From: Arthrobacter sp. V1I7
GTDB lineage: Bacteria > Actinomycetota > Actinomycetes > Actinomycetales > Micrococcaceae
DNA: 64,000 nucleotides
Direction of reading: 5' to 3'
Assembly (NCBI RefSeq): GCF_030817015.1
Contig: NZ_JAUSYS010000001.1
Span: 744,001-808,000, forward strand
This document shows positions 1-64,000 of this stretch, one piece after another. Position 1 is the first letter of the stretch. Each line of letters begins with the position of its first letter. Position numbers and translations under genes: made by a program. The notes beneath the pieces were generated by a model. It saw only the letters and a program-made list of their open reading frames with translations. It ran no database searches and was not told the DNA's origin.

Positions 1-665
1 GGAAGATCATGGTGGCCGCGGCGAGCGGCGCCAGCACGATGGTCTCGACGGTGAGGCTGGTGATCGCATCCGCGCGCGGTCCCACCCGCTTCTTGACGAA
101 ACCGTAGAGGCCGAAGCTCAGCGCCAGGGTCAACGCAATCCAGGGCAGCTTCCCGTAGGAGACGGTCAGGACGCCGACGGCGATGAACCCGATGCCGACG
201 GCGGCCCACTGCAGCGGACGCAGCTTCTCCTTCAGGACGAAGACGCCCAGCAACACCGAGACCAGCGGGTTGATGAAGTAACCGAGGGAGGCCTCCACGG
301 CCTGCCCGGTGGTCACACCGTATGTGTAGGTCAGCCAGTTCACCGCGATCAGCCCGGCCGCGATCGCAAGCGGGCCGATCACCGTACGGTTCCGGAACGC
401 GGCTCCGAGCACCCGCCAGGAGCGGGTGATGGTGATCAGCAGGGTGCAGAACAGCAGCGACCAGACCACCCGGTTGGCCACGATTTCGACGGGCGCCGGC
501 CGGTGCGAGCACAAAGAAGTACAGCGGCAGCAGCCCCCACAGCCCGTAGGCGCCGATGCCGAACAGGACGCCCGCCGTCGTGTCCTTGTCTACGGCCTTG
601 AGTGGCGCAGGCTGCTTCCGCGCGCGGCTCTCCGACGGTGCGGCCGTATCCGGGGCGGTCGGCAT
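1..665 (-). pseudogene. rarD: RarD-type EamA/DMT permease, frameshifted, cut by left edge
   Basis: The minus strand from an ATG at 665 encodes a short polar N-terminus and then the typical RarD start with GLLPLYFFVLAPAG (around residues 40-58). Directly after this, at about position 491, one extra base breaks the frame. From 490 down to position 1 the RarD reading continues in the next frame (VEIVANRVVWSLLF, then SLGYFINPLVSVLLG and FVKKRVGPRADAI). RarD proteins are inner-membrane drug/metabolite transporters with about ten helices. The C-terminal part lies outside the window. Either this is a real pseudogene or the base is a sequencing error; the homology is clear in both frames. Confidence 0.8.
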
Positions 666-870
666 GGCAGGAGAGAACGATCCGTCGGGTCTGGGCACAA
701 GATCAATAACACCACCTGCGCGGCCCGTATTCCGTCCAATTGGTTCCCCGCGCCCGATGTCGCTGCGATCTCAGTCACCCGGAGCCCCCGCCCGTTGCCG
801 CAGACATTTAGAATTAGGGATTGTGCGCTGCATGACGCGGCGCAGTCGCCAAGACTCAGAAGGGCTCCCG

Positions 871-2307
871 GTGTCCACCTCGGCCGAAACCACCTCCAAG
901 CGTCCGCTCCGCGTTGCGATTGTCGGCGCCGGACCGGCCGGCGTATATGCCGCGGACATCCTGACCAAGTCCAATGAGGTCAAGGACGGCGATTTCGAGG
1001 TCAGCATCGACCTCTTCGAGGCGTACCCGGCGCCCTACGGCCTGATCCGCTACGGCGTAGCCCCGGACCACCCCCGGATCAAGGGGATCGTCAACGCCCT
1101 GCACAAGGTCCTGGACCGCGGGGACATCCGCTTCCTCGGCAACGTAACCTACGGCCGCGACCTCACGCTGCACGATTTCCGCTCGTTCTACGACGCCGTG
1201 ATCTTCTCCACCGGCGCCATCAAGGATGCGGAGCTGGACATCCCCGGGATCGGGCTGGAGGGCTCCTTCGGCGGGGCCGATTTCGTCTCCTGGTACGACG
1301 GCCACCCCGACGTGCCACGGAACTGGCCGCTCGAGGCCAAGGAGATCGCGGTGGTTGGCAACGGCAACGTGGCGCTGGACGTGGCCCGCATGCTGGTCAA
1401 GCATGCCGACGAACTGCTCGTCACGGAAATCCCTGACAACGTCTACCAGGCGCTCAGGAACTCCCCGGTCACGGACGTCCATGTGTTCGGCCGCCGCGGC
1501 CCGGCCCAGGTGAAGTTCACCCCGCTGGAACTGCGCGAACTCTCCCATGCCAAAGATGTGGACATCGTCCTGCACCCGGAGGACTTTGAGTTCGACGAGG
1601 CCTCCGATGAGGCAATCCGCAGCAACAACCAGATCCGCACCATGGTCAACACCCTGACGAACTGGCTCGTCGAGGAGCATGCGGAGGCGGAGAAGCCGTC
1701 CTCCCGCCGGCTGCACCTGCACTTCCTGCACAGCCCGGTCGAGATCTACGACGATCCCGCCCACCCCGGCAAGGTCGCGGGCATCAGGTTCGAGCGGATG
1801 CAGCTGGACGGCACCGGAAACGCCAAGGGCACGGGGGAATACCTCGACTACCCGGTGCAGGCCGTCTACCGGGCGATCGGCTACCACGGCTCGCCGCTGG
1901 ACGAACTGGAATACGACGCCCAGCGCGGTGTCATCCCCAACGAGGGCGGGCGGGTGCTCGATGCCGAGGGCAACCCGGTCCCCGGCATCTACGCGACCGG
2001 CTGGATCAAACGCGGGCCCGTCGGCCTGATCGGCCACACCAAGGGCGACGCGCTCGAGACCATCGGGTTCCTGCTCGAGGACCGGCTGACCCTCCCCCCG
2101 GCGCAGAACCCGGACCCGCAGGCCATTATCGATCTCCTGGAGGAGCGGGGCATTGAGTACACGACCTGGGAAGGCTGGATCAAGCTCGACGCCCACGAGC
2201 TGGCGCTGGGCGAGGAGTGGTCCGCCGCGGTGGACGCCAGCGGCATTGTCCGGGAGCGCGTCAAAGTGGTTCCCCGCGAGGACATGATCGAAATCTCCCG
2301 CGGCTAG
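871..2307 (+). CDS. fprA: FprA-type ferredoxin/adrenodoxin-NADP+ reductase
   Basis: A 478-residue flavoprotein with an N-terminal FAD-binding motif (VAIVGAGPAGVYAA, residues about 14-27), the family signature APYGLIRYGVAPDHP, and an NADP-binding motif VVGNGNVALDVAR followed by GRRGPAQVKF. The C-terminal motif YATGWIKRGPVGLIGHTKGDA contacts FAD. Length and order match mycobacterial FprA and adrenodoxin reductase, which pass electrons from NADPH to ferredoxins, often for P450s. I chose the GTG at 871 because AGAAGGG lies 7 nt upstream; an ATG at 832 is in frame but would add a non-conserved basic stretch. The gene is divergent from the rarD remnant. Confidence 0.88.
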   Translation: MSTSAETTSKRPLRVAIVGAGPAGVYAADILTKSNEVKDGDFEVSIDLFEAYPAPYGLIRYGVAPDHPRIKGIVNALHKVLDRGDIRFLGNVTYGRDLTLHDFRSFYDAVIFSTGAIKDAELDIPGIGLEGSFGGADFVSWYDGHPDVPRNWPLEAKEIAVVGNGNVALDVARMLVKHADELLVTEIPDNVYQALRNSPVTDVHVFGRRGPAQVKFTPLELRELSHAKDVDIVLHPEDFEFDEASDEAIRSNNQIRTMVNTLTNWLVEEHAEAEKPSSRRLHLHFLHSPVEIYDDPAHPGKVAGIRFERMQLDGTGNAKGTGEYLDYPVQAVYRAIGYHGSPLDELEYDAQRGVIPNEGGRVLDAEGNPVPGIYATGWIKRGPVGLIGHTKGDALETIGFLLEDRLTLPPAQNPDPQAIIDLLEERGIEYTTWEGWIKLDAHELALGEEWSAAVDASGIVRERVKVVPREDMIEISRG

Positions 2308-2330
2308 CCGGCGGACTCGGCAGAGCGTCA

Positions 2331-2375
2331 TCGGCCCTGAGCACGACGTCGGCCCTGAGCACGACGTCGGCCCTA
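2331..2375. repeat. 18-bp tandem repeat, 2.5 copies
   Basis: The unit TCGGCCCTGAGCACGACG occurs at 2331-2348 and 2349-2366, followed by a half copy at 2367-2375. It lies in the gap between the ferredoxin reductase stop and the regulator start. Nothing in it looks like a coding sequence. Confidence 0.9.
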
Positions 2376-2456
2376 GCCGGGCCGCGGGTCCGGCCACTAG
2401 ACTTGCCGGACTCGGCCGCCTCCGGCAGGCCGTCGTGCCCGTCAGGTGGGAGTTCA

Positions 2457-3839
2457 ATGAGGAATCTGGACCATCCGGCAGCATCCAATGGCTACACTGC
2501 GGAGCTGCGCCATAAGTATGCCAGCACCGGCCATGAGCAGCTGGACCCGCGTGGCCTGCTGTTCCCCGAGGCCCGGCAGCTGCCCGGGGTAAGCCCCGTA
2601 ATCCAGGAGTCATGGCGGCGTTCCGCCCGGCTGCACGCCAACCCGGACCACCCCGAGGCCCCGCTGGCCATGGACCGCGAGGAACTTGTTGAGTACCGGC
2701 GCCAGCATCCCCTCGCCACCATCATGCCGGTCATCCACAAGCTGCTGGTCCTGCCCAGCCACGACAGCGGGATGCTGGTGGCCGTGGGAGACGAGCTCGG
2801 CCGGCTGCTCTGGGTTGACGGCGACGCCGCAATGCAGCGCAAGGCCGCAGCCATGATGTTCGTTCCGGGCGCCGACTGGTCCGAGGCAACCGTCGGTACC
2901 AGCGCGCCCGGCACCGCCCTCGCCCTGGGCCGCGGGATCCAGATCTCCGGCGCCGAGCACTACAAGCGGTCCGTCCACCCGTGGAGCTGCACGGCTGTGC
3001 CGTTCCACGATCCCGATTCGGGCGCCCTGCTCGGCGTCGTCGACATCACCGGCACCGAGTCCGCCGTCGCGCCGCACACCCTGTCCCTGGTTGAGGCGAC
3101 CGTCGCCGCGGCGCAGGCATACCTGCGGGTGGAACGGCTCCAGCTGGCCGCCGCGAGTTCCGCGCCGCCGGCCCGGCGGCGCCGCCCGGCTGCTCCGGCA
3201 ACGGCCGGCGCGGCGGCATCCACCCGGGACGCAACGAGCCTGTACCGCAACAGCCTCCAGCTGCTCGGCCGCGACCAGGCGCTGCTGAGCATTGCCGGCC
3301 GGACGGTGACCCTGTCTGCCCGGCACAGCGAGATCCTGGCGCTGCTCAGCACACACCCGGAAGGGCTCAACGCCGAAGAACTCTGCTCGCTGCTGTACTC
3401 CGGGGAGGCGTCCACCATGACGCTGCGGGCCGAGATGGTGCGCCTGCGCAAGGTTCTCCAGCAACTCAATCCGGACGCGGTCCCGCATTCCCGGCCCTAC
3501 CGGCTGCCCGTGGATCTGGTGCCGGACTCCGGCCAGGTCCTCAATTGCCTGCAGCGGGGCGCCCACCGGATCGCCCTGGAGATCTACCGCGGCGCGGTAC
3601 TGCCCCGCTCGGAAGCGCCCGGCATTACCGAGCTGCGGAACCGGGTCTCCTCCCTGCTGCGCGAGGCGGTGCTCACCGGCGGGAGTGCGGAGTCACTGCT
3701 GAAGTACGCCCGGCTGCCGGAGGCAAGGGACGACGTCGAGGTCCGGCTCGCGGCTCTGAAGCTGCTGCCGCCCCGGTCGCCAAAGCGTGCCGCCGTCGTC
3801 GCCGATCTCGAACGGCTGGACGCGGAACTCAGCGCGTGA
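2457..3839 (+). CDS. GAF-domain regulator with C-terminal winged-helix DNA-binding region
   Basis: A 460-residue protein. Residues about 40-225 resemble the N-terminal sensor part of AcoR-type regulators (SPVIQESWRRS, then a GAF domain ending HPWSCTAVPFHDPDSG and LLGVVDITG). A low-complexity Ala/Pro/Arg linker (about 228-252) leads to a region like the OmpR/SARP winged helix (SIAGRTVTLSARHSEILALL, then LNAEELCSLLY). The AAA+ domain of classical AcoR is absent, so it should not act with sigma-54. ATG at 2457 has GGTGGGA upstream. It sits immediately before an aldehyde dehydrogenase in the same direction and is the obvious candidate to control it; the ligand is unknown. Confidence 0.78.
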   Translation: MRNLDHPAASNGYTAELRHKYASTGHEQLDPRGLLFPEARQLPGVSPVIQESWRRSARLHANPDHPEAPLAMDREELVEYRRQHPLATIMPVIHKLLVLPSHDSGMLVAVGDELGRLLWVDGDAAMQRKAAAMMFVPGADWSEATVGTSAPGTALALGRGIQISGAEHYKRSVHPWSCTAVPFHDPDSGALLGVVDITGTESAVAPHTLSLVEATVAAAQAYLRVERLQLAAASSAPPARRRRPAAPATAGAAASTRDATSLYRNSLQLLGRDQALLSIAGRTVTLSARHSEILALLSTHPEGLNAEELCSLLYSGEASTMTLRAEMVRLRKVLQQLNPDAVPHSRPYRLPVDLVPDSGQVLNCLQRGAHRIALEIYRGAVLPRSEAPGITELRNRVSSLLREAVLTGGSAESLLKYARLPEARDDVEVRLAALKLLPPRSPKRAAVVADLERLDAELSA

Positions 3840-3845
3840 CAGCCG

Positions 3846-3865
3846 GAAGTGATCAGGCTCACTTC
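3846..3865. promoter_or_regulatory. CRP/GlxR-like dyad upstream of aldehyde dehydrogenase
   Basis: GAAGTGA-N6-TCACTTC is a perfect 7-bp inverted repeat. Its inner part, GTGA-N6-TCAC, is the core of CRP-family and GlxR sites. It starts 6 bp after the regulator stop codon and lies about 100 bp before the dehydrogenase start, a normal distance for an activator. Binding by a CRP-type protein is inferred. Confidence 0.55.
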
Positions 3866-3886
3866 GGTTGCAACCTGACTGCAACC
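3866..3886. promoter_or_regulatory. GGTTGCA-N7-TGCAACC dyad, candidate operator
   Basis: A perfect 7-bp inverted repeat that begins at the base after the CRP-like dyad. It also contains the palindrome GGTTGCAACC (3866-3875), and TGCAACCT is repeated with an 11-bp period (3869 and 3880), about one helical turn. It may be the site for the neighbouring GAF regulator; this is inference from position. Confidence 0.5.
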
Positions 3887-3964
3887 TCCCTGCTCCTACG
3901 CTGAGGGCAACGGCAACTGCCATCGTCAGTTCGCCATCAATCCTGCATAGCAAAGGAGCTAGCA

Positions 3965-5488
3965 ATGACTGTCTACGCACAGCCCGGTACCGAGGGCTCG
4001 AAGGTCACCTTCAAGGACCGTTATGAGAACTGGATCGGCGGCGAGTGGACTGCCCCGGTCAAGGGTCAGTACTTCGAGAACATCACCCCCGTCACCGGTA
4101 AGGCCTTCTGCGAGGTTGCCCGCGGCACTGCAGAGGACATTGAACTGGCGCTGGACGCAGCCCACAAGGTGGCACCTTCCTGGGGAAAGACCTCCGTCGC
4201 AGAGCGCGCCGCTATCCTGAACAAGATCGCCGACCGGATCGACGCGAACCTCGAAATGCTCGCCGTCGCTGAATCCTGGGACAACGGAAAACCGATCCGC
4301 GAAACCCTCAACGCCGACCTCCCGCTCGCAGCGGACCACTTCCGCTACTTCGCGTCCGCCGTCCGTGCCCAGGAAGGCCGCCTGTCCCAGCTCGATGACG
4401 ACACTACCGCCTACCACTACCATGAGCCGCTCGGCGTTGTCGGCCAGATCATCCCCTGGAACTTCCCGATCCTGATGGCCGTCTGGAAGCTCGCCCCGGC
4501 TCTCGCCGCCGGCAACGCCGTGGTCCTGAAGCCGGCCGAGCAGACGCCGACGTCCATCCTCGTCCTGATGGAGCTCATCGGCGACCTTCTGCCCGCCGGT
4601 GTGCTCAACGTCGTCAACGGCTTCGGCGTCGAGGCCGGCAAACCGCTGGCCTCCAGCCCCCGCATCCGCAAGATCGCTTTCACCGGAGAGACCACAACCG
4701 GCCGCCTGATCAGCCAGTATGCCAGCCAGAACCTTATTCCGGTGACCCTGGAACTCGGCGGCAAGAGCCCGAACATCTTCTTTAACGACGTCGCCGACAC
4801 CAATGATGCGTTTTACGACAAGGCCCTTGAGGGCTTCACCCTCTTCGCCTTCAACCAGGGCGAAGTCTGCACCTGCCCGTCCCGGGCCTTGGTCCAGGAC
4901 GGCATCTACGACTCCTTCATGGCCGACGCGCTGGCCCGCACCCGCAAGATCATCCAGGGCAACCCGCTGGACACCGACACCCAGCTCGGCGCCCAGGCCT
5001 CCAACGACCAACTCGAAAAGATCCTCTCCTACATCGACATCGGCAAGCAGGAAGGCGCCAAGGCACTCACCGGCGGCGCCCGTGCCGAGATGTCCGGAGA
5101 CCTGGCCGGCGGCTACTACGTCCAGCCGACCATCTTCGAAGGCCACAACAAGATGCGCATCTTCCAGGAGGAGATCTTCGGCCCGGTGGTGTCCGTCGCC
5201 CGCTTCAGCGATTACAACGACGCCATGGGCATTGCCAACGACACCCTCTATGGCCTGGGTGCCGGCGTCTGGTCCCGCAACGGCAACGTGGCCTACCGCG
5301 CCGGCCGCGAAATCCAGGCCGGGCGGGTGTGGGTCAACAACTACCACGCCTACCCGGCCGGGGCCGCGTTCGGCGGGTACAAGTCCTCCGGCATCGGGCG
5401 CGAGAACCACTCGATGATGCTGGACCACTACCAGCAGACCAAGAACCTGCTGGTCAGCTACTCGGAGAACAAGCTCGGCTTCTTCTAG
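3965..5488 (+). CDS. exaC: NAD+-dependent aldehyde (acetaldehyde) dehydrogenase, ExaC/AcoD type
   Basis: A 507-residue member of the aldehyde dehydrogenase superfamily. It has the NAD-site motif [22 protein letters not shown], the conserved Glu in LELGGKSPN, and the catalytic Cys in [15 protein letters not shown]. The length and the C-terminus ([13 protein letters not shown]) match the ExaC/AcoD group that oxidises acetaldehyde and other small aldehydes to acids. AAGGAG lies 6 nt before the ATG at 3965. Two dyads lie upstream and a DUF779 gene lies downstream, a conserved trio in related actinobacteria, so these are probably co-regulated. Confidence 0.92.
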
Positions 5489-5602
5489 GCGGCACTGAAC
5501 CGGGCGGGGATGGATCAGGACTGATCCGTCCCCGCCCACACCCCCTTCCGCGGCCCGTCCCGCGTTCCGCCCTTTCGTCCGCCGCAACCAGATGAGGTCC
5601 CG

Positions 5603-6010
5603 ATGTCCCAGACCAGGCTCGACGCCGCCGTGACCCGCCCCGGTGAGGATTTCTCGCGGGTGGCGCTCACCCCTGAGTCCGTTGACCTGCTGCGCAAGCT
5701 GTGGAAGCAGCATGGGCCGCTGATGTTCCACCAGTCCGGCGGCTGCTGTGATGGTTCTTCGCCGATGTGTTATCCGGCCGGGGAGTTCATCACGGGGGAC
5801 TCGGACGTGCAGCTGGGACTGTTCGACATTTCGGACGGGCTGCGGCCGCAGCCGGTGGAATTCTGGATGTCCCGGGAGCAGTTCAACTACTGGAGCCACA
5901 CCCACCTGACCGTCGACGTCGTCCCGGGCCGGGGGAGCGGCTTCTCGGTGGAATCCCCCGAGGGCAAGAGATTCCTGATCCGCTCCACCCTGATGGACTG
6001 GCCGGTCTGA
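5603..6010 (+). CDS. DUF779 domain-containing protein
   Basis: A 135-residue protein with the DUF779 signature: LMFHQSGGCCDGSSPMCYP (residues about 39-57) and, near the C-terminus, FLIRSTLMDW. The two adjacent Cys plus a third Cys suggest a metal or redox role, but the function is not established. It follows the aldehyde dehydrogenase by 114 bp, and DUF779 genes are commonly found next to acetaldehyde or alcohol dehydrogenases. ATGAGGT upstream of the ATG is an acceptable ribosome-binding site. Confidence 0.85.
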   Translation: MSQTRLDAAVTRPGEDFSRVALTPESVDLLRKLWKQHGPLMFHQSGGCCDGSSPMCYPAGEFITGDSDVQLGLFDISDGLRPQPVEFWMSREQFNYWSHTHLTVDVVPGRGSGFSVESPEGKRFLIRSTLMDWPV

Positions 6011-6144
6011 GGACGCGGCAGACCGGTCCGGAGCCTTGTGGCGCCGTCCGTCTCAGTATGTAGGACAAAAATGGTGGTCCAAGGGATGGACACTACGATT
6101 GATAGGTCTGTTTCCAACAAGTTATCGAGATTGTGGACTTTCCT

Positions 6145-7713
6145 ATGAACCTTTTCCGGACCAAATCCATCGAGCAGTCCATGGCTGACGCCGATGAACC
6201 CGGACGTCAGCTGAAGCGGTCGCTCAGCACCTGGGACTTGATGATCATGGGCGTCGCCGTTGCTGTCGGCGCCGGTATCTTCTCCGTCGGTGCCAAGGCC
6301 GCCGCGAATTTTGCCGGCCCGGCCGTGACCATTTCCTTCGCCATCGCCGCGGTCACCTGCGCGCTCGCCATCATGTGCTACGCCGAATTCGCCACCGCGA
6401 TCCCGGTGGCGGGCTCCGCCTACGTCTTCACCTACGCCACCATGGGCGAACTGCTTGCCTGGATCATCGGCTGGAACCTGATCCTGGAACTGTTCACCGC
6501 CGGCGCCGTGATCGCCAAGTACTGGGGCATCTACCTCAGCAAGGTGTTCGCGCTGATGGGCGTCGACATTCCGCCGTCGATCTCCGTCGGGGGCATTGAC
6601 CTCTACTGGGGCGCCTTCCTGATTGTCGCCGTGTTCACCGTGCTGCTGGTGCTGGGGACCAAGCTGTCCGCCCGCGTCGGCAACGTCTTCACCCTGATCA
6701 AGATCGCGGTCGTGCTCTTCGTCATCGTGGTCGGCTTTACCTACGTGAAGTTCGAGAACTATGCCCCGTTCGTGCCCGCCTCTGAGCCCACCGGCGGCAC
6801 CGGAACCGCGGACGTCCTCAAGCAGTCCTTCTTCGGTTTCCTCACCGGCGCCGCCCCCGCGCAGTACGGCACGCTGGGAATCTTCGCCGGCGCCGCCCTG
6901 GTCTTCTTCGCCTTCATCGGCTTCGACGTGGTGGCCACCTCGGCCGAGGAAGTCAAGAACCCGCAGAAGACCTTGCCCCGCGGTATCTTTGGCGGCCTCG
7001 CGGTCGTCACGGTCCTCTACATCCTGGTGTCGCTGGCGTTGACCGGCATGGTGTCCTACACCGAACTGGCCGAAGCTGAGAATCCGACGCTGACCACCGC
7101 CTTCGAGGCCGTGGGGAATACCGACGCGGCCAAGATCATCGCGTTCGGGTCCCTCGTGGGCCTCACTACGGTGATCATGGTGCTGCTCATGGGGCTGTCC
7201 CGAGTGGTCCTGGCCATGAGCCGCGACGGCCTGCTGCCGCGCTCCCTGTCCAAGACCAGCACGACCCGCGCGACGCCGGTCCGCCTGCAGATCATCTGCG
7301 GCGCAGGCGTGGCCCTCGTGGCCGGACTGACGAATGTGGACCTGCTGGAGGAAATGATCAACATCGGCACGCTGTCGGCCTTCGTGATGGTGAGCCTGGG
7401 CATCCTGGTCCTGCGGAAGAAGCGCCCGGACCTGAAGCCGGCGTTCCGTGTGCCGTTCGGCAAGGTGCTCCCGATCGTCTCTGCGGTTCTCTGCCTCTAC
7501 CTGATGACCAACCTCGCGGTAGAGACCTGGATCTTCTTCGCCATCTGGCTCGTGATCGGCATCGCCATCTACTTCGCCTACGGTCAGCGCCACTCGCGGC
7601 TGAACGAGAAGTTCGCCGACGCCAAGGCTTCCGTCAATGGCCCGGCCGTGAATGCAGCCGAGCCCGCGTACCGGAAGGCGCAGGACAACGACGACGAGTT
7701 CACCCGCGTCTGA
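6145..7713 (+). CDS. APC-superfamily cationic amino-acid permease
   Basis: A 522-residue membrane protein with about 12 predicted helices. The first helix carries the APC substrate motif (LMIMGVAVAVGAGIFSVGAKAA), and the sixth carries FFAFIGFDVVATSAEEVKNPQ, typical of the CAT/YfnA branch. The conserved MSRDGLLP loop follows. It probably imports amino acids by proton symport; the exact substrate cannot be read. GTG at 6133 is an in-frame alternative; I prefer the ATG at 6145 because MNLFRTKSIEQ resembles the usual N-terminus. A strong bidirectional hairpin ends the gene. Confidence 0.88.
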   Translation: MNLFRTKSIEQSMADADEPGRQLKRSLSTWDLMIMGVAVAVGAGIFSVGAKAAANFAGPAVTISFAIAAVTCALAIMCYAEFATAIPVAGSAYVFTYATMGELLAWIIGWNLILELFTAGAVIAKYWGIYLSKVFALMGVDIPPSISVGGIDLYWGAFLIVAVFTVLLVLGTKLSARVGNVFTLIKIAVVLFVIVVGFTYVKFENYAPFVPASEPTGGTGTADVLKQSFFGFLTGAAPAQYGTLGIFAGAALVFFAFIGFDVVATSAEEVKNPQKTLPRGIFGGLAVVTVLYILVSLALTGMVSYTELAEAENPTLTTAFEAVGNTDAAKIIAFGSLVGLTTVIMVLLMGLSRVVLAMSRDGLLPRSLSKTSTTRATPVRLQIICGAGVALVAGLTNVDLLEEMINIGTLSAFVMVSLGILVLRKKRPDLKPAFRVPFGKVLPIVSAVLCLYLMTNLAVETWIFFAIWLVIGIAIYFAYGQRHSRLNEKFADAKASVNGPAVNAAEPAYRKAQDNDDEFTRV

Positions 7714-7773
7714 CTCTGATCTAGTGCCGTGGGCTGCTGGTCCTCGCACCTACCCTCAACCGCCCGTCCCCTC

Positions 7774-7810
7774 AACCGCCCGGCGATCCTCGGATCGGCG
7801 GGCGGTTTTG
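7774..7810. terminator. Hairpin terminator between convergent genes
   Basis: AACCGCCCG (7774-7782) pairs with CGGGCGGTT (7799-7807), with an inner stem CGATCC/GGATCG and a 2-nt tip. TTTT follows on the plus strand. It separates the permease from the convergent DUF222-HNH gene. Confidence 0.85.
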
Positions 7811-7843
7811 CGTCTGCGGCACAAGAGGTCGGCCTGCGGGGAC

Positions 7844-9439
7844 TCAGGCTGCGGTCGAGTCATGGCGGCGTTCACGTTTTCGGGTCTTGGCGTGGTGCCG
7901 GAGCTCGCGCCGGAGGTGTCGGGCCGTTGCAGCTGCCGGCATGGCGTGCGGCCTTACGGCCTCTGTGTCCCGAATTGGTGAGCCCCGTACTGGCGTCCCG
8001 GGCAGGGGTGGCGCGGTGGAGTGGTAGCTGTGGCCGGAGGGGGTGGTGACGTCGAGGGTGTGTCTGGGCTCATTCGCCCCCGCAGGCCCGGGCCGGGGCC
8101 GGCTTGTCCAGCCGGGGGTCTCCTTGGTGTGGTTGCAGGCTTCACAGAGCCCGGCTCCGTTGGCGGCGGCCGTCGCGCCTCCTTCGGCCCACGGGAGGAT
8201 GTGGTCCAGATGCCGGATCGGGGCGTCGCAGTACGGGGTGCGGCAGGTGTCGTCCCGGGCCTGGAGGAAGCGCCGGAGCCCGGCGGGGAAGAGCCGGGCC
8301 CGTGAGTCCATCGCGACGAGGTCCCCGGTGCCGGGGGCGGTGTAGAGCCGCCGCAGCCAGGTCTGCAGCTGGCGGTCGCCGCCACTGCCGCCTCCGCTGC
8401 CTTTGCCTCCGGCGCCCGGGCCCGATCCTTCGGCACCCGGCGCTGAGCCGGCGTTTTTGATCAGCTCGCGGGCCCAGCCGGCGGGGACGATGCCGTAGCC
8501 GGGGAGCCTCGCGGGTTCACTGTCGCCCTGGAAGAGGGTCCGGTCGGTCATCACGAGCTGGATTTCGATGCCGGTGTATCCTCCCGGGGTGCCGGTGAGG
8601 CGTTCGACGAGGCTGTCGGCCATGAGCTGGCCGCGGCCGCGGGGGTCCCCGCCGGCCCGGGCCGTGTCGGCCTGCCGGGACAGGGCGGCGTAAGCGGCGA
8701 CGCCGGCGGAGACCGGGAGCAGCGCGGTCAGGTAGCACATGGTGTCCGGCGCGGGGCGGAGGCTCACGTGCCGTTCGGCGGCGGCATGGCTGGCCCGCTC
8801 GGTGACCGAGCGCGGGTCCCGGCGGTAGGCCGCTGCCCTGGCCGCGGCGGCGATGGCGCGGTCGCCGGCGCCGGTGAAGGTGCCGGTGTCGGCGGCGAGT
8901 TCCTCATCGACCGCGCAGCGGTCCGCGGCTGACAGGCAGGCGGTTTCCTTCACCAGCAAGGTGGCGCGCCATTCGTTGAGCTGGCCGGTCTCAAGCGCGG
9001 CGAGGGTATGCGGCATTTCGGTCACGAGGGCCTTCGCCAGGCCCAGGAGCCGGGAGCCGCGGGCCGGGGATTCCCGCCGGGCGAGCGCGATCTGCGCCCC
9101 GACCCCGGTGCCTAACTGGTCGGCGGGTAGTCCGGCTTCGGCCTGTTCGCGGCGCTGTTGGAGATCAAAAGTGACGGCGAGTTGCGCCTGCAGCGCAGCC
9201 GCGGCGGATTTGAGGTCCTCCAGCCTGCGGATGTGGTCGATTGGTCCGGCATCGCCATCGGCGCAGTCGTCAGCACCGAGGGGGCCAAGGCCGCCGCCGG
9301 AGTCATCGGCGCCGGGAAGGGAGGGGCACGCGGTAGCGAGCAGGCGGGCGAAGTCGGTCACCATCGCGCCGCTTCCAGTGCCGCCGCCTGCTGCCCGAAC
9401 CACTTCGGGCGCCTGATTGCCGTCCATGATCATAGTCAA
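7844..9439 (-). CDS. DUF222 domain protein with C-terminal HNH endonuclease motif
   Basis: A 531-residue protein of the '13E12 repeat' type that is multicopy in many actinobacteria. Residues about 60-340 form the helical DUF222 region, followed by a Gly/Ser-rich linker. The HNH motif lies at about residues 420-470: [22 protein letters not shown], then [11 protein letters not shown], with paired Cys for zinc and the His-Asp-His core present. It therefore looks catalytically intact. Biological role is unknown; suggestions include mobile-DNA or defence functions. Start: TTG at 9439 with AGGTG upstream; ATG at 9433 and 9427 are in frame. Confidence 0.85.
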
Positions 9440-9633
9440 TCAGTCACCTGTGACAAAAAAGGCTTCGGCTCCCTGCGGCTCATGACGGCCGGATCATGGG
9501 GCGCCGGGCCCGCGCGGCCACCGCCGCCCGCCTCGGTCTGACAGTTGTTCCGGTTGTAAGGACGAGGAGAGGACGAGGGCGGCGGCGGTGGCACCCCCTG
9601 CACTAGTGGCCGGGCACGGCCGCGCCGTGCTTC

Positions 9634-10269
9634 TCATGGCGCGGCATGGCGGCCCACCCAGTCCACCAGCGGACGCAGCCGGTCCCAGAGCGCAGCGATT
9701 TCCCCGACAGCTTCCGGGGTGGCCGCCCACGTCGCCTGGCCCAAATACGCGCCGGCCGAGAGGGACTTGTGTTTCAGGAGTTCGGCCCTCGGATGCTCGG
9801 GAGGGAAGCCGCGGGGGACCGTCTTGAGTTTCTCCCCTTCCACGGCAAAGCCGGCGCGGGCAACGGCGTCCACGATGTGCTGCAGGGCGCCGCCCGTCCC
9901 GGAGGCATCAACAGAGTTACGGTACCGGACCAGCTGCGCGGGCGAATGGGAATGGTAGCCGCCACCCACCAGCAGGCCGTCGGCGCTCAGATGGAGGTGG
10001 TAGCCCAGGCCTTCCTGCGTGGACGCGAAGGCACCTTGCGCTGTTTTGTAGGGTGATTTGTCCTGCGAGAACCGAATATCCCTGTTGGGACGGAAGATCT
10101 TCCCCGGCCCGAACCTAGGTTCCAGTTCGTCGAGCAGCGCCATGAACGGATCCCTGATCAGGGCGTTATAGCTGTCCTTGTGCGCCAGCCACCACTCGCG
10201 GTTGTTGTTGTCTTCAAGTTCCGCATAGAACGCAAACGCCTCCGCGGGAATCCCCTGGAAAGTAGTCAT
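9634..10269 (-). CDS. DUF2461 domain-containing protein
   Basis: A 211-residue protein with DUF2461 hallmarks: FYAELEDNNNREWWLAHKDSY near the N-terminus, IFRPNRDIRFSQDKSPYK (residues about 57-74) and GYHLHLSADGLLVGGGYH. No enzyme activity is established for the family. The ATG at 10269 has no ribosome-binding site but lies 6 nt after TAGGAT (10281-10276 on the minus strand), so it is probably translated from a leaderless mRNA. Confidence 0.88.
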   Translation of the reverse strand: MTTFQGIPAEAFAFYAELEDNNNREWWLAHKDSYNALIRDPFMALLDELEPRFGPGKIFRPNRDIRFSQDKSPYKTAQGAFASTQEGLGYHLHLSADGLLVGGGYHSHSPAQLVRYRNSVDASGTGGALQHIVDAVARAGFAVEGEKLKTVPRGFPPEHPRAELLKHKSLSAGAYLGQATWAATPEAVGEIAALWDRLRPLVDWVGRHAAP

Positions 10270-10386
10270 AACGCGATCCTAGGCACCCCGGGCTGGTGGC
10301 AGCCACCGTCAAGACTGCTATGTGGATACAGGGAGTGTGCAAAAAACGGGCCGCGCACACGGGACGGTGCAAACAAGGGTATGCAA

Positions 10387-10429
10387 AACACCTCGCCCCG
10401 CCACGGAATCCGTGGCGGGGCGAGGTGTT
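10387..10429 (-). terminator. Intrinsic terminator of catalase gene
   Basis: A perfect 21-bp inverted repeat (10387-10407 with 10409-10429) ends 24 bp after the catalase stop codon. On the minus strand the stem is followed by a short T-run. It is one of the strongest hairpins in the window. Confidence 0.92.
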
Positions 10430-10453
10430 CTAGCAAATGCGTACGAGCCGCTA

Positions 10454-11971
10454 TTAGCCGATCTTGTTCGCTGCCTCGGCGCCGGAGGTGCCGCCGATGA
10501 CGCCAGCTTCAGCCGCGCCCAGGTTGGCGCGCAGCTTCGCGCCGAGCTCGGCGTCGACGTTGGTCCAGTACTGGATGGCGCGTTCCTTGATGCCGGCGTT
10601 CTTCACGCCGCCCACGGCACCGGTGATGGTCTCCAGCAGGCGTGCCTTTTCGCCGTCGTTGAACACTTCGCGGTACAGCGTGCCGGCCTGGCCGAAGTCG
10701 CCGTCCTCGGCATGCAGGGAGTGTGCGGAGAGCGTCAGCGCGCCGTCGTTCTCCCAGCCGCCTGCCGGGCTCTGCGGCTCCACGGCAGCCGGGCCGCCGA
10801 CAGAGTTCGGGGCGTAGACCGGTACCGAAGGAGCGTTGAAGTGGTAGCGCCCGGCGCCGTCCTGGCTGTAGTTGTTGACCTGGCTCTTGGGCAGGTTCAC
10901 GGGGAGCTGCGCGTGGTTGGTGCCCACGCGGTAGCGGTGTGCGTCCGCGTAGGAGAAGATGCGGGCCTGCAGCATCTTGTCCGGGGAAGCGGCAATGCCC
11001 GGCACGAAGTTCGAGGGCGCGAAGGTGGCCTGCTCGATCTGCGCGAAGTAGTTCTCCGGGTTCCGGTTCAGCTCCATGGTGCCGACCTTGATCAGCGGGT
11101 AGTCCGCGTGCGGCCAAACCTTGGTGAGGTCGAACGGGTTGAAGCGGTACGTCTTGGCGTCTTCGTACGGCATGACCTGGACGTGCAGGTCCCAGGACGG
11201 GAAATTGCCGGCGGCAATGTTTTCCTGCAGGTCGCGGATGTAGAAGTCCGCGTCCGATCCGGCCAGCGCCTCGGCCTCGTCGCCCGTGATGGAGTTGACG
11301 CCCTGGTTGGACTTGAAGTGGTACTTGACCCAGAAGCGCTCGCCCTCCGCATTGATCCACTGGTAGGTGTGCGAGCCGTAGCCCTGCATTTCACGCCAGG
11401 AGGCCGGCAGGCCACGGTCGCCCATGAGCCAGGTGACCTGGTGTGCGGACTCGGGGGAGAGGGTCCAGAAGTCCCACTGCATGTCCGCGTCGCGGAGGTG
11501 GCTGCCCGGGAGGCGCTTCTGCGAGTGGATGAAGTCCGGGAACTTGATGCCATCGCGGATGAAGAACACCGGGGTGTTGTTGCCGACGAGGTCGTAGTTG
11601 CCCTCGGTGGTGTAGAACTTCACCGCGAAGCCGCGGGGGTCGCGCCAGGTGTCGGGGGAGCCGTTTTCGCCGGCGACGGAGGAGAAGCGGATCAGCATCT
11701 CCGTATCAACTCCCGGCTGCAGGAAAGCGGCCTTGGTGTACTTTGAGACGTCTTCGGTGGTCTTGAAGGTACCGAACGCGCCGCCGCCCTTGGCGTGCAC
11801 TACGCGCTCCGGAACCCGCTCGCGGTTGAACTGTGCCAGCTTCTCGATCAGGTAGTGATCGGTCAGGATGATGGCGCCATCGGCGCCGGTTGCCTGGGAA
11901 TGGGCATCGGACGTGACCGGGGCGCCTGACTGGGTCGTCGACACTGCGGGCGCAGAGATGTTCTGAGTCAT
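10454..11971 (-). CDS. katA: Monofunctional haem catalase
   Basis: A 505-residue small-subunit (clade 3) catalase that converts H2O2 to water and oxygen. Visible active-site elements are the distal His in [14 protein letters not shown], the Asn in [14 protein letters not shown], the haem-side RFSSVAGE, and the proximal Tyr in [22 protein letters not shown] precedes the ATG. The gene lies 25 bp downstream of a Fur-family regulator on the same strand, and both sit behind one Fur-like inverted repeat. This implies a peroxide- or metal-responsive operon. It ends in a 21-bp perfect hairpin. Confidence 0.95.
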
Positions 11972-11996
11972 CTTTCTCCTATTTCTAGTTTCTTGC

Positions 11997-12464
11997 TTAG
12001 TTTCGTTCTGAGGGAAGTTTTTGGCGGCGCTGGCAGTCTTCGCAGATGCCCTGGTACATCACGTCGGCGATCTGGATGGTCATCGGCTTGGTGCCCTCAT
12101 CCCAGTGCGGGGTGAGGCACGGCGCGTGGCCGACGGCGCATTCGACGTCTTCGACGCGGCCGCAGCCAATGCACACCGCGTGGTGGTGGTTGTCGCCCAC
12201 GCGCGTCTCATACAGGGCGGGGGAGTGCGGGGGCTCGAAGCGGCGCAACATCTGTAGATCCGTCAGGTCGCCCAGGACCACATAGACGGACTGCGCCGTC
12301 AGTTCGGGCAGTTCCTGGCGGGCGGCGGCGAGAATGCTCTCGGCCGGGGAGTGCGGATGGTGTTCGACGGCGGCGAGCACGGCGAGTCGCTGCTTCGTCA
12401 CCCGACGGCCGTGGGCACGCAGGGCGGCAGCCCATGCATCGTGAGCGCCGGCGGAAACTGTCAT
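11997..12464 (-). CDS. Fur-family regulator (FurA/PerR/CatR-like)
   Basis: A 155-residue Fur-family protein. The winged helix lies at about residues 10-85 ([38 protein letters not shown]). The metal region has [17 protein letters not shown] and a C-terminal CEDCQ, giving two CxxC pairs for structural zinc. It is transcribed into katA, as in FurA-KatG and CatR-type systems, so it probably represses catalase and itself until peroxide or metal changes. ATG at 12464 is preferred: an upstream in-frame TTG (12476) has no ribosome-binding site. TTGAAT at 12476-12471 could be a -10 for a leaderless transcript. Confidence 0.88.
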
Positions 12465-12480
12465 GACCCTATTCAAGCAC

Positions 12481-12503
12481 TTATTATGATTGCCTCACAA
12501 TAA
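12481..12503. promoter_or_regulatory. Fur/PerR-like box upstream of fur-katA
   Basis: TTATTATGA-N5-TCACAATAA is a 9-bp inverted repeat with one mismatch, A/T-rich in a G/C-rich region. It lies 17-39 nt before the Fur-family ATG, overlapping where its promoter should be. Autoregulation is inferred. Confidence 0.7.
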
Positions 12504-12542
12504 GGCAAGGCTAACCCGGTTCCACGGCAGCACTGCGCACCC

Positions 12543-12548
12543 TAAAGT
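12543..12548 (+). promoter_or_regulatory. -10-like hexamer for a leaderless start
   Basis: TAAAGT ends 6 nt before the GTG at 12555, and there is no ribosome-binding site. The same spacing recurs at other genes in this window. Confidence 0.45.
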
Positions 12549-12554
12549 GACCGG

Positions 12555-13827
12555 GTGGGGAAATTTCTGGCGGACATCACGCCGCTGCGCGAGAGTCCGG
12601 CCTTCCGCCGTCTGTGGCTGGGCTCAGCAGTCTCCGCACTGGGCAGCCAACTGACCCTGGTGGCGGTCAGCCTGGAGGTCTACCGCCTCACCCAGGACAG
12701 CCTCTATGTGGGGTTGCTCAGCATCTTCGCGTTGGTCCCGCTCGTGTTCGGCGGCTTGATCGGGGGGCTCTATAGCGGACGCCCACGATCGCCGCAGGGT
12801 GGCACTGCTGGCCTCTTCAGTCCTGTGGTTGACCACCGCATCCCTGGCACTCCAGGCCTGGCTGCAGCTGGGAAACGTCTGGCTGCTCTATGTCCTTGTT
12901 GCCGTGCAGAGTGGCGCGCAGGCCATCAACCAGCCAGCGCGCAGCGCCATAATCCCGGTGCTGGTCCGCAAGGAACTGCTGCCGGCCGCCAATGCCCTGA
13001 GCATGATGAGCTTCGGCCTGAGCATGACGGCCGGGCCCCTGCTGGCCGGAGTGCTGGTGGCCTCGGTCGGCTTCGCCTGGACGTATTCGATCGACGTAGT
13101 CAGCTTTGCCTTCGCGTTCTGGGCGCTCCTGAAGCTGCCGCCCATGCCGCCGGGGGAGCATGCCCGGCCAGCGGGGCTGCGATCCGTCGTCGAGGGCTTC
13201 CGGTTCCTAGGTACGCGGCCCAACCTGCGGATGACCTTCATCATCGATCTTGTCGCCATGATCTTCGCCCAGCCCCGGGCGCTGCTGCCCGCGATCGGCG
13301 CGCTGATGATCGGCGGCGGCGAGGCCACGGTGGGTATCCTGCTCGCGTCGACCGCCGTCGGAGCTTTCCTGGCCGGGCTTTTCTCCGGGCCGCTGGGAGC
13401 GGTGCGCCGGCAGGGAGCCGCCGTCGTCTGGTCCGTGATGGGCTGGGGAGCCTCGATTGCCGGCTTCGGCCTGGTGGTGCTGCTCGCCGGTCGCTCGGGC
13501 GAGGGCGGGGTGACGCTGTGGCTGCTGCCGGCGGCACTTTGTTGCGCGCTCGCCGGCATTGCCGACTCCATCAGTGCGGTCTTCCGTACGACCATTCTGC
13601 AGGCCTCCGCCCCGGACCATCTGCGGGGGCGGCTTCAGGGTGTCTTCATTGTTGTGGTGGCCGGTGGCCCGCGGGTGGGGGACATGCTCGCAGGTGGCGG
13701 GACTAAACTTTTGAGTGAGGGTTGGGTCCTGTTGCTGGGTGGTTTGCTATGCATCGTGGTGGCATGGGTGGTGGCGCACCTGCAGTCGGGCTTCCTGAAG
13801 TACGACGCGCGGAACCCCGTCCCATAG
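12555..13827 (+). pseudogene. MFS transporter, frameshifted near residue 73
   Basis: Translation from GTG 12555 gives a normal MFS N-terminus (ESPAFRRLWLGSAVSALGSQL; LIGGLY). The frame breaks at about 12771. The expected loop continues one frame over (IADAHDRRRVALLASSVLW) and runs to a stop at 13827, covering helices 3-12. The two halves together make a typical 12-helix, roughly 420-residue exporter-like MFS protein. The break needs a net loss of two bases (or gain of one), possibly including a few codons of the A-loop. It is either a real pseudogene or a sequence error. Divergent from the fur-katA operon. Confidence 0.82.
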
Positions 13828-13891
13828 CGGTTCGTTTTTCCGGAAGAAGCGGTTCCCGGAACGCCAACGGGAGCCCGAGGTGGGAGGGACA

Positions 13892-14761
13892 GTGCATCGA
13901 CATCACAATGGCCTGAAGACCGCGGCCCTGTTCGGCGTACTGTGGACGGTGTTGCTCGGACTGGGCGCGCTGATCGGATCCAGCACGCGTAGCGCTGCGC
14001 CGATCTGGATCATGGCCCTGGTCGGCGTCGGCACCACGGCGTACGGGTACTGGAACAGCGACAAAATTGCCATCAGGGTGATGCAGGCCTACCCGGTGGC
14101 GGAAGCCGACGCTCCGCAGCTCTACCAGATCGTCCGGGAGCTCTCCACCCGGGCGCAGCGGCCGATGCCCAGGATTTACATTTCGCCGACGATGTCCCCG
14201 AATGCCTTTGCCACCGGACGGGACCCGCAGAATGCGGCCGTGTGCTGCACCGCGGGGATCCTCCGGCTCCTTGATGCCCGGGAGCTCCGCGCGGTGCTGG
14301 GCCACGAGCTGATGCACGTCTACAACCGGGACATCCTGACCTCCTCGGTGGCCGCCGCCGTCGCCGGCGTCATCACCTCGGTGGGGCAGATGCTGCTGTT
14401 CTTCGGCGGCGGGGACCGCCGCAATGCGAACCCGCTGGCGATGCTCGCGATGGCGCTGTTGGCCCCGTTCGCCGCGGCACTGATCCAGATGGCCATATCC
14501 CGCACCCGGGAGTTCGACGCCGATGAGGACGGCGCCGTGCTGACCGGGGATCCGCTCGCACTCGCCTCGGCCCTGCGCAAGATCGAGCAGGGCGTGCAGC
14601 TGGCGCCGCTGCCGCCGGACCAGCAGCTGGTCAATGCCTCGCACCTGATGATCGCGAACCCGTTCCGCGGCCCGGGCATGGCGAAGCTGTTCTCGACGCA
14701 TCCGCCAATGAATGAGCGGATCGGGCGGCTGGAGCGGATGGCGGGGAGGCCGCTGGTCTGA
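13892..14761 (+). CDS. htpX: HtpX-like membrane zinc metalloprotease (M48)
   Basis: A 289-residue M48 peptidase with two N-terminal membrane segments (TAALFGVLWTVLLGLGALI; APIWIMALVGVGT). The zinc motif HELMH is in LGHELMHVYNRD, and the third ligand is in TREFDADEDGA. Two more hydrophobic segments follow the HExxH. It degrades misfolded membrane proteins. GTG at 13892 was chosen because GGGAGGGA lies just upstream and VHRHHNGLKTA matches the usual start. htpX normally lies next to yajQ; here a decayed element separates them. Confidence 0.92.
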   Translation: MHRHHNGLKTAALFGVLWTVLLGLGALIGSSTRSAAPIWIMALVGVGTTAYGYWNSDKIAIRVMQAYPVAEADAPQLYQIVRELSTRAQRPMPRIYISPTMSPNAFATGRDPQNAAVCCTAGILRLLDARELRAVLGHELMHVYNRDILTSSVAAAVAGVITSVGQMLLFFGGGDRRNANPLAMLAMALLAPFAAALIQMAISRTREFDADEDGAVLTGDPLALASALRKIEQGVQLAPLPPDQQLVNASHLMIANPFRGPGMAKLFSTHPPMNERIGRLERMAGRPLV

Positions 14762-14769
14762 TTGCCTGC

Positions 14770-14793
14770 TAGCTGCGGAAGTTCACGAACTGC
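14770..14793. repeat. Left attachment-site repeat (copy of yajQ 3' end)
   Basis: The 24 bp from TAGCTGCGG to CGAACTGC are identical to 16403-16426; the bases on both sides differ. The core contains the dyad AGTTC-AC-GAACT (14780-14791), a plausible recombinase crossover site. TGCGGAC recurs three times at about 14875-14902, which could be integrase arm sites or relic sequence. Confidence 0.85.
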
Positions 14794-14921
14794 CCGCTAC
14801 TAATTGGATGATGTTGACAACCGCGAAATTCCGGCCTTTATGGTTGGCCGTGACGGCACGGAAATGGCCCATTGCGGACCTCTTGCGGACTTTCTGCGGA
14901 CTGGACAGCCTCGCCAACGAG

Positions 14922-14953
14922 AAACCCCGCCAGTCACCGCGACTGGCGGGGTT
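14922..14953 (-). terminator. Terminator of the element's secreted-protein gene
   Basis: AACCCCGCCAGTC (14923-14935) pairs perfectly with GACTGGCGGGGTT (14941-14953) across a 5-nt loop. It lies 15 bp after the stop codon of the minus-strand gene at 14969. Confidence 0.85.
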
Positions 14954-14968
14954 CTCTGTGCGTGGTCG

Positions 14969-15379
14969 TTAGTAGCGGACGACGTACGTCCTGCTGAACC
15001 GGTAGCTGACCTGGTTCCCTAACGTGCCCTTGACGCGGACGACGAACTTATCGCCTTTGCTTTCCCAGACCGGCGGCCCCCAGACCTTAGTGGTGTTAGA
15101 CCAGCCGCCTGCGAAGATTTTGCCGTTCCTGAACCAACGGTATTCCAGCTTGGTGCCCTTGGGCCAGCCGTACTTGTTCGCCCTCAGGACTGTTCCTGGG
15201 GTGACGTATACGGTGGACTTACCGGCTGTGCATTTCGCGGTAGTTTGGGCACATGTGGCGGGCGAGCGTCCGTTGGCGCTTGCCGGGGCCGCCGTCACGA
15301 GGCCTCCTGCTCCCAGGGCAACGGAAAGGGCGGCAGCGGCTGCTGCTTTACGGAAGATCGATCGTTTCAATGCTGGCAC
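14969..15379 (-). CDS. Small secreted protein of unknown function (element cargo)
   Basis: A 136-residue protein. It begins with a clear Sec signal peptide (basic KRSIFRKAA, then an Ala/Leu-rich core, cleavage near APASANG). The mature part, about 100 residues, has YGWPKGTKLEYRWFRNGK and GDKFVVRVKGT, a pattern seen in Ig-like or SLH-associated surface-protein repeats of related bacteria. Two Cys (ATCAQTTAKC) could form a disulfide. GTG at 15379 was chosen because AGGAGGTG lies about 10 nt upstream and the signal peptide starts there. It has its own terminator and lies inside the integrated element, so it may be its cargo. Function unknown. Confidence 0.72.
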   Translation of the reverse strand: MPALKRSIFRKAAAAAALSVALGAGGLVTAAPASANGRSPATCAQTTAKCTAGKSTVYVTPGTVLRANKYGWPKGTKLEYRWFRNGKIFAGGWSNTTKVWGPPVWESKGDKFVVRVKGTLGNQVSYRFSRTYVVRY

Positions 15380-15552
15380 GGTTCCCCGCACCTCCTGTCG
15401 GTGGTTGGCAGATAAATTTTGGCTGCTGAACGCTTCCGACATACACCGTCTACGGCGCCCCCGAGCATGAGTATAGCCACAAGGGTCCCAGGGGCATCAA
15501 AGGCGCAGGGCCTAGGCAGGAAGGAATCCGGGGAGCCGGTTTCCCCACGTGA

Positions 15553-16382
15553 TGCCACGTAGGTTTTGAGCAATGGGCTGCAGCCCAGGTGTGGGCCACC
15601 GGGACCAAGCTGAAAGCCGAACAAGCGCTCGCAATAGCTACGTTCCGCGAATCACCAATCCGGACGATACTGCCGTCCCAGGTACAGGCTTGGGTCGAGG
15701 GGATGTCCGTGAGGCTGGCGCCGGCCACTGTAAAGGTCTACTACGGCATCGTCAGTTCCGCCTTCCGCGCCGCGGTCACGGATAAGATCATCGCGGAAAA
15801 TCCCTGCGCGGGCGCGAAGCTGCCCTGTGAGCGGCGTCGTGAAGCAGCTATGACAATCCACGGTGGGGCAGTTGGGGGACACTCTAAGGGCCGCTCCGGA
15901 CTGGTTTGCCCCCTTCATCTCCGTCTGCGCTTTCGCGGGACTGCGCTTGGGGGAAGCAGCAGGCCTGAGGTTGGCGGACGTTGATTTTTTGCACAGGACC
16001 TTCAGCGTTTCTCGGCGGATTCAAGGAAACACTAAAGCGGCGACGGAGGTCGTCCCGCCCAAGCATGGCTCCGAACGGGTTGTCTACGTAGCGGATGATC
16101 TGGTCCAGATCCTAGCCATGCACGTCAAAACCATCGGAGTCTTCGGCGATGAGAAATGGCTGTTGGGGTACGGCGGAACCTACTTCAACCGCAACTCACC
16201 GGCCGACCGCTGGCGGCAGGTCCGCAAAGCCTCCCACATAGGGGGAGTTCACCCTCAACGCTTACTCCCACCTCTGGCCTACTGCCGAAGACAAAACGAG
16301 GACCGCGGGATCAAGGCTGATCGCTGCGGTCCTCGAGGGTTCTGCGGACTCTGCGCGGACTATGGAACCAACTTCCCTGTAG
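15553..16382 (+). pseudogene. Tyrosine recombinase/integrase, truncated, frameshifted, internally deleted
   Basis: The remnant starts within the core-binding domain (QWAAAQVWATGTKLKAEQAL; ILPSQVQAWVEGMS; VYYGIVSSAFRAAVTDKII). The frame changes at about 15855-15866. The catalytic domain then begins normally with the first catalytic Arg (FAPFISVCAFAGLRLGEAAGL) and runs to WRQVRKASHIG. After a G-run slip near 16243, FTL is joined directly to NAYSHLWPTAEDKTRTA, the C-terminal Tyr box. The HxxR box and the preceding HDLRH-type segment are missing, so the enzyme cannot be active. The stop is at 16380-16382, just before the right 24-bp repeat. The N-terminal arm-binding domain is also absent. Confidence 0.87.
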
Positions 16383-16401
16383 TCACAAGGAAAAATCGGC
16401 C

Positions 16402-16893
16402 TTAGCTGCGGAAGTTCACGAACTGCAGGTCGGCCTCGTCGAAGCCCTTCAGCAGGTTCATGGTTTCCTGCAGGTCATCGCGGGACTTGGAGGTCACGCG
16501 CAGCTCGTCGCCCTGGATCTGGGACTTAACCGATTTGGGGGCCTCGTCGCGGATGAGCTTGTTGATCTTCTTGGCGAGGTCCTGGGCAATGCCCTCCTTG
16601 ATGGAGGTCTCGAGCCGGAATTCCTTGCCGGAGGCGTAGGGCTCCCCGGTGTCGAGGGATTTCAGCGAGATGCCGCGGCGGATGAGCTTGGACTGCAGCA
16701 CGTCCAGGACGGCCAGCACGCGCTCTTCGGAATTTGCCTTCATCAGGATCTTCTCGCCGCTGAAATCGACCTCGGCGCCGACGCCCTTGAAGTCGTAGCG
16801 CTGGACCAGTTCCTTCTGGGCCTGGTGCAGCGCATTCGCGACTTCCTGCTTGTCGACCTTGCTGACGACGTCGAATGTGGATTCGCCTGCCAT
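16402..16893 (-). CDS. yajQ: YajQ-family nucleotide-binding protein
   Basis: A 163-residue protein of the YajQ/DUF520 family, built from two ferredoxin-like folds. Recognisable segments are STFDVVSKVDKQEV, YDFKGVGAEVDF, FRLETSIKEGIAQDLAKKIN and the C-terminus DLQFVNFRS. Some homologues bind cyclic di-GMP; others bind RNA or nucleotides, so the ligand here is open. AGGAGGACAGTC precedes the ATG. Its last eight codons and stop form the attachment site of the adjacent element, and the intact C-terminus shows that integration restored the gene. Confidence 0.93.
   Translation of the reverse strand: MAGESTFDVVSKVDKQEVANALHQAQKELVQRYDFKGVGAEVDFSGEKILMKANSEERVLAVLDVLQSKLIRRGISLKSLDTGEPYASGKEFRLETSIKEGIAQDLAKKINKLIRDEAPKSVKSQIQGDELRVTSKSRDDLQETMNLLKGFDEADLQFVNFRS
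16403..16426. repeat. Right attachment-site repeat inside yajQ 3' end
   Basis: Identical over 24 bp to 14770-14793. It includes part of the yajQ stop codon and its final codons (read on the minus strand). Confidence 0.85.
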
Positions 16894-17092
16894 GACTGTC
16901 CTCCTGGTGGTTGCCGGGTGCCTGTGAATGGCCCTGATGTCTGCATTCCAGCCTAATACGGATGCCTCGGATATGAAGGCCGGTGAGGCAGTACCAGATT
17001 CACAGTTCGCTTACAGCCGAGGCAGGGCGGGAAGGAAGCTTGGGCGGTCATAGTTGCAATGGTTTGTTAGTACGGCTCGAAAGGCGATGAAC

Positions 17093-17347
17093 ATGCACCG
17101 CAAGGCCATCCGATATGTCACACGTTCCACCGCTGCTGCCGCAGGCAGTATTGCCACGACCGCGACGTCGGTGGCCGCCGCGGCGCTGGCCGCCTCCATC
17201 ATCTTCAGTCCGGCCGCGGATGTCTCCTCCCGGCTCGACGGCGTCCAGGCGGATCTCGCGCGTGCGGTCCAGCTGAATCAGATCACGGAGGACCAGGCGT
17301 CCAGGTTCGAGGCCAAGATCGCCGCGCGCATCCTCGGAGAGGCCTGA
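17093..17347 (+). CDS. Small exported protein of unknown function
   Basis: An 84-residue protein. A basic start (MHRKAIRYVTR) is followed by a long Ala/Thr-rich hydrophobic stretch to about residue 40 that looks like a signal peptide or membrane anchor. The remainder (SRLDGVQADLARAVQLNQITEDQASRFEAKIAARI) is a predicted amphipathic helix. GAAAGG lies 8 nt before the ATG at 17093; an ATG at 17087 is also in frame. No family recognised. It lies between yajQ and tRNA-Tyr. Confidence 0.6.
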   Translation: MHRKAIRYVTRSTAAAAGSIATTATSVAAAALAASIIFSPAADVSSRLDGVQADLARAVQLNQITEDQASRFEAKIAARILGEA

Positions 17348-17497
17348 GTTTCCGGGCTTTTTGGGGCCTCAGGGCGCCGATTCGATTCTTCGGCGGAAGT
17401 TCTGTAAAGTTGTCTTGCCCGCGGTTGCTGGAAGCGGAACGGACTGGAAACAGCCGTTCTGCAGCTGGAAGCCGCGAGTGATCTTCTTTTGAAGTTC

Positions 17498-17579
17498 GGC
17501 AGATTACCCGAGCGGCCAAAGGGGGCTGACTGTAAATCAGCTGGCAACGCCTACGGGGGTTCGAATCCCTCATCTGCCA
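17498..17579 (+). tRNA. tRNA-Tyr (GTA)
   Basis: The acceptor stem GGCAGAT pairs with ATCTGCC. The anticodon arm GCTGA-CTGTAAA-TCAGC has anticodon GTA. A long variable arm follows, as expected for a bacterial class II tRNA-Tyr, then the T-arm GGGGGTTCGAATCCCT. CC follows the discriminator base. A strong terminator follows. Confidence 0.95.
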
Positions 17580-17586
17580 CCCTTGG

Positions 17587-17628
17587 AAAAGCCTCCGGAA
17601 CCAACAGGTTCCGGAGGCTTTTTCTTTT
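17587..17628 (+). terminator. Intrinsic terminator after tRNA-Tyr
   Basis: AAAAGCCTCCGGAACC (17587-17602) pairs perfectly with GGTTCCGGAGGCTTTT (17607-17622) across the loop AACA; a T-rich run follows. Confidence 0.93.
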
Positions 17629-17711
17629 GAGTCTCCTCGAACATCCTTTGACGGTTCCCAGTCCGGCGTCTCCCGATCGCATGCCCGACACCGCGGACCG
17701 CGGCCGAGAAC

Positions 17712-18512
17712 TTACGCGTACTTCAGGCTGAGCAACAGCGACTTCAGCTGCGCGTACTGTTCCGTCGCCATCCAGGCTTTCGCTGCCTCGGATGAAGCGA
17801 AGACGGGCTGCCTTGTGAAGTCAAAAACCACGTAGGCGGCCATGATCCCGTTGGCAAGCGGAACCTGGTTGGATCCGGAACTTTCCTGGGTGGGCAGGAA
17901 CTCGGAGGCGAGCCGGACATCCATGAAGTAGTACGAGCTGCCGTCGGGCTGGACCTCGTCGAGGGCGAAACCGAACTCGGCGGGTTTCCCGGTGGCATCG
18001 ATGATCCCGGGTACCGGTGCCCGGTCCAGGACTGTCCGTTCGACGCGGCCCGCAGCGCCGTCGCCGTACATGCCGCTGGAAATGCTGACGACTTCAGCGC
18101 CGGACTGGTCCAGAACCACCGCCTCCACGGATCCTGCCTTGGACGCTTCGTCGAGGTACGGACCCTGCTTCGTCTGTACTTTCCATCCGGCCGGGTAGGC
18201 GAAGGAGATGTGTCCGTCGGGGAAGGTGAAAGTCTGCAACCCGGCGGCTTCCGCTGGTGCCCCGCCAGGTGCCGTGGATACTGCGGAAGTGGGGAGCGGC
18301 GTCGCCCCAGTTGTCGCGGTCGCGGCCGGTGGCGCGGTGGCCGACGTGGCCGGTGGCGCGGTGCCGCCCGTGGACCCCGTCCCTGAGTCTTGGCCGCTGC
18401 AGCCGGCGGTGGCCAGAAGTGCGGCAACGGTAGCCGCCGTCAGGGTTCGGCGGAATCCGGGTGCCGGTGTTTTCAAGGTGTCCCCCAATGTTCGTCCGTT
18501 GAGCCGATTCAT
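17712..18512 (-). CDS. Lipoprotein of unknown function
   Basis: A 266-residue exported lipoprotein. The signal peptide ends in the lipobox LLATAGC, followed by a Ser/Thr/Pro/Ala linker of about 50 residues. The globular part starts near FTFPDGHISFAYPAGWKVQ, a pattern seen in actinobacterial surface lipoproteins of the PsbP-like/LpqN type. ATG at 18512 was chosen because AGGAAGA lies just upstream; a further ATG at 18536 lacks one. Divergent from the DUF4190 gene. Function unknown. Confidence 0.78.
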   Translation of the reverse strand: MNRLNGRTLGDTLKTPAPGFRRTLTAATVAALLATAGCSGQDSGTGSTGGTAPPATSATAPPAATATTGATPLPTSAVSTAPGGAPAEAAGLQTFTFPDGHISFAYPAGWKVQTKQGPYLDEASKAGSVEAVVLDQSGAEVVSISSGMYGDGAAGRVERTVLDRAPVPGIIDATGKPAEFGFALDEVQPDGSSYYFMDVRLASEFLPTQESSGSNQVPLANGIMAAYVVFDFTRQPVFASSEAAKAWMATEQYAQLKSLLLSLKYA

Positions 18513-18598
18513 GCTTCTTCCTATTATTCGGCCCATCTGCTGGAATCACCCGCTATAGGCAGGGCTAGAATCATCGCAACTACGCAGATCGGGGACGC

Positions 18599-18892
18599 AT
18601 GGCAGCGCAGAACGTACAAATGCGCCAGGGCACGCGCTACAACCGTCTGGCAATCGCATCCTTGGTTTTGGCCGGAGTCGCCATGCTGGGAAACGTCCTC
18701 GTGGGCGCTGGCGTCCTTGCGGTCTTCGCCGTCGGCGCCGGGCACGTATCCCTTGCCCAGATCCAGCGGCGGGGAGAGCGCGGCCGCGGGCTGGCAATCT
18801 CCGCCCTCGCCATCGGGTACGCGATCGCCCTCTTGGCCCTCTTCTCCACGCTCTACTTCGCGGCGACCTTCGCCATGCAGCAGGGGCAGTAG
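18599..18892 (+). CDS. DUF4190 small membrane protein
   Basis: A 97-residue protein with two hydrophobic segments (LAIASLVLAGVAMLGNVLVG and GLAISALAIGYAIALLALF) separated by GHVSLAQIQRRGERGRG, the DUF4190 signature. The first segment is typical NRLAIASLVL. TAGAAT at 18566-18571 is a likely -10 about 28 nt upstream. Function unknown. Confidence 0.82.
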   Translation: MAAQNVQMRQGTRYNRLAIASLVLAGVAMLGNVLVGAGVLAVFAVGAGHVSLAQIQRRGERGRGLAISALAIGYAIALLALFSTLYFAATFAMQQGQ

Positions 18893-18936
18893 CAGATCCA
18901 CCGCCCTGCCGACCGTGTGCAAGGGCCTCGAGGCGG

Positions 18937-19203
18937 CTATTTCGCCATGCCGGGATGCACCGCCACGAACTCGATCTTGTGTGCCGGCTGGACCGTTTTC
19001 TTCGGTGCCCGGGAGTAACCTTTCGCGTCCAGATGGTTCTCCGCCCGGTACACGGCCAAAGCTTCGTCGTAGACCTTGTTGAGCTGGCGACCGGAGAACT
19101 GCTCTGTTGACCCATCGCTGAACGTGATGGAAATGAGCGTGCTGCCGGGAAAGTGCCGGTTCATGCGGATGAAGCCGTCGGCGTCCTGCTGCAGATTAAT
19201 CAA
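18937..19203 (-). CDS. Hypothetical protein, 88 residues
   Basis: No family recognised. The protein is soluble and basic, with MNRHFPGSTLISITFSDGS in the N-terminal half and VYDEALAVYRAENHLDAKGY in the middle. TTG at 19203 has a weak AGGA upstream; an ATG at 19164 would give a shorter product. Amino-acid composition is balanced rather than shadow-like, and no competing reading frame on the other strand is convincing. Confidence 0.5.
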   Translation of the reverse strand: MINLQQDADGFIRMNRHFPGSTLISITFSDGSTEQFSGRQLNKVYDEALAVYRAENHLDAKGYSRAPKKTVQPAHKIEFVAVHPGMAK

Positions 19204-19320
19204 GGTAGTCCTGCCTTCGTGATCGGGAGCTCCCAGTCTCCCGTACGTTTCCCTGATACGACGGCGCGGCCCACTGGGACGAGCGGAAGGCCCCTCGCTG
19301 AGGAGCCTTCCTGGTGCGGG

Positions 19321-19506
19321 CTAAACCTTCTCGCGGGTGCGGTCAACCGGTGCCGGTTCCTCGACCGTGAACTCCCTGCTGCGGCGGGGGAAGGCCCAGA
19401 ACTTGACGTCCTTTTCTTCCACCCGGGGCTCGGCGTGCTCCTCAGATTCCTTTGCGGCATCCTTCCGGACGTCCCGCCCGAAATCCCTGTTGTACTGATA
19501 GCACAT
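19321..19506 (-). CDS. Hypothetical small protein, 61 residues
   Basis: AAGGAGGTCAGTG immediately precedes the ATG at 19506, one of the best ribosome-binding sites in the window, which supports a real gene. The product (MCYQYNRDFGRD...) is highly charged, rich in Glu, Lys and Arg, with no membrane segment. No family recognised. Confidence 0.6.
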   Translation of the reverse strand: MCYQYNRDFGRDVRKDAAKESEEHAEPRVEEKDVKFWAFPRRSREFTVEEPAPVDRTREKV

Positions 19507-19509
19507 CAC

Positions 19510-19873
19510 TGACCTCCTTTTGGTGACTGCCCTTTAATCCTCCTCCGCCTCGGCCGGTCCGTCGATACCCGTGCTGACACCGGCGTTCGGTTTAGTCCGC
19601 CTCATGGATCGCCGCCAGTCTGCTGCGCCACCACCACCGGGCCGAGGCCCGGATGCTGAAGGCGCTGTCGAAATCGGCGGCCGGGAGGGCATCGACGGTA
19701 GGTCCGAGCAGGTTGCCGCCCAGGTTGACACCGCCGCGGCCGCCACCGCTCTGATCGCCCGCACCTTGAAGGGCGTGGCCGCCATCGATCGGGAAACCCC
19801 TGATCACGGCGCTGACGAAGCCCGTCCGGTAGGTTCCCCCTCCTCCAGCGGCCGGACTGCGGGACTGGTGTGC
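19510..19873. other. Intergenic region without a supportable gene
   Basis: Several open frames cross this stretch on both strands, but none has a good start site or a recognisable product; they have shadow-like composition (long Ala/Gly/Arg runs). I see no repeat, RNA or clear promoter. Confidence 0.5.
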
Positions 19874-20323
19874 CTAAGCTTTTCCCTCAAGGAGCTCGTC
19901 GGTGGCGGTATCGGGCAAGCCCTCGAAGTACTGGTCAAGAAGGCGCCGGAAGGCCGGTTCCTCCGGATCTGCCCGCAGGAACAAGGTGATCGAGGAGCGC
20001 AGTTTTTTCTCATCCGTGCTGCCGAAGATCTGCCCGGCCGTACGTCCGGCCAGGCCGGACACCGCCGCCGCACTTTCGAGCAGGCGTGGACCCAGCACCG
20101 GATGCCGGAGGTAGGCCCGCGCTTCGTCCAGGCTGGAGAGGGCGTATCGCCTGGCGGTCGCGCTGTGCCCCAGGCCTGCAAGCTGGGGGAAGACGAACCA
20201 CATCCAGTGGCTTCGCTTGGAGCCCTGCCGAAGCTCCGCGAGAGCCCGACGATAAGTTCCGCCCAAATCCTGGGCCGTGACAAAGCGTTCAAGATCATAG
20301 GGGTCCTCCACGGATTCCTCCAC
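19874..20323 (-). CDS. DUF1810 domain-containing protein
   Basis: A 149-residue protein with the DUF1810 signature: DPYDLERFVTAQD, then RRALAELRQGSKRSHWMWFVFPQL and SDEARAYLRHP-like sequence. The conserved KRSHWMWF motif is intact. Related fold proteins include NADAR-like enzymes, but the function is not known. GTG at 20323 has GAGGAGGAAACC directly upstream. It is divergent from a MerR relic. Confidence 0.88.
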   Translation of the reverse strand: MEESVEDPYDLERFVTAQDLGGTYRRALAELRQGSKRSHWMWFVFPQLAGLGHSATARRYALSSLDEARAYLRHPVLGPRLLESAAAVSGLAGRTAGQIFGSTDEKKLRSSITLFLRADPEEPAFRRLLDQYFEGLPDTATDELLEGKA

Positions 20324-20557
20324 GGTTTCCTCCTCAGGTCAGGTGGCTGCCGCCTCCATCCAAGCACCGATCCGGAGCCGCGGAAAGCCTACGACGTGCC
20401 CGCCAGCCGGTCCTTCGCACGATCGCCGCGGGGTCCCGCCGGAACCAGCTCGGTGGCCCGGGCGAGTCCTTGGGCCGGCGTCGAGACATACAAGCTCTCG
20501 GCCCGGCTCACCTGGAAGGTTTCATGCCGGCAACCACAGAACCCGCCGGAGTCCGGA

Positions 20558-20975
20558 CATGACCTGCTAGGTCTGGCGCACCACGCGCTCACGCGTCCGG
20601 CACTGGACGACGTCGACCTCGCCCCGGAGCGGGAGCTTGTGCGCCTCTGGGGCTGGTCGGAGCAGGCCTGCGACCGCAACGCCCTGGCCGCCTTGGCGCA
20701 GGCCCTGGCCGCCTTGGCCAGTGCCGGGTTTCGAGTTGCCGCCGTCCGCGCTGGGCCGTTATGCGCAGGCCATGCGGGACGTCGCCGATGCCGACGTCGG
20801 AAGCGTTCCCACCGACTCTCCGGAGGCCGCGATGCGATCCGTGGTCCTCGGTACGGTCCTGATGGAATCCGTGCTGTTGGCCATACGCAGGTTGGCACAA
20901 CAAAGCGCTTCCCGGGAGCGGTTCGGTGCGGGGGCTTTCCCCCTGACGTGGCGGGGAAAGCCCCGGCCGGGGTGA
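20558..20975 (+). pseudogene. MerR-family regulator C-terminal relic, frameshifted
   Basis: Two frames together give the C-terminal effector half of an actinobacterial MerR-type regulator: first LAHHALTRPALDDVDL and LVRLWGWSEQACDRNAL up to about 20731, then, one frame over, ELPPSALGRYAQAMRDVADA and VVLGTVLMESVLLAIRRLAQ. The HTH and the YYLREGLLPPG-type wing are not found upstream in any frame, so the 5' half is deleted. The fragment lies between DUF1810 and the mgtC-like gene. Confidence 0.65.
20931..20964. terminator. 12-bp perfect hairpin after MerR relic
   Basis: GGGGCTTTCCCC (20931-20942) pairs with GGGGAAAGCCCC (20953-20964) across 10 nt. No T-run follows, so it may be a rho-independent-like stem or a structural relic. 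Confidence 0.5.
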
Positions 20976-21064
20976 ACCGGGCGGAGCCAGTCGTTGCTAG
21001 AGTCGGCTGTACACGCGGATGGCACCGGCCGGGGCCCTCACTCCCAGCCAGGAAAGGCGTAGGC

Positions 21065-21793
21065 ATGGTGGAAATGCTGGGACTTTTTACCGAGACGAGC
21101 CTGGTGGAACTCCTGCTGCTGCTTGCCACCTTCGTCCTGACCTCCCTGATCGGCATCGAACGGCAGGTCAGGCAAAAAAGCGCCGGATACCGGACCCACG
21201 TGCTCGTGGGGCTGGGATCCTGCGCGTTTACGCTCGTCTCGGCCTACGGCTTCGCCTCCGTGCTCGACCCCGGGGTGGCCCTGGACCCGTCCAGGATTGC
21301 CGCGCAGATCGTCAGCGGCATCGGTTTCCTCGGCGCCGGAGTCATCTTCAAGGGCCGGGATGTCGTCCGGGGACTCACCACGGCGGCGACCATCTGGGTG
21401 GCCGCCGCGGTGGGCATGGCCTGCGGGGCGGGAATGGTTTCCCTGGCCCTGGCGCTGACGGTGTTCCACCTCATCACGCTGTTCGTTGTGGCGCCCGCGG
21501 TCCGAAAAATCCCCTCTGCGGACCGGAACCGGGTCCTGCACATCAGCTACGCCGACGGCCAGGGGGTTTTGCGTGAAGTGCTCGAAATCGCCACGACCAT
21601 GGGGTTCAGCTCCTCGATCCTGCGCACGCGCAGAGCCGGGGATGAGCAGAAGCCGATGGTCTTGATGGACGTCCGGTTCTACGGACAGCCTCCGCTACGC
21701 AACCTCGTGCCGCACCTGATGGACCTGCACGGTGTCGAAAGCGTGATTGTCCGGGGCACCGACAGCAACGAGGACGACGACGATGCAGCGTGA
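21065..21793 (+). CDS. MgtC/SapB-family membrane protein
   Basis: A 242-residue protein. Four to five hydrophobic segments carry MgtC hallmarks: TSLIGIERQVRQKSAGYRTHVLVGLGS, then QIVSGIGFLGAGVIFK and VRGLTTAATIWVAAAVGMACG. A cytoplasmic ACT-like C-terminal domain follows (residues about 160-235) and ends in an acidic tail (NEDDDD). Family members are linked to magnesium or acid stress, but transport has not been shown for most. AGGAAAGG precedes the ATG at 21065. The next gene overlaps by 11 bp, so they are an operon. Confidence 0.88.
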   Translation: MVEMLGLFTETSLVELLLLLATFVLTSLIGIERQVRQKSAGYRTHVLVGLGSCAFTLVSAYGFASVLDPGVALDPSRIAAQIVSGIGFLGAGVIFKGRDVVRGLTTAATIWVAAAVGMACGAGMVSLALALTVFHLITLFVVAPAVRKIPSADRNRVLHISYADGQGVLREVLEIATTMGFSSSILRTRRAGDEQKPMVLMDVRFYGQPPLRNLVPHLMDLHGVESVIVRGTDSNEDDDDAA

Positions 21794-22190
21794 GCAGCCG
21801 CCCGCAACGGATCCGCGGGTGGACGCCTACATCGAGGCCCTGCCCGGCTGGCAACAGGCGATCTGCCACGAGGTCCGAGTGCTGGTCCACGCCGCCGATC
21901 CGGACGTCCGGGAAACCATCAAGCGGACCACCCAGCCCTACTTCATCCTCGACGGCAACATCTGCGCCCTGCTGGCGGCAAGGGACCACATCAACGTCTT
22001 TCTGTACGACGGCGCAATCGTTCCGGATCCGGAGGGCATCATCACCGGCGGTCATGGCAACAAGACCGCCCGCACCGTGGCCATCCGGCAGGGCCAAGCC
22101 ATCAACGCTCCCGCCCTCACCGCGATGTTCCGGCAGATCATCGCGAACAACCGGGCTGGCGGCTGGCGGAAGCTGAAAGCCGGCCCCTGA
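21783..22190 (+). CDS. DUF1801 domain-containing protein
   Basis: A 135-residue protein of the YdhG/DUF1801 family (PRVDAYIEALPGWQQAICHEVRVLV; ETIKRTTQPYF; HINVFLYDGAIV). Such proteins are small soluble alpha/beta proteins sometimes compared to the iron-chaperone fold of Fra/YdhG, without assigned activity. It overlaps the mgtC-like stop by 11 bp and has GAGGACGAC upstream of its ATG, so it is translationally coupled. Confidence 0.82.
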   Translation: MQREQPPATDPRVDAYIEALPGWQQAICHEVRVLVHAADPDVRETIKRTTQPYFILDGNICALLAARDHINVFLYDGAIVPDPEGIITGGHGNKTARTVAIRQGQAINAPALTAMFRQIIANNRAGGWRKLKAGP

Positions 22191-22256
22191 CTCGCGCGAT
22201 CATGCTTTGACTCCCGTATGTCGTTGGACCGCCTAAAGGGAGAAGAAACGGGCTGC

Positions 22257-22285
22257 TTGGCACCATTGTTACTGGCGGGTAACAT
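22257..22285 (+). promoter_or_regulatory. Promoter for leaderless thioesterase gene
   Basis: TTGGCA (22257-22262), a 17-bp spacer and TAACAT (22280-22285) resemble a sigma-70-type promoter. The -10 ends 7 nt before the ATG at 22293, so transcription should start at or next to the start codon. Confidence 0.6.
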
Positions 22286-22292
22286 GATGGGC

Positions 22293-22838
22293 ATGCACCT
22301 GCTCCTCCGTACCCTGGTCCTGCTCTTTACGTCCTCCCGGCGGACCCCGCTGGACATCTGGGACACCTCGTCCCTGCCGCTGCGCGTCCTGCCGACAGAC
22401 ATCGACATCGCCATGCATGTCAACAACGGCATGTACTTTTCCCTGATGGACCTGGGCCGCTTTGACCTCATGTCCCGCAGCGGTACGTGGAAGGCCATGC
22501 GCCGTCGCGGTTGGAGCCCGGTGGCCGCCGGCGAGACCATCGCTTTCCGCCGCTCGCTGCAGCTCTGGCAGCAGTACACCATTGAAACGAAGATCATCGG
22601 CCTCGATGCAAAGGCCATCTACTTCGAGCAGCGGATGGTGGTGGACGGCGAAATCTACGCCCGGGCCTACATCGCCACGCGGCTGGTCAGCAAGGGAAAG
22701 CCCGTCAGCCAGGAGGAGATCCTGCGCGAGTTCGGCGAGCCGCCGGCGGGCCTCGAGCTTCCCGACTGGATCCACGAATGGCGGGAAACCAATGGCCTGC
22801 CCGGGGCCCGGCGTCCCGCCCCGCACGTCTGGGCCTGA
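22293..22838 (+). CDS. Acyl-CoA thioesterase-like hot-dog protein (TesB/4HBT-like)
   Basis: A 181-residue protein of the YiiD/'acyl-ACP thioesterase-like' 4HBT group: LRVLPTDIDIAMHVNNGMYFSLMDLGRFD contains the Asp and the HVNNG motif of hot-dog thioesterases, followed by WSPVAAGETIAFRRSLQLWQ and YFEQRMVV. It likely hydrolyses acyl-CoA thioesters; the substrate is unknown. ATG at 22293 fits the leaderless promoter; ATG 22284 and 22218 are in frame but less supported. Confidence 0.8.
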   Translation: MHLLLRTLVLLFTSSRRTPLDIWDTSSLPLRVLPTDIDIAMHVNNGMYFSLMDLGRFDLMSRSGTWKAMRRRGWSPVAAGETIAFRRSLQLWQQYTIETKIIGLDAKAIYFEQRMVVDGEIYARAYIATRLVSKGKPVSQEEILREFGEPPAGLELPDWIHEWRETNGLPGARRPAPHVWA

Positions 22839-22906
22839 GCCGTTCCACGATGAGCCATCAGCGAAATGCGAGGGACAATCCCAAGCCGCTCGCGTACCGT
22901 TGACCC

Positions 22907-23320
22907 ATGGCTACCGTAAACATTACAGGTGAACAATTCGCATCGACCGTCGAGGGCAACGACATTGTGCTCGTTGATTTCTGGGCAGAATGGTGTGGGC
23001 CCTGCAAGCAGTTCGGCCCTACGTACGCAGCAGTTTCCGAGAAGCACCCAGATGTGGTCTTTTCCAAGGTGGACACCGAAGCCGAGCAGCAGCTCGCCGC
23101 CGAGGCCGGCATCACCTCGATCCCCACGCTGATGGCCTTCCGCGAAAAGGTGCTGGTCTTCTCGCAGCCCGGCGCCCTGAATGCCCAGCAGCTCGAGCAG
23201 GTTGTCGACGCGGTCAAGGCCCTGGACATGGAGGAAGTCCACGCCCACGTGGCCCGTTCCCAGGCCGAGGCTGCCGCTGCTGCGAGCCAGCAGGACGGCA
23301 CCCAGATCCCCGAGGCCTAG
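22907..23320 (+). CDS. trxA: Thioredoxin
   Basis: A 137-residue thioredoxin. The redox motif is WCGPC in LVDFWAEWCGPCKQFGP, and the cis-Pro is in SIPTLMAF. Beyond the usual 105 residues there is an Ala/Gln-rich C-terminal extension of about 25 residues. It reduces protein disulfides in the cytoplasm. The ATG lacks a ribosome-binding site; TACCGT (22895-22900) ends 6 nt upstream, so the mRNA is probably leaderless. Confidence 0.92.
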   Translation: MATVNITGEQFASTVEGNDIVLVDFWAEWCGPCKQFGPTYAAVSEKHPDVVFSKVDTEAEQQLAAEAGITSIPTLMAFREKVLVFSQPGALNAQQLEQVVDAVKALDMEEVHAHVARSQAEAAAAASQQDGTQIPEA

Positions 23321-23357
23321 GGTTCCCGAAGCCTAGGCCTCCGGACGCGCCTGCCGG

Positions 23358-23636
23358 CTAGAGCCGCTCGAGCCTGACCGGCTCGGCCAGCAGGGCGCTG
23401 AGGGATTCGTTGAGGTCCTGGACCGCGGTGCCCTTGGAGTGCTTGTCCAGGTCGGCCTGCGAGGCCCACTGTTCCGTCAGCACCAGCCTGTCCTCGCTGG
23501 CCTCGGTGAGCTCGTATCGGATGCAGCCGGGCTCGGCCACCACCTCGTCAATCGCGATTTCCAGCGCGAGCTTGACGCGGAAGAACTCGCCCTCGTTGGG
23601 GATGAAAATGGCCTGAAGGTCAACGGGTGCACTCAT
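23358..23636 (-). CDS. Antibiotic-biosynthesis-monooxygenase-type (ABM) protein
   Basis: A 92-residue dimeric alpha/beta-barrel type protein (ABM domain). AIFIPNEGEFFRVKLALEIAIDEVVAEPGCIRYEL and LVLTEQWASQADLDKH are typical of the YgiN-like quinol-monooxygenase group. The reaction here is unknown. I chose the ATG of MSAPVDL (23636); a GTG 27 bp upstream extends into the promoter. TATTGT about 7 nt upstream suggests leaderless transcription. Confidence 0.8.
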   Translation of the reverse strand: MSAPVDLQAIFIPNEGEFFRVKLALEIAIDEVVAEPGCIRYELTEASEDRLVLTEQWASQADLDKHSKGTAVQDLNESLSALLAEPVRLERL

Positions 23637-23725
23637 GGTTTTCACAATACCGGGCCGTGGCACCCAGGTCCGAACATTTCATAGGGCTTCCTAGCTTCGC
23701 TCTTCTTTTGCCGCCGCGCTGTTGG

Positions 23726-23731
23726 TAGCGT
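23726..23731 (+). promoter_or_regulatory. -10-like hexamer for leaderless acyl-CoA synthetase mRNA
   Basis: TAGCGT ends 6 nt before the ATG at 23738; no ribosome-binding site is present. The same hexamer and spacing occur at the CitE-like gene (54290). Confidence 0.5.
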
Positions 23732-23737
23732 TCCAGC

Positions 23738-25414
23738 ATGCTTTCTTACACAGCCGGGGACACAGACGTCGCGCTGCTCCAGGACACCATCGGCGACAAC
23801 TTCGAAGGGGTTGTTCGGAGGTTTCCCCTCCACGACGCCCTGATCGAGGCCGCGGCGGTGCCCGGCGAGGAAGCCCGCCGGTGGAGTTACACCAAACTGA
23901 ACGACGACGTCGACCGCGTCGCCCGCGCGCTGCTGGCGCTCGGCGTCGCCAAGGGCGAGCGGATCGGGATCTGGAGCCCGAACTGTGCGGAATGGACCAT
24001 CCTGCAGTACGCGACGGCCAAGATCGGCGCCATCCTGGTCAACGTCAACCCGGCCTACCGCAGCCATGAGCTTGAATTCGTGGTCAAGCAGAACGGCATG
24101 CGCCTGCTGGTCTCGGCGCCGTCGGACCGGAACAGCGACTACACCGGAATGGCGCGGCAGGCGCTGGCGGCCTGCCCCGAGCTGCGTGAGCTGGTCTTCC
24201 TGCCGGATGCGGGCCTGGCCGAGCTCACGTCCGGCGTCCCGGAATCAGAGGCCGAGTGGACGTACGCGGAACTGCTCAGGCGGGCCGACGACGTCGCGCA
24301 CTCAGCCCTCAAGGCCCGTATGGCAGAACTGGACCCGCACGACGCCATCAATCTGCAGTACACCTCCGGAACCACGGGTTTTCCCAAGGGCGCCACCCTG
24401 ACGCATGCCAACATCCTGAACAACGGCTACTCGATCGGCGAACTGCTGAAGTACACGGAGCACGACCGGGTGGTGCTGCCGGTGCCGTTCTACCACTGCT
24501 TCGGCATGGTGATCGGCAACCTCGCGGCCCTCAGTCACGGCGCCGCCACCATCATTCCGGGCCGCGGGTTCACTCCTGCGTCGGTGCTGGAGGCGGTACA
24601 GGACTTCGGCGGAACCTCGCTGTACGGGGTACCCACGATGTTCATCGCCGAGCTGGCGCTGCCCGACTTCGCCTCCTATGACCTCTCCACCCTGCGCACG
24701 GGCGTGATGGCCGGATCGCTGTGCCCCATCGAGGTGATGAACCGGGTCATCTCGGAGATGAACATGGTAGACGTGGCCATCTGTTACGGCATGACGGAGA
24801 CGTCGCCGGTGTCCACCATGACCCGGAGCGTGGACACCATGGCCCAGCGCACCGAGACCGTGGGCCGCACCATGCCGCAGCTTGAGAGCCGGATCGTGGA
24901 CCCGGTCGCCGGGGAGGTGCTGCCGCGCGGCGAGATCGGCGAACTGTGCACCCGCGGCTATGCCGTCATGCAGGGGTACTGGAACCAGCCGGACAAGACC
25001 GCCGAGGCGATCGACTCCGAGGGGTGGATGCACACCGGCGACCTTGCCCGGATGGACGAGGACGGATACATCGTGATCGAGGGTCGAATCAAGGACATGG
25101 TGATCCGCGGCGGCGAGAACATCTACCCGCGCGAGATCGAGGAGTTCCTCTACACCCATCCGGACATCCAGGACGTGCAGGTGATCGGTGTTCCGGATGC
25201 CCGGTACGGGGAGGAACTGATGGCCTGCGTGATCCTTAAACCCGGGTCGGCACCGTTGGATGCGGCAGCCGTGGCGGAGTTCTGCCGCGGCAGGCTCGCG
25301 CACTACAAGATTCCGCGCTACGTCGACGTCCGGGAGAGCTTCCCCATGACGGTCTCCGGCAAGATCCGCAAGGTGGACATGCGGCAGGAAGCGGCGGCCC
25401 GTCTGGGCCTCTAG
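23738..25414 (+). CDS. Fatty-acyl-CoA synthetase (AMP-forming)
   Basis: A 558-residue ANL-superfamily adenylating enzyme. The phosphate loop is YTSGTTGFPKGATLTH; the adenine motif is ICYGMTETSPVS. The hinge region is HTGDLARMDEDGYIVIEGRIKDMVIRGGENIYP, and the C-terminal catalytic Lys is in VSGKIRKVD. It activates a carboxylic acid, probably medium/long-chain fatty acid, to the acyl-CoA. Its stop overlaps that of the convergent VOC gene by 4 bp. Start supported by a leaderless -10. Confidence 0.9.
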   Translation: MLSYTAGDTDVALLQDTIGDNFEGVVRRFPLHDALIEAAAVPGEEARRWSYTKLNDDVDRVARALLALGVAKGERIGIWSPNCAEWTILQYATAKIGAILVNVNPAYRSHELEFVVKQNGMRLLVSAPSDRNSDYTGMARQALAACPELRELVFLPDAGLAELTSGVPESEAEWTYAELLRRADDVAHSALKARMAELDPHDAINLQYTSGTTGFPKGATLTHANILNNGYSIGELLKYTEHDRVVLPVPFYHCFGMVIGNLAALSHGAATIIPGRGFTPASVLEAVQDFGGTSLYGVPTMFIAELALPDFASYDLSTLRTGVMAGSLCPIEVMNRVISEMNMVDVAICYGMTETSPVSTMTRSVDTMAQRTETVGRTMPQLESRIVDPVAGEVLPRGEIGELCTRGYAVMQGYWNQPDKTAEAIDSEGWMHTGDLARMDEDGYIVIEGRIKDMVIRGGENIYPREIEEFLYTHPDIQDVQVIGVPDARYGEELMACVILKPGSAPLDAAAVAEFCRGRLAHYKIPRYVDVRESFPMTVSGKIRKVDMRQEAAARLGL

Positions 25415-26091
25415 CCTCCGTAGTGCCACCCATCGAGCACAACACGGCCACGCGGCGATTCCAGCGTCGCGGTGAGCGGTGCGTTCTGCACAGCGTCGAT
25501 CGGGCCCGTGTGAACGGCCGGAAGCTTCAGCATGTCGACCGCCTGCGTCGGGACGCCGCGCAGCACCAGGCCCTGCAGCGCCACATCGGTGAGGGGCATG
25601 TGGGCACACGGATGTTGCCCTTCCCATTCGATCAAGCTGGGCAGCGCGCCTGCGCATTCAGCGCGGCCGTCGTCGCGGACTGTGATTCGCCACTTCAACA
25701 GTCCGTGAGGCGTGTCGCGCTGCGCTGCCAGCAACTCGCCAGGGTTGAGGGCGAAGTTGGCAAGGTCCCGGCGCAGCATTTCGATCTTGCGCGTGCGCGC
25801 CACTGCGTGCACCAGCCGAGGGGATTCGCGGACAGCCTCGCGCACCTCGGGGTGGTCGAGCCCGAACCAGCGCGGCCTCCCCGGCGCCGGCGCGTCGGGA
25901 TCGATCGCGATGACCTCGAGGTAGCAGTCGGGGAAGCTCTCGCTGCTGATGGCAATCACTCGGTTGTGCGTACCCATCAACGGGTGCTTGCCACCGCCGG
26001 AGGGCTGAACGCCGAACGTTGCCGCGCACCAGGCCGCGCCCTGTTCCAGCGAATCGGCGGCGATGACCAGGTGATCGATACTGGCGTTCAC
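25411..26091 (-). CDS. VOC/glyoxalase-like domain protein
   Basis: A 226-residue protein. The N-terminal half fits Glyoxalase_3/VOC-like proteins (IDHLVIAADSLEQGAAWCAATFGVQPSGGGKHPLMGTHN; YLEVIAIDPDAPAP). Family members often bind a metal, but no substrate can be named. The GTG at 26091 lies 6 nt after TACGGT (26103-26098 on the minus strand) without a ribosome-binding site, so it is probably leaderless. Confidence 0.78.
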   Translation of the reverse strand: MNASIDHLVIAADSLEQGAAWCAATFGVQPSGGGKHPLMGTHNRVIAISSESFPDCYLEVIAIDPDAPAPGRPRWFGLDHPEVREAVRESPRLVHAVARTRKIEMLRRDLANFALNPGELLAAQRDTPHGLLKWRITVRDDGRAECAGALPSLIEWEGQHPCAHMPLTDVALQGLVLRGVPTQAVDMLKLPAVHTGPIDAVQNAPLTATLESPRGRVVLDGWHYGG

Positions 26092-26174
26092 AACTCAACC
26101 GTACCGCTCGGGGCGTTCGACCGATCAGCCTGGTGTCCCTGCCGGCGACTCGCCAACAGGGGGTGGACGAAGGC

Positions 26175-27155
26175 TCAGTGCCCGCGGTGGTCCTGGATGG
26201 TCATGCGGGCGCCGAAAGTGGGCTTGCGGAAGCCGCTGAGCCCGATCATCCGCACCACGCGCTGCCGGTGGCCGGCCCACGGCGCCAGCAGGCGGAGCAT
26301 GCCGGCGTCGTCCGTCCTGCGGCCGGTCAATGCCGCCCCCACATACGCCGCGAGGTGGTAGTCGCCCACCGAGACCGAATCGGGGCAGCCATGGGTGCGC
26401 TGCACCACCTCCGCCGCGGTCCAGACGCCGATCCCGGGAATCGCCTGCAGCTTCGCCGCGGCTTCCGCGGCGGGCAGGGCGGCAAGGCGTTCAAGCGCGA
26501 CGGCGGAGCGCAGCGCACGCATCACGGTGACGGAGCGCTGGGGACCCACGCCCGCCTTGTGCCATTCCCAGGACGGAATCCGGAGCCACTGCTCGGCGGT
26601 GGGCTGGACCATCAGGTTGGCGGGTGCGGCGCTGCCGGCGCCGGGAGCCACGGTGCCGAAGCGGTACATCAGGTAGCGGTAGCCGCGGCGGGCCTCGATG
26701 AGCGTGACTTTCTGCTCCAGGATGGTCGGGACCAGCGCATCGATCATCCGCCCGGTGGCGGGCAACCGCACGGCGGGGTTCCGGCGTCGGGCTTCAGTGA
26801 CCATCCGGGGGAGTGTGGCGCGGAACGCGGGCTCATCAAAGCAGGACCAGTCGTCGTCGCGGCCCAACATGCGGGGCACGGCGGCGACCGCGGAGGCTGC
26901 TCCCGGTCCCCACGCCAGTGCGTCAACGGCAGCATCCGCACGGGAGCCGGGGGTGGTCAGGCGCAGCGTGGCCGGACCGGCCGGCGTCGTGAAAGCCAGC
27001 CAGGTCCCGTCCGGCGCCGTGCGGACGGACGGATCACCGTGGCCGCGGAGGAGGGTGCCGATGGTCTGCTGAAGGTCGAAGGGCCCGTCCGGGTGCCAGC
27101 GCAGCGAGGCGTCCGCCGCGGCGGCAATGCCTGCGGGGACGTCTGCAAGGGTCAT
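26175..27155 (-). CDS. AlkA-like DNA-3-methyladenine glycosylase (HhH-GPD)
   Basis: A 326-residue base-excision-repair enzyme. The helix-hairpin-helix is at LQAIPGIGVWTAAEVVQRTHG, followed by the catalytic Asp region SVSVGDYHLAAYVGAAL. The N-terminal part (residues about 1-130) is AlkA-N-like. It removes alkylated bases from DNA. The usual start is MTLADVP at 27155; an in-frame start at 27203 would add 16 residues. No strong ribosome-binding site is seen at either. Confidence 0.85.
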   Translation of the reverse strand: MTLADVPAGIAAAADASLRWHPDGPFDLQQTIGTLLRGHGDPSVRTAPDGTWLAFTTPAGPATLRLTTPGSRADAAVDALAWGPGAASAVAAVPRMLGRDDDWSCFDEPAFRATLPRMVTEARRRNPAVRLPATGRMIDALVPTILEQKVTLIEARRGYRYLMYRFGTVAPGAGSAAPANLMVQPTAEQWLRIPSWEWHKAGVGPQRSVTVMRALRSAVALERLAALPAAEAAAKLQAIPGIGVWTAAEVVQRTHGCPDSVSVGDYHLAAYVGAALTGRRTDDAGMLRLLAPWAGHRQRVVRMIGLSGFRKPTFGARMTIQDHRGH

Positions 27156-27318
27156 CCGAACATGTTCCCATGTCCCGCTGACAGCGGCCGCATCTGCCCG
27201 CATAAAGCATGGGCCGTAGGACCCTTAACCTCCAGGCCTGCCGGGGCTAAGATCCGGCTGTGGCGTGGAGCGCCCACGCCCGCCTCTTGGCCCGGATCGT
27301 TGTTCTTAGGAGAGTGTG

Positions 27319-27762
27319 ATGGCTGGAGTAGTACATTTCGAAATCCCCGCAGACGACGAGAGCCGCGCACGGGACTTCTACAGTTCGGCGTTCGGCTGGA
27401 AAATAAGCCCCATACCGGAGATGAGTTACGCCATGCTCATGACGACGCCGTCGGATGAGACGGGGATGCCCTCCGTGCCGGGATCCATCAACGGCGGCAT
27501 GTTCCGCCGCGAGGGAGACCTCACGTCCCCGGTGGTCACGGTGGATGTGGAGGACATCGACGCGGCATTGCAGAAGATCAATTCCCTCGGCGGCAGCACG
27601 GTCAGGCCGCGCGAGGAAGTCGGCACCATGGGCTGGGCCGCCTACTTCCGGGACACCGAGGGCAACGTCGTGGGGCTCTGGCAGAACGCGGTACCCGAAG
27701 GCGGGACCTCCGAGGCTGCCGGCACGGGGACCGCGGCGGGAGGAAACGACATCGGCGCGTGA
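27319..27762 (+). CDS. VOC-family protein
   Basis: A 147-residue VOC protein (VVHFEIPADDESRARDFYSSAFGWKI; GGMFRREGDLTSPVVTVDVEDID; YFRDTEGNVVGLWQ). His and Glu positions of the vicinal-oxygen-chelate fold are present. The C-terminus is a Gly/Ala-rich tail. AGGAG lies 6 nt before the ATG at 27319. Substrate unknown. Confidence 0.85.
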   Translation: MAGVVHFEIPADDESRARDFYSSAFGWKISPIPEMSYAMLMTTPSDETGMPSVPGSINGGMFRREGDLTSPVVTVDVEDIDAALQKINSLGGSTVRPREEVGTMGWAAYFRDTEGNVVGLWQNAVPEGGTSEAAGTGTAAGGNDIGA

Positions 27763-27817
27763 GCGAAGCCGGAGCCGTGTGTCCGGGTTCCGCGACCAGC
27801 CCCGGCCGCGGAGACGG

Positions 27818-27823
27818 TAACTT
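27818..27823 (+). promoter_or_regulatory. -10-like hexamer for leaderless cystathionine beta-synthase mRNA
   Basis: TAACTT ends 7 nt before the ATG at 27831, with no ribosome-binding site. Confidence 0.45.
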
Positions 27824-27830
27824 TGTACCT

Positions 27831-29216
27831 ATGAAGTACGCCCAGTCCGTTCTGGACCTCATCGGCAACACGCCGCTTGTCAAGCTGAACCACGTCACCG
27901 ACGGCATCGGGGCCACGGTCCTGGCGAAGTTGGAATATCTGAACCCGGGCGGTTCCGTCAAGGACCGCATCGCGGCCAAGATGATCGAGGAGGCCGAACG
28001 CACCGGCAAGCTCCTGCCCGGCGGCACCATCGTGGAACCCACGTCCGGCAACACCGGCGTCGGGCTGGCCCTCGTGGCCCAGCAGAAGGGCTACCGCTGC
28101 ATCTTCGTGGTGCCGGACAAGGTCGGCGAGGACAAGCGGGCCGTGCTGCAGGCCTACGGCGCCGAAGTCGTGGTGACGCCGACCGCCGTCCCCCCGGACA
28201 GCCCGCAAAGCTACTACGGCGTCTCGGACCGGCTGGTCACCGAGATCCCGGGGGCGTACAAGCCCGACCAGTTCTCCAACCCGGCCGCGCCGGCCAGCCA
28301 CTATGAATCCACCGGCCCCGAAATCTGGCGGGACACCGATGGTACGGTCACGCACTGCGTCATCGGGGCCGGCACCGGCGGCACCATCACCGGCACCGGC
28401 CGGTACCTTAAGGAAGTTTCCGCCGCGCGTGCCGAGGCCGACGGCGGTGTGGTCAAGATCATCGGCGCGGACCCGGCGGGTTCGGTCTACTCCGGCGGCA
28501 CCGGCCGGCCGTATTTCGTCGAAGGCGTCGGCGAGGACATGTGGCCCGCCAACTATGACAAGTCCGTGCCGGACGATGTCATCGCCGTCAGCGACGCGGA
28601 CTCCTTCGCGATGACACGCCGGCTCGCGCGGGAGGAAGGCCTGCTGGTCGGCGGATCCTCCGGCATGGCCGTGGTCGCCGCGCTGCAGGTCGCCCGGGAC
28701 CTGCCGGCGGACGCCGTCGTCGTGGTGATCCTGCCGGACTCCGGCCGCGGCTACCTGGCCAAGATCTTCAACGACCAGTGGATGCGCTCCTACGGCTTCC
28801 TGGCCAGCGGCGACGACGCCTCCGTGGGCGAGATCCTCAAGGCCAAGACCGGCGAACTGCCGGACCTCGTGCACATCCACCCCAACGAGAGCGTCCGCGA
28901 CGTCATCAACATCATGAACGAGTACGGCGTCTCGCACATCCCGGTCCTCTCCCAGGAGCCGCCGGTGGTGATGGGCGAGGTCCTCGGCGCCGTCGATGAA
29001 CGCACCATCACCGCCAAGCTCTTCCGCGGCGAGGCGAAGCTGACGGACAAGATCTCCGAACACATGGAAGCCCGGCTGCCCGTGATCGGTTCGCTCGAAT
29101 CGATCTCGACCGCCCGCGAGCTCCTCTCCGACACTGACACCCTGATGGTGACGTTCGTCGGCGCCCCGGTGGGGATCCTGACCCGCCACGATCTCCTTGC
29201 CTACCTCAGCAACTGA
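27831..29216 (+). CDS. cbs: Cystathionine beta-synthase
   Basis: A 461-residue PLP enzyme that condenses serine (or O-acetylserine) with homocysteine. The PLP Lys is in NPGGSVKDRIA; the substrate loop is VEPTSGNTGVGLAL and the phosphate cradle is IGAGTGGTITGTGRYL. The last 120 residues form a CBS-domain pair (VRDVINIMNEYGVSHIPVL; ISTARELLSDTDTLMVTFVG), usual for regulation in this group. The next gene encodes cystathionine gamma-synthase 86 bp downstream, so the pair links cysteine and methionine metabolism in one operon. Confidence 0.92.
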   Translation: MKYAQSVLDLIGNTPLVKLNHVTDGIGATVLAKLEYLNPGGSVKDRIAAKMIEEAERTGKLLPGGTIVEPTSGNTGVGLALVAQQKGYRCIFVVPDKVGEDKRAVLQAYGAEVVVTPTAVPPDSPQSYYGVSDRLVTEIPGAYKPDQFSNPAAPASHYESTGPEIWRDTDGTVTHCVIGAGTGGTITGTGRYLKEVSAARAEADGGVVKIIGADPAGSVYSGGTGRPYFVEGVGEDMWPANYDKSVPDDVIAVSDADSFAMTRRLAREEGLLVGGSSGMAVVAALQVARDLPADAVVVVILPDSGRGYLAKIFNDQWMRSYGFLASGDDASVGEILKAKTGELPDLVHIHPNESVRDVINIMNEYGVSHIPVLSQEPPVVMGEVLGAVDERTITAKLFRGEAKLTDKISEHMEARLPVIGSLESISTARELLSDTDTLMVTFVGAPVGILTRHDLLAYLSN

Positions 29217-29302
29217 CCTCAGCAAACCGACCTCAGCCAACTGACCCGGAGACCGGAACCGCCCTGCCGGGGCGACCCGGAGGCCGGCCGAAAGGATCGC
29301 AC

Positions 29303-30505
29303 ATGTCTTTGCCGAAGAACCCCGGTTTCAACACCCGCGCGGTGCACGCCGGCCAGGCTTTTGAGCCGCGCACCGGGGCTGTCGTGCCGCCGGTCCATTT
29401 CTCCTCCACCTACGCCCAGGAGGCCATCGGCGTGCTGCGCGCCGGCTACGAATACGGCCGGGGCACCAACCCCACCCGTGACTCGCTGCAGGAGCAGCTA
29501 GCCGCTCTGGAAGGCGGGACCGCCGCGTTCTCCTTCGGCTCCGGTCTCGCGGCCGAGGACTCCATGATCCGTGCCCTGACCCGCCCGGGCGACCACATCG
29601 TGCTCGGCAACGACGCGTACGGCGGCACCTACCGCCTGATCAGCCGGGTCCTGGGGGAGTGGGGCATCGGGAACACACCGGTGGACATGTCCGATCTTGA
29701 CGCCGTGGCGGAGGCCGTCGCAGCGGGCGGCGGCGCGGCCGGTGGAGGCAAGACCCGCCTCGTGTGGGTGGAGACGCCGTCGAACCCGATGATGAAAATC
29801 ACCGACATCGAGGCGCTCGCCACGCTGGCGCACGACGCCGGCGCCCTCCTCGTGGTGGACAACACCTTCGCCTCGCCGTACCTGCAGACCCCGCTGGCCC
29901 TCGGCGCGGACATCGTCGTGCACTCGACCACCAAGTACATCGGCGGGCACTCCGACGTCGTCGGCGGGGCGATCATCGTCAACGATCCTGAACTCGCCGA
30001 GAAGATCGGCTTCGTGCAGTTCGCCGTCGGCGCCGTGTCCGGACCGATGGACGCCTTCCTCACCACGCGGGGGCTCAAGACGCTGGGCGTCCGGATGGAC
30101 CGGCACAGCGACAACGCACAGGCCGTGGCCGAATGGCTGCTGCAGCGCCCAGAGGTGGAAGCCGTGCTGTACCCGGGCCTGCCCTCGCACCCCGGCCACG
30201 AGCTGGCCCGGAAGCAGATGAAGAAGTTCGGCGGCATGATCTCGGTGCAGTTCAAGGGCGGCGAGGCGGCGGCCCGCAGGGTGGCCGAATCGACCTCCGT
30301 GTTCACCCTCGCCGAGTCCCTCGGCGGCATCGAGTCACTGATGAACTACCCCTCCGAAATGACGCACGCCTCGGTCAAGGGCACCGAGCTGGCCGTCCCG
30401 GTCAACCTGATCCGGCTTTCCTGCGGCATCGAGGATGTCGAGGACCTCATCGCCGACCTGGAGCAGGCCCTCGACGGGCTCGCGGGCGCCGAGTCAGGCA
30501 GCTAG
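29303..30505 (+). CDS. metB: Cystathionine gamma-synthase
   Basis: A 400-residue Cys/Met-metabolism PLP enzyme. The PLP Lys is in HSTTKYIGGHSDVVGG; other signatures are YGRGTNPTRDSLQEQLAALEGG and LVWVETPSNPMMKITDI, and the C-terminus has SLGGIESLMNYPSEMTHAS. It makes cystathionine from an activated homoserine and cysteine; a gamma-lyase role in reverse transsulfuration with the preceding gene is also possible. GAAAGGATCGCAC precedes the ATG. Confidence 0.92.
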   Translation: MSLPKNPGFNTRAVHAGQAFEPRTGAVVPPVHFSSTYAQEAIGVLRAGYEYGRGTNPTRDSLQEQLAALEGGTAAFSFGSGLAAEDSMIRALTRPGDHIVLGNDAYGGTYRLISRVLGEWGIGNTPVDMSDLDAVAEAVAAGGGAAGGGKTRLVWVETPSNPMMKITDIEALATLAHDAGALLVVDNTFASPYLQTPLALGADIVVHSTTKYIGGHSDVVGGAIIVNDPELAEKIGFVQFAVGAVSGPMDAFLTTRGLKTLGVRMDRHSDNAQAVAEWLLQRPEVEAVLYPGLPSHPGHELARKQMKKFGGMISVQFKGGEAAARRVAESTSVFTLAESLGGIESLMNYPSEMTHASVKGTELAVPVNLIRLSCGIEDVEDLIADLEQALDGLAGAESGS

Positions 30506-30710
30506 GAGAGTTCTGGATTAGTGGGTCGTGGCTGTGAGGTTGGGCGCTACGGGTGCGCTTCGCCGGGCCGCAGGATTATTGGGCACCACTGAGATTCAAT
30601 TACCCTTGACCCGTAGCGGAGGCCGTTGCAGGTAGCCCCCCGATGCTCCCGGCGCCATCCAAACGGCATGACCCGGCAATTGTTTTACCCTAACTGACAA
30701 GGATTCCGCC

Positions 30711-32042
30711 ATTTCCACGGACGCATTCTTCGCCATGCTCACACGGATCCGCAACCTGATCCTGCCGGAGGCCTGGCAGTCCAGGCTCAACACGCCGGGC
30801 GGGCTGCTCGCCGGTGTCATCCTGGGGCACCTGGGTTTCCTGGTCTTCGCGGCGATACTCTCCCTGCGCGGCGAGGCGTTCAGCGACACGTTCATTTACC
30901 GCGACTGGGCAGGGGCTGGTTTCGACGAAGCGAACCTCAGCGGCGGCCCAAGTCCCTGGGTGTACCCCATCCTCGCGCTGATCCCCATGGCGCTGGCAGG
31001 GCTGGCCGGTCCCGGACCGTTCTTTTTCCTCTGGGTGCTGATGACCACAATCCTCAACTGCTGGGGCCTGGCGAAACTGACAGAGCGTGGCCGTAACCAG
31101 GACGCGATCCCGGCGGGCTGGTGGTGGTTGATCTTCACCCTGCTGATGGGCTGGCTGGGATTCGCGCGCGTGGACGGCCTCACCGCACCGATCGTCCTGG
31201 TGGCCCTGGCCTACGGGGTGGGCCGGCCGTTCATCGCCTCGGTCCTGCTCAGCGCCGCCACCTGGGTGAAGGTCTGGCCGGCGGCCGTTATGCTGGCCCT
31301 GTTCGCCGTCGTCAGGAACCGCCTGCTGGTTGTCCTGGCAGGCGTGGCCACGTCAGCGGTGGTGGTCGCACTCGCCGCCGTCTTGGGCACTGTGCCCAGG
31401 CTGCTGGACTTCCTGATGCAGCAGGGCGATCGGGGCATGCAGCTCGAGGCAACGTTCACCACCCCCTGGCTCTGGCTGTCGGTCCTGAACATCGGCGACT
31501 CCCGGATGTACATGAACACCGACATCAACTCCATGCAGGTGGACGGCCCCGGAACGGCCGTGATGTCCGTGTTGATGCAGCCCCTCCTGATCCTGGCCGC
31601 GCTGTTCGTGGCCGGACTGACGTTCTGGGCGCTGCACAACGGAAAGCTCAACGGCAACGGCAACGGCAAGGTCGACGGCGGCGTTGACCGCACCGAACTG
31701 CTGCTGGCCGGAGCCCTCACCTTGGCCACTGCCTTTGTGGTCTTCAACAAGGTTGGCTCGCCCCAGTTCATGGTGTGGCTGGCCCCTGCCGTGGCGGTGG
31801 GCCTGGCGCACAGCTGGCGTGAATGGCGGGTTCCCGCGGCCATGCTCATCGCGATCGCGGTGGCCACTTTCTTCATCTACCCGCTGTACTACGATGCCCT
31901 CAGCCACAACAACCCCCTCATGGCCGGCGTACTGACCATCCGCAACGTCCTCCTGGTGATCCTGTTCCTGTGGTCGGTCCGGCGCCTGTACTCGCTGGGC
32001 AAAAAGACTTCGGCGTCCGTCCCCGCGCTCAAGGAGTCCTGA
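30711..32042 (+). CDS. GT87-type polyprenol-phosphomannose mannosyltransferase-like membrane protein (1 of 2); ATT start proposed
   Basis: A 443-residue polytopic membrane protein of the DUF2029/GT87 group (SPWVYPILALIPMALAGLAG; TWVKVWPAAVMLALFAVVRN; VVFNKVGSPQFMVWLAPAV). Such proteins transfer mannose from polyprenol carriers in lipomannan/glycolipid synthesis outside the membrane. Canonical ATG 30735 has no ribosome-binding site. Instead AAGGA (30699-30703) lies 7 nt before an in-frame ATT at 30711, the only plausible start in the open stretch after a TGA at 30669. The paralogue downstream shows the same arrangement. Ends 1 base before the next gene. Confidence 0.8.
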   Translation: MSTDAFFAMLTRIRNLILPEAWQSRLNTPGGLLAGVILGHLGFLVFAAILSLRGEAFSDTFIYRDWAGAGFDEANLSGGPSPWVYPILALIPMALAGLAGPGPFFFLWVLMTTILNCWGLAKLTERGRNQDAIPAGWWWLIFTLLMGWLGFARVDGLTAPIVLVALAYGVGRPFIASVLLSAATWVKVWPAAVMLALFAVVRNRLLVVLAGVATSAVVVALAAVLGTVPRLLDFLMQQGDRGMQLEATFTTPWLWLSVLNIGDSRMYMNTDINSMQVDGPGTAVMSVLMQPLLILAALFVAGLTFWALHNGKLNGNGNGKVDGGVDRTELLLAGALTLATAFVVFNKVGSPQFMVWLAPAVAVGLAHSWREWRVPAAMLIAIAVATFFIYPLYYDALSHNNPLMAGVLTIRNVLLVILFLWSVRRLYSLGKKTSASVPALKES

Positions 32043-32043
32043 G

Positions 32044-33330
32044 ATTTCCAGGGAGTTCTTCGACCGGCTGGTCAGCGTCCGCAGCACCGTCCTGCCCGTC
32101 CGCGTGGTGGACTGGTTCGCCCGTCCGTCCAGCGTCTGGTGGGGCTTCGCAGTCATCCACCTGTATTTCCTGGGCTGGATGGCCTCGTTCTTCCTTAACG
32201 GGGGTACGTTCAGCGACACCGAGCAGTACCGTCAGTGGGCCATGGACGGGTACAACCCGGACAGCCTGAACGGGAAAATCAGCCCCTGGGTGTACCCGGT
32301 GCTGGCGCAGATCCCGATCTTCCTCGCGAACATCGCCGGACCCAGCCTCTACCTGCTCTGCTGGTACCTGATCATCACAGCCCTCAACGCCGTCGGACTC
32401 GCTTTCCTGACCGGCGGGCCGCGGAAGGTGAAGGGCATCGCCCCGGCCTGGTGGTGGCTGTTTTTCACAGTATTTATGGGTTATCTCAGCTTCGCCCGGG
32501 TGGAGGGCATCACGGCCCCCCTCGTGCTGATTGCCCTGCTGTATGCGGCCGAACGCCCCGTCGTCGCGGGCGTCCTGCTGAGCATCGCCACGTGGATCAA
32601 GGTCTGGCCGGCAGCAGTCCTGGTGCCGATCGTCATTGCCAGCCGGAAGCGGATCCAGGTGCTGGCCTCCGGCGTCGCGGTCACCGCCGTCGTGGGCCTG
32701 GGCACGTACCTTTCCGGTGGCTTGCCGCACATCATGGACTTCCTGACCAACCAGGGCGAGCGTGGCATGCAGCTTGAAGCCACGTTCTCCACCCCGTGGG
32801 TGTGGCTCAGCGTGTTCAACATCGCCGGCTCCAGGATGGCGGACAACACGGCCATCAACTCCACCGAGGTCTACGGGCCGGGCGCCAGCGTGGCAGCGTT
32901 CCTGATGCAGCCGCTGCTGATCCTCGCCGCAGTGGTGGCCGCCATCCTGCTGGTCCGGGCGCTGAAGCGCGGCGCCGAGCGGGAGGAACTCTTCCTCGAA
33001 GGCGCCTTGATGATGACCACGGCATTCATCGTGTTCAACAAGGTGGGTTCGCCGCAGTTCATCATCTGGCTGGCCCCGGTGATCATCGCGGGACTGACGC
33101 ACGACTGGGAGCGGTGGAAGGTTCCTGCGGCGTTGCTGATGGGGATCGCCATGACCACGTTTGTGATCTACCCGCTGTTCTACACCCCGCTTATCCACGC
33201 ACACCCGGTCATGGCTGCCATCCTCACCACACGCAACGTGCTCCTGGTGGTGCTGCTGTGGTGGTCGGTGAAGCGGACCGCGGAGCTCGGCCGCAAATCG
33301 CCGGCGGTTCCCCAGGCTCGGACAGCCTGA
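32044..33330 (+). CDS. GT87-type mannosyltransferase-like membrane protein (2 of 2); ATT start proposed
   Basis: A 428-residue paralogue of the preceding protein: SPWVYPVLAQIPIFLANIAG, TWIKVWPAAVLVPIVIASRK, IVFNKVGSPQFIIWLAPVI and RNVLLVVLLWWSVKR align along its length. AAGGAG (32031-32036) lies 7 nt before ATT 32044, directly after the TGA of gene 1. The first canonical in-frame start is GTG 32104, which would remove 20 residues that align with gene 1 (ISREFFDRL against ISTDAFFAML). Tandem duplication is clear. It converges with mptB, 13 bp away. Confidence 0.8.
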   Translation: MSREFFDRLVSVRSTVLPVRVVDWFARPSSVWWGFAVIHLYFLGWMASFFLNGGTFSDTEQYRQWAMDGYNPDSLNGKISPWVYPVLAQIPIFLANIAGPSLYLLCWYLIITALNAVGLAFLTGGPRKVKGIAPAWWWLFFTVFMGYLSFARVEGITAPLVLIALLYAAERPVVAGVLLSIATWIKVWPAAVLVPIVIASRKRIQVLASGVAVTAVVGLGTYLSGGLPHIMDFLTNQGERGMQLEATFSTPWVWLSVFNIAGSRMADNTAINSTEVYGPGASVAAFLMQPLLILAAVVAAILLVRALKRGAEREELFLEGALMMTTAFIVFNKVGSPQFIIWLAPVIIAGLTHDWERWKVPAALLMGIAMTTFVIYPLFYTPLIHAHPVMAAILTTRNVLLVVLLWWSVKRTAELGRKSPAVPQARTA

Positions 33331-33343
33331 GCCAGCGGGTGCC

Positions 33344-34966
33344 TCAGCGGGAGCCGCGGCGCTGGTCCAGGGCCCAGCGCCAGGCCCGCTGGGCCCAGTC
33401 CGTGGGCTTGCCCTCAATCAGCAGCTTCCGCGTGTGGACGTCGAGGACCAGTAGGTAGAACGTGAAAAGGAGCGCCGTCACAAACGCCAGCGACGACACG
33501 TCCACGGCCAGCTCCACAAAGGACCAGACCGAGAGCTGGTCCTGCGCACCGAACACCACAAAGAACGTCACACCGACGTAGAGGCACCGGATCTGCCAGT
33601 CGTTCCGTATGCCAGTGACTGCCAGGAACGGCACAAACCACAGGATGTACCACGGCTGGATGATGGGCGAGAGCATCACGACGGCGGCGAAGGCGAGGGC
33701 CATCCGGCGCACCGCCCGCGAGTAGTCGCCCCGGAACATCAGCAGCAGGACCAGCCCGACGGCCGTCCATTTCATGCCGGTCCTCAGCAGGTCCGCGAAG
33801 GTGCCGCCGGGCAGTCCCAGCACATTGCCGAGGAACTCCACCTGCTGCCCGAGGAAGCCCGACGGCGAATAGCCGGTGTAACCCGGCGTCGGATCCATGA
33901 TGGCCCAGACCCAGCCCACGCCCAGGTTGTACGGCAGGCCGCTGACGGCCAGCACGGCGAAGCTGATCCCCGCCGTCGCGCCCCAAATGAGGAACTTACG
34001 GGTCCACGAGGCAGCCGGCCCGGCCCACATGATGCCGATGAACGGGAGCAGCAGAACTGTGATCGGCTTGATCCCGATAGACGCCGTGACCAGCAGGATT
34101 CCGGTCAGGTAGCGCTTCGTCGCGGCATAGTAGACGCCGGCAACCGCGAGACCCACCATCAGGGCATCGTTGTGGGCGCTGGCCACGAAGCTGATCAGGA
34201 ACAGCGGGTTGGCCACTGCGATCCAGAGTGCCCGCGCGCCGTTGATGCCGTGCAATTCGGCCAGCTTGGGCACGTAGATGACGCAGAGCAGAACACCAAC
34301 GCCGGCGAGAAGGCGAAAAAGCAGGACGGACACGTCGGGTTGTGCGCCCGTCAGCCCCACAACGCCGCGGGCGAGCCACAGGAAGTAGGGCCCATAGGGC
34401 GTCCTGTTCTCAGCCCAGGCAGGGTCCGCGCCCAGGGAAAACCAGTTATTGAGCGTGGAGATGCCGACTTCATAGGGGTTCTGGCCCTCCATGACCAGGC
34501 GGCCCTGGCCGGTGTAGGCGTATACATCCCGGGAGAAGATCGGAACGGCCAGCAGGAGGGGCAGCGACCACGCGGAAATGGCGATCACCACCGACCGTAA
34601 GGACGATTCGCCCCAGCCCCCTAGCCGCTGGCCGAGCCGAAGCCAGGAGCGCATCAGCAGCATCGCCCCTACCGTCAAGAGGACGGTGGACAGGGTGACG
34701 CCCCAGCCCTCCGTTCGCAGGGCGATGACCACCGGCTGGCGGATCATGGGTGAGCCGTTGGCGATCCAGCCCGTTCCGATGGAACCGACAAACATCATCA
34801 GGGCGCCGAGAAACCCCTGCCAGATGGCCGGGTAGGCCCGGCGCTTGGATGGGGCGGCGGTTGCAGCAGGCGCACCGGACTGCGGGAGTTCCGACCCGGC
34901 TGCCGTCTTTTTCGACGGGGCCGTGGAACTCTCCGAAGAGCTGAGGTGTGAACCGCCTGCCGTCAT
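33344..34966 (-). CDS. mptB: MptB-type alpha-1,6-mannosyltransferase
   Basis: A 540-residue GT-C membrane enzyme with about 13 hydrophobic segments. A Ser/Ala-rich cytoplasmic N-terminus precedes IWQGFLGALMMFVGSIGTGW. The GT-C loop FSRDVYAYTGQGRLVMEGQNPYEVG carries the conserved Asp of the DxD-like site; ENRTPYGPYFLWLA and FVASAHNDALMVGL are MptB signatures. It extends alpha-1,6-mannan from polyprenol-phosphomannose in lipomannan synthesis. AGGGGA lies about 10 nt upstream of the ATG. Neighbouring GT87 paralogues suggest a shared pathway. Confidence 0.88.
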   Translation of the reverse strand: MTAGGSHLSSSESSTAPSKKTAAGSELPQSGAPAATAAPSKRRAYPAIWQGFLGALMMFVGSIGTGWIANGSPMIRQPVVIALRTEGWGVTLSTVLLTVGAMLLMRSWLRLGQRLGGWGESSLRSVVIAISAWSLPLLLAVPIFSRDVYAYTGQGRLVMEGQNPYEVGISTLNNWFSLGADPAWAENRTPYGPYFLWLARGVVGLTGAQPDVSVLLFRLLAGVGVLLCVIYVPKLAELHGINGARALWIAVANPLFLISFVASAHNDALMVGLAVAGVYYAATKRYLTGILLVTASIGIKPITVLLLPFIGIMWAGPAASWTRKFLIWGATAGISFAVLAVSGLPYNLGVGWVWAIMDPTPGYTGYSPSGFLGQQVEFLGNVLGLPGGTFADLLRTGMKWTAVGLVLLLMFRGDYSRAVRRMALAFAAVVMLSPIIQPWYILWFVPFLAVTGIRNDWQIRCLYVGVTFFVVFGAQDQLSVWSFVELAVDVSSLAFVTALLFTFYLLVLDVHTRKLLIEGKPTDWAQRAWRWALDQRRGSR

Positions 34967-35188
34967 GTTTGTCTGGTCCCCTACTTACGTTACGGCGCTG
35001 GCCGGACCACCTATAGGCCGCTCTACAACCACGCCATTTTAGCAGTTGGGCAGCGGCATGCCCCAGCCCTGCGACCTGAACCGCATCCATAACAACGGGA
35101 AATATGGGCGAATCCCCGACTGACGGCCTCGGTCACGTTCAGAACCAGGAACTTGCCGGACACCTGGCAGAGACGCCTGGCTGAACGG

Positions 35189-35219
35189 CCTAGCTTTCTT
35201 GAAGATAGGCAGCTAGGGT
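35189..35219 (+). promoter_or_regulatory. Dyad overlapping the -10 of hxlR
   Basis: CCTAGCT (35189-35195) and AGCTAGG (35211-35217) form a perfect 7-bp inverted repeat with a 15-bp spacer. The right arm overlaps TAGGGT (35214-35219), a -10-like hexamer ending 6 nt before the hxlR ATG. This arrangement fits autorepression by the HxlR protein of a leaderless transcript. Confidence 0.55.
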
Positions 35220-35225
35220 TTCGGC

Positions 35226-35756
35226 ATGGCACTTCGATCCGACTGGTCCGCACGAAACTGCAGCATGGCCCGCGGCCTGGATATCCTCGGCGACCCGTGG
35301 GGCATGCTGGTCCTCCGTGAAATCTTCTTCGGCAACGGCCGCTTCGACGCCATCAAGGCGCGGTTGGAGGCGGCGGATTCCGTGCTGACCAAACGCCTCG
35401 CGGCGCTCGTCGACGCCGGGCTGCTCACCCGCCGGCCCTACGACGACGGTGGCCGCACCCGCCAGGAGTACGTCCTCACCGACAAGGGCGAGGACGCCCT
35501 TCCGGTGCTCAACGCCGTCGTTCTCTGGGCCGAAAAACATCTCCCCGCGCCGTCCGAGCAGGCCCATATGCTCGTGATCCATTCGGGCTGCGGGGCCGCC
35601 ACCTCCTCCGCCGACACCTGCACGGCCTGCGGGGCACGGATCACGGCGGACAACACCAGCTGGCACAGCCTCACGCGTACCACCGAGCCGGTACCCCTCG
35701 CCACCTCCCCGCGCACGTCCTCGAAGGCCCCCTCCCAGCACGGAACCGCTGCATGA
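35226..35756 (+). CDS. HxlR-family transcriptional regulator
   Basis: A 176-residue protein. The HxlR winged helix covers residues about 10-105: CSMARGLDILGDPWGMLVLREIFFG, then LTKRLAALVDAGLLTRRPY and YVLTDKGEDALPVL. After it, HSGCGAATSSADTCTACGARI has three Cys in CxnCxxC spacing plus a His, a possible metal site not part of the basic HxlR fold. A Cys near residue 12 is typical of redox/aldehyde-sensing members. It overlaps the following MFS gene by 4 bp (ATGA), so the pair form an operon. Confidence 0.88.
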   Translation: MALRSDWSARNCSMARGLDILGDPWGMLVLREIFFGNGRFDAIKARLEAADSVLTKRLAALVDAGLLTRRPYDDGGRTRQEYVLTDKGEDALPVLNAVVLWAEKHLPAPSEQAHMLVIHSGCGAATSSADTCTACGARITADNTSWHSLTRTTEPVPLATSPRTSSKAPSQHGTAA

Positions 35757-37120
35757 GCGCGCCTAAAACCACCCTCCTTCCCGCCCGCGAGCGGCGGCTG
35801 CACCCGGCCTGGATCGTGGCGGCTGTCGCTTTCCTCGCGCTGGTCGGCGCCGCCGGCTTCCGCGCCGCTCCCGGTGTGCTGATGGTGCCGCTGCAGAATG
35901 AATTCGGCTGGTCCACCACGGTGCTCTCGGCAGCCGTCAGCATCAACCTCGTGCTCTTCGGCCTCACGGCCCCGTTCGCCGCGGCCCTGATGGAACGTTT
36001 CGGCATCCGCGCCGTCACCTCCGTGGCGCTCGTGCTGATCGGGGCCGGCAGTGCGCTGACGGTGCTGGTGAACCAATCCTGGCAGATCCTGCTCACCTGG
36101 GGGCTCCTGATCGGGCTCGGCACAGGCTCGATGGCCCTCGTCTTCGCCGCCACCATCGCCAACACCTGGTTCGCCCGGAGCCGCGGTTTGGTGATCGGCA
36201 TCCTCACCGCGGGCAGCGCGGCCGGGCAGCTGGTCTTCCTGCCCTTCATCGCCATGCTCGCCCAGGACCCGGGCTGGCGCCAGGCCTCGCTGCTGATCGC
36301 CGCGGGGGCGCTGGCCGTCGTCCCGCTCGTGCTGAAATTCCTCAAGAACTCCCCGGCCGATGCCGGCGTGCTGCCGTACGGTGCCGATCCCGATGCAGTC
36401 GGGGAACCAGTCGCCGGAGAACCGTCTACCGGAAAGCCGGAAACGCCGTCGGATCCGGCGGAATCCGTGGAATCCACGGAGCCGCGCCGGAACGCCGCGA
36501 TCCGGGCGCTGCAGGTCCTCAAACGGGCCAGCAAGGTGCGGACCTTTTGGGCCCTCGTGGCCGGCTTTGCTATATGCGGGGCCACCACCAACGGTCTGAT
36601 CGGCACACACTTCATCCCCTCCGCCCACGACCACGGGATGGCCCAAACCACCGCCGCGGGCCTGCTCGCCGTCGTCGGGATCTTCGACATCGTCGGGACC
36701 ATCGCCTCCGGCTGGCTCACGGACCGATACAACCCGCGGATCCTGCTCGCGGTGTACTACCAGTTCCGCGGCATAGGGCTCCTGGTGCTTCCCCTGCTGC
36801 TCAGCGCCACCGTGCAGCCCAGCATGATCGTGTTCGTCGTGATCTACGGCCTGGACTGGGTGGCCACCGTCCCGCCGACCGCCGCGATCTGCCGCCAGGT
36901 GTTCGGTGCCGATGGCAGCGTGGTATTCGGCTGGGTCTTCGCCGCCCACCAGCTCGGCGCTGCCGCTGCGGCCCTGGCGGCGGGCGCCATCCGGGACTCC
37001 ACAGGCCAGTACACCTATGCCTGGTTCGGGGCCGCCGCGATGTGCACTATCGCCGCCGTCATCAGCGCGACTATCCGCATGGATGCCGGCAAGCGCGAAG
37101 CCGTGCCGATCCCGGGCTAG
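35753..37120 (+). CDS. MFS transporter (monocarboxylate/oxalate-formate type)
   Basis: A 455-residue 12-helix transporter. The first helices (WIVAAVAFLALVGAAGFRAAPGVLMVPLQNEFGW) and GLGTGSMALVFAATIANTWFARSRG resemble the YfkF/oxalate-formate and MCT-like MFS families. A Pro/Glu-rich loop (residues about 215-245) divides the two six-helix halves. Substrate is unknown; coupling to an HxlR regulator suggests induction by a small organic compound. Starts inside the hxlR stop codon. Confidence 0.87.
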   Translation: MSAPKTTLLPARERRLHPAWIVAAVAFLALVGAAGFRAAPGVLMVPLQNEFGWSTTVLSAAVSINLVLFGLTAPFAAALMERFGIRAVTSVALVLIGAGSALTVLVNQSWQILLTWGLLIGLGTGSMALVFAATIANTWFARSRGLVIGILTAGSAAGQLVFLPFIAMLAQDPGWRQASLLIAAGALAVVPLVLKFLKNSPADAGVLPYGADPDAVGEPVAGEPSTGKPETPSDPAESVESTEPRRNAAIRALQVLKRASKVRTFWALVAGFAICGATTNGLIGTHFIPSAHDHGMAQTTAAGLLAVVGIFDIVGTIASGWLTDRYNPRILLAVYYQFRGIGLLVLPLLLSATVQPSMIVFVVIYGLDWVATVPPTAAICRQVFGADGSVVFGWVFAAHQLGAAAAALAAGAIRDSTGQYTYAWFGAAAMCTIAAVISATIRMDAGKREAVPIPG

Positions 37121-37619
37121 CTGGCTATAGGTCTTGTCAATAGCATCGTCGGGCATGCGGCAGTGCCTCCTCGGTGACGCGGCGGCGGCTTTTGTGCTGT
37201 GGCTTGCGGTTTGCGGCTGGGGCCCGACGTCGAGGGATGGGGCAGCGCCCACGCTGACTTATGCGGCCTCTGTGTGTACAGGGTCATCTGGCGTCGTTCG
37301 GGCTGCTGCCATGGGCGAAGGGCCGGGCGCCAAGCTAGCCTCGGCGTAACGCGTGAAGCGTCCGCCATAGCGGAAACGGCGTCTGATCCGGCCCTTCGTC
37401 GGTTCCAGCGTCTCACCGCTGAGCCGGGTTGTGAAGGGCTTCCGGGCACCTCCTTGATCGATCCGGACCGGGCGCTGGCTTTCCGGGCCGCCATGATCGT
37501 GCGCCGCGGCTTGTCGCTGTCAACGTCGTTCGTCCTCGCTGCGCTGCGGGCGCTCCACGTTGACCGCTCCGTACGCCGCGGTGCGGCCGGCAGCTATCCG
37601 GGAAAGCCTGGGGGTTTGC
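37121..37619. other. Noncoding region downstream of the IS110 transposase
   Basis: No frame gives a recognisable protein on either strand. GGCTTTCC (37477-37484) and GGAAAGCC (37601-37608) form an 8-bp inverted repeat spanning 132 bp that ends 12 bp beyond the transposase stop, so part of this region may be the 3' end of the insertion sequence or a structured RNA. I could not define the element's end. Confidence 0.5.
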
Positions 37620-38846
37620 TCAGGCCCAGTGCGCGGGGTCGTAGGCTGTCTGGTCACGCACCAAGGCGTAGGCGATCCGGTTGGCACGGTGCGCCATCGC
37701 ACAGGCGACGACGCCACCGTTCTTCCCACGCTCCTTCAACGCGGCCGCGTGGGCGCGGCTGGGCCCGTCGCAGAGCCATAGGCCAATGCCCAGGTCGATC
37801 AGCGCCCGGCGCAGGGTCACGCTGCCTTCGCGGCTGATGGAACCGTCCCGGCGCCTGCCGGCGGACTCGTACTGCATCGGAGACAGCCCTGAGGCCCGAT
37901 AGACCTGAGACGGTCCGGGCCAGCGGTGCGGGTCGCCCACGGCGGCACCGTAATTCCCGGCCCGGACCGTTCCCCAACCGGGGACCGTGATCAGCGTGGC
38001 AAAAGGACTACGGGGCAGCAACGCGGCCATCGCCGCCTCGGCCGCCGTTACCTGGGCGTCCAGGTCCGACAACAACACCAGATCCGCGGCCAAAACCTCC
38101 CTGGCGACGGCAGCGTCAGGCATTGGCAACGCATCCCGTGCGGCCGTGACCAGCCCTTCCGCCACCGGCCGTCGCACCTGCAGTCCCCGGACGGCCGCGA
38201 AACGGATGAACCGGCCGGCGCCCAGGGCCGCCAGCCTGTGCGGATCGGCAAAGTGTTCCGCGACGAACCTGCCGACCTTGGTGCCCAACACATCGGGCAG
38301 AACCAGGCCAAGCCCTGGGAAACAGCGGTCCAGCTGGCCCAGCAGTTGGTTCTTCGTGGCAGTCCGGGTCTGGACCCGTCGCCTCCGATGCGCGGACCAG
38401 GCAGCCAGTTCACCGATGACCAGCTCCCGGGACCGCACCGGAACCCCGCGGCCGGCGAGTACCAGCTCGGTGATCGCCTCAAGATCGATCGCATCGGTCT
38501 TGATTCTGCGCCTGCCCTGGACACGCCGTTGCTCGGCGACGTGTGCCGGATTCAGCTCCAGTACCTCCCACCCGGCAGGCCATGCAGACGGTGCCAGCAA
38601 AGGACGATGGTAGTGGCCTGCAGCCTCTATCCCCACCTTGACCAGGGCCCCGGCAACGGGCAGCACGCGGCGGACACGTGCCAGAACTGCCTCAAGCCCC
38701 GGCGCTGTCATCTTAAAATCCACTTGACCCAGCAAACGCCGGCGATCTGCGCCCGTGACCGACAACGCGACCGTCGACTTTCCCACATCGACAGCAACAA
38801 CAACAACCGTTGGCGCCCGCACCACAGCAACATCAAGAGACATCAT
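37620..38846 (-). CDS. IS110-family transposase (DEDD recombinase)
   Basis: A 408-residue transposase with both domains of the IS116/IS110/IS902 group. The N-terminal RuvC-like DEDD domain shows VVAVDVGKST (Asp), VKVGIEAAGHYH (Glu) and RIKTDAIDLEAI (two Asp). The C-terminal Transposase_20 part shows LITVPGWGTVRAGNYGAAVG with the Ser region YRASGLSPMQYESAG. All catalytic positions are present, so it looks intact. These enzymes recombine DNA guided by a bridge RNA from their noncoding ends. GGAGGTG lies just before ATG 38846. The insertion lies between an MFS gene and an acyl-CoA dehydrogenase and breaks neither. Confidence 0.92.
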   Translation of the reverse strand: MMSLDVAVVRAPTVVVVAVDVGKSTVALSVTGADRRRLLGQVDFKMTAPGLEAVLARVRRVLPVAGALVKVGIEAAGHYHRPLLAPSAWPAGWEVLELNPAHVAEQRRVQGRRRIKTDAIDLEAITELVLAGRGVPVRSRELVIGELAAWSAHRRRRVQTRTATKNQLLGQLDRCFPGLGLVLPDVLGTKVGRFVAEHFADPHRLAALGAGRFIRFAAVRGLQVRRPVAEGLVTAARDALPMPDAAVAREVLAADLVLLSDLDAQVTAAEAAMAALLPRSPFATLITVPGWGTVRAGNYGAAVGDPHRWPGPSQVYRASGLSPMQYESAGRRRDGSISREGSVTLRRALIDLGIGLWLCDGPSRAHAAALKERGKNGGVVACAMAHRANRIAYALVRDQTAYDPAHWA

Positions 38847-38849
38847 CTC

Positions 38850-38938
38850 CACCTCCGGAAAGTGACAGGAGGATCCCACGGCCCAGCGCCAGATCCTCAA
38901 AGGAATCTGATACTTCCCTTCTGGCATCTCCGGAGGTG
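38850..38938 (-). promoter_or_regulatory. Inverted repeat that can sequester the transposase RBS
   Basis: CACCTCCGG (38850-38858) and CCGGAGGTG (38930-38938) are perfect 9-bp complements. On the minus-strand transcript the upstream CACCTCCGG can pair with CCGGAGGTG, which contains the transposase Shine-Dalgarno sequence. Pairing would block translation of read-through mRNA; it could also be part of the element's structured end. Confidence 0.5.
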
Positions 38939-38964
38939 TTTGTGAAGGAACAACTCAACTCATA

Positions 38965-40155
38965 TCAGCTGAAGGCCGCGAGGCCGGTGATGTGCTGGCC
39001 CAGGATCAGGGTGTGGACCTCGTCGGTGCCCTCGTACGTGCGCACCGATTCGAGGTTTGCGGCGTGCCGCAGCGGCGAATAGTCCAGGGTGATCCCGTTC
39101 CCGCCCAGGATGGTGCGGGCCTCGCGGGCAACGGCGATCGCCTCGCGCACATTGTTGAGTTTGCCCAGCGAGATCTGCTCGGGCCGCAGCTTCCCGGCGT
39201 CCTTGAGCCGGCCCAGCTGCAGCGCCAGCAGCGTGCCCTTCTGGATTTCCAGCAGCATGTTCACCAGCTTCTCCTGCGTCAGCTGATAGCCGGCGAGGGG
39301 CTTGCCGAACTGCAGCCGCTCCTGCGAATACTTCAGCGCGGCCTCGTAGGAATCCCGGGCCGCGCCCATCGCGCCCCATGCGATCCCGTACCGCGCCTCA
39401 TTCAGGCAGGTGAACGGACCCCGCAGCCCGAGGGCGGCCGGCAGCAGCGCCTCGGAGCCCAGCCGGACGCCGTCGAACGTGACATCGCACTGAATCGAGG
39501 CGCGCATCGAAAGCTTCTGCCCGATCGGCGTCGCGGTGACCCCGGGGGTTCGTGCGGGGACCAGGAAGCCGCGGACGCCGTCGGCGGTTCTGGCCCAGAC
39601 CACCAGCACGTCCGCCACCGAGGCAAGCCCGATCCAGCGCTTGGCGCCGTCCAGGATCCAGCCGGCGCCCTCGCCCGGGCCGTCCCGGCGGGCGGAGGTC
39701 GTCATCGAGGCGGGGTCCGAGCCGGCGGCGGGTTCGGTCAGGGCGAAACTGCCGATCAGTTCGCCGGCGGCCATCCGGGGGAGCCAGTGCTGTTTTTGCT
39801 CCTCCGAGCCCCACTTGTGGATCGCGGTCATGGCCAGGGAACCCTGCACGGAGACGAAGGTCCGGATGCCGGAGTCGCCCGCTTCCAATTCCATGGCGGC
39901 CAGGCCGTATTCGACGGCGGTGCGCCCCGGGCAGCCGTATCCCTCCAGATGCATGCCGAGGACGCCGAGTTCGCCCAGTTCCGGGGCCAGCTCCAGCGGA
40001 AAGACGCCGTCCTCGTACCATTCGGCGATGCCGGGGCGGATCCTCTGGTTCGTGAAATCGCGGACCTTTTCCCGTACGGCCAGCTCCTCCGCGCTCAGCA
40101 GGGAATCGATCGCCAGAACGTCCGAAAGGTCGGCGGCTTCAGCAGTGCGGCTCAT
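38965..40155 (-). CDS. Acyl-CoA dehydrogenase, glutaryl-CoA dehydrogenase-like
   Basis: A 396-residue flavoenzyme. The FAD motif IGSFALTEPAAGSDPASM, substrate-side NEARYGIAWGAMGAARD, and the C-terminal catalytic Glu in YEGTDEVHTLILGQHITG match the GcdH branch, including the Arg typical of dicarboxylyl-CoA binding. It may oxidise glutaryl-CoA or a related acyl-CoA during lysine or aromatic catabolism. TAGGAT (40167-40162) ends 6 nt before the ATG, and no ribosome-binding site is present, so it is probably leaderless. It begins 9 bp from the end of the permease gene but that gene is on the same strand upstream. Confidence 0.87.
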   Translation of the reverse strand: MSRTAEAADLSDVLAIDSLLSAEELAVREKVRDFTNQRIRPGIAEWYEDGVFPLELAPELGELGVLGMHLEGYGCPGRTAVEYGLAAMELEAGDSGIRTFVSVQGSLAMTAIHKWGSEEQKQHWLPRMAAGELIGSFALTEPAAGSDPASMTTSARRDGPGEGAGWILDGAKRWIGLASVADVLVVWARTADGVRGFLVPARTPGVTATPIGQKLSMRASIQCDVTFDGVRLGSEALLPAALGLRGPFTCLNEARYGIAWGAMGAARDSYEAALKYSQERLQFGKPLAGYQLTQEKLVNMLLEIQKGTLLALQLGRLKDAGKLRPEQISLGKLNNVREAIAVAREARTILGGNGITLDYSPLRHAANLESVRTYEGTDEVHTLILGQHITGLAAFS

Positions 40156-40161
40156 GCCAGC

Positions 40162-40167
40162 ATCCTA
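40162..40167 (-). promoter_or_regulatory. -10-like hexamer for leaderless acyl-CoA dehydrogenase mRNA
   Basis: TAGGAT on the minus strand ends 6 nt before the ATG at 40155. It overlaps the start of the stop-codon region of the upstream permease gene (40165). Confidence 0.4.
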
Positions 40168-41691
40168 CGGCCGCTCTGGCGCAAGCGCGCCGCTCGCGGG
40201 CTGGCGCTGCAGGAAGTAACCGCGGGTTGACGGGGCGAAGCGGCAGACGGCGGCCAGCACCACGCCCAGCGCCAGCAGCACCACGCCGCTGATGAAGGCC
40301 CCGCCGACGCCGAAGATCTGCGTGTCGCCGTAGCCCGGATCCCACATCTGCACGGCCGAGACGAAGAATGCCGCGGTCAGCAGGAGGGCGCCGATCAAGG
40401 GCAGGATCCCGCGGAACCAAAGGTTGCGGGCCGAGCGGCCAAGGGTGGCGCGGAAGTACCAGACGCAGGCGAAGCCGGTGAGGGCGTAATAGAAGGCGAT
40501 GAAGAGGCTGATGGAGCTGATGGAGTCCGCCAGCAGGTTCTGGCTCAGGAGGCTCATCAGCACGTAGTAGGCAACCGCTGCGGCGCCCATCATCCGGGTC
40601 GAGAACCCGGGCGTCTGGTAGCGCGGATGCACCTGGCCGAACTTCGGCGGCAGCGCGCCATGCACGCCCATGGAGAGCGTGCCGCGGGCAGTGGGGAGGA
40701 TGGTGGTCTGGGTCGAGGACAACACCGACGCCAGGACCGCTACGATGATCAGCCAGCCCCAGGGGCCCAGCACCGCGTCTTTCATGGCGAGGAAGACGTC
40801 GCTCTGGTTGGCTTCATTGCCGAGGCCGATCCCTTCCGTGCCCACGGAGGCATACATCATCACCAGCAGGGCGACCGAGACGTAGATGGCCACGAGCACG
40901 AACGCCGAAATGACCGCGCCCCGGCCCGGCGTGGTTCTCGGATGTTCTGTCTCCTCGTTCACGGCCAGGCAGGTGTCCCAGCCCCAGTAGATGAACAGGG
41001 CCAGCAAGGCGCCGTGCACCACGGCGCCCGGGTCGGCGAAGGCCCCAACCGGGTTGAACCACGCGAAGTCGAAGGCCTGGCCCGCGGTGGCGTCACCCGA
41101 CACCCCGGCGGCAATCTGGACGATGATGGCGACGGCAAAGATGCCCAGTGCGACATATTGCACGTAGGTCAGGACCCGTTGGACATGCTCTCCGAGCCGG
41201 ATGCCGCGGTAGTTCACGAGGGTCATGAAGACGATGAACAGCACGCCGGTGGCCGTGACCACCAGGCTGTTCCCGGCCACGGAACCGTCGCCGACCAGGA
41301 GCCACAGATACTGCCCGGCGACCTGGGCCAGGTTGGCGAGGACCACGACGCCGGCGAGGGCCACGCCCCAGCCGCCCAGCCAGCCCGCCCATGGGCCGAA
41401 GGCGCGGCGGGCCCAGATGAACGTGGTCCCGCAATCCGGCATGGCGCTGTTTAGCTCGCGGAACGCGTAGGCGATGAAGAGGACCGGCACAAAGCCCAGC
41501 AGCAGGATCAGGGGTGTGTAGTTGCCGTTCACGGCCACGATCAGGCCCAGGGTCGCCGCGAGCGAATAGACCGGCGCGGTGGAGGCCAGCCCCAGCATGA
41601 CGGAGTCGCCCAGATCCAGGATCCCGGCGTGCAGCCCTTTGGCGGGAACCGGAACCGGGCCGCCGGCCGCCGTCGTCGACTCGAGGCTCAT
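40165..41691 (-). CDS. APC-family amino-acid/polyamine permease
   Basis: A 508-residue permease with 12 or more hydrophobic segments (DSVMLGLASTAPVYSLAATLGLIV; IYWGWDTCLAVNEETEHPRTTPGRGA). The EETEHPRTTPGRG segment is typical of an APC subgroup in actinobacteria. Substrate may be an amino acid or amine. Its ATG overlaps the stop of the glutathionylspermidine-synthase-like gene (ATGA, 41688-41691), so translation is coupled and the two probably act on related compounds. Confidence 0.87.
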   Translation of the reverse strand: MSLESTTAAGGPVPVPAKGLHAGILDLGDSVMLGLASTAPVYSLAATLGLIVAVNGNYTPLILLLGFVPVLFIAYAFRELNSAMPDCGTTFIWARRAFGPWAGWLGGWGVALAGVVVLANLAQVAGQYLWLLVGDGSVAGNSLVVTATGVLFIVFMTLVNYRGIRLGEHVQRVLTYVQYVALGIFAVAIIVQIAAGVSGDATAGQAFDFAWFNPVGAFADPGAVVHGALLALFIYWGWDTCLAVNEETEHPRTTPGRGAVISAFVLVAIYVSVALLVMMYASVGTEGIGLGNEANQSDVFLAMKDAVLGPWGWLIIVAVLASVLSSTQTTILPTARGTLSMGVHGALPPKFGQVHPRYQTPGFSTRMMGAAAVAYYVLMSLLSQNLLADSISSISLFIAFYYALTGFACVWYFRATLGRSARNLWFRGILPLIGALLLTAAFFVSAVQMWDPGYGDTQIFGVGGAFISGVVLLALGVVLAAVCRFAPSTRGYFLQRQPASGALAPERP

Positions 41692-42908
41692 AGGACGATA
41701 CCTGCCTTGCTGGTGTGGTCTTGGCTCGACGTCGGAAACAGCGGAGCGGGTGCGTCGATCGTGTTCGGCACAAAGCGGCAGAAGTAGTCGGTGACGGGGC
41801 CATCGGATTCGCGGATTCCGCAGCCGACGGATTCGCCGTCGACCACCCACAGGCCCAGCACCGGACGGTTGCCGTCGAAATCGGGTAGGGCGTGGAACTG
41901 CTGGTAGCACCAGCCTTCCCGGCCGTAGCCGCCGGGCTGTTCGAGGTTGATGCCGGCGGCGTGGATTTTGATGTTGTCCCCCTCCCGGCCGTGCAGCGGC
42001 TTGGCCACCCATTCCTTGAGCGGACCGGGTCCGTCCAGGTAGGCCGGGAGCAGGTTCGGATGGTCCGGGTAGAGGTGCCACAGTGCGGCCAGCAAGGCCT
42101 TGTTCGAGAGGAGCATCTTCCACGCCGGTTCCACCCAGCGCGGGCTGTGGGCGCGCTGCAGCAGCCGGTGCCCGAACGGCTCCTTCATCATCAGTTCCCA
42201 GGGGTAGAGCTTGAAGATGGTGCTGATGACGAAGTTGTCGAGGTCCACGAAGCGGTTGAGGTTGGGGTCCCAGCCGATGTCCGACATGTTGATGCCGATG
42301 GTGGTCCATCCGGCCTGGCTGGCGACGTCCCGCATGTAGGCCGCGGTCATCCAGTCCTCCCCGGATTGCTCTGCCTCGGAATGGGCGACGTGGAGAGTGC
42401 TCATTCCGGTGCGGTACTGCAGCTTCTTCCATTGCCGGATGAGGGCCTCATGGATGCCGTTCCACTGGTCCTTTTCGGGAAACACGTCCTGCAGCCAGAA
42501 CCACTGGGCGACAGCGGCCTCGATGAGTCCGGTGGGGGTGTCGGCGTTGTACTCGAGCATTTTTGCTGGGCCGCCCTGGCCGTCGTAGATGAAGTCGAAC
42601 CGGCCGTAGACGTCCACGTCACCGGCCTGCAGTGACTCCGCCGCCAGCTCGAGGGCCTGCGGCCCGATGCCGATGGTGCCCATCGCGCCGGTGGCCAGGT
42701 ACTTCGCTGCCTCCAGGCACATGCGGTGCATGTCTTCGGCGGTCTGTTCGAGCGCCTCCACCTCCGCCATCGCAAACTCATAGTAGGCGCCCTCATGCCA
42801 GTACTCGATGTTCGTGCCGTCCGGCATGGCGGTGGTGGAGAACACCAGGCCCTGTTCTTCGATCCGCTGTTTCCAGTCAGGCCTCGGCTTTGATCCCAGT
42901 CGTTTCAT
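41688..42908 (-). CDS. Glutathionylspermidine-synthase-family ATP-grasp ligase
   Basis: A 406-residue protein matching the C-terminal synthetase domain of Gsp, as in E. coli YgiC/YjfC. Visible motifs: YGRFDFIYDGQGGPAKMLEYNADTPTGLIE (ATP/Mg site), WVAKPLHGREGDNIKI, and GIRESDGPVTDYFCRFVPN. It should form an amide bond using ATP, with a polyamine-like or peptide substrate. The N-terminal amidase domain of full Gsp is absent. Actinobacteria generally use mycothiol, not glutathione, so the real substrate is probably different. It is in an operon with a DUF1190-like protein and a permease. Confidence 0.87.
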   Translation of the reverse strand: MKRLGSKPRPDWKQRIEEQGLVFSTTAMPDGTNIEYWHEGAYYEFAMAEVEALEQTAEDMHRMCLEAAKYLATGAMGTIGIGPQALELAAESLQAGDVDVYGRFDFIYDGQGGPAKMLEYNADTPTGLIEAAVAQWFWLQDVFPEKDQWNGIHEALIRQWKKLQYRTGMSTLHVAHSEAEQSGEDWMTAAYMRDVASQAGWTTIGINMSDIGWDPNLNRFVDLDNFVISTIFKLYPWELMMKEPFGHRLLQRAHSPRWVEPAWKMLLSNKALLAALWHLYPDHPNLLPAYLDGPGPLKEWVAKPLHGREGDNIKIHAAGINLEQPGGYGREGWCYQQFHALPDFDGNRPVLGLWVVDGESVGCGIRESDGPVTDYFCRFVPNTIDAPAPLFPTSSQDHTSKAGIVL

Positions 42909-42911
42909 TCC

Positions 42912-43553
42912 TTAGCCACCGGTGCTTCCACCCTTGGAGCTGCTGCCGAAGCCGCCCCTGCTGACGGTGCCGCCTTGGGTGCTGTAACCCGTGGACGCCT
43001 TGGCGCCCGGCGGCACGGTCCTCGTGTAGCTGGGGTAGCTGGCGCGGTTCTGCCCCAGGGCGGGCACACTTGAGCCGCGGGAGTAGAAGTACCAGGCGTA
43101 GAGCGCGGAGGTCCGCCCCGCGCTGCTGCTGTTGTCACACTGGGTGTCTTCGACACGCTGGCCGGTTTCCTCGTTGAAACAGACCTGCGCGTAGTCGGGA
43201 TCCTCCGCTTTGCTGGCAACAATGGCGGTGATGGTGCCGGCCAGGAGCGCTGTCACACCCAGCCCGACGACGACGGTGCGCCGTTGCGAGCGCTTCTTCC
43301 GCGCCGCGGCACCGGCCAACTCGCGTTCCCGCTCGCGTTCGAACGGGTCGAACACGGCGCCCGGCGTCATGGCGTTATCGGGAAGACCCGGTGCCTCACC
43401 GGGAGGACCCGTGGCGTCCTGGGGCTGGGCGGGCTGACCGGCCGGGTTCTGCAGCTCCGGGCGGAGCTCGGGCTTGGGCACCTGCCACGGCGGCGGCTTG
43501 GGCTCGCCGCCTTTCCTGGGCAGCTCCTCGCCGTCGTGCTTGCCCTGATCCAT
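42912..43553 (-). CDS. Membrane-anchored DUF1190-like protein
   Basis: A 213-residue protein. A Pro/Gly/Gln-rich cytoplasmic N-terminus of about 85 residues and a basic patch (RKKRSQRR) precede one membrane segment (TVVVGLGVTALLAGTITAIVA). Outside, CFNEETGQRVEDTQCDN has two Cys, then a Tyr/Ser-rich part and a C-terminus with SRGGFGSSSKGG. The RGGFG ending resembles DUF1190 proteins (YgiB/YjfM), which in enterobacteria sit beside YgiC/YjfC, as this gene does here. AGGGGAGACC precedes the ATG at 43553; 3 bp separate it from the next gene. Function unknown. Confidence 0.7.
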   Translation of the reverse strand: MDQGKHDGEELPRKGGEPKPPPWQVPKPELRPELQNPAGQPAQPQDATGPPGEAPGLPDNAMTPGAVFDPFERERERELAGAAARKKRSQRRTVVVGLGVTALLAGTITAIVASKAEDPDYAQVCFNEETGQRVEDTQCDNSSSAGRTSALYAWYFYSRGSSVPALGQNRASYPSYTRTVPPGAKASTGYSTQGGTVSRGGFGSSSKGGSTGG

Positions 43554-43727
43554 GGTCTCCCCTGCTTCCGTCCTGAGGGCCGGGGCGATCCGCGCCGCGG
43601 ACGCTGCCGTGCCACAAGCCGTTCCGAATTCTGATGCCAGCCTAACCGGCTTACCGGCTTGGGCAGAGGAAAATGCCCGGAAAACTCCCGGTGACCGCTG
43701 CTTCGCCCCGTTAGCGGGGGACCGGCC

Positions 43728-43733
43728 TACACT
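43728..43733 (+). promoter_or_regulatory. -10-like hexamer for leaderless MOSC gene
   Basis: TACACT ends 6 nt before the ATG at 43740 with no ribosome-binding site. Confidence 0.5.
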
Positions 43734-43739
43734 GGTGCC

Positions 43740-44393
43740 ATGAACACTGCATCTGTGCTTGCCGTGTGCCGGGTTCACCAGCTGCTGACGGACCCCGGCA
43801 GTGTCGGCGTGACCGCGATCGACAAGCGTGCCGTCGACGGACCTGTCCGGGTGCACAAACTTGGCCTGCACGGAGACATCCAGGCGAGCCGGATCGACCA
43901 CGGCGGCGAGGACCAGGCGCTGTACGCCTACTCCCAGGATGACGCGGACTACTGGACCGGGGAGCTGCAGCGGGAGCTGCCGCCGGGCATTTTTGGCGAG
44001 AACCTGCGCATCACCGGGATCAACGCCACGAACGCCATCATCGGCGAGCGCTGGAAGGTCGGACTGGACGTCGAGGTGGAGGTGACCTCGCCCCGCACAC
44101 CCTGCGCCACGTTCCAGCGGCGGATGGACGAGCCGCGGTGGGTCAAGAGGTTCGGCGACGCGGGCAGGGTGGGCACCTATCTCCGGGTGGTCCGCACCGG
44201 CAGCATCCAGGCGGGGGACCACATCCACCGGATCTTCGTTCCTACGCACGGGGTGACGATCGGCAAGTGGTTCAGCGATCCCACGGTCGAGGACATGGAG
44301 GCGCTGCGGGATGCGGACGCCGACGGCCAGATCCGCCTGCAGCCTGAGTACCACGAGGAATTCGCGAAGCTGCAGCGTCGTCTCGGGGGGTAG
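43740..44393 (+). CDS. MOSC domain protein (YiiM-like)
   Basis: A 217-residue protein with a beta-barrel MOSC domain: KLGLHGDIQASRIDHGGEDQALYAYSQDDADYW, GIFGENLRITGI, and the conserved Cys in TSPRTPCATFQRRM, which binds molybdenum cofactor or sulfur in the family. It resembles YiiM, involved in detoxifying N-hydroxylated base analogues; the role here is inferred. Divergent from the DUF1190-like operon. Confidence 0.88.
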   Translation: MNTASVLAVCRVHQLLTDPGSVGVTAIDKRAVDGPVRVHKLGLHGDIQASRIDHGGEDQALYAYSQDDADYWTGELQRELPPGIFGENLRITGINATNAIIGERWKVGLDVEVEVTSPRTPCATFQRRMDEPRWVKRFGDAGRVGTYLRVVRTGSIQAGDHIHRIFVPTHGVTIGKWFSDPTVEDMEALRDADADGQIRLQPEYHEEFAKLQRRLGG

Positions 44394-44802
44394 CGGCCCG
44401 CCTTCCGGCCGCTGGTGATATTGCCCGTGTGCGCAAGCTCACCGCCGTCGTCGGCCGCCCGGTTACCTAACCGTGGATCCATGCCCTACAATTGAACTAT
44501 CCCCCACTCCGGAAATCCCTTATTTCCTGCCCAATTCTTGAGGCAAGACTGGTAAGTGTTGGGGCCCGCGCGAATGAGATGCGGGCATTTTCATAGGGAG
44601 AGCCGGCTAAAGAAAACGCTGTACAGACTGCTGGGATAGCAGCCAAGAGATGCAGCGGGAAGTCCTGCCACGGGATTGCGAAAGCGCCGGACTTCTATGT
44701 GACCGGCCGGTCAAGTATGCCCGGCAATTACGGCACGCGTACTGCGGCTCCGCTCACCTCGGGTTGTGCCGCTTGGCCCCTATGGATGAGGAAAATTCAC
44801 CT
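44394..44802 (+). promoter_or_regulatory. Long leader region of the DEAD-box helicase gene
   Basis: No gene is supported in these 409 bp. GCCCGC (44564-44569) and GCGGGC (44581-44586) form a hairpin with an 11-nt loop followed by ATTTTC, like a weak terminator or attenuator. TTGAAC at 44491-44496 is a possible -35. Between the hairpin and the start codon, about 215 nt contain further short stems (CTGCTGGGATAGCAG). Cold-shock-type helicase genes often have long structured leaders, so a regulatory role is plausible. Confidence 0.45.
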
Positions 44803-46929
44803 ATGCCCGAAAATCAGAACAACTCCGCCGACACCGAAAACAACCAGGTCGACGTCGAGACTTCTGAAACGGCTGCCCCCGCAGCCGAGTCCGCCCCGGT
44901 AGCCACCGAGGCTCCTGCCGCCACCGAGGCTCCTGCCACCGAGGCTCCTGCCGCCGAGCAGGCCGCTGACACCAAGTCTGCCGACACTAAGTCCGCCCCG
45001 TCCAAGGACGAGGAAACCGAGGATGAAGGCGTCAAGTTCGTGGACCTCGGCATTGACGGCCGCGTCCTTGCCGCCCTGCAGGACGTCGGCTACGAGAAGC
45101 CGTCCCCGATCCAGGCAGCAACCATCCCGCTGCTGCTCGAGGGCCGCGACGTCGTGGGCCTGGCCCAGACCGGCACCGGTAAGACTGCAGCATTCGCAGT
45201 ACCGGCGCTGTCCCGCCTGGCCGAGCTCCACGACCTCAACGGCCCGTCCCGCAAGACCCAGGCCCTGGTGCTCGCTCCGACCCGTGAGCTTGCCCTCCAG
45301 GTTGCCGAGGCCTTCACCTCCTACGCCAAGCACATCGATGACTTCACCGTCCTCCCGGTGTACGGCGGCTCCGCCTACGGCCCCCAGCTCGCCGGCCTGC
45401 GCCGCGGCGCCCAGGTTGTTGTCGGTACCCCCGGCCGCGTCATCGACCACATCGCCAAGGGTTCCCTCGACCTGTCCGAACTCCAGTACCTGGTGCTGGA
45501 TGAGGCTGACGAAATGCTCCGGATGGGCTTTGCCGAAGACGTGGAACAGATCTTCCAGCAGACCCCCGCGGGCCGCCAGGTTGCGCTGTTCTCCGCCACG
45601 ATGCCGAGCCAGATCCGGCGGCTGTCCAAGCAGTACCTGAACAACCCGGCCGAGGTCCAGGTCAAGTCCAAGACCACGACGGGCGCCAACACCCGCCAGC
45701 GCTACCTGCAGGTCATGGGCCCGCACAAGCTGGACGCGCTGACCCGCATCCTTGAGGTCGAAGAGTTCGAAGGCGTTATCGCTTTCGTCCGGACCAAGAT
45801 GGCTACCGAGGACCTTGCCGACAAGCTGCGTTCACGGGGTTTCCAGGCTGCCGCCATCAACGGCGACATCCCGCAGCAACAGCGTGAGCGCACGGTCGAG
45901 GCGCTGCGTGACGGCAAGATCGACATCCTGGTCGCCACGGACGTTGCGGCCCGCGGCCTTGACGTTGAGCGTGTCAGCCACGTGGTCAACTACGACATCC
46001 CGCACGACACCGAGTCCTACGTGCACCGCATTGGCCGCACCGGCCGTGCAGGCCGTTCCGGCGACGCCATCCTCTTCATGACGCCGCGGGAGAAGTACCT
46101 GCTGCGTTCCATCGAAAAGGCGACCCGCCAGCCGGTGGAGCAGATGCACCTGCCCACCGCGGAATCGGTCAACACCCTGCGCCTGGGCAAGTTCGCCGAG
46201 AAGATCACCGAGACGCTTGCGTCTGAGGACGTCGCCGCATTCCGCGACCTCATCTCCTCGTACGAAGAAGAGCACAACGTACCGGCGTCCGAGATCGCTG
46301 CTGCGCTGGCCGTCATGGCCCAGGGTGGTCAGCCGCTCCTGGTCAAGGAACTGCCGGCCGCTCCGGAATTCCAGAAGCGCGAGCGCTCCAAGGACGGCTT
46401 CGGCTCCCGCGGCCCGACCCGCACCCTGACCGAGGGCAACGCCACCTACCGGATCGCCGTCGGACGCCGTCAGCGCGTCATGCCGGGTTCCATCGTTGGC
46501 GCCATTGCCAACGAAGGCGGCATTTCCTCGGCCCAGATCGGCGGCATCGACATCCGTGCGGACCACTCCCTCGTGGAGCTCCCGGCGGACCTGAGCCCCG
46601 ATCAGCTGAAGGCCCTGTCCCGCACCCGGATCGGCGGCGAGCTGATCCACCTTGAGCTGGACAACGGCCGTTCGCCCGCGGCCGAGCGTGGCGGCTACCA
46701 GGGTGGCAGCCGCGGCGGCGACCGTGGTGGCTTCTCCGGCGGCAGCGACCGCGGCGGCAACTTCAAGGGCAACGGCGGCTTCAAGCGCGAATTCCGCAAG
46801 ACCGACGGCGAGCGGTCCTCAGCTGACCGTGGCGGACGCTCCTTCAGCGACCGCGCCGAGCGTGGGGTCGGCTCCGATTCCCGCAAGCCGCGTACCGAAG
46901 GTGGCTTCAAGCCCCGCAACAAGTGGTAA
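44803..46929 (+). CDS. deaD: DEAD-box ATP-dependent RNA helicase (CsdA/DeaD-like)
   Basis: A 708-residue RNA helicase. After an acidic Ala/Glu/Pro N-terminus with near-repeats of ATEAPA come the Q motif (KPSPIQAATIP), AQTGTGKT, PTRELA, TPGR, DEAD (VLDEADEML), SAT, and helicase C motifs (ATDVAARGLDV; HRIGRTGRAGR). A DbpA-type RNA-binding domain follows (YRIAVGRRQRVMPGSIVGAI), then an RGG/Ser-rich tail. It probably remodels RNA in ribosome assembly and mRNA decay. ATG at 44803 was chosen because GAGGAAA lies about 11 nt upstream; ATG 44782 is in frame. Confidence 0.93.
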   Translation: MPENQNNSADTENNQVDVETSETAAPAAESAPVATEAPAATEAPATEAPAAEQAADTKSADTKSAPSKDEETEDEGVKFVDLGIDGRVLAALQDVGYEKPSPIQAATIPLLLEGRDVVGLAQTGTGKTAAFAVPALSRLAELHDLNGPSRKTQALVLAPTRELALQVAEAFTSYAKHIDDFTVLPVYGGSAYGPQLAGLRRGAQVVVGTPGRVIDHIAKGSLDLSELQYLVLDEADEMLRMGFAEDVEQIFQQTPAGRQVALFSATMPSQIRRLSKQYLNNPAEVQVKSKTTTGANTRQRYLQVMGPHKLDALTRILEVEEFEGVIAFVRTKMATEDLADKLRSRGFQAAAINGDIPQQQRERTVEALRDGKIDILVATDVAARGLDVERVSHVVNYDIPHDTESYVHRIGRTGRAGRSGDAILFMTPREKYLLRSIEKATRQPVEQMHLPTAESVNTLRLGKFAEKITETLASEDVAAFRDLISSYEEEHNVPASEIAAALAVMAQGGQPLLVKELPAAPEFQKRERSKDGFGSRGPTRTLTEGNATYRIAVGRRQRVMPGSIVGAIANEGGISSAQIGGIDIRADHSLVELPADLSPDQLKALSRTRIGGELIHLELDNGRSPAAERGGYQGGSRGGDRGGFSGGSDRGGNFKGNGGFKREFRKTDGERSSADRGGRSFSDRAERGVGSDSRKPRTEGGFKPRNKW

Positions 46930-46953
46930 TCACGCCTCTTGTGTGAATTGAGG

Positions 46954-46984
46954 ACGGGCCGGCTTCCAGCCGGCCCGTTCTTGC
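46954..46984 (+). terminator. Terminator of the helicase gene
   Basis: ACGGGCCGGCT (46954-46964) pairs perfectly with AGCCGGCCCGT (46968-46978) across TCC, followed by a T-rich run. Confidence 0.9.
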
Positions 46985-47150
46985 TTTAAGTTCGCTTGGT
47001 CACACCCGGTCCCGACAATGTTCCCGGACCGCGTGCGGTGCCGTCCTGAGGCCGCCGGCGCCGCGGATTTCCGGGACTTTTCGGAGTTCCGGACCCGTCT
47101 GGCGGCCGATTTGTTGAGCGGGCAATCTTCCGGTAGAGTATTTACTCGTT

Positions 47151-47222
47151 GCCCCCCTAGCTCAGTGGTAGAGCGCGTTCTTGGTAAGAACGAGGTCACC
47201 GGATCGATTCCGGTGGGGGGCT
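47151..47222 (+). tRNA. tRNA-Thr (GGT)
   Basis: Acceptor GCCCCCC/GGGGGGC; D-arm AGCTCAGTGGTAGAGCG; anticodon arm CGTTC-TTGGTAA-GAACG with anticodon GGT; T-arm CCGGATCGATTCCGG. The CCA end is not encoded. Confidence 0.95.
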
Positions 47223-47283
47223 CTGAATGAGGGCCTGTGTCAAGGCGGTTTTGACCGGCTTAGCGCAGGTTTTCCTCATTTAC

Positions 47284-47360
47284 GGCGGTGTAGCTCAGTT
47301 GGTTAGAGCGCACGACTCATAATCGTGAGGTCGGGAGATCGAGCCTCCCCACCGCTACCA
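47284..47360 (+). tRNA. tRNA-Met (CAT), elongator type
   Basis: Anticodon arm CACGA-CTCATAA-TCGTG with anticodon CAT. It lacks the three consecutive G-C pairs of initiator tRNA, so it is elongator Met (tRNA-Ile2 with a modified CAT is the alternative). T-arm GGGAG-ATCGAGC-CTCCC. The acceptor's first pair is G-U rather than G-C. CCA is encoded. Confidence 0.92.
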
Positions 47361-47369
47361 GTCCGGAAG

Positions 47370-47404
47370 CCCTCTAGATCCCGAGATCTAGGGGGTTTCC
47401 CGTT
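47370..47404 (+). terminator. Terminator after the tRNA pair
   Basis: CCCTCTAGATC (47370-47380) pairs with GATCTAGGGGG (47385-47395) across CCGA with one G-U pair; TTTCCCGTTT follows. Confidence 0.82.
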
Positions 47405-47492
47405 TCCGGGACCTGCCGGGAAAATTCCTTCGGTCGCCGGGCGAACGGCTATCGTTCCTGTAGGACAAAAGACTAGTGGGGGACATATTGTG

Positions 47493-49523
47493 ATGGCCAC
47501 ACCTTTGGAAGGGCTCACTAAGAGGGCAACTGCGAAGAAGGCGGCGTTCCGTCCGGACATTCAGGGCATGCGCGCATTGGCTGTGCTTGGTGTAGTCCTG
47601 TACCACGCCGGTATACCGTGGCTCCCGGGGGGCTACATCGGGGTGGATGTCTTCTTCGTGATTTCGGGATATCTGATCACAGGTCTGCTGTTCAGGGAGT
47701 TGCAGGATACAGGGCGAATTGCGTTGGGGAGTTTCTACGCTCGCAGGATCCGACGCCTTCTTCCTGCTTCCGCAGTCGTGCTGGTTGTGACTCTCGCGGC
47801 CGCCAAGCTACTTCTGCCTGCTTTTCTGCTTGCTGACGTATCGAGGGATGCGATGGCGACATCGGCTTTCCTGTCCAACATGCTCTTTGCGTACACGAGC
47901 ACCGACTATCTTGCCGGAACTGCGCCATCCCTGTTCCAGCACTATTGGTCCTTGGCCTTGGAGGAACAGTTTTACCTGGTCTGGCCGCTCATCATGGTGG
48001 CCGCTGCCGGGGCGGCGCTGGGGCGGCGCAAGCGTATCGGGGTCGTCCTCTTCACGATATGCGTGGTATCACTGGCTGCCTGCATCATCCTGACTCAAAT
48101 CGACCAGCCCTGGGCGTTTTTCGGCCTCCACACCAGGGCGTGGGAGCTAGGAGCTGGAGCGCTTCTGGCATTGTCATCCCCTGCCGTCAGAAGATTGCAT
48201 CCCTGGTTGCACCGAGCCCTGGCATGGTCGGGTCTGGCACTTATCCTGGGGTCGATGGCGATCTTCACGGAGGAACTCATATTTCCCGGGTGGGCAGCAG
48301 TTTTCCCAGTCCTTGGCACCGTTGCACTCATCGCGGGCGGCTGCGGAGAAACGCAACCCCTCGCCTTCCTCAGCAGCAAGACCACACAGTATTTCGGCAA
48401 CATCTCATACTCCCTGTACCTCTGGCACTGGCCGCTTCTGACAATTCCCGTCCTGATGTGGGACGGAGACACACCTTGGTGGATGAATGCAGCGGGCGTG
48501 GCTGCATCTATCGGATTGGCTCACCTGACGGTCAAGTTCGTGGAGCGGAAATTCCAGCATGCCGCAATTTTTAGTCAACCGGTACGTCGAAGCTATGCGC
48601 TCGGGGCAGGGCTGACGATTGTCGCCATGCTGGCCAGCTTCGGGCTGGGCCGGCTACCCTCTCTTGATGCTGGCCGGCCAGCATTGGCTCCTACCAACTC
48701 GCAGCGGCAAGTCCCAGCAGTCGCCGGGTTCGTGCCATCGGATTTGTCACCGAGCATCCGGGACAGCGGCAAGAGTCTTCCTGTCATTTACGAAGATGGA
48801 TGTCATGTAGGCTTCGGGGCGACTTCGTCACCGGACTGTACCTATGGGGCTGAAGGAGAGTCGGAGACCGTCGTCCTCTTCGGGGATTCTCACGCTGCAC
48901 AATGGTTTTCACCGCTGCGCCAGATAGCAGAAGAATCGAACATTAAGCTGGTCAGCCTGACCAAGTCCTCGTGCCCATCCGTGAGCCTCACAGTACGGAA
49001 GAGCTCCTCGTCCAAGTATCCAGAGTGTGATATTTGGAGAGCAAACGCCATCGACCGAATCAAAACACTAAAGCCATCGGTTGTGATCATTTCAAATTAT
49101 TCGTCCAGTTACAGGGCGCTGGGCCAAGCCGGTCCGGCCGGGTATGCCGCCGCTTGGAAATCTGGCCTCGCTGCGACACTTGACCGACTGCCCCGGGAAA
49201 CAGCCGTTGTGGTGCTCGGCGACACGCCCACGTGGCCCGAATCCCCAAATGTCTGCCTGTCTGCTCACGTTACAACGGCCGAGGTCTGTGCAGCTCCGCT
49301 GAGCGGCCTTCGGGACAAGGAGTCTTTGACGATTGAACGAAAGGTTGTTCAATCCGCGGGAGGAAAATTTATCTTGCCGTCTGAGTGGCTTTGCGGCGAC
49401 AGGTGCTCACCTATCGCTGGGAACGTCTTGGTCTACCGCGACGAGCACCATGTAACAGACGAGATGGCCGCGACCCTCGCCAGCAGGCTCAAACCTGTGG
49501 TGGCCCGGGCACTCCGCGAGTAA
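47493..49523 (+). CDS. Acyltransferase-3/SGNH membrane acetyltransferase (OatA-like)
   Basis: A 676-residue protein. The first 380 residues form the acyltransferase_3 membrane domain with about ten helices (FRPDIQGMRALAVLGVVLYHAG; FFVISGYLITGLLFRE; LEEQFYLVWPL; SYSLYLWHWPLL). The extracellular SGNH part has the catalytic Ser in VVLFGDSHAAQWF and the Asp/His pair in YRDEHHVTD. Such enzymes O-acetylate peptidoglycan or exported polysaccharides. GGGGGA lies about 9 nt before the ATG at 47493; a GTG directly before it is possible. Codon use is less G/C-biased in the second half than in neighbouring genes, and it sits just after a tRNA pair. Confidence 0.9.
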   Translation: MATPLEGLTKRATAKKAAFRPDIQGMRALAVLGVVLYHAGIPWLPGGYIGVDVFFVISGYLITGLLFRELQDTGRIALGSFYARRIRRLLPASAVVLVVTLAAAKLLLPAFLLADVSRDAMATSAFLSNMLFAYTSTDYLAGTAPSLFQHYWSLALEEQFYLVWPLIMVAAAGAALGRRKRIGVVLFTICVVSLAACIILTQIDQPWAFFGLHTRAWELGAGALLALSSPAVRRLHPWLHRALAWSGLALILGSMAIFTEELIFPGWAAVFPVLGTVALIAGGCGETQPLAFLSSKTTQYFGNISYSLYLWHWPLLTIPVLMWDGDTPWWMNAAGVAASIGLAHLTVKFVERKFQHAAIFSQPVRRSYALGAGLTIVAMLASFGLGRLPSLDAGRPALAPTNSQRQVPAVAGFVPSDLSPSIRDSGKSLPVIYEDGCHVGFGATSSPDCTYGAEGESETVVLFGDSHAAQWFSPLRQIAEESNIKLVSLTKSSCPSVSLTVRKSSSSKYPECDIWRANAIDRIKTLKPSVVIISNYSSSYRALGQAGPAGYAAAWKSGLAATLDRLPRETAVVVLGDTPTWPESPNVCLSAHVTTAEVCAAPLSGLRDKESLTIERKVVQSAGGKFILPSEWLCGDRCSPIAGNVLVYRDEHHVTDEMAATLASRLKPVVARALRE

Positions 49524-49550
49524 TCCGTGCCGGGCAGCGGCGACGTGGGA

Positions 49551-49556
49551 CAGAAT
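49551..49556 (+). promoter_or_regulatory. -10-like hexamer for leaderless gene
   Basis: CAGAAT ends 6 nt before the ATG at 49563; no ribosome-binding site is present. Confidence 0.4.
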
Positions 49557-49562
49557 GGGTCC

Positions 49563-50222
49563 ATGACGCGAATCGCAATCATCGGCGGCCACGGAAAAGT
49601 GGCCAGGGAACTGTCAAAGATCCTCACAGCGGGCGGGCAGGACGTCACGTCCTTCATCCGCAACCCGGATCACGCGGCCGCCGTGGCCGCCACCGGCGCG
49701 ACGCCCGTCGTCCTGGACGTCGAGAATTCGACGACGGCGGAAATCGCCGGGGCACTGCGGGACCACGACGCCGTCGTTTGGTCCGCCGGAGCCGGCGGCG
49801 GAAACCCCGAGCGTACCTACTCAGTGGACCGGGACGCCGCGATCCGTTCGATGGACGCCGCCGCCCGGTCCGGCGTCGGACGCTACGTCATGGTGTCGTA
49901 CCTCGGAGCCGGAGCGGACCACGGGGTCCCGGCGGACAACCCCTTTTTCCCCTACGCGGAGGCCAAGGCAGCGGCCGACGCCTACCTGCGCGGTACCGGC
50001 CTGGACTGGACCATCCTCGGCCCCGGAACGCTCACCGGCGGACCCGGCACCGGCCTGATCGACGTCAACCCGGACGGCACCTGGCAAGGGACCGATACCG
50101 CCCGCGCCAACGTGGCCCTCGTCGCGGCAGCGGTCCTGGGGCTGCCCGCCGCCATCGGACGGACCATCGAGTTCCGCGACGGCAGCCTGCCCATCGCGTC
50201 AGCCCTGGAGACCGTGGCCTAG
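49563..50222 (+). CDS. NAD(P)-binding SDR-type protein
   Basis: A 219-residue Rossmann-fold protein of the atypical SDR (YwnB/NmrA-like) group: RIAIIGGHGKVARELSKIL, VVWSAGAGGGNPERTYSVDRDAA, YVMVSYLGAGADHG and LDWTILGPGTLT. It may be a quinone/NADPH-sensing or oxidoreductase protein; activity unknown. Its stop overlaps that of the convergent ROK regulator by 4 bp. Confidence 0.85.
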   Translation: MTRIAIIGGHGKVARELSKILTAGGQDVTSFIRNPDHAAAVAATGATPVVLDVENSTTAEIAGALRDHDAVVWSAGAGGGNPERTYSVDRDAAIRSMDAAARSGVGRYVMVSYLGAGADHGVPADNPFFPYAEAKAAADAYLRGTGLDWTILGPGTLTGGPGTGLIDVNPDGTWQGTDTARANVALVAAAVLGLPAAIGRTIEFRDGSLPIASALETVA

Positions 50223-51409
50223 ACCGGCCCGGGAAGCTCCAGTTCCAGCGCGTGTTCCTCGACGTAGTCCAGGGCATGCCGGATGGCGCCCATCGTGACG
50301 ATCGAATCGCCCAGCGGCGAGACCGTCACGAGCGGCGGCGTGGCGGTGAAGCGGGGGAGCAGGGCGCTGATGCGGGGGAGCAGGGCGCCGGCGGACTCGG
50401 CCACTGCGCCGCCGATCACCACCTGCTCCGGGTTGATCAGGCTGGCGATCGAGGCAATCACGCGCGCCATCCGTTCCGAGATCCGGTCCAGAATCTGCAG
50501 CGCCGCAGGATCCCCCGCGGCGGCGTCCTCGAACACCCGCCGCGCGCTGGCCGCCCCTCCGGTCTGCGGGCCGCCGCCGGCCGCGGACCACTGCCGGGCC
50601 AGGCTGGCGATGCCGTCGCTGGAGCCCACGCCGTCGAGCATGTCCAGATAGCCCATCTCCCCGGCGGCGCCGCCCCGGCCGTGCAGCAGCCGGCCGGACT
50701 CCATCACGCCGGCGCCCAGCCGTTCGCCGGCCAGGAGCACGACGAGGTCATCGACGCCGGCGCCGGAACCGCGCCAGCGTTCACCGAGTGCGGCAAGGTT
50801 GGCGTCGTTTTCCAGCAACACCGTCCAGCCGTGCAGCTCCTTGAAGGCGGAGCGGAGTCCGACGTCGAACAGGCTCCAGAAGTGCTGGGTCACCAGGACG
50901 TTGCCGTCCCGGTCCACGGGGGCGGCGATGCCGGCCCCGGCAGCGAGGACTCTGGCAGGATCCGTCCCCGCCGCCGCCAGCGCCTGCCGGCAGGCCCGGT
51001 CCACGACGGCGATCCGCTCCTCCGCGGGGATGTCGACAGCGCGGAAGGCCTCGCTGGAACGCGCGACGACGGTTCCCCGCAGATCCGCGACGGCGGCCGT
51101 GGTGGTGGCGGCGCCGATGTCGAGGCCGAGGACGTGACCGGCCTCGTGGTTGAGCTCGAAGCGCCGGGCCGGCCGGCCCTTCCGGAGGGTGCCCGGCGAC
51201 TCGGGGTCCCGCTGGGGCGTGTCCAGTTCCCGGATCCAGCCGCGCCGGATCAGGTCCTCGCAGACGGCGATCACGGAGGCCCGGGTAAGTCCGGTCCGGG
51301 CCATCAGCTCCGTCCCGGTGGCCGTGTTGAGCCCGCGGACAATCCCGAGGACCGCCTGGGCGTTCACCCGGCGCAGGAGCTGGGGCGTGGCGGCGGCGGC
51401 CTGCGGCAT
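50219..51409 (-). CDS. ROK-family transcriptional regulator
   Basis: A 396-residue repressor. An N-terminal winged helix (NAQAVLGIVRGLNTATGTEL; RASVIAVCEDLIRRGWIRE) precedes a ROK/ASKHA sugar-sensing domain (VLGLDIGAATTTAAVADLRG; LLENDANLAALGE; VDDLVVLLAGERLGAGVM). The ROK Cys-rich zinc motif is reduced (GGAAGEMGYL, few Cys), so zinc binding is uncertain. Divergent from a GH13 glucosidase, which it probably represses until a sugar is present. GGAAGG lies about 10 nt upstream of ATG 51409. Confidence 0.88.
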   Translation of the reverse strand: MPQAAAATPQLLRRVNAQAVLGIVRGLNTATGTELMARTGLTRASVIAVCEDLIRRGWIRELDTPQRDPESPGTLRKGRPARRFELNHEAGHVLGLDIGAATTTAAVADLRGTVVARSSEAFRAVDIPAEERIAVVDRACRQALAAAGTDPARVLAAGAGIAAPVDRDGNVLVTQHFWSLFDVGLRSAFKELHGWTVLLENDANLAALGERWRGSGAGVDDLVVLLAGERLGAGVMESGRLLHGRGGAAGEMGYLDMLDGVGSSDGIASLARQWSAAGGGPQTGGAASARRVFEDAAAGDPAALQILDRISERMARVIASIASLINPEQVVIGGAVAESAGALLPRISALLPRFTATPPLVTVSPLGDSIVTMGAIRHALDYVEEHALELELPGPV

Positions 51410-51460
51410 CAAATCTTGACCTTCCCCTGATCCGGGACCCATAATTGTTCAGGCAATATA

Positions 51461-51477
51461 TTTAGCTTGTATCTAAA
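51461..51477. promoter_or_regulatory. Candidate ROK operator between divergent genes
   Basis: TTTAG-N7-CTAAA lies in an unusually A/T-rich stretch (about 51441-51480) between the ROK and GH13 genes. NagC/XylR-type ROK repressors bind A/T-rich TTTAG-type dyads, so this is a likely shared operator. Confidence 0.5.
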
Positions 51478-51516
51478 ATACCAGAAACCGGTTCCGAGCT
51501 CCCGAAGGATCATCCC

Positions 51517-53223
51517 TTGACCAACACCGCCACGCTGGCAACCCTGTCCGGTTCCGACCTCGCCGCCGACCCCAATTGGTGGCGCCAGGCGTCGGTGTAC
51601 CAGATCTACCCGCGCAGCTTCTCCGACTCCAACGGTGACGGCCTGGGCGACATCAAGGGCATCACGGCCAAGGTCCCGTATCTGAAGGAGCTCGGGATCG
51701 ACGCCGTCTGGCTGAGCCCGTTCTACCCCTCCGCCCTCGCCGACGGCGGCTACGATGTCGACGACTACCGCGACGTGGACCCCAAGCTCGGCACCCTCGC
51801 GGACTTCGACGAGATGTCAGCCGCGCTGCACGCCGCCGGCATCAAGCTGATCGCGGACATCGTCCCGAACCACTCGTCCGACCAGCACGCCTGGTTCAAG
51901 GAGGCACTCGCGGCGCCGAAGGGATCCGCCGCGCGTGAGCGCTACATCTTCCGGGACGGCAAGGGCGAGAACGGCGAGATTGCGCCCTCGGACTGGGAAT
52001 CCGTCTTCGGCGGCCCCGCCTGGGAACGCATCACCGAACCCGACGGCACACCCGGGCAGTGGTACATGCACATCTTCGCCAAGGAGCAGCCGGACCTGAA
52101 CTGGTCCAACCGCGAAATCCGCGATGATTTCCTCAAGACCCTGCGCTTCTGGTCCGACCGCGGCGTGGACGGCTTCCGCGTCGACGTGGCGCACGCACTG
52201 ACCAAGGACCTCACCGAGCCGCTACTGTCCAAGGTCGAGCTCAGCCCGGCGGGGTCGGGCGCCGACGGCCACGATGACGGCTCGCACCCGTTCTGGGACC
52301 GCGACGAAGTCCACGAGATCTACGTGGAGTGGCGTGAGGTCTTCAATGAATACAACCCGCCGCGCACCGCCGTCGCCGAAGCCTGGGTCCACGCCAGCCG
52401 CCGCGGCCGCTACGCCAGCCCCGAGGGCCTAGGCCAGGCGTTCAACTTCGACCTCCTGCAGGCCGACTTCGACGCCGAGGAATTCCGCGAGATCATCACC
52501 CGGAACCTCGCCGAGGCCACCGAATCCGGCGCGTCATCCACCTGGGTCTTCTCCAACCACGACGTCGTCCGGCACGCCACCCGCTACGGCCTGCCCAAGG
52601 GCGGCGGCCGGCATGCAAAGGGACAGGACGGCAAGGGCTGGCTGCTGGCCGGCGCTCCGGCCGAGGAGCTCGACGTCGAACTGGGCCTGCGCCGCGCCCG
52701 TGCCGCCACCCAGCTGATGCTGGCTCTGCCCGGCTCCGCCTACCTGTACCAGGGTGAGGAGCTGGGACTGCAGGAAGTCGGCGAAATCCCCGACTCCGAG
52801 CGCCAGGACCCCACGTTCTTCCGCAACAAGGATGTCGAGATCGGCCGCGACGGCTGTCGCGTGCCGCTGCCCTGGGCAGTGGAGGGCAGCTCCTTCGGCT
52901 TCGGCGACGGCGGCGCGCACCTGCCGCAGCCTGCCTGGTTCAGCCGCTACGCGGTCGCCGCCGAGGACGGGGTGGCAGGGTCCACGCTTGAGTTCTACCG
53001 CAAGGCCCTGAAGCTGCGGCGCGAACTGCAGACCTCGGAGGAGCTGGAATGGTTCGACTCCGGCAACCCCGATGTCCTGCACTTCAGCCGCCCCGGCGGC
53101 TGGCAGACGGTGACCAACTTCGGCGACGAAGCGGTGGCACTCCCGGCCGGTGAGGTGCTGCTGAGCAGCGCACCGTTCGAGGGGAACCTCCTGCCCGGCA
53201 GCACCACCGTCTGGCTGCGGTGA
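51517..53223 (+). CDS. GH13 alpha-glucosidase / oligo-1,6-glucosidase family
   Basis: A 568-residue alpha-amylase superfamily enzyme. Catalytic residues are in the four usual regions: ADIVPNHSS, DGFRVDVAHAL (nucleophile Asp), AVAEAWVHASRRG (acid/base Glu) and WVFSNHDVVRH (Asp). N-terminal WWRQASVYQIYPRSFSDSNGDGLGDI fits alpha-glucosidases that hydrolyse maltose or isomaltose-type sugars. No signal peptide, so it acts in the cytoplasm. TTG at 51517 has GAAGGA 8 nt upstream. The aldo/keto reductase gene overlaps its stop by 4 bp. Confidence 0.9.
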   Translation: MTNTATLATLSGSDLAADPNWWRQASVYQIYPRSFSDSNGDGLGDIKGITAKVPYLKELGIDAVWLSPFYPSALADGGYDVDDYRDVDPKLGTLADFDEMSAALHAAGIKLIADIVPNHSSDQHAWFKEALAAPKGSAARERYIFRDGKGENGEIAPSDWESVFGGPAWERITEPDGTPGQWYMHIFAKEQPDLNWSNREIRDDFLKTLRFWSDRGVDGFRVDVAHALTKDLTEPLLSKVELSPAGSGADGHDDGSHPFWDRDEVHEIYVEWREVFNEYNPPRTAVAEAWVHASRRGRYASPEGLGQAFNFDLLQADFDAEEFREIITRNLAEATESGASSTWVFSNHDVVRHATRYGLPKGGGRHAKGQDGKGWLLAGAPAEELDVELGLRRARAATQLMLALPGSAYLYQGEELGLQEVGEIPDSERQDPTFFRNKDVEIGRDGCRVPLPWAVEGSSFGFGDGGAHLPQPAWFSRYAVAAEDGVAGSTLEFYRKALKLRRELQTSEELEWFDSGNPDVLHFSRPGGWQTVTNFGDEAVALPAGEVLLSSAPFEGNLLPGSTTVWLR

Positions 53224-54221
53224 GCCGGACGCCTCCGAGCCCCGAAAGCAGCGAACTTCTGACCCAGGAGCCGATCCCCGCCCAGGAACTGATCTATGGG
53301 TGCATGGGGCTCGGCGGCAGCTGGTCGGCGGAGACGTACTCGTCCGTGGACGTGGACGAGGCGGCTGCCGCCGTCGACGCCGCCCTCAAGGCCGGGATCA
53401 CGCTGTTCGACCATGCCGACATCTACCGCAATGGCAAGGCCGAGGCGGTCTTCGGTGAGGTGCTGGCCCGGACGCCGGGGCTGCGGGACCGCATCCGGCT
53501 GCAGACCAAGTGCGGTATCCGGCTCAACGAGCAGGGCCTGGAGACGCACTACGACCTGAGCCGGGACGCCATCCTGGCGCGGACCAACGAAGGCCTCGCC
53601 CGGCTCCGCACGGACTACGTGGATGTGCTGATGCTGCACCGGCCGGATCCCCTGATGGACCCGGCCGAGGTGGCCTCCGCCGTCGGGCAGCTGATCGCCG
53701 AAGGCAAGGTCCGCGCCGTGGGCGTGTCCAACATGTCCGGGCCGCAGATCGACGTGCTGCAGGACCGGCTGGAGACCCCGGTGGTGGCAAACCAGCTCGA
53801 GATGAGCCTGCTGAAGCGGGCCTGGCTGGAAAGCACGGTGCTGGTCAACCACGCCGAGGGAACGGACTACAGCTTCCCGCACGGCACGGTGGAGCACTGC
53901 GTCCGGCACGGGATCACCCTGCAGGCCTATGGGGCGCTGGCGCGGGGCCTCTACACCGGGGCGCCGTCCGCGCGGCCGACGGTGGCGGAGGAAGCCACCA
54001 CCGCCCTCGTGGCGCAGCTGGCTCGGGAAAAGGACACGACGGTCGAGTCGATCCTGCTGGGATGGCTGATGAAACACCCGGCCGGGATAGCACCGGTGAT
54101 CGGGACGGCCAACCCGGAACGCATCCAGGCCTGCGCCGGCGCGGCGGAGGTCGCCGCCGGCATGAGCCGGGCCGAGTGGTACCGGCTCTGGGTCACCGCG
54201 CGGGGCAGTAACATCCCCTAG
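53220..54221 (+). CDS. Aldo/keto reductase
   Basis: A 333-residue AKR (TIM barrel). Catalytic tetrad: Asp and Tyr in LFDHADIYRNGKAE, Lys in LQTKCGIRL, His in VLMLHRPDP. The NADPH-binding C-terminal part includes VIGTANPERIQ. It resembles the YdhF-type subgroup. GTG at 53220 overlaps the glucosidase stop (GTGA), so it is translationally coupled and may reduce a sugar product. Confidence 0.88.
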   Translation: MSRTPPSPESSELLTQEPIPAQELIYGCMGLGGSWSAETYSSVDVDEAAAAVDAALKAGITLFDHADIYRNGKAEAVFGEVLARTPGLRDRIRLQTKCGIRLNEQGLETHYDLSRDAILARTNEGLARLRTDYVDVLMLHRPDPLMDPAEVASAVGQLIAEGKVRAVGVSNMSGPQIDVLQDRLETPVVANQLEMSLLKRAWLESTVLVNHAEGTDYSFPHGTVEHCVRHGITLQAYGALARGLYTGAPSARPTVAEEATTALVAQLAREKDTTVESILLGWLMKHPAGIAPVIGTANPERIQACAGAAEVAAGMSRAEWYRLWVTARGSNIP

Positions 54222-54289
54222 CCTGTGATTTTGGTCGTATGAACACCCCGCAGGGCAGGAATACTTAGCCGGATGGTACCCGGTGCGGA

Positions 54290-54295
54290 TAGCGT
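54290..54295 (+). promoter_or_regulatory. -10-like hexamer for leaderless lyase gene
   Basis: TAGCGT ends 6 nt before the ATG at 54302; no ribosome-binding site is present. Confidence 0.5.
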
Positions 54296-54301
54296 AGAGA
54301 C

Positions 54302-55165
54302 ATGACCTCTACGACCGCAGCCGGGACCATCCGGCCTCAACGCAATGTTCCAGCAGAAATCGCCCGTTCGTGGCTCCTGGTCAACGCGATGAAACCCGAG
54401 CTCTTCGACCAGTCCGCCGTCTCCCGCGCGGACGCCATCATCCTGGACATCGAGGATGCGGTGGATCCTTCCCAGAAGGACGCCGCCCGTGCCCACGTGG
54501 TGGACTGGCTCACCGGCGGCGGCGCCGCCTGGGTCCGGATCAACGACGCCACCAGCCCCTTCTGGGCCGATGACCTCGCCGGACTCCGCGGCACCCCGGG
54601 CCTGCTCGGCGTGATGCTCGCCAAGACCGAGTCCGCTGACCAGGTCACCGAAAGCTTCCACCGGATGGACGGCAAGACTCCGGTGATTCCGCTGGTCGAG
54701 TCCGCCGTCGGAATCGAGGAAGCCAACAAGATCGCCAAAGCCCAGGGCGCCTTCCGGCTCGCTTTCGGTTCCGGCGACTTCCGCCGCGACACCGGCATGG
54801 CCGCCACCCCCGAGGCCATGGCCTACCCGCGCGCCAAGCTCGTCGTCGCCAGCCGGGTCGGCAACCTGCCGGGTCCGATTGACGGCCCCACGGTCGGTAC
54901 CAACCACCCGATCCTGCGCGAGCAGACCGGCATCACCGTCACGATGGGCATGACCGGCAAGCTGTGCCTCGCCATCGACCAGACCCACGTCATCAACGAG
55001 GTCATCAGCCCGACGCCCTCCGATGTCGCCTGGGCCACCGACTTCATGGCCGACTTCGAGGCCAACGGCCGCGTCATCCGTGACGGCTCCGACCTGCCCC
55101 GCCTGGGCCGCGCCGAAAAGATCATGCGGCTCGCGGTAGCCTTTGGGGTGCAGCCGGCCCTGTAG
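54302..55165 (+). CDS. CitE-like HpcH/HpaI aldolase/CoA-ester lyase
   Basis: A 287-residue TIM-barrel enzyme of the CitE/malyl-CoA-lyase-like family: SWLLVNAMKPELF (Arg of the CoA site partly changed), ADAIILDIEDAVDPSQK with the Glu/Asp Mg ligands, PVIPLVESAVGIEEAN and RLAFGSGDFRRDTGM. It probably cleaves a 3-hydroxyacyl-CoA to acetyl-CoA or glyoxylate-like products; the usual neighbours (CitD/CitF) are absent, so it is not a citrate-lyase subunit. Its terminator is at 55185. Confidence 0.85.
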   Translation: MTSTTAAGTIRPQRNVPAEIARSWLLVNAMKPELFDQSAVSRADAIILDIEDAVDPSQKDAARAHVVDWLTGGGAAWVRINDATSPFWADDLAGLRGTPGLLGVMLAKTESADQVTESFHRMDGKTPVIPLVESAVGIEEANKIAKAQGAFRLAFGSGDFRRDTGMAATPEAMAYPRAKLVVASRVGNLPGPIDGPTVGTNHPILREQTGITVTMGMTGKLCLAIDQTHVINEVISPTPSDVAWATDFMADFEANGRVIRDGSDLPRLGRAEKIMRLAVAFGVQPAL

Positions 55166-55184
55166 CCGCCCGCACCAGACACGC

Positions 55185-55227
55185 GACCCCGTGGCCGATA
55201 CCCGTTATCTGGTCCACGGGGTCTTTT
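55185..55227 (+). terminator. Terminator of the CitE-like gene
   Basis: GACCCCGTGG (55185-55194) pairs with CCACGGGGTC (55214-55223) around a 19-nt loop that contains a short GATA/TATC stem; TTTT follows. Confidence 0.85.
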
Positions 55228-55256
55228 GGTATGTGACGGCGCCTCCCTCGTCATTT

Positions 55257-55287
55257 TTGAAAGATGAGTTAGGTTAGCCTAAACTTC
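55257..55287 (+). promoter_or_regulatory. Promoter with DtxR/IdeR iron box
   Basis: TTGAAA (55257-55262), 17 bp, TAAACT (55280-55285) form a plausible promoter. Overlapping the spacer and -10 is TTAGGTTAGCCTAAACTTC (55269-55287), which matches the DtxR/IdeR consensus at 16 of 19 positions, the mismatches being at positions 15, 18 and 19. It lies 66-84 nt before the first gene of an ABC-transporter operon, so that operon should be repressed by iron. Confidence 0.85.
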
Positions 55288-55352
55288 CTTTGGCCCTTCG
55301 GTCCTGTTACTCCCGTCTGCCGCGTCCGCAGACACTAAATCTAGGTGGTTCC

Positions 55353-56894
55353 GTGCGCTTTTCCCTTCCCTCATCTCTGTCCCTGGGGCTCGTGGCGCTC
55401 ATATCACTGTCGGGTTGTGGCTTCAGCGGCTCCTCCGCAGGAGCCACGCAGGCCGCCAAGGCTGACCAGCGGATCGTCGTCGACAATTTCCGGGCTCCGG
55501 TGGCGAACTGGGCGCTGGAGAGCGATGCTGCCTACATTCTGTCCCTGTCCGGCTGCCTCGAGACCCTGACCCGCTACGATGAGGCGCAGGGGAAAATCGT
55601 GCCGTTGCTGGCAACGGAGTGGAAGCAGGTCTCGCCCCTGGAGTGGGACTTCACCATCCGCGGAGGAGTCAAGTTCCAGGACGGGAGCGCGCTCAGCGCT
55701 GATGCCGTGGCCGGTTCCTTGCAGAAAGTCCTTGCAGCAGCGGTTCCGGCTCGGGCCTTCAATCCCAAGGTGGTCACTGGGGTCAAAGCGGTCGACGATC
55801 GCACAGTACGGGTTAGCACCCCGACTGAGAGCCCGTTGGTTCCGTACCGCCTCGCGAGCGTCAACACCGGCATTCTGGCCCCGGCAGCGTTCAAGGGCGA
55901 TACGGTGGATCCGTTCGGGCACTGCACCGGACCCTTCGAGCCAGTATCTGAAAAGCCGAAGCAATCCTTGACGCTGGACCGCAATGAGGCTTACTGGGGC
56001 GGCGAGGTGCAGTTGGCCGGGGCAGAGGTCCGGTTCATCACGGACGGGGCGACCCGCGCTGCACAGGTTCAGACCGGCGAAGCGGATGTGTCCCTCTCCA
56101 TCCCGGTTTCCGGCCTGCCCGGCTTGGAATCAGATGCCAGCGTCAAGGTTCTCAAGTCAGATTCTCCGAGGACCGCGACGCTTTACATGAACAACGGCCG
56201 GGCGCCGTTCGACGACGTCGACTTCCGGAAGGCGGTCCGTTCGGCGCTGGATCTGGACGCCCTTGCCGCCAGCGTCTACGAAGGTGCGGCCGTCGCCGCG
56301 AGTGGGCCGTTCGCGCCATCGGAGCCCTGGGCCGTAAAGGGATCCGTGACACCCAAGCAGGACCTGGAGGGTGCACGGAAGCTGCTTGCCACCGCCGGAT
56401 ACACCGCTGACCGCCCGCTGGAGGTCATCGCAATCGTTGAACGGGCGGAGTTCGCGGATGTGGCCACCGTCATCCAGGAGGACCTGAAGGCGGTGGGCAT
56501 TCCGGTGAAGATCCAGACCAAGGAATATGCCGCAGCGGAGCCCGACCTGCTGGCAGGCAATTACGACATGGTGCTGAGTCAGCGCAACCGCCTGATCGAC
56601 ATCGCCGACCCCATCGGATTCCTGACGGCGGACTATACCTGTGACGGCACCTACAACCTCAGTCACTTCTGCAACAAGGACTACGACGCAACGATCGCCA
56701 AGGCAGCCACAACAGCGGACGCGGACGAGCGCTACCGCTTGTACGCCGAAGCCGGGCAGATCCTGCAGGAGCAGGCCGTGAACGTCTGGCTCGTGAACGA
56801 GCAGGCCATTGACGCCGTCCGTGCCGATCTTCAGGCCCACGTCCAGGACCCCCTGTCCCGCTATGTGGTCAGGGCGGAAACGGCGAAACCCTGA
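55353..56894 (+). CDS. Oligopeptide/nickel-type substrate-binding lipoprotein (SBP_bac_5)
   Basis: A 513-residue extracytoplasmic lipoprotein. The signal peptide ends in the lipobox LSGC. The SBP_bac_5 fold follows (IVPLLATEWKQVSPLEWDFTIRGGVKFQDGSALSADAV; the late region TADYTCDGTYNLSHFCNKDYDATI). Members bind peptides, nickel or metallophores. Two Cys in the binding region (TC...HFC) could form a disulfide. GTG at 55353 has AGGTGG upstream. It is the first gene of a five-gene iron-box operon, so an iron-chelate ligand is likely. It is not the FecB/FhuD type normally found in siderophore uptake. Confidence 0.88.
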   Translation: MRFSLPSSLSLGLVALISLSGCGFSGSSAGATQAAKADQRIVVDNFRAPVANWALESDAAYILSLSGCLETLTRYDEAQGKIVPLLATEWKQVSPLEWDFTIRGGVKFQDGSALSADAVAGSLQKVLAAAVPARAFNPKVVTGVKAVDDRTVRVSTPTESPLVPYRLASVNTGILAPAAFKGDTVDPFGHCTGPFEPVSEKPKQSLTLDRNEAYWGGEVQLAGAEVRFITDGATRAAQVQTGEADVSLSIPVSGLPGLESDASVKVLKSDSPRTATLYMNNGRAPFDDVDFRKAVRSALDLDALAASVYEGAAVAASGPFAPSEPWAVKGSVTPKQDLEGARKLLATAGYTADRPLEVIAIVERAEFADVATVIQEDLKAVGIPVKIQTKEYAAAEPDLLAGNYDMVLSQRNRLIDIADPIGFLTADYTCDGTYNLSHFCNKDYDATIAKAATTADADERYRLYAEAGQILQEQAVNVWLVNEQAIDAVRADLQAHVQDPLSRYVVRAETAKP

Positions 56895-56946
56895 TCCTGA
56901 CCGTGACCGTCCGCATACAACAACGAGACGAACGGCGTCCGCAGTG

Positions 56947-57885
56947 ATGCCATTCCTCGCCCGGCGAACGGCTGCCCTGGTGGCAGCCGTTCTTCTGGCC
57001 TCCTTTACGGTCTTCCTCATCCCCTACATGACCCCGGGGGACACCGTGCGGAAGATCATCCGCTCCCGTGTGGCCGGCGAAGTCATCGACGACTCCGCCG
57101 TGGAGGCGTTGAGTCTCCAACTCGGCCTCAACGACCCACTGTGGGCGCAGTACCTGCGCTGGCTGGGGCGGCTGCTCACCGGCGATATGGGCTTGTCCTA
57201 CACCAGCCGAACCCCGGTGGCCGATCAGGTGCTGCCGGCGCTCTGGATTACGCTGAGCCTGGTAGTCCTGGCCCTCGGCACAGCGGGCGCCCTTTCCGTG
57301 GTCCTCGGCGTCACGGCTGCCCTGCAGGAGGGACGGCCCGCCGACAAGGTGATCACGGCGGTCACCCAGGCGTTCATCGCCGTTCCGGAGTACTGGCTGG
57401 CGCCGCTGCTGGTATTGGCCTTCGCGCTGCAACTGTCCGCGCTGCCCTCGGCCGGATGGGAAGGACCCCAATCAGCGGTTCTGCCCGTGGCCGTCCTCGC
57501 CCTGCGGCCCACGAGCTACTTCACGTCGGCGGTGCGGGAGGGAATTCTCGAGGCGCTCGGCGCGGAGCATGTCGTCGCCGCCCGAAGCAGGGGCGTCTCC
57601 CATCTGCAAACCGTTGCGAAGCACGTGATTCCCAACGGCCTGCTGCCGCTCACCACGTTGGTGGCGGTGTGGTTCGCGGGGCTGCTGGGCGGATCCGTCA
57701 TCGTCGAGGTCATTTTCGCGATCCCCGGCATGGGACGGTTACTGTTCGACGGCGTCCTGAACAGCGACATTCCCCTGGCGCAGGGAGCCGTGGTGGTCGT
57801 CGTCGGGCTGGCCGTCGTGTTGACCACAGCTGCGGACCTGGTCCACGGGCTGCTGAACCCCCAAATCAGGATGAGCCATGCGTAA
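56947..57885 (+). CDS. ABC transporter permease, DppB/OppB type
   Basis: A 312-residue permease with six hydrophobic segments. N-terminal FLARRTAALVAAVLLASFTVFLIPYMTPGD and the QLGLNDPLWAQYLRWLGRLLTGDMG loop are DppB signatures; the EAA loop is YFTSAVREGILEALGAEHVVAARSRG. A GTG directly before the ATG is a possible start. It overlaps the next permease by 8 bp. Confidence 0.9.
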   Translation: MPFLARRTAALVAAVLLASFTVFLIPYMTPGDTVRKIIRSRVAGEVIDDSAVEALSLQLGLNDPLWAQYLRWLGRLLTGDMGLSYTSRTPVADQVLPALWITLSLVVLALGTAGALSVVLGVTAALQEGRPADKVITAVTQAFIAVPEYWLAPLLVLAFALQLSALPSAGWEGPQSAVLPVAVLALRPTSYFTSAVREGILEALGAEHVVAARSRGVSHLQTVAKHVIPNGLLPLTTLVAVWFAGLLGGSVIVEVIFAIPGMGRLLFDGVLNSDIPLAQGAVVVVVGLAVVLTTAADLVHGLLNPQIRMSHA

Positions 57886-58723
57886 ACTGCCGCCGACCAT
57901 CCTGGCCGCCGGATCCATTCTGGTTCTTATCGTGACGTCCGTGGCCCTGTCTGCCTGGCTAGCGCCCTACCCGCCCGCTGACCAGGACCTGGCCGCCAGG
58001 CTCGCCGCACCCAGCGCCGCCCACTGGCTGGGCACGGACAATCTGGGCCGGGACACCCTGAGCAGGCTGCTCGACGGCGGCCAGTTCTCTTTGACAATAG
58101 CCGCCCTGGCCACGGTACTGACAGCCGTAACGGGTACCGCGGTGGGTGTGCTCAGCGCCCGGCGGCGCGGCTGGCTGGACGAGTTCTTCACCCGCACCAA
58201 TGACGTGCTGTTGGCCATGCCTGAAATGGTGGTGGCCCTCTTCCTGGTGGCCGCCATGGGCACCGGCTACCACTCCCTGCTGCTCGCCCTGACGGTGACC
58301 GGCTGGACTCCGTTTGCCCGCCTGGCCCGCTCGCTCGCCTATGACGTTTCGGCGCGGGGCTTCATCGAGGCAGCCCACGTGGTGGGCTGCCCGCCCTCCT
58401 TCATCGTCCTGCGGCACATCCTGCCCCACCTGGCCGGGCCGCTGCTGGGACAGGCCACTCTTCGGTTCGGGCAGTTCCTCATCAACGTTGGCGCCCTCTC
58501 CTACCTGGGTCTGGGGGTGCAGCCGCCCCAGTCGGACTGGGGATCGATGCTGGCAACTGCCCAGCCGTACGCGGTCAGGGCGCCGATGACGATCCTGGTC
58601 CCCGGGCTGGTGATCTTCGTCGTCGCGCTTTGCGTCACCTTGATCGGGCAGTACGTGTCGCGCATGACCGGAAGCCGCCTGCTGCTGGCCTCAGCTCCCG
58701 TACGGGTGGCCGCGGATGTCTGA
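57878..58723 (+). CDS. ABC transporter permease, DppC/OppC type
   Basis: A 281-residue permease. HWLGTDNLGRDTLSRLLDGGQFSL is the DppC periplasmic motif; the EAA loop is ARSLAYDVSARGFIEAAHVVGC, and SYLGLGVQPPQSDWGSML closes the domain. Its start lies within the end of the DppB-like gene and its end overlaps the ATPase start by 8 bp, so the three are translationally coupled. Confidence 0.9.
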   Translation: MRKLPPTILAAGSILVLIVTSVALSAWLAPYPPADQDLAARLAAPSAAHWLGTDNLGRDTLSRLLDGGQFSLTIAALATVLTAVTGTAVGVLSARRRGWLDEFFTRTNDVLLAMPEMVVALFLVAAMGTGYHSLLLALTVTGWTPFARLARSLAYDVSARGFIEAAHVVGCPPSFIVLRHILPHLAGPLLGQATLRFGQFLINVGALSYLGLGVQPPQSDWGSMLATAQPYAVRAPMTILVPGLVIFVVALCVTLIGQYVSRMTGSRLLLASAPVRVAADV

Positions 58724-60359
58724 GGGACTGATCATCGAAGGGCTCCGCGTCGGCCAGCGGGCACGCCCGGGAGGACGCCCCACGTCTTTCCGCCAGGGTC
58801 CCGCCAAGGCGATCCTGTCCGACCTGGACCTCTCCGTGACGCCCGGGGAGTTTGTGGCCCTGGTGGGAACGTCGGGAAGCGGCAAGACGATGACCGCCCT
58901 CAGCGTCATGGGCCTGCTGCCGCCGGGGGTCCACATCGAGAATGGCTCGGTCCGGTTCGGCGGGACGGATCTGCGGGCGCTCGGCGAAGCGGAGCTCAAC
59001 CGTGTGCGCGGAGGCCGGATCGGGATGCTCTATCAGCAGCCCAAACGGATGTTCAACCCCCGGAAGACCATTGCCAACCATTTGGCCGAGCCGCTGAAGC
59101 TTCATCGCGGGCTCCGCGGGAGCAGTGCCAGGACGGAGGCGCTGGAGCTGTTGGCCGAAGCAGGGTTCGAGGATCCGGCCTGGTGCGCCCGGGCGTATCC
59201 GCACCAGCTGTCGGGAGGAATGGCCCAGCGGGCCATGTTCGCCCTCGCCATGGCGGGGCAGCCCGAACTGCTGCTCGCGGACGAGCCGACGTCGGCCCTG
59301 GACAAGGTGCTCGAGCGGCAGATCCTGGAGCTGATCGACCGGCAAAGGCGCGCCCGGGGACTGGGGGTCCTGTACATCACCCACGATCTCGCCACAGTGT
59401 CCGCCTTCGCCGACCGGGTAGTGGTTTTGGAGGCTGGCCGCGTCCAGGAGTCAGGGCCGGTCAGGCGAGTGCTGTGCACGCCTCGGACCACGTACACAAA
59501 AGAACTCCTCAGTGCCTCGGCCCTTCCTCCGGCCCCTGCTCCGGCCGCTGCCCCTTCCCGTCCGATTCTGGGCCTGCGCAATGTCACCAAGCGGTTCCCG
59601 TCCAACCGGCGCGGCGCCCGGCCGGCCGTGGATGACGTTTCGCTCGAGCTCCGCGAAGGCGAGATTCTCGGCATCCTGGGTCAATCAGGATCCGGCAAGA
59701 GCACCTTGGCGCGGCTGATCCTCGGACTCGAAACCCCTGACAGCGGAAGCATCACCCGGTTCCTCGGCGCTGCGGTCAACCGGGCAGGGGCTCCGGGCAA
59801 GGATTTCCAGCTCGTGTTCCAGGAACCGCACGATGTGTTCGACCCGCGCATGAAGCTTCGCACCAGCCTGGAAGCTCCATTGCGGCCACGGCGGGACTGC
59901 ACGGCTGAGGATCGCAGTGCGCGCATCCATCGGGTGGTCCGCGAGGTTGATCTCGACCCCGCGCTGCTGGACAGGTACCCCGGCCAGTGCTCGGGCGGGC
60001 AGCTCCAACGGCTCACAATCGCCAGGGCGCTGCTGCTGGAACCGGCGGTCTTGATCTGCGACGAAGCCACGTCCGCCCTGGACGCCGTAACCCAGCGCAC
60101 GGTCCTGGACCTGTTGCTGCGCCTGCACCGCGACCGCCAGCTTTCCCTGATCATGATCTCCCACGACATGAACGTGCTCCGGTACATGAGCCACCGGGTG
60201 GCCGTACTCTTCCAGGGCGCCGTCGTCGAAGTGGCGCCCAACGCCGAATTCTTCGCCGCTCCCCGGCACGGGCACAGCAAGCAACTCGTGGCAGCGGCAC
60301 TCCCCGTCCCCACGCCGGCCACCGGCGGCCAGCGGAGTGAACTGCTCGATGCCGTTTAG
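58716..60359 (+). CDS. Fused two-domain ABC ATPase (DppD-DppF type)
   Basis: A 547-residue protein with two ATPase domains. Domain 1: Walker A GTSGSGKT, signature HQLSGGMAQR, Walker B LLLADEPTSALD. Domain 2 (from about residue 290): Walker A GQSGSGKS, signature QCSGGQLQR, Walker B VLICDEATSALD. Both have the switch His (THDLA; SHDMN). Both active sites look complete, so one protein supplies both nucleotide-binding domains for the two permeases. The domains are joined by an Ala/Pro linker. Confidence 0.92.
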   Translation: MSEGLIIEGLRVGQRARPGGRPTSFRQGPAKAILSDLDLSVTPGEFVALVGTSGSGKTMTALSVMGLLPPGVHIENGSVRFGGTDLRALGEAELNRVRGGRIGMLYQQPKRMFNPRKTIANHLAEPLKLHRGLRGSSARTEALELLAEAGFEDPAWCARAYPHQLSGGMAQRAMFALAMAGQPELLLADEPTSALDKVLERQILELIDRQRRARGLGVLYITHDLATVSAFADRVVVLEAGRVQESGPVRRVLCTPRTTYTKELLSASALPPAPAPAAAPSRPILGLRNVTKRFPSNRRGARPAVDDVSLELREGEILGILGQSGSGKSTLARLILGLETPDSGSITRFLGAAVNRAGAPGKDFQLVFQEPHDVFDPRMKLRTSLEAPLRPRRDCTAEDRSARIHRVVREVDLDPALLDRYPGQCSGGQLQRLTIARALLLEPAVLICDEATSALDAVTQRTVLDLLLRLHRDRQLSLIMISHDMNVLRYMSHRVAVLFQGAVVEVAPNAEFFAAPRHGHSKQLVAAALPVPTPATGGQRSELLDAV

Positions 60360-61668
60360 TCGCCACCGGGGTGAAGCGGGGACCCTGCTCGGCGCCCAGC
60401 TCGTCTTCAACCTCGGCTTTTATGCAGTCATTCCCTTTCTTGCCGGCGCCATGGGCGACGATTATGGCCTGGACGCCGTCGCCGTCGGGCTTGTCCTGGG
60501 TGCCCGCACGTTCAGCCAGCAAGGGATGTTCCTGCTCGGTGGCCTCCTGTCAGACCGTTGGGGCGCCCGCCGGGCAATCCTGATAGGTTGCCTCGTCCGC
60601 ATCTCCGGCTACGCCGCGCTGGCGGCAGCATCGGATTTCAGCTTGTTCCTCCTCGGGGCGGTGCTCACCGGCGCCGGAGGGGCCCTGTTCTCGCCGGCTC
60701 TTGAGTCCCAGTTATCCCAAGCCGACCGCGCGACCGACGGCTCCGGCCCGGCCGGAGGGAAAAAGGGCCGGCGGTCTGTGTTCGTCTGGTTATCGGTCAC
60801 CGGGGAAATCGGTGCGCTGCTCGGACCGCTGCTGGGAGCCTCCCTGCTGGGCTGGGGATTCGATGCCGCGCTGGCCCTCGGCATGGGAATCTTCAGCGTC
60901 GTCACCGTTTCGCTCTGGTTCCGTCTCCCGGCCGATGCGTCCTGCAGGCCCCCAAGAGCAGTCGCCTCGGAGCCGGAAGTCCCACGCAACGGGCACCACG
61001 GGGCACTCGATTGTCTGAGGAACCGGCGCTTCGTCCTGTTCTGCGTGCTGGCCAGCACCAACATGCTGGCCTACAACCAGCTCTATTTCGCCGTTCCTCT
61101 TGAGCTTGGCCGTCGCGGTCTGGACGGCTCGTGGCTGGCGATGCTCTTCCTGCAGGCATCCGTCCTGACCCTGGTCCTGCAACTCCCGGTCTCGGCGATC
61201 GGCCATCGGCTGGGTCCCGGCCGGGCGTTGTCGGTTGGCTTCGTACTGCTCAGCGCCGCATTTATTGCAGCCGCGCTGACCTCTGAGCACGCCGGGTCGT
61301 CCGGAAACTCGATAGCCCCGATGGCGGCCACCATCGCCCTCCTGATCTTGGGCCATATGCTCCTCACCCCTACTATCCTGTCCGTGATCCCGAGATTCCT
61401 TCCTGGCGAAGGGCCAGCATCCGGGCGGGGTGCTTACTACGGACTGGCGGCGAGTTGCGGCGGTATCTCCGTGCTGGTCGGCAACGCAGTGATGGGGCAG
61501 TTGGTGGACCTCACCGATCGGCTCAACTGGTGGCCAGGCACCCCCTGGGTGCCGCCGGTCCTGCTCGCATTCCTGTCGGCGCTGGCGCTCCCTCGGGTGC
61601 TGCTAACGAAAGCCTCGCCCTCAAGCGTTTCGTCGCGGACGCTTCCGGCATCCACCGCGGAAGCATAG
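60349..61668 (+). CDS. MFS transporter of the iron-box operon
   Basis: A 439-residue 12-helix MFS protein of DHA1-like type (LVFNLGFYAVIPFLAGAMGDDYGLDAVAVGLVLGAR; GLLSDRWGARRAILIGCLVR carries motif A). The start lies inside the ATPase stop region (ATG 60349; GGAGTG about 11 nt upstream), so it is translated with the ABC genes. An Opp-type importer with an MFS protein recalls the staphylopine Cnt system, where CntE exports the metallophore; export here is inferred. No biosynthetic gene for a metallophore lies in the window. Confidence 0.82.
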   Translation: MPFSRHRGEAGTLLGAQLVFNLGFYAVIPFLAGAMGDDYGLDAVAVGLVLGARTFSQQGMFLLGGLLSDRWGARRAILIGCLVRISGYAALAAASDFSLFLLGAVLTGAGGALFSPALESQLSQADRATDGSGPAGGKKGRRSVFVWLSVTGEIGALLGPLLGASLLGWGFDAALALGMGIFSVVTVSLWFRLPADASCRPPRAVASEPEVPRNGHHGALDCLRNRRFVLFCVLASTNMLAYNQLYFAVPLELGRRGLDGSWLAMLFLQASVLTLVLQLPVSAIGHRLGPGRALSVGFVLLSAAFIAAALTSEHAGSSGNSIAPMAATIALLILGHMLLTPTILSVIPRFLPGEGPASGRGAYYGLAASCGGISVLVGNAVMGQLVDLTDRLNWWPGTPWVPPVLLAFLSALALPRVLLTKASPSSVSSRTLPASTAEA

Positions 61669-61795
61669 CCGACGGCGACGGGACCGAGCGGGCCGGGATC
61701 GGCAGCTCGCCGCCCAGACCCGTCAACTGCTGCCGGCTCCGGCCTCGACGGCTTCGCCGTGGTGGACGAGCGGTGGGCGCCGAATGCCCCTGTCC

Positions 61796-62407
61796 TCAGC
61801 GGGACAGTTTCTGGGTGTCCGGCTGCGGGTCGCCGATGTGGCCGGGTGCGTTGGCCGCCAGGACGCGCTCGACGAACGCGCCGTACTCCTCCATGTAGTG
61901 GCGGAGGAATGCGGCAGTGGATTCGTCCCTGATCTCGCCGTCGTTGCCGAACACATCGGGGTTGAACTTCACGTACGCCTCCGGGGCGTTGAGCTGGGGG
62001 GCGTCGAGGAAGCTCAGCACGGCGCGCATGGAGGACTGCATCACGGCGGTGCCGATGCTCCCGGGCGAGGCGCCGATGATGCCGGTGGGTTTGCGGGCGA
62101 ACGAGTTGGTGCCCCAAGGACGCGAGCCCCAGTCGATGGCGTTCTTCAACGCCCCCGGAATGGAGCGGTTGTATTCGGGCGACACGAAGAGGATGCCGTC
62201 GGAGGCTTCGACGGCGTCCTTTAGGGCTCGGCCTTCCGGCGGGAAATCGGCGTCATAGTCGTAGCTGTATAGCGGCAGGTCCTTGATGGGGATCTCCATG
62301 AATTCGAGATCCTCCGGTGCGAGCTTGATCAGGGCCCTGGACAGAGTCCTGTTGATGGAGCCGCTGGCCAGGCTTCCGACGAAATAGCCGATCTTGTACG
62401 TTGCCAT
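61796..62407 (-). CDS. NADPH-dependent FMN reductase
   Basis: A 203-residue flavodoxin-like flavoprotein. Motifs: YFVGSLASGSINRTLSRAL (phosphate site) and ILFVSPEYNRSIPGALKNAIDWGSRPWG (flavin/dimer motif typical of the SsuE/azoreductase-like NADPH-FMN reductases). It may reduce flavins, quinones or ferric chelates. AAGGAAC precedes the ATG. It converges with the MFS gene of the iron operon. Confidence 0.88.
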   Translation of the reverse strand: MATYKIGYFVGSLASGSINRTLSRALIKLAPEDLEFMEIPIKDLPLYSYDYDADFPPEGRALKDAVEASDGILFVSPEYNRSIPGALKNAIDWGSRPWGTNSFARKPTGIIGASPGSIGTAVMQSSMRAVLSFLDAPQLNAPEAYVKFNPDVFGNDGEIRDESTAAFLRHYMEEYGAFVERVLAANAPGHIGDPQPDTQKLSR

Positions 62408-62615
62408 GAGCTTGTTCCTTCCCAGGGCCGGAACTCCGGCCAGGTCGACGATGCGGGTGCTCCGGGCCGGGCGGAAGCCGGCCCACCCCCAAGTTCAACA
62501 CGGAGGACCCGCCAGAGACAGGCTTGCCGCAGATTTTCCAGCAGACCGGAGGGAATCGGAGCCGGGCAGAACGTCGCTGAAGACAGCCCGGCGGCTGGCG
62601 AGCTGCAGAACCGGT

Positions 62616-62643
62616 CGGGCCATAATAATCGGGCCATAATAAT
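62616..62643. repeat. 14-bp tandem duplication, A/T-rich
   Basis: CGGGCCATAATAAT occurs twice head to tail. On the minus strand it reads ATTATTATGGCCCG, about 210 nt upstream of the FMN reductase start, so it could be a paired operator. Confidence 0.75.
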
Positions 62644-62674
62644 AGGACCGGCGCGGCGGCATACGTCGGGTCAA

Positions 62675-62748
62675 CGGGATGTATTGCAGTTGGGTAGCGC
62701 ACCTGGACGGGGGGGGCAGGGCGGCAGGTTCAAGTCCTCCCATCTCGA
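62675..62748 (+). pseudogene. Decayed tRNA-Pro (GGG)
   Basis: CGGGATG at the 5' end pairs with CATCTCG at the 3' end (one G-U). D-region AGTTGGGTAGCGCACC and the T-loop GGTTCAAGTCC are recognisable. The anticodon arm has become CCTG-N11-CAGG with a run of eight G, so the 7-nt loop is lost, and the D- and T-stems are mismatched. It resembles actinobacterial tRNA-Pro(GGG) and is not expected to function. Confidence 0.6.
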
Positions 62749-62961
62749 CGGTGCGGGCCGGAAACGGCAGAGAACAACCTGGGTCAGTGCGCTGGCCGTG
62801 TTGGGCGCATACTCCGCGGAGTCATACCAATGACTCAGGTGGCCCGCACTTTTACCTGCCCGGCCGGTTTTCCTGGCGCTGAGATCCTTGGCAGCACTGG
62901 CGGGCCCAAGCGAGTCCATGCTGTGATGCCAGGACCTATGGCAGAATCCCTGCCGGCCACC

Positions 62962-64000
62962 TTACGTCGCCGCGGCGGGAGCGATGTTGTGGTTGAGGCG
63001 GAAGACATTCTCGGGGTCGTAGCGGGCCTTCACGGAGGCCAGCCGGTCGTAGTTCACTCCGTATGCTGCCCGCACGCGCTCCTGCTCCGTTCCACCAAGA
63101 TTGTTCACGTACACCGCTGCCTGGAGGTAGGGGCTCATCGCCTCGAAGCAGCGGCGCGTCCAAGCGATATTCCTGTCGGAGTCGGCCGTATCCTCCCACT
63201 GGGACACGATCAGGAAGTCGTAATGACGATCACGGTGGGCAAAAGCTGTGGCCCGCGGGTCCACCCGACTGGCCGCCCCGGTCATCTGCTGAAATCCGAT
63301 GCCCGTATAGGGTGACGGGCTCGTTGCTGCGAACTCCAGCAGTGCCTCGATGGCACCGTCGGTGATGTCCTTGAGATAGCTTGATTTCCAGTAATGCTGG
63401 CGCCCGGCGGGGGCACCAGCGTCGTGCGCGCGCTGGAACGCCAGATAGGGCAGAGGTCGAAATTCCCCCTCGACAGGCTTGCCGAAGTTCCGCAGCGGCT
63501 GGAGGGTGAGCTCTCCCTCATGGAGCGGGCCGCAGTAGCACGCTGCTATCGAGACGACGGGCCGCCCCTCTGCATCCCGGCCTACTGAGGCGCTGGTGGA
63601 CAGTTCATCGGGTGCACCGCTCGAAAATTCGTAGTAGAAGCGCAACGCTGCCCTGGCCTGCTCCGCCGGGAAGACCAGCCCGCCGGCGAGCACAGTGCTG
63701 ACCGGGTGGAGCTGGTAAGTCAGTGAGGTAACGACGCCGAAATTGCCCCCGCCCCCGCGCAAGGCCCAGTAGAGATCCTCGTGTTCGGCAGGGCTGGCCG
63801 TCAGGAAGTCCCCGTCTGCGGTAACGATATCGGCCGCGAGCACATTGTCGCAGGAGAGACCATATTTGCCGTTCAGCCAGCCCAGACCACCGCCGAGCGT
63901 AAGGCCGGCAATGCCAGTGACGGAGATTACTCCCAATGTGGTGGCCAACCCAAAGGCCTGGGTTTCATGGTCGAATTCACGGAGCAACAATCCCGTCTGT
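62962..64000 (-). CDS. FAD-linked oxidase of the BBE type, cut by right edge
   Basis: The C-terminal 340 or so residues of an FAD-binding_4/BBE (berberine-bridge-like) oxidoreductase. The FAD domain region TGIAGLTLGGGLGWLNGKYGLSCDN, DLYWALRGGGGNFGVVTSLTYQL and the C-terminal BBE motif RYDPENVFRLNHNI are visible. The N-terminal FAD motif with the covalent His lies beyond position 64000. Family members oxidise sugars, alcohols or secondary metabolites. The frame is open to the window edge. Confidence 0.87.
   Translation of the reverse strand, partial: QTGLLLREFDHETQAFGLATTLGVISVTGIAGLTLGGGLGWLNGKYGLSCDNVLAADIVTADGDFLTASPAEHEDLYWALRGGGGNFGVVTSLTYQLHPVSTVLAGGLVFPAEQARAALRFYYEFSSGAPDELSTSASVGRDAEGRPVVSIAACYCGPLHEGELTLQPLRNFGKPVEGEFRPLPYLAFQRAHDAGAPAGRQHYWKSSYLKDITDGAIEALLEFAATSPSPYTGIGFQQMTGAASRVDPRATAFAHRDRHYDFLIVSQWEDTADSDRNIAWTRRCFEAMSPYLQAAVYVNNLGGTEQERVRAAYGVNYDRLASVKARYDPENVFRLNHNIAPAAAT

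Follow-up and report, generated by a model that had tools for sequence, protein, structure and literature searches.

Organization of the operon

In the window (the whole stretch of Arthrobacter DNA analyzed, 64 kb), five genes on the forward strand follow a DtxR/IdeR box in the order SBP_bac_5 lipoprotein, permease, permease, fused ATPase, and MFS protein. The lipoprotein gene (55353..56894, 513 aa, of the NikA-like cluster, with 258 bits on PF00496) has a GTG start, and a lipobox LSGC can be recognized by eye in its sequence. An AGGTGG at 55343..55348 on the same strand, likely its ribosome-binding site, is unchanged in 12/12 aligned loci. The two permeases are of the Dpp/Nik type: B (56947..57885, 312 aa, PF00528 and PF19300) scores 247 bits on Opp2B (cut-off 350), and C (57878..58723, 281 aa, PF00528) 235 bits on Opp2C (cut-off 300). 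A fused double ATPase with two ABC_tran stretches (58716..60359, 547 aa) and an MFS transporter (60349..61668, 439 aa, PF07690 at 104 bits; an alternative GTG start is possible at 60337) complete the operon. With SBP_bac_5, two BPD_transp_1 permeases, and ABC ATPases, the Pfam content is that of an Opp/Nik-type ABC importer. Three of the four gene junctions overlap (by 8, 8, and 11 bases). The translational coupling of all five genes proposed in the initial annotation is slightly overstated, since 52 bases separate the SBP gene from the ATG of the first permease at 56947. No Rfam match to an RNA leader is present at the gathering threshold between 54000 and 64000.

The binding protein reaches 236 bits on the NikA-like model, and so stays short of the curated cut-off of 600 for the nickel NikA/Opp5A family. 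A first structure model (23 sequences, pLDDT 58) was poor and was set aside; in the second (pLDDT 91.7), fold searches return nearest folds that favor no single ligand. The MFS protein has no solved relative in the PDB at E ≤ 0.001 and resembles MdtH at a distance (90 bits, cut-off 469); its assignment to a known exporter was rejected.

The iron box and its conservation

The box TTAGGTTAGCCTAAACTTC (55269..55287) agrees at 16 of 19 positions, with three mismatches, with TTAGGTTAGGCTAACCTAA, which we take to be the DtxR/IdeR consensus. No second site of this quality occurs in the window (100 shuffles give an expectation of 0.00). The box overlaps a predicted sigma-70-like promoter, TTGAAA-17-TAAACT (55257..55285, forward strand), a consensus match alone (one found, shuffle mean 0.0). 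The 16/19 box over the operon promoter described initially is confirmed. In the 5.03-Mb genome, boxes with at most three mismatches occur at three places, and the reversed control pattern at none. The second lies 5′ of a Peripla_BP_2 gene next to FecCD (a FecB/FecCD importer) and the third 5′ of an SBP_bac_6/permease/TOBE-ATPase operon (an FbpABC-like importer).

A box with at most five mismatches is found 65–94 bases upstream of the SBP gene in 36/36 loci with an SBP at least 55% identical, against 2/6943 control windows. These 36 loci are the window, 21 homologue loci, and 14 of the 15 other carriers in the family. The fifteenth carrier (L038) and an Arthrobacter plasmid (L168) also have the box, which brings the count to 38/38 close loci (37 distinct, as L019 and L068 are the same contig; L025 and L031 are two loci of one strain). 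The box is conserved in an alignment of 12 loci, and it is absent upstream of the importer in 25 of 25 distant relatives. The SBP homologues come from the best 120 of 521 and the best 120 of 519 matches (222 identifiers, 64 of them in alignments A2 and A4). Plasmid records were examined for 9 of 530 with an SBP match (H1, H2, H4–H10) and for 2 of 333 with a HAD match (H26, H30). Among 16 MFS matches outside the own genome, 10 were taken as new regions, G137 and G286 being covered otherwise.

Because close loci carry the box (38/38) and distant ones do not (0/25), and because the box is rare genome-wide with its other occurrences before iron importers, the operon very probably encodes an Opp/Nik-type importer repressed by iron. 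A near-consensus 19-bp box at the promoter, kept in orthologues, would place it in the DtxR/IdeR regulon. The iron-regulated Opp-type importer proposed at the outset thus finds its support in the box itself. An ordinary nickel or peptide importer preceded by a box through chance appears improbable: the closest NCBI models of the SBP are the NikA/Opp families, and proteins that bind nickel or dipeptides are among the solved structures nearest to it, but 38 of 38 close loci have the box, against 2 of 6943 control windows, and bare nickel hardly explains the linkage to catabolic genes described below. NikA/SaNikA-type proteins differ from the Arthrobacter SBP, which stays below the 600 cut-off and comes with an iron box, an MFS partner, and a linkage to amine-oxidizing catabolism.

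The MFS partner

The MFS partner of the importer, also part of the initial annotation, is supported: it is complete in 16/36 close loci, and MFS homologues adjoin the same importer in other genera. Counting also the fragment at L014 and, at L031, a relative with 36% identity, 18 of the close loci have an MFS gene; nine have a HAD hydrolase gene (L066/L165 included) and nine have neither. MFS and HAD never share a locus among these 36. The window's genome carries both, and at L111 of G006 a HAD and an MFS relative stand together. An "either export or digest" rule is therefore kept as a hint, given these counterexamples, the relatedness of the loci, and the contig ends that cut some of them.

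A wider sister family has a fused permease and an MFS protein. Zinc control of this family was considered and set aside for scant neighborhood support: Fur-family and L32 genes adjoin the plasmid locus L150 and none of the other loci, and CobW matches, in L115 and L118, are weak.

A catabolic gene set linked to the importer family

In Paenarthrobacter-type strains, a Rhodococcus plasmid, and some rhizobia, the importer family adjoins a catabolic set: a HAD hydrolase, FAD amine oxidases, an aldehyde dehydrogenase, an aminotransferase/SSADH pair, an aspartase-like lyase, and a tartrate/D-malate dehydrogenase. In L026 and L028, the genes HAD-DAO-ALDH-TDH-2HADH precede the boxed SBP operon in the same orientation, with no called gene between. 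The same order and strand recur in L025, with one alcohol dehydrogenase gene between set and operon, and on the plasmid L168, with one ALDH-like gene before the operon. In G006 (L165), the set is downstream and convergent. At L027, L029, L034, L030, and L069, HAD alone or HAD with 2HADH is near the importer. Relatives at about 50% identity, on Rhodococcus opacus pROB01 (L146) and in G232 (L100), have HAD, DAO, ALDH, aminotransferase, SSADH, and GntR genes beside the importer. The family also occurs with no close HAD nearby on plasmids of Agrobacterium (L147), Sinorhizobium fredii (L170), and S. sojae (L169); in the last, the sole HAD nearby is 27% identical and some 9 kb away.

In the own genome, the set is unlinked, in an island about 1.59 Mb from the operon with a HAD, an aspartase/fumarase-type lyase, a second DAO, a class III aminotransferase, and an SSADH. 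At E ≤ 1e-30, the HAD is found in 3/149 family genomes, of three genera and including this one, all within the 16 importer carriers (hypergeometric 0.001, relatedness ignored); 13/16 carriers have no HAD at that threshold. In the scanned loci, no box with at most five mismatches precedes the catabolic operons, except for one four-mismatch site in the own-genome island. A Variovorax cluster combines related HADs with an aminotransferase, a kinase, an FAD oxidase, an ALDH, and a fur gene, and has no importer of the boxed-SBP family.

For the linked HADs, whether the L026 and Rhodococcus proteins singly or a 13-sequence profile, the best solved match is L-azetidine-2-carboxylate hydrolase (3smv/8ywo/9v14). 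The profile scores 154 bits there, 142 bits on 8hp5 (of which a segment is 56% identical to that hydrolase), and 77 bits on the next, L-2-haloacid dehalogenase 1jud. Among solved relatives, the HADs are thus nearer to the hydrolase than to the dehalogenase. They also pass the cut-off of the NCBI "haloacid dehalogenase type II" model, so that azetidine hydrolysis is a nearest-relative assignment, made at low identity, and the linked HAD a candidate L-azetidine-2-carboxylate hydrolase. The known hydrolases, from Pseudomonas sp. A2C and Aspergillus nidulans (AzhA), share low identity with the linked HADs and act on free azetidine-2-carboxylate, with no iron importer mentioned in the available part of that account (PMC8016842). 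Hydrolysis there gives 2-hydroxy-4-aminobutyrate, which enters the GABA route (PMC8016842).

Synthesis genes and known importers

The initial annotation found no metallophore synthesis gene here and suggested a borrowed metallophore. The first statement holds for siderophore and metallophore synthesis genes among the chosen neighbor proteins, scanned in sets of ten, and the own genome has neither an IucA/IucC (NIS) synthetase nor an NRPS condensation domain; borrowing fits these absences. A self-made siderophore from a pathway outside the tested models is very unlikely for the same reasons, even though 14/16 importer carriers (all except the own genome, G000, and G030) encode an IucA/IucC synthetase. 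Six matches to Lys/Orn monooxygenase in the own genome, over a low cut-off (best 39 bits, each covering fewer than 130 of 339 positions), leave a hydroxamate route conceivable; that model also matches in 12/14 control genomes.

The combination of an Opp-type ABC importer with an MFS protein is also the layout of the opine clusters of S. aureus and Paenibacillus (PMC7438024). In the staphylopine system of S. aureus, CntABCDF-CntE, it serves an aminocarboxylate metallophore. Staphylopine resembles nicotianamine. We nevertheless hold a staphylopine- or bacillopaline-type opine importer with a CntE-like exporter to be scarcely probable. The SBP scores 83.2 bits on the CntA model, where 800 are needed, and Staph_opine_DH passes its cut-off in 0/396 genomes of the phylum (one match lies below it), with no match whatsoever in the own genome. 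Moreover, the Arthrobacter operon has an iron box, whereas opine systems, Cnt included, are described as zincophore systems (PMC7438024). CntM homologues are reported in some Actinobacteria (PMC7438024), so that the phylum does have them, though rarely. From the ligands first listed, the staphylopine-like ones are disfavored by the dehydrogenase and CntA results, and the nicotianamine-like ones are now favored by the neighborhoods.

By its description, a close counterpart is DIP2162-2165 (ddpABCD/nikA2) of Corynebacterium diphtheriae, an Opp-type importer that is likewise actinobacterial and preceded by a predicted DtxR site (PMC524172); a study of DtxR and iron lists it as differentially expressed (PMC13001254). 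In contrast to the Arthrobacter operon, it adjoins sidA/sidB (NRPS/PKS, putative metallophore synthesis), and the available descriptions give no MFS gene for it.

Nature of the ligand

Nicotianamine and the mugineic acids have azetidine-2-carboxylate as their ring. Since no defined family exists for phytosiderophore use, we took as its mark the linkage of an importer to an azetidine-2-carboxylate hydrolase homologue; the importer family shows this linkage, the homologue being unlinked in the own genome. On these gene neighborhoods, we give a probability of about one half to uptake of a plant iron chelate containing azetidine-2-carboxylate, nicotianamine or mugineic acid. To our knowledge, legumes, the hosts of nodulating rhizobia, make no mugineic acids, so the rhizobial ligand would be nicotianamine. 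The literature counts nicotianamine as an azetidine-2-carboxylate product (PMC11794875), and proline in place of the azetidine is said to make breakdown by microbes slower (PMC12364333, PMC12723747).

The importer may instead take in another borrowed chelate under iron control (an amino-polycarboxylate of the EDDS/iminodisuccinate type, citrate, a microbial siderophore, or a bacterial azetidine product), which the catabolic genes would degrade, with the HAD cutting another C–N or C–X bond. We regard this as possible though doubtful. Judging by the titles of near structures, the SBP family includes proteins that bind Fe-EDTA and chelates of nickel with amino acids; the clusters contain, or have nearby, an aspartase/fumarase-type lyase or aspartate ammonia-lyase; and the HADs pass the generic dehalogenase model. 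Bacteria also make azetidine products, azetidomonamides and vioprolides (PMC11794875), so that an azetidine ligand need not be plant-made. On the other hand, the score of the HAD profile on the azetidine-2-carboxylate hydrolase is double that on the dehalogenase, and the aminotransferase/SSADH pair is what is expected after azetidine opening (PMC8016842).

Proposed route and significance

With a plant azetidine chelate as ligand, the chelator would be made by the root and borrowed by the bacterium. Low iron would lift DtxR/IdeR repression of the operon, the lipoprotein would bind the iron chelate, the ABC complex would import it, and the iron would be taken off inside the cell. The MFS protein may then send the ligand back out or, alternatively, strains with the catabolic set may cut it into three C4 units. 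The FAD amine oxidases and the aldehyde dehydrogenase would free malate and aspartate, and the aspartase would turn aspartate into fumarate. The HAD enzyme would open the azetidine ring to 4-amino-2-hydroxybutyrate, to be converted to malate by the aminotransferase and the semialdehyde dehydrogenase, with malate passing to the tartrate/D-malate dehydrogenase. We tentatively propose a form of phytosiderophore piracy, in which Micrococcaceae would have put under iron control an importer family that in other bacteria (Rhodococcus, rhizobia) would feed nicotianamine or mugineic acid catabolism. The same plant molecule would be iron carrier and, with the catabolic set, food; in nondigesting strains, the MFS protein would release the iron-free chelator back into the rhizosphere.

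Destruction by soil microbes is called a major limit on the use that crops can make of the iron chelators released by cereals (PMC12723747). A 2021 study called the taxa and genes of bacterial phytosiderophore metabolism unknown; its candidates were a porin, a transporter, and an oxidoreductase of Pseudomonas fluorescens (PMC7786132). If the present proposal is true, the operon and the catabolic set would form a complete and quite different gene set, with regulator and pathway, and would help predict which bacteria of the root are rivals of the plant for iron. For the way in which root bacteria take and eat plant iron chelators, the importer of this soil Arthrobacter is a candidate that can be tested.

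An iron-boxed importer operon

We favor the reading of the operon at window 55353–61668 (plus strand) as an iron-repressed Opp/Nik-type importer for plant azetidine-2-carboxylate chelators (nicotianamine, mugineic acids). As in the initial annotation, it encodes an SBP_bac_5 lipoprotein, a pair of BPD permeases, an ATPase with two domains and an MFS protein. Translational coupling, claimed for all five genes, fits the three junctions that overlap but not the first, a 52-base gap. The iron box (DtxR/IdeR) at 55269–55287 agrees with the consensus at 16/19 bases, with none expected by chance in the window, and does share bases with a sigma-70-like promoter (a consensus match). A scan of the 5.03-Mb genome finds just three sites with ≤3 mismatches: this one, one (L058) preceding a Peripla_BP_2 gene that adjoins FecCD permeases, and one (L057) preceding an SBP_bac_6/two-domain permease/TOBE ATPase operon with the ferric FbpABC layout. 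An HpcH/HpaI lyase gene lies immediately upstream of the importer operon (54302–55165); in genome G006, a protein with a similar start (L166:16711–17592) is encoded a few kb from HAD hydrolase, kinase and aminotransferase genes.

The importer is accessory in the family, with 16/149 genomes as carriers (E ≤ 1e-100). The box precedes the SBP gene with 2–5 mismatches in 21 loci of named species. With unnamed family genomes included, a box with ≤5 mismatches is present at −65 to −94 in 36/36 loci with SBP identity ≥55% (≤3 mismatches in 22 of them), and in 2/6943 control windows. The same upstream scan finds it in 0/23 loci below 55% identity. Among further loci examined, two close ones have the box and two distant ones do not. 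Since the box is present in close loci and absent from distant ones, iron control looks, from these sequences, like a trait of the close importer clade, the named boxed members of which belong to Arthrobacter, Paenarthrobacter, Pseudarthrobacter and Kocuria.

The MFS gene lies 3′ of the ATPase gene in the window and in L017, L018, L021, L032, L064, L065 and L067. In a second clade, the MFS is 42%–47% identical and its gene is upstream of the SBP gene in 8/8 loci (L059–L063, L070–L072). An MFS homolog is nearby in 7/10 loci picked by distant SBP match (L100–L109). The importer–MFS partnership looks real and old. We did not observe an MFS match in the catabolic-type loci L100, L146, L148, L149, L151, L169 and L170.

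In Paenarthrobacter nitroguajacolicus (L031:9921–16854), a solo boxed SBP gene adjoins IS21-type genes and is followed by genes encoding GntR, a kinase of the APH type, a class III aminotransferase and an MFS relative; the kinase–aminotransferase pair is also found 3′ of a HAD gene in G006 (L166). In G106, of the window's genus, an ECF-type ABC_cobalt-family protein/ATPase/CbiQ transporter (L110:14072–17084) comes after a sister SBP–MFS system. On a plasmid of Streptomyces sp. SGAir0924 (L150, 6549–14808), a sister system with a 37% SBP, a fused permease and ATPases adjoins genes for a regulator of the Fur family, a CobW-type GTPase and L32, which looks like zinc control.

Source of the chelator

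Genome searches find neither IucA/IucC nor an NRPS condensation domain in the window's genome, in line with the earlier statement that no metallophore synthesis gene is present in the window. The Lys/Orn monooxygenase family gives six short matches over a low cut-off (best 39 bits), which we read as probable generic flavoproteins; 12/14 control genomes likewise have matches over the cut-off. FecCD occurs as three pairs and one weak match. The staphylopine-type opine first suggested as ligand loses ground, staphylopine dehydrogenase passing the cut-off in 0/396 genomes of the phylum; passages of PMC7438024 place CntM homologs in some Actinobacteria. Because IucA/IucC, condensation domain and staphylopine dehydrogenase were not found, the ligand is most likely borrowed. 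An NIS synthetase is encoded by 14/16 importer carriers, and therefore piracy would not be the sole iron route for most of the others.

Catabolic genes linked to the importer

Five genes lie directly 5′ of the boxed operon in loci L026 and L028; their products are a HAD hydrolase, an FAD oxidase of the DAO family, aldehyde dehydrogenase, tartrate dehydrogenase (520 bits vs. a cut-off of 470) and 2-hydroxyacid dehydrogenase. The same set occurs in L025 and on plasmid L168, separated from the operon by an alcohol dehydrogenase gene and an ALDH-like gene, respectively, and in G006 (L165), convergent and downstream of the importer. HAD and 2-hydroxyacid dehydrogenase are retained in L027, L029 and L034, and HAD in L030 and L069. 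On a Rhodococcus opacus plasmid, the SBP gene (50% identical) is followed by HAD, DAO, permease, GntR, ATPase and aldehyde dehydrogenase genes, with aminotransferase and semialdehyde dehydrogenase (SSADH) upstream on the opposite strand and aspartate ammonia-lyase downstream; G232 (L100) is arranged similarly, without the ammonia-lyase. Plasmids of Phyllobacterium and Microvirga have importer, HAD and DAO in one stretch, and Aminobacter has distant versions. No HAD match occurs near the importer in Agrobacterium L147 or S. fredii L170, and the sole one nearby in S. sojae L169 is at 27%. In a Variovorax cluster, a fur gene lies among genes for HADs, aminotransferase, kinase, FAD oxidase and aldehyde dehydrogenase.

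Sinorhizobium meliloti pSymA (L171) has related HAD, DAO (in two pieces), SSADH, tartrate dehydrogenase and aminotransferase genes with a different Opp-type importer, and HAD matches are present in 73 Sinorhizobium plasmid records.

Within the family, the same HAD (E ≤ 1e-30) occurs in 3/149 genomes, of three genera, the window's among them and all importer carriers (hypergeometric 0.001, relatedness of genomes ignored). In the window's genome, the catabolic island is at about 2.394–2.415 Mb, ∼1.59 Mb from the importer, with HAD (91%), DAO (93%), aldehyde dehydrogenase (79%), tartrate dehydrogenase (83%), 2-hydroxyacid dehydrogenase (76%), an aspartase/fumarase-type lyase and a second HAD (80%). 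Divergent from these are genes for an SBP_bac_3 importer, a second DAO, a class III aminotransferase, SSADH (50% to that of Rhodococcus) and an FCD-GntR regulator. Near the second HAD gene (L163:10471–10699, about 2,395,500), a 4-mismatch iron box is just 5′ of an ORF of 63 codons whose lipoprotein-like start is similar to that of the SBP; this may be what is left of a further boxed SBP.

Identity of the HAD and a proposed pathway

Before the structure comparison, we suspected the linked HAD to be an azetidine-2-carboxylate hydrolase. That enzyme is the best solved match of the L026 and Rhodococcus HADs (E 3e-23 and 4e-23), and a 13-sequence HAD profile gives it 154 bits vs. 77 for L-2-haloacid dehalogenase. 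The structure 8hp5, labeled haloacid dehalogenase, scores 142 bits with the profile, but its segment shares 56% identity with the azetidine-2-carboxylate hydrolase. Against the hydrolase assignment, the L026 and Rhodococcus HADs both pass the NCBI dehalogenase type II model.

Nicotianamine and mugineic acids are made of three amine-joined C4 units, one closed into azetidine-2-carboxylate. Amine oxidation of the chelator would yield malic or aspartic semialdehyde, which the aldehyde dehydrogenase would convert into malate and aspartate; aspartase would turn aspartate into fumarate. The HAD, as ring hydrolase, would open azetidine-2-carboxylate to 2-hydroxy-4-aminobutyrate, and aminotransferase and SSADH would bring the latter to malate, a substrate for tartrate/D-malate dehydrogenase. 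All enzymes of the set except the 2-hydroxyacid dehydrogenase would, as annotated, fit this pathway. Nicotianamine is listed as an azetidine-2-carboxylate product in a passage of PMC11794875, and one of PMC8016842 leads 2-hydroxy-4-aminobutyrate from azetidine-2-carboxylate hydrolysis into a GABA-type route. Replacing azetidine by proline is said, in parts of PMC12364333 and PMC12723747, to lessen microbial breakdown in the field; a section of PMC7946895 gives slower breakdown as the design aim of the swap and reports PDMA as biodegradable, slowly.

Corynebacterium diphtheriae DIP2162–2165 is a DtxR-controlled Opp-type importer (passages in PMC524172 and PMC13001254), so such an importer is as such not new. 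Part of PMC7786132 states that the taxa and genes for phytosiderophore metabolism are unknown and puts forward Pseudomonas candidates; among the open-access literature matches listed, it is the only paper on such bacterial genes. The novelty would lie in the ligand.
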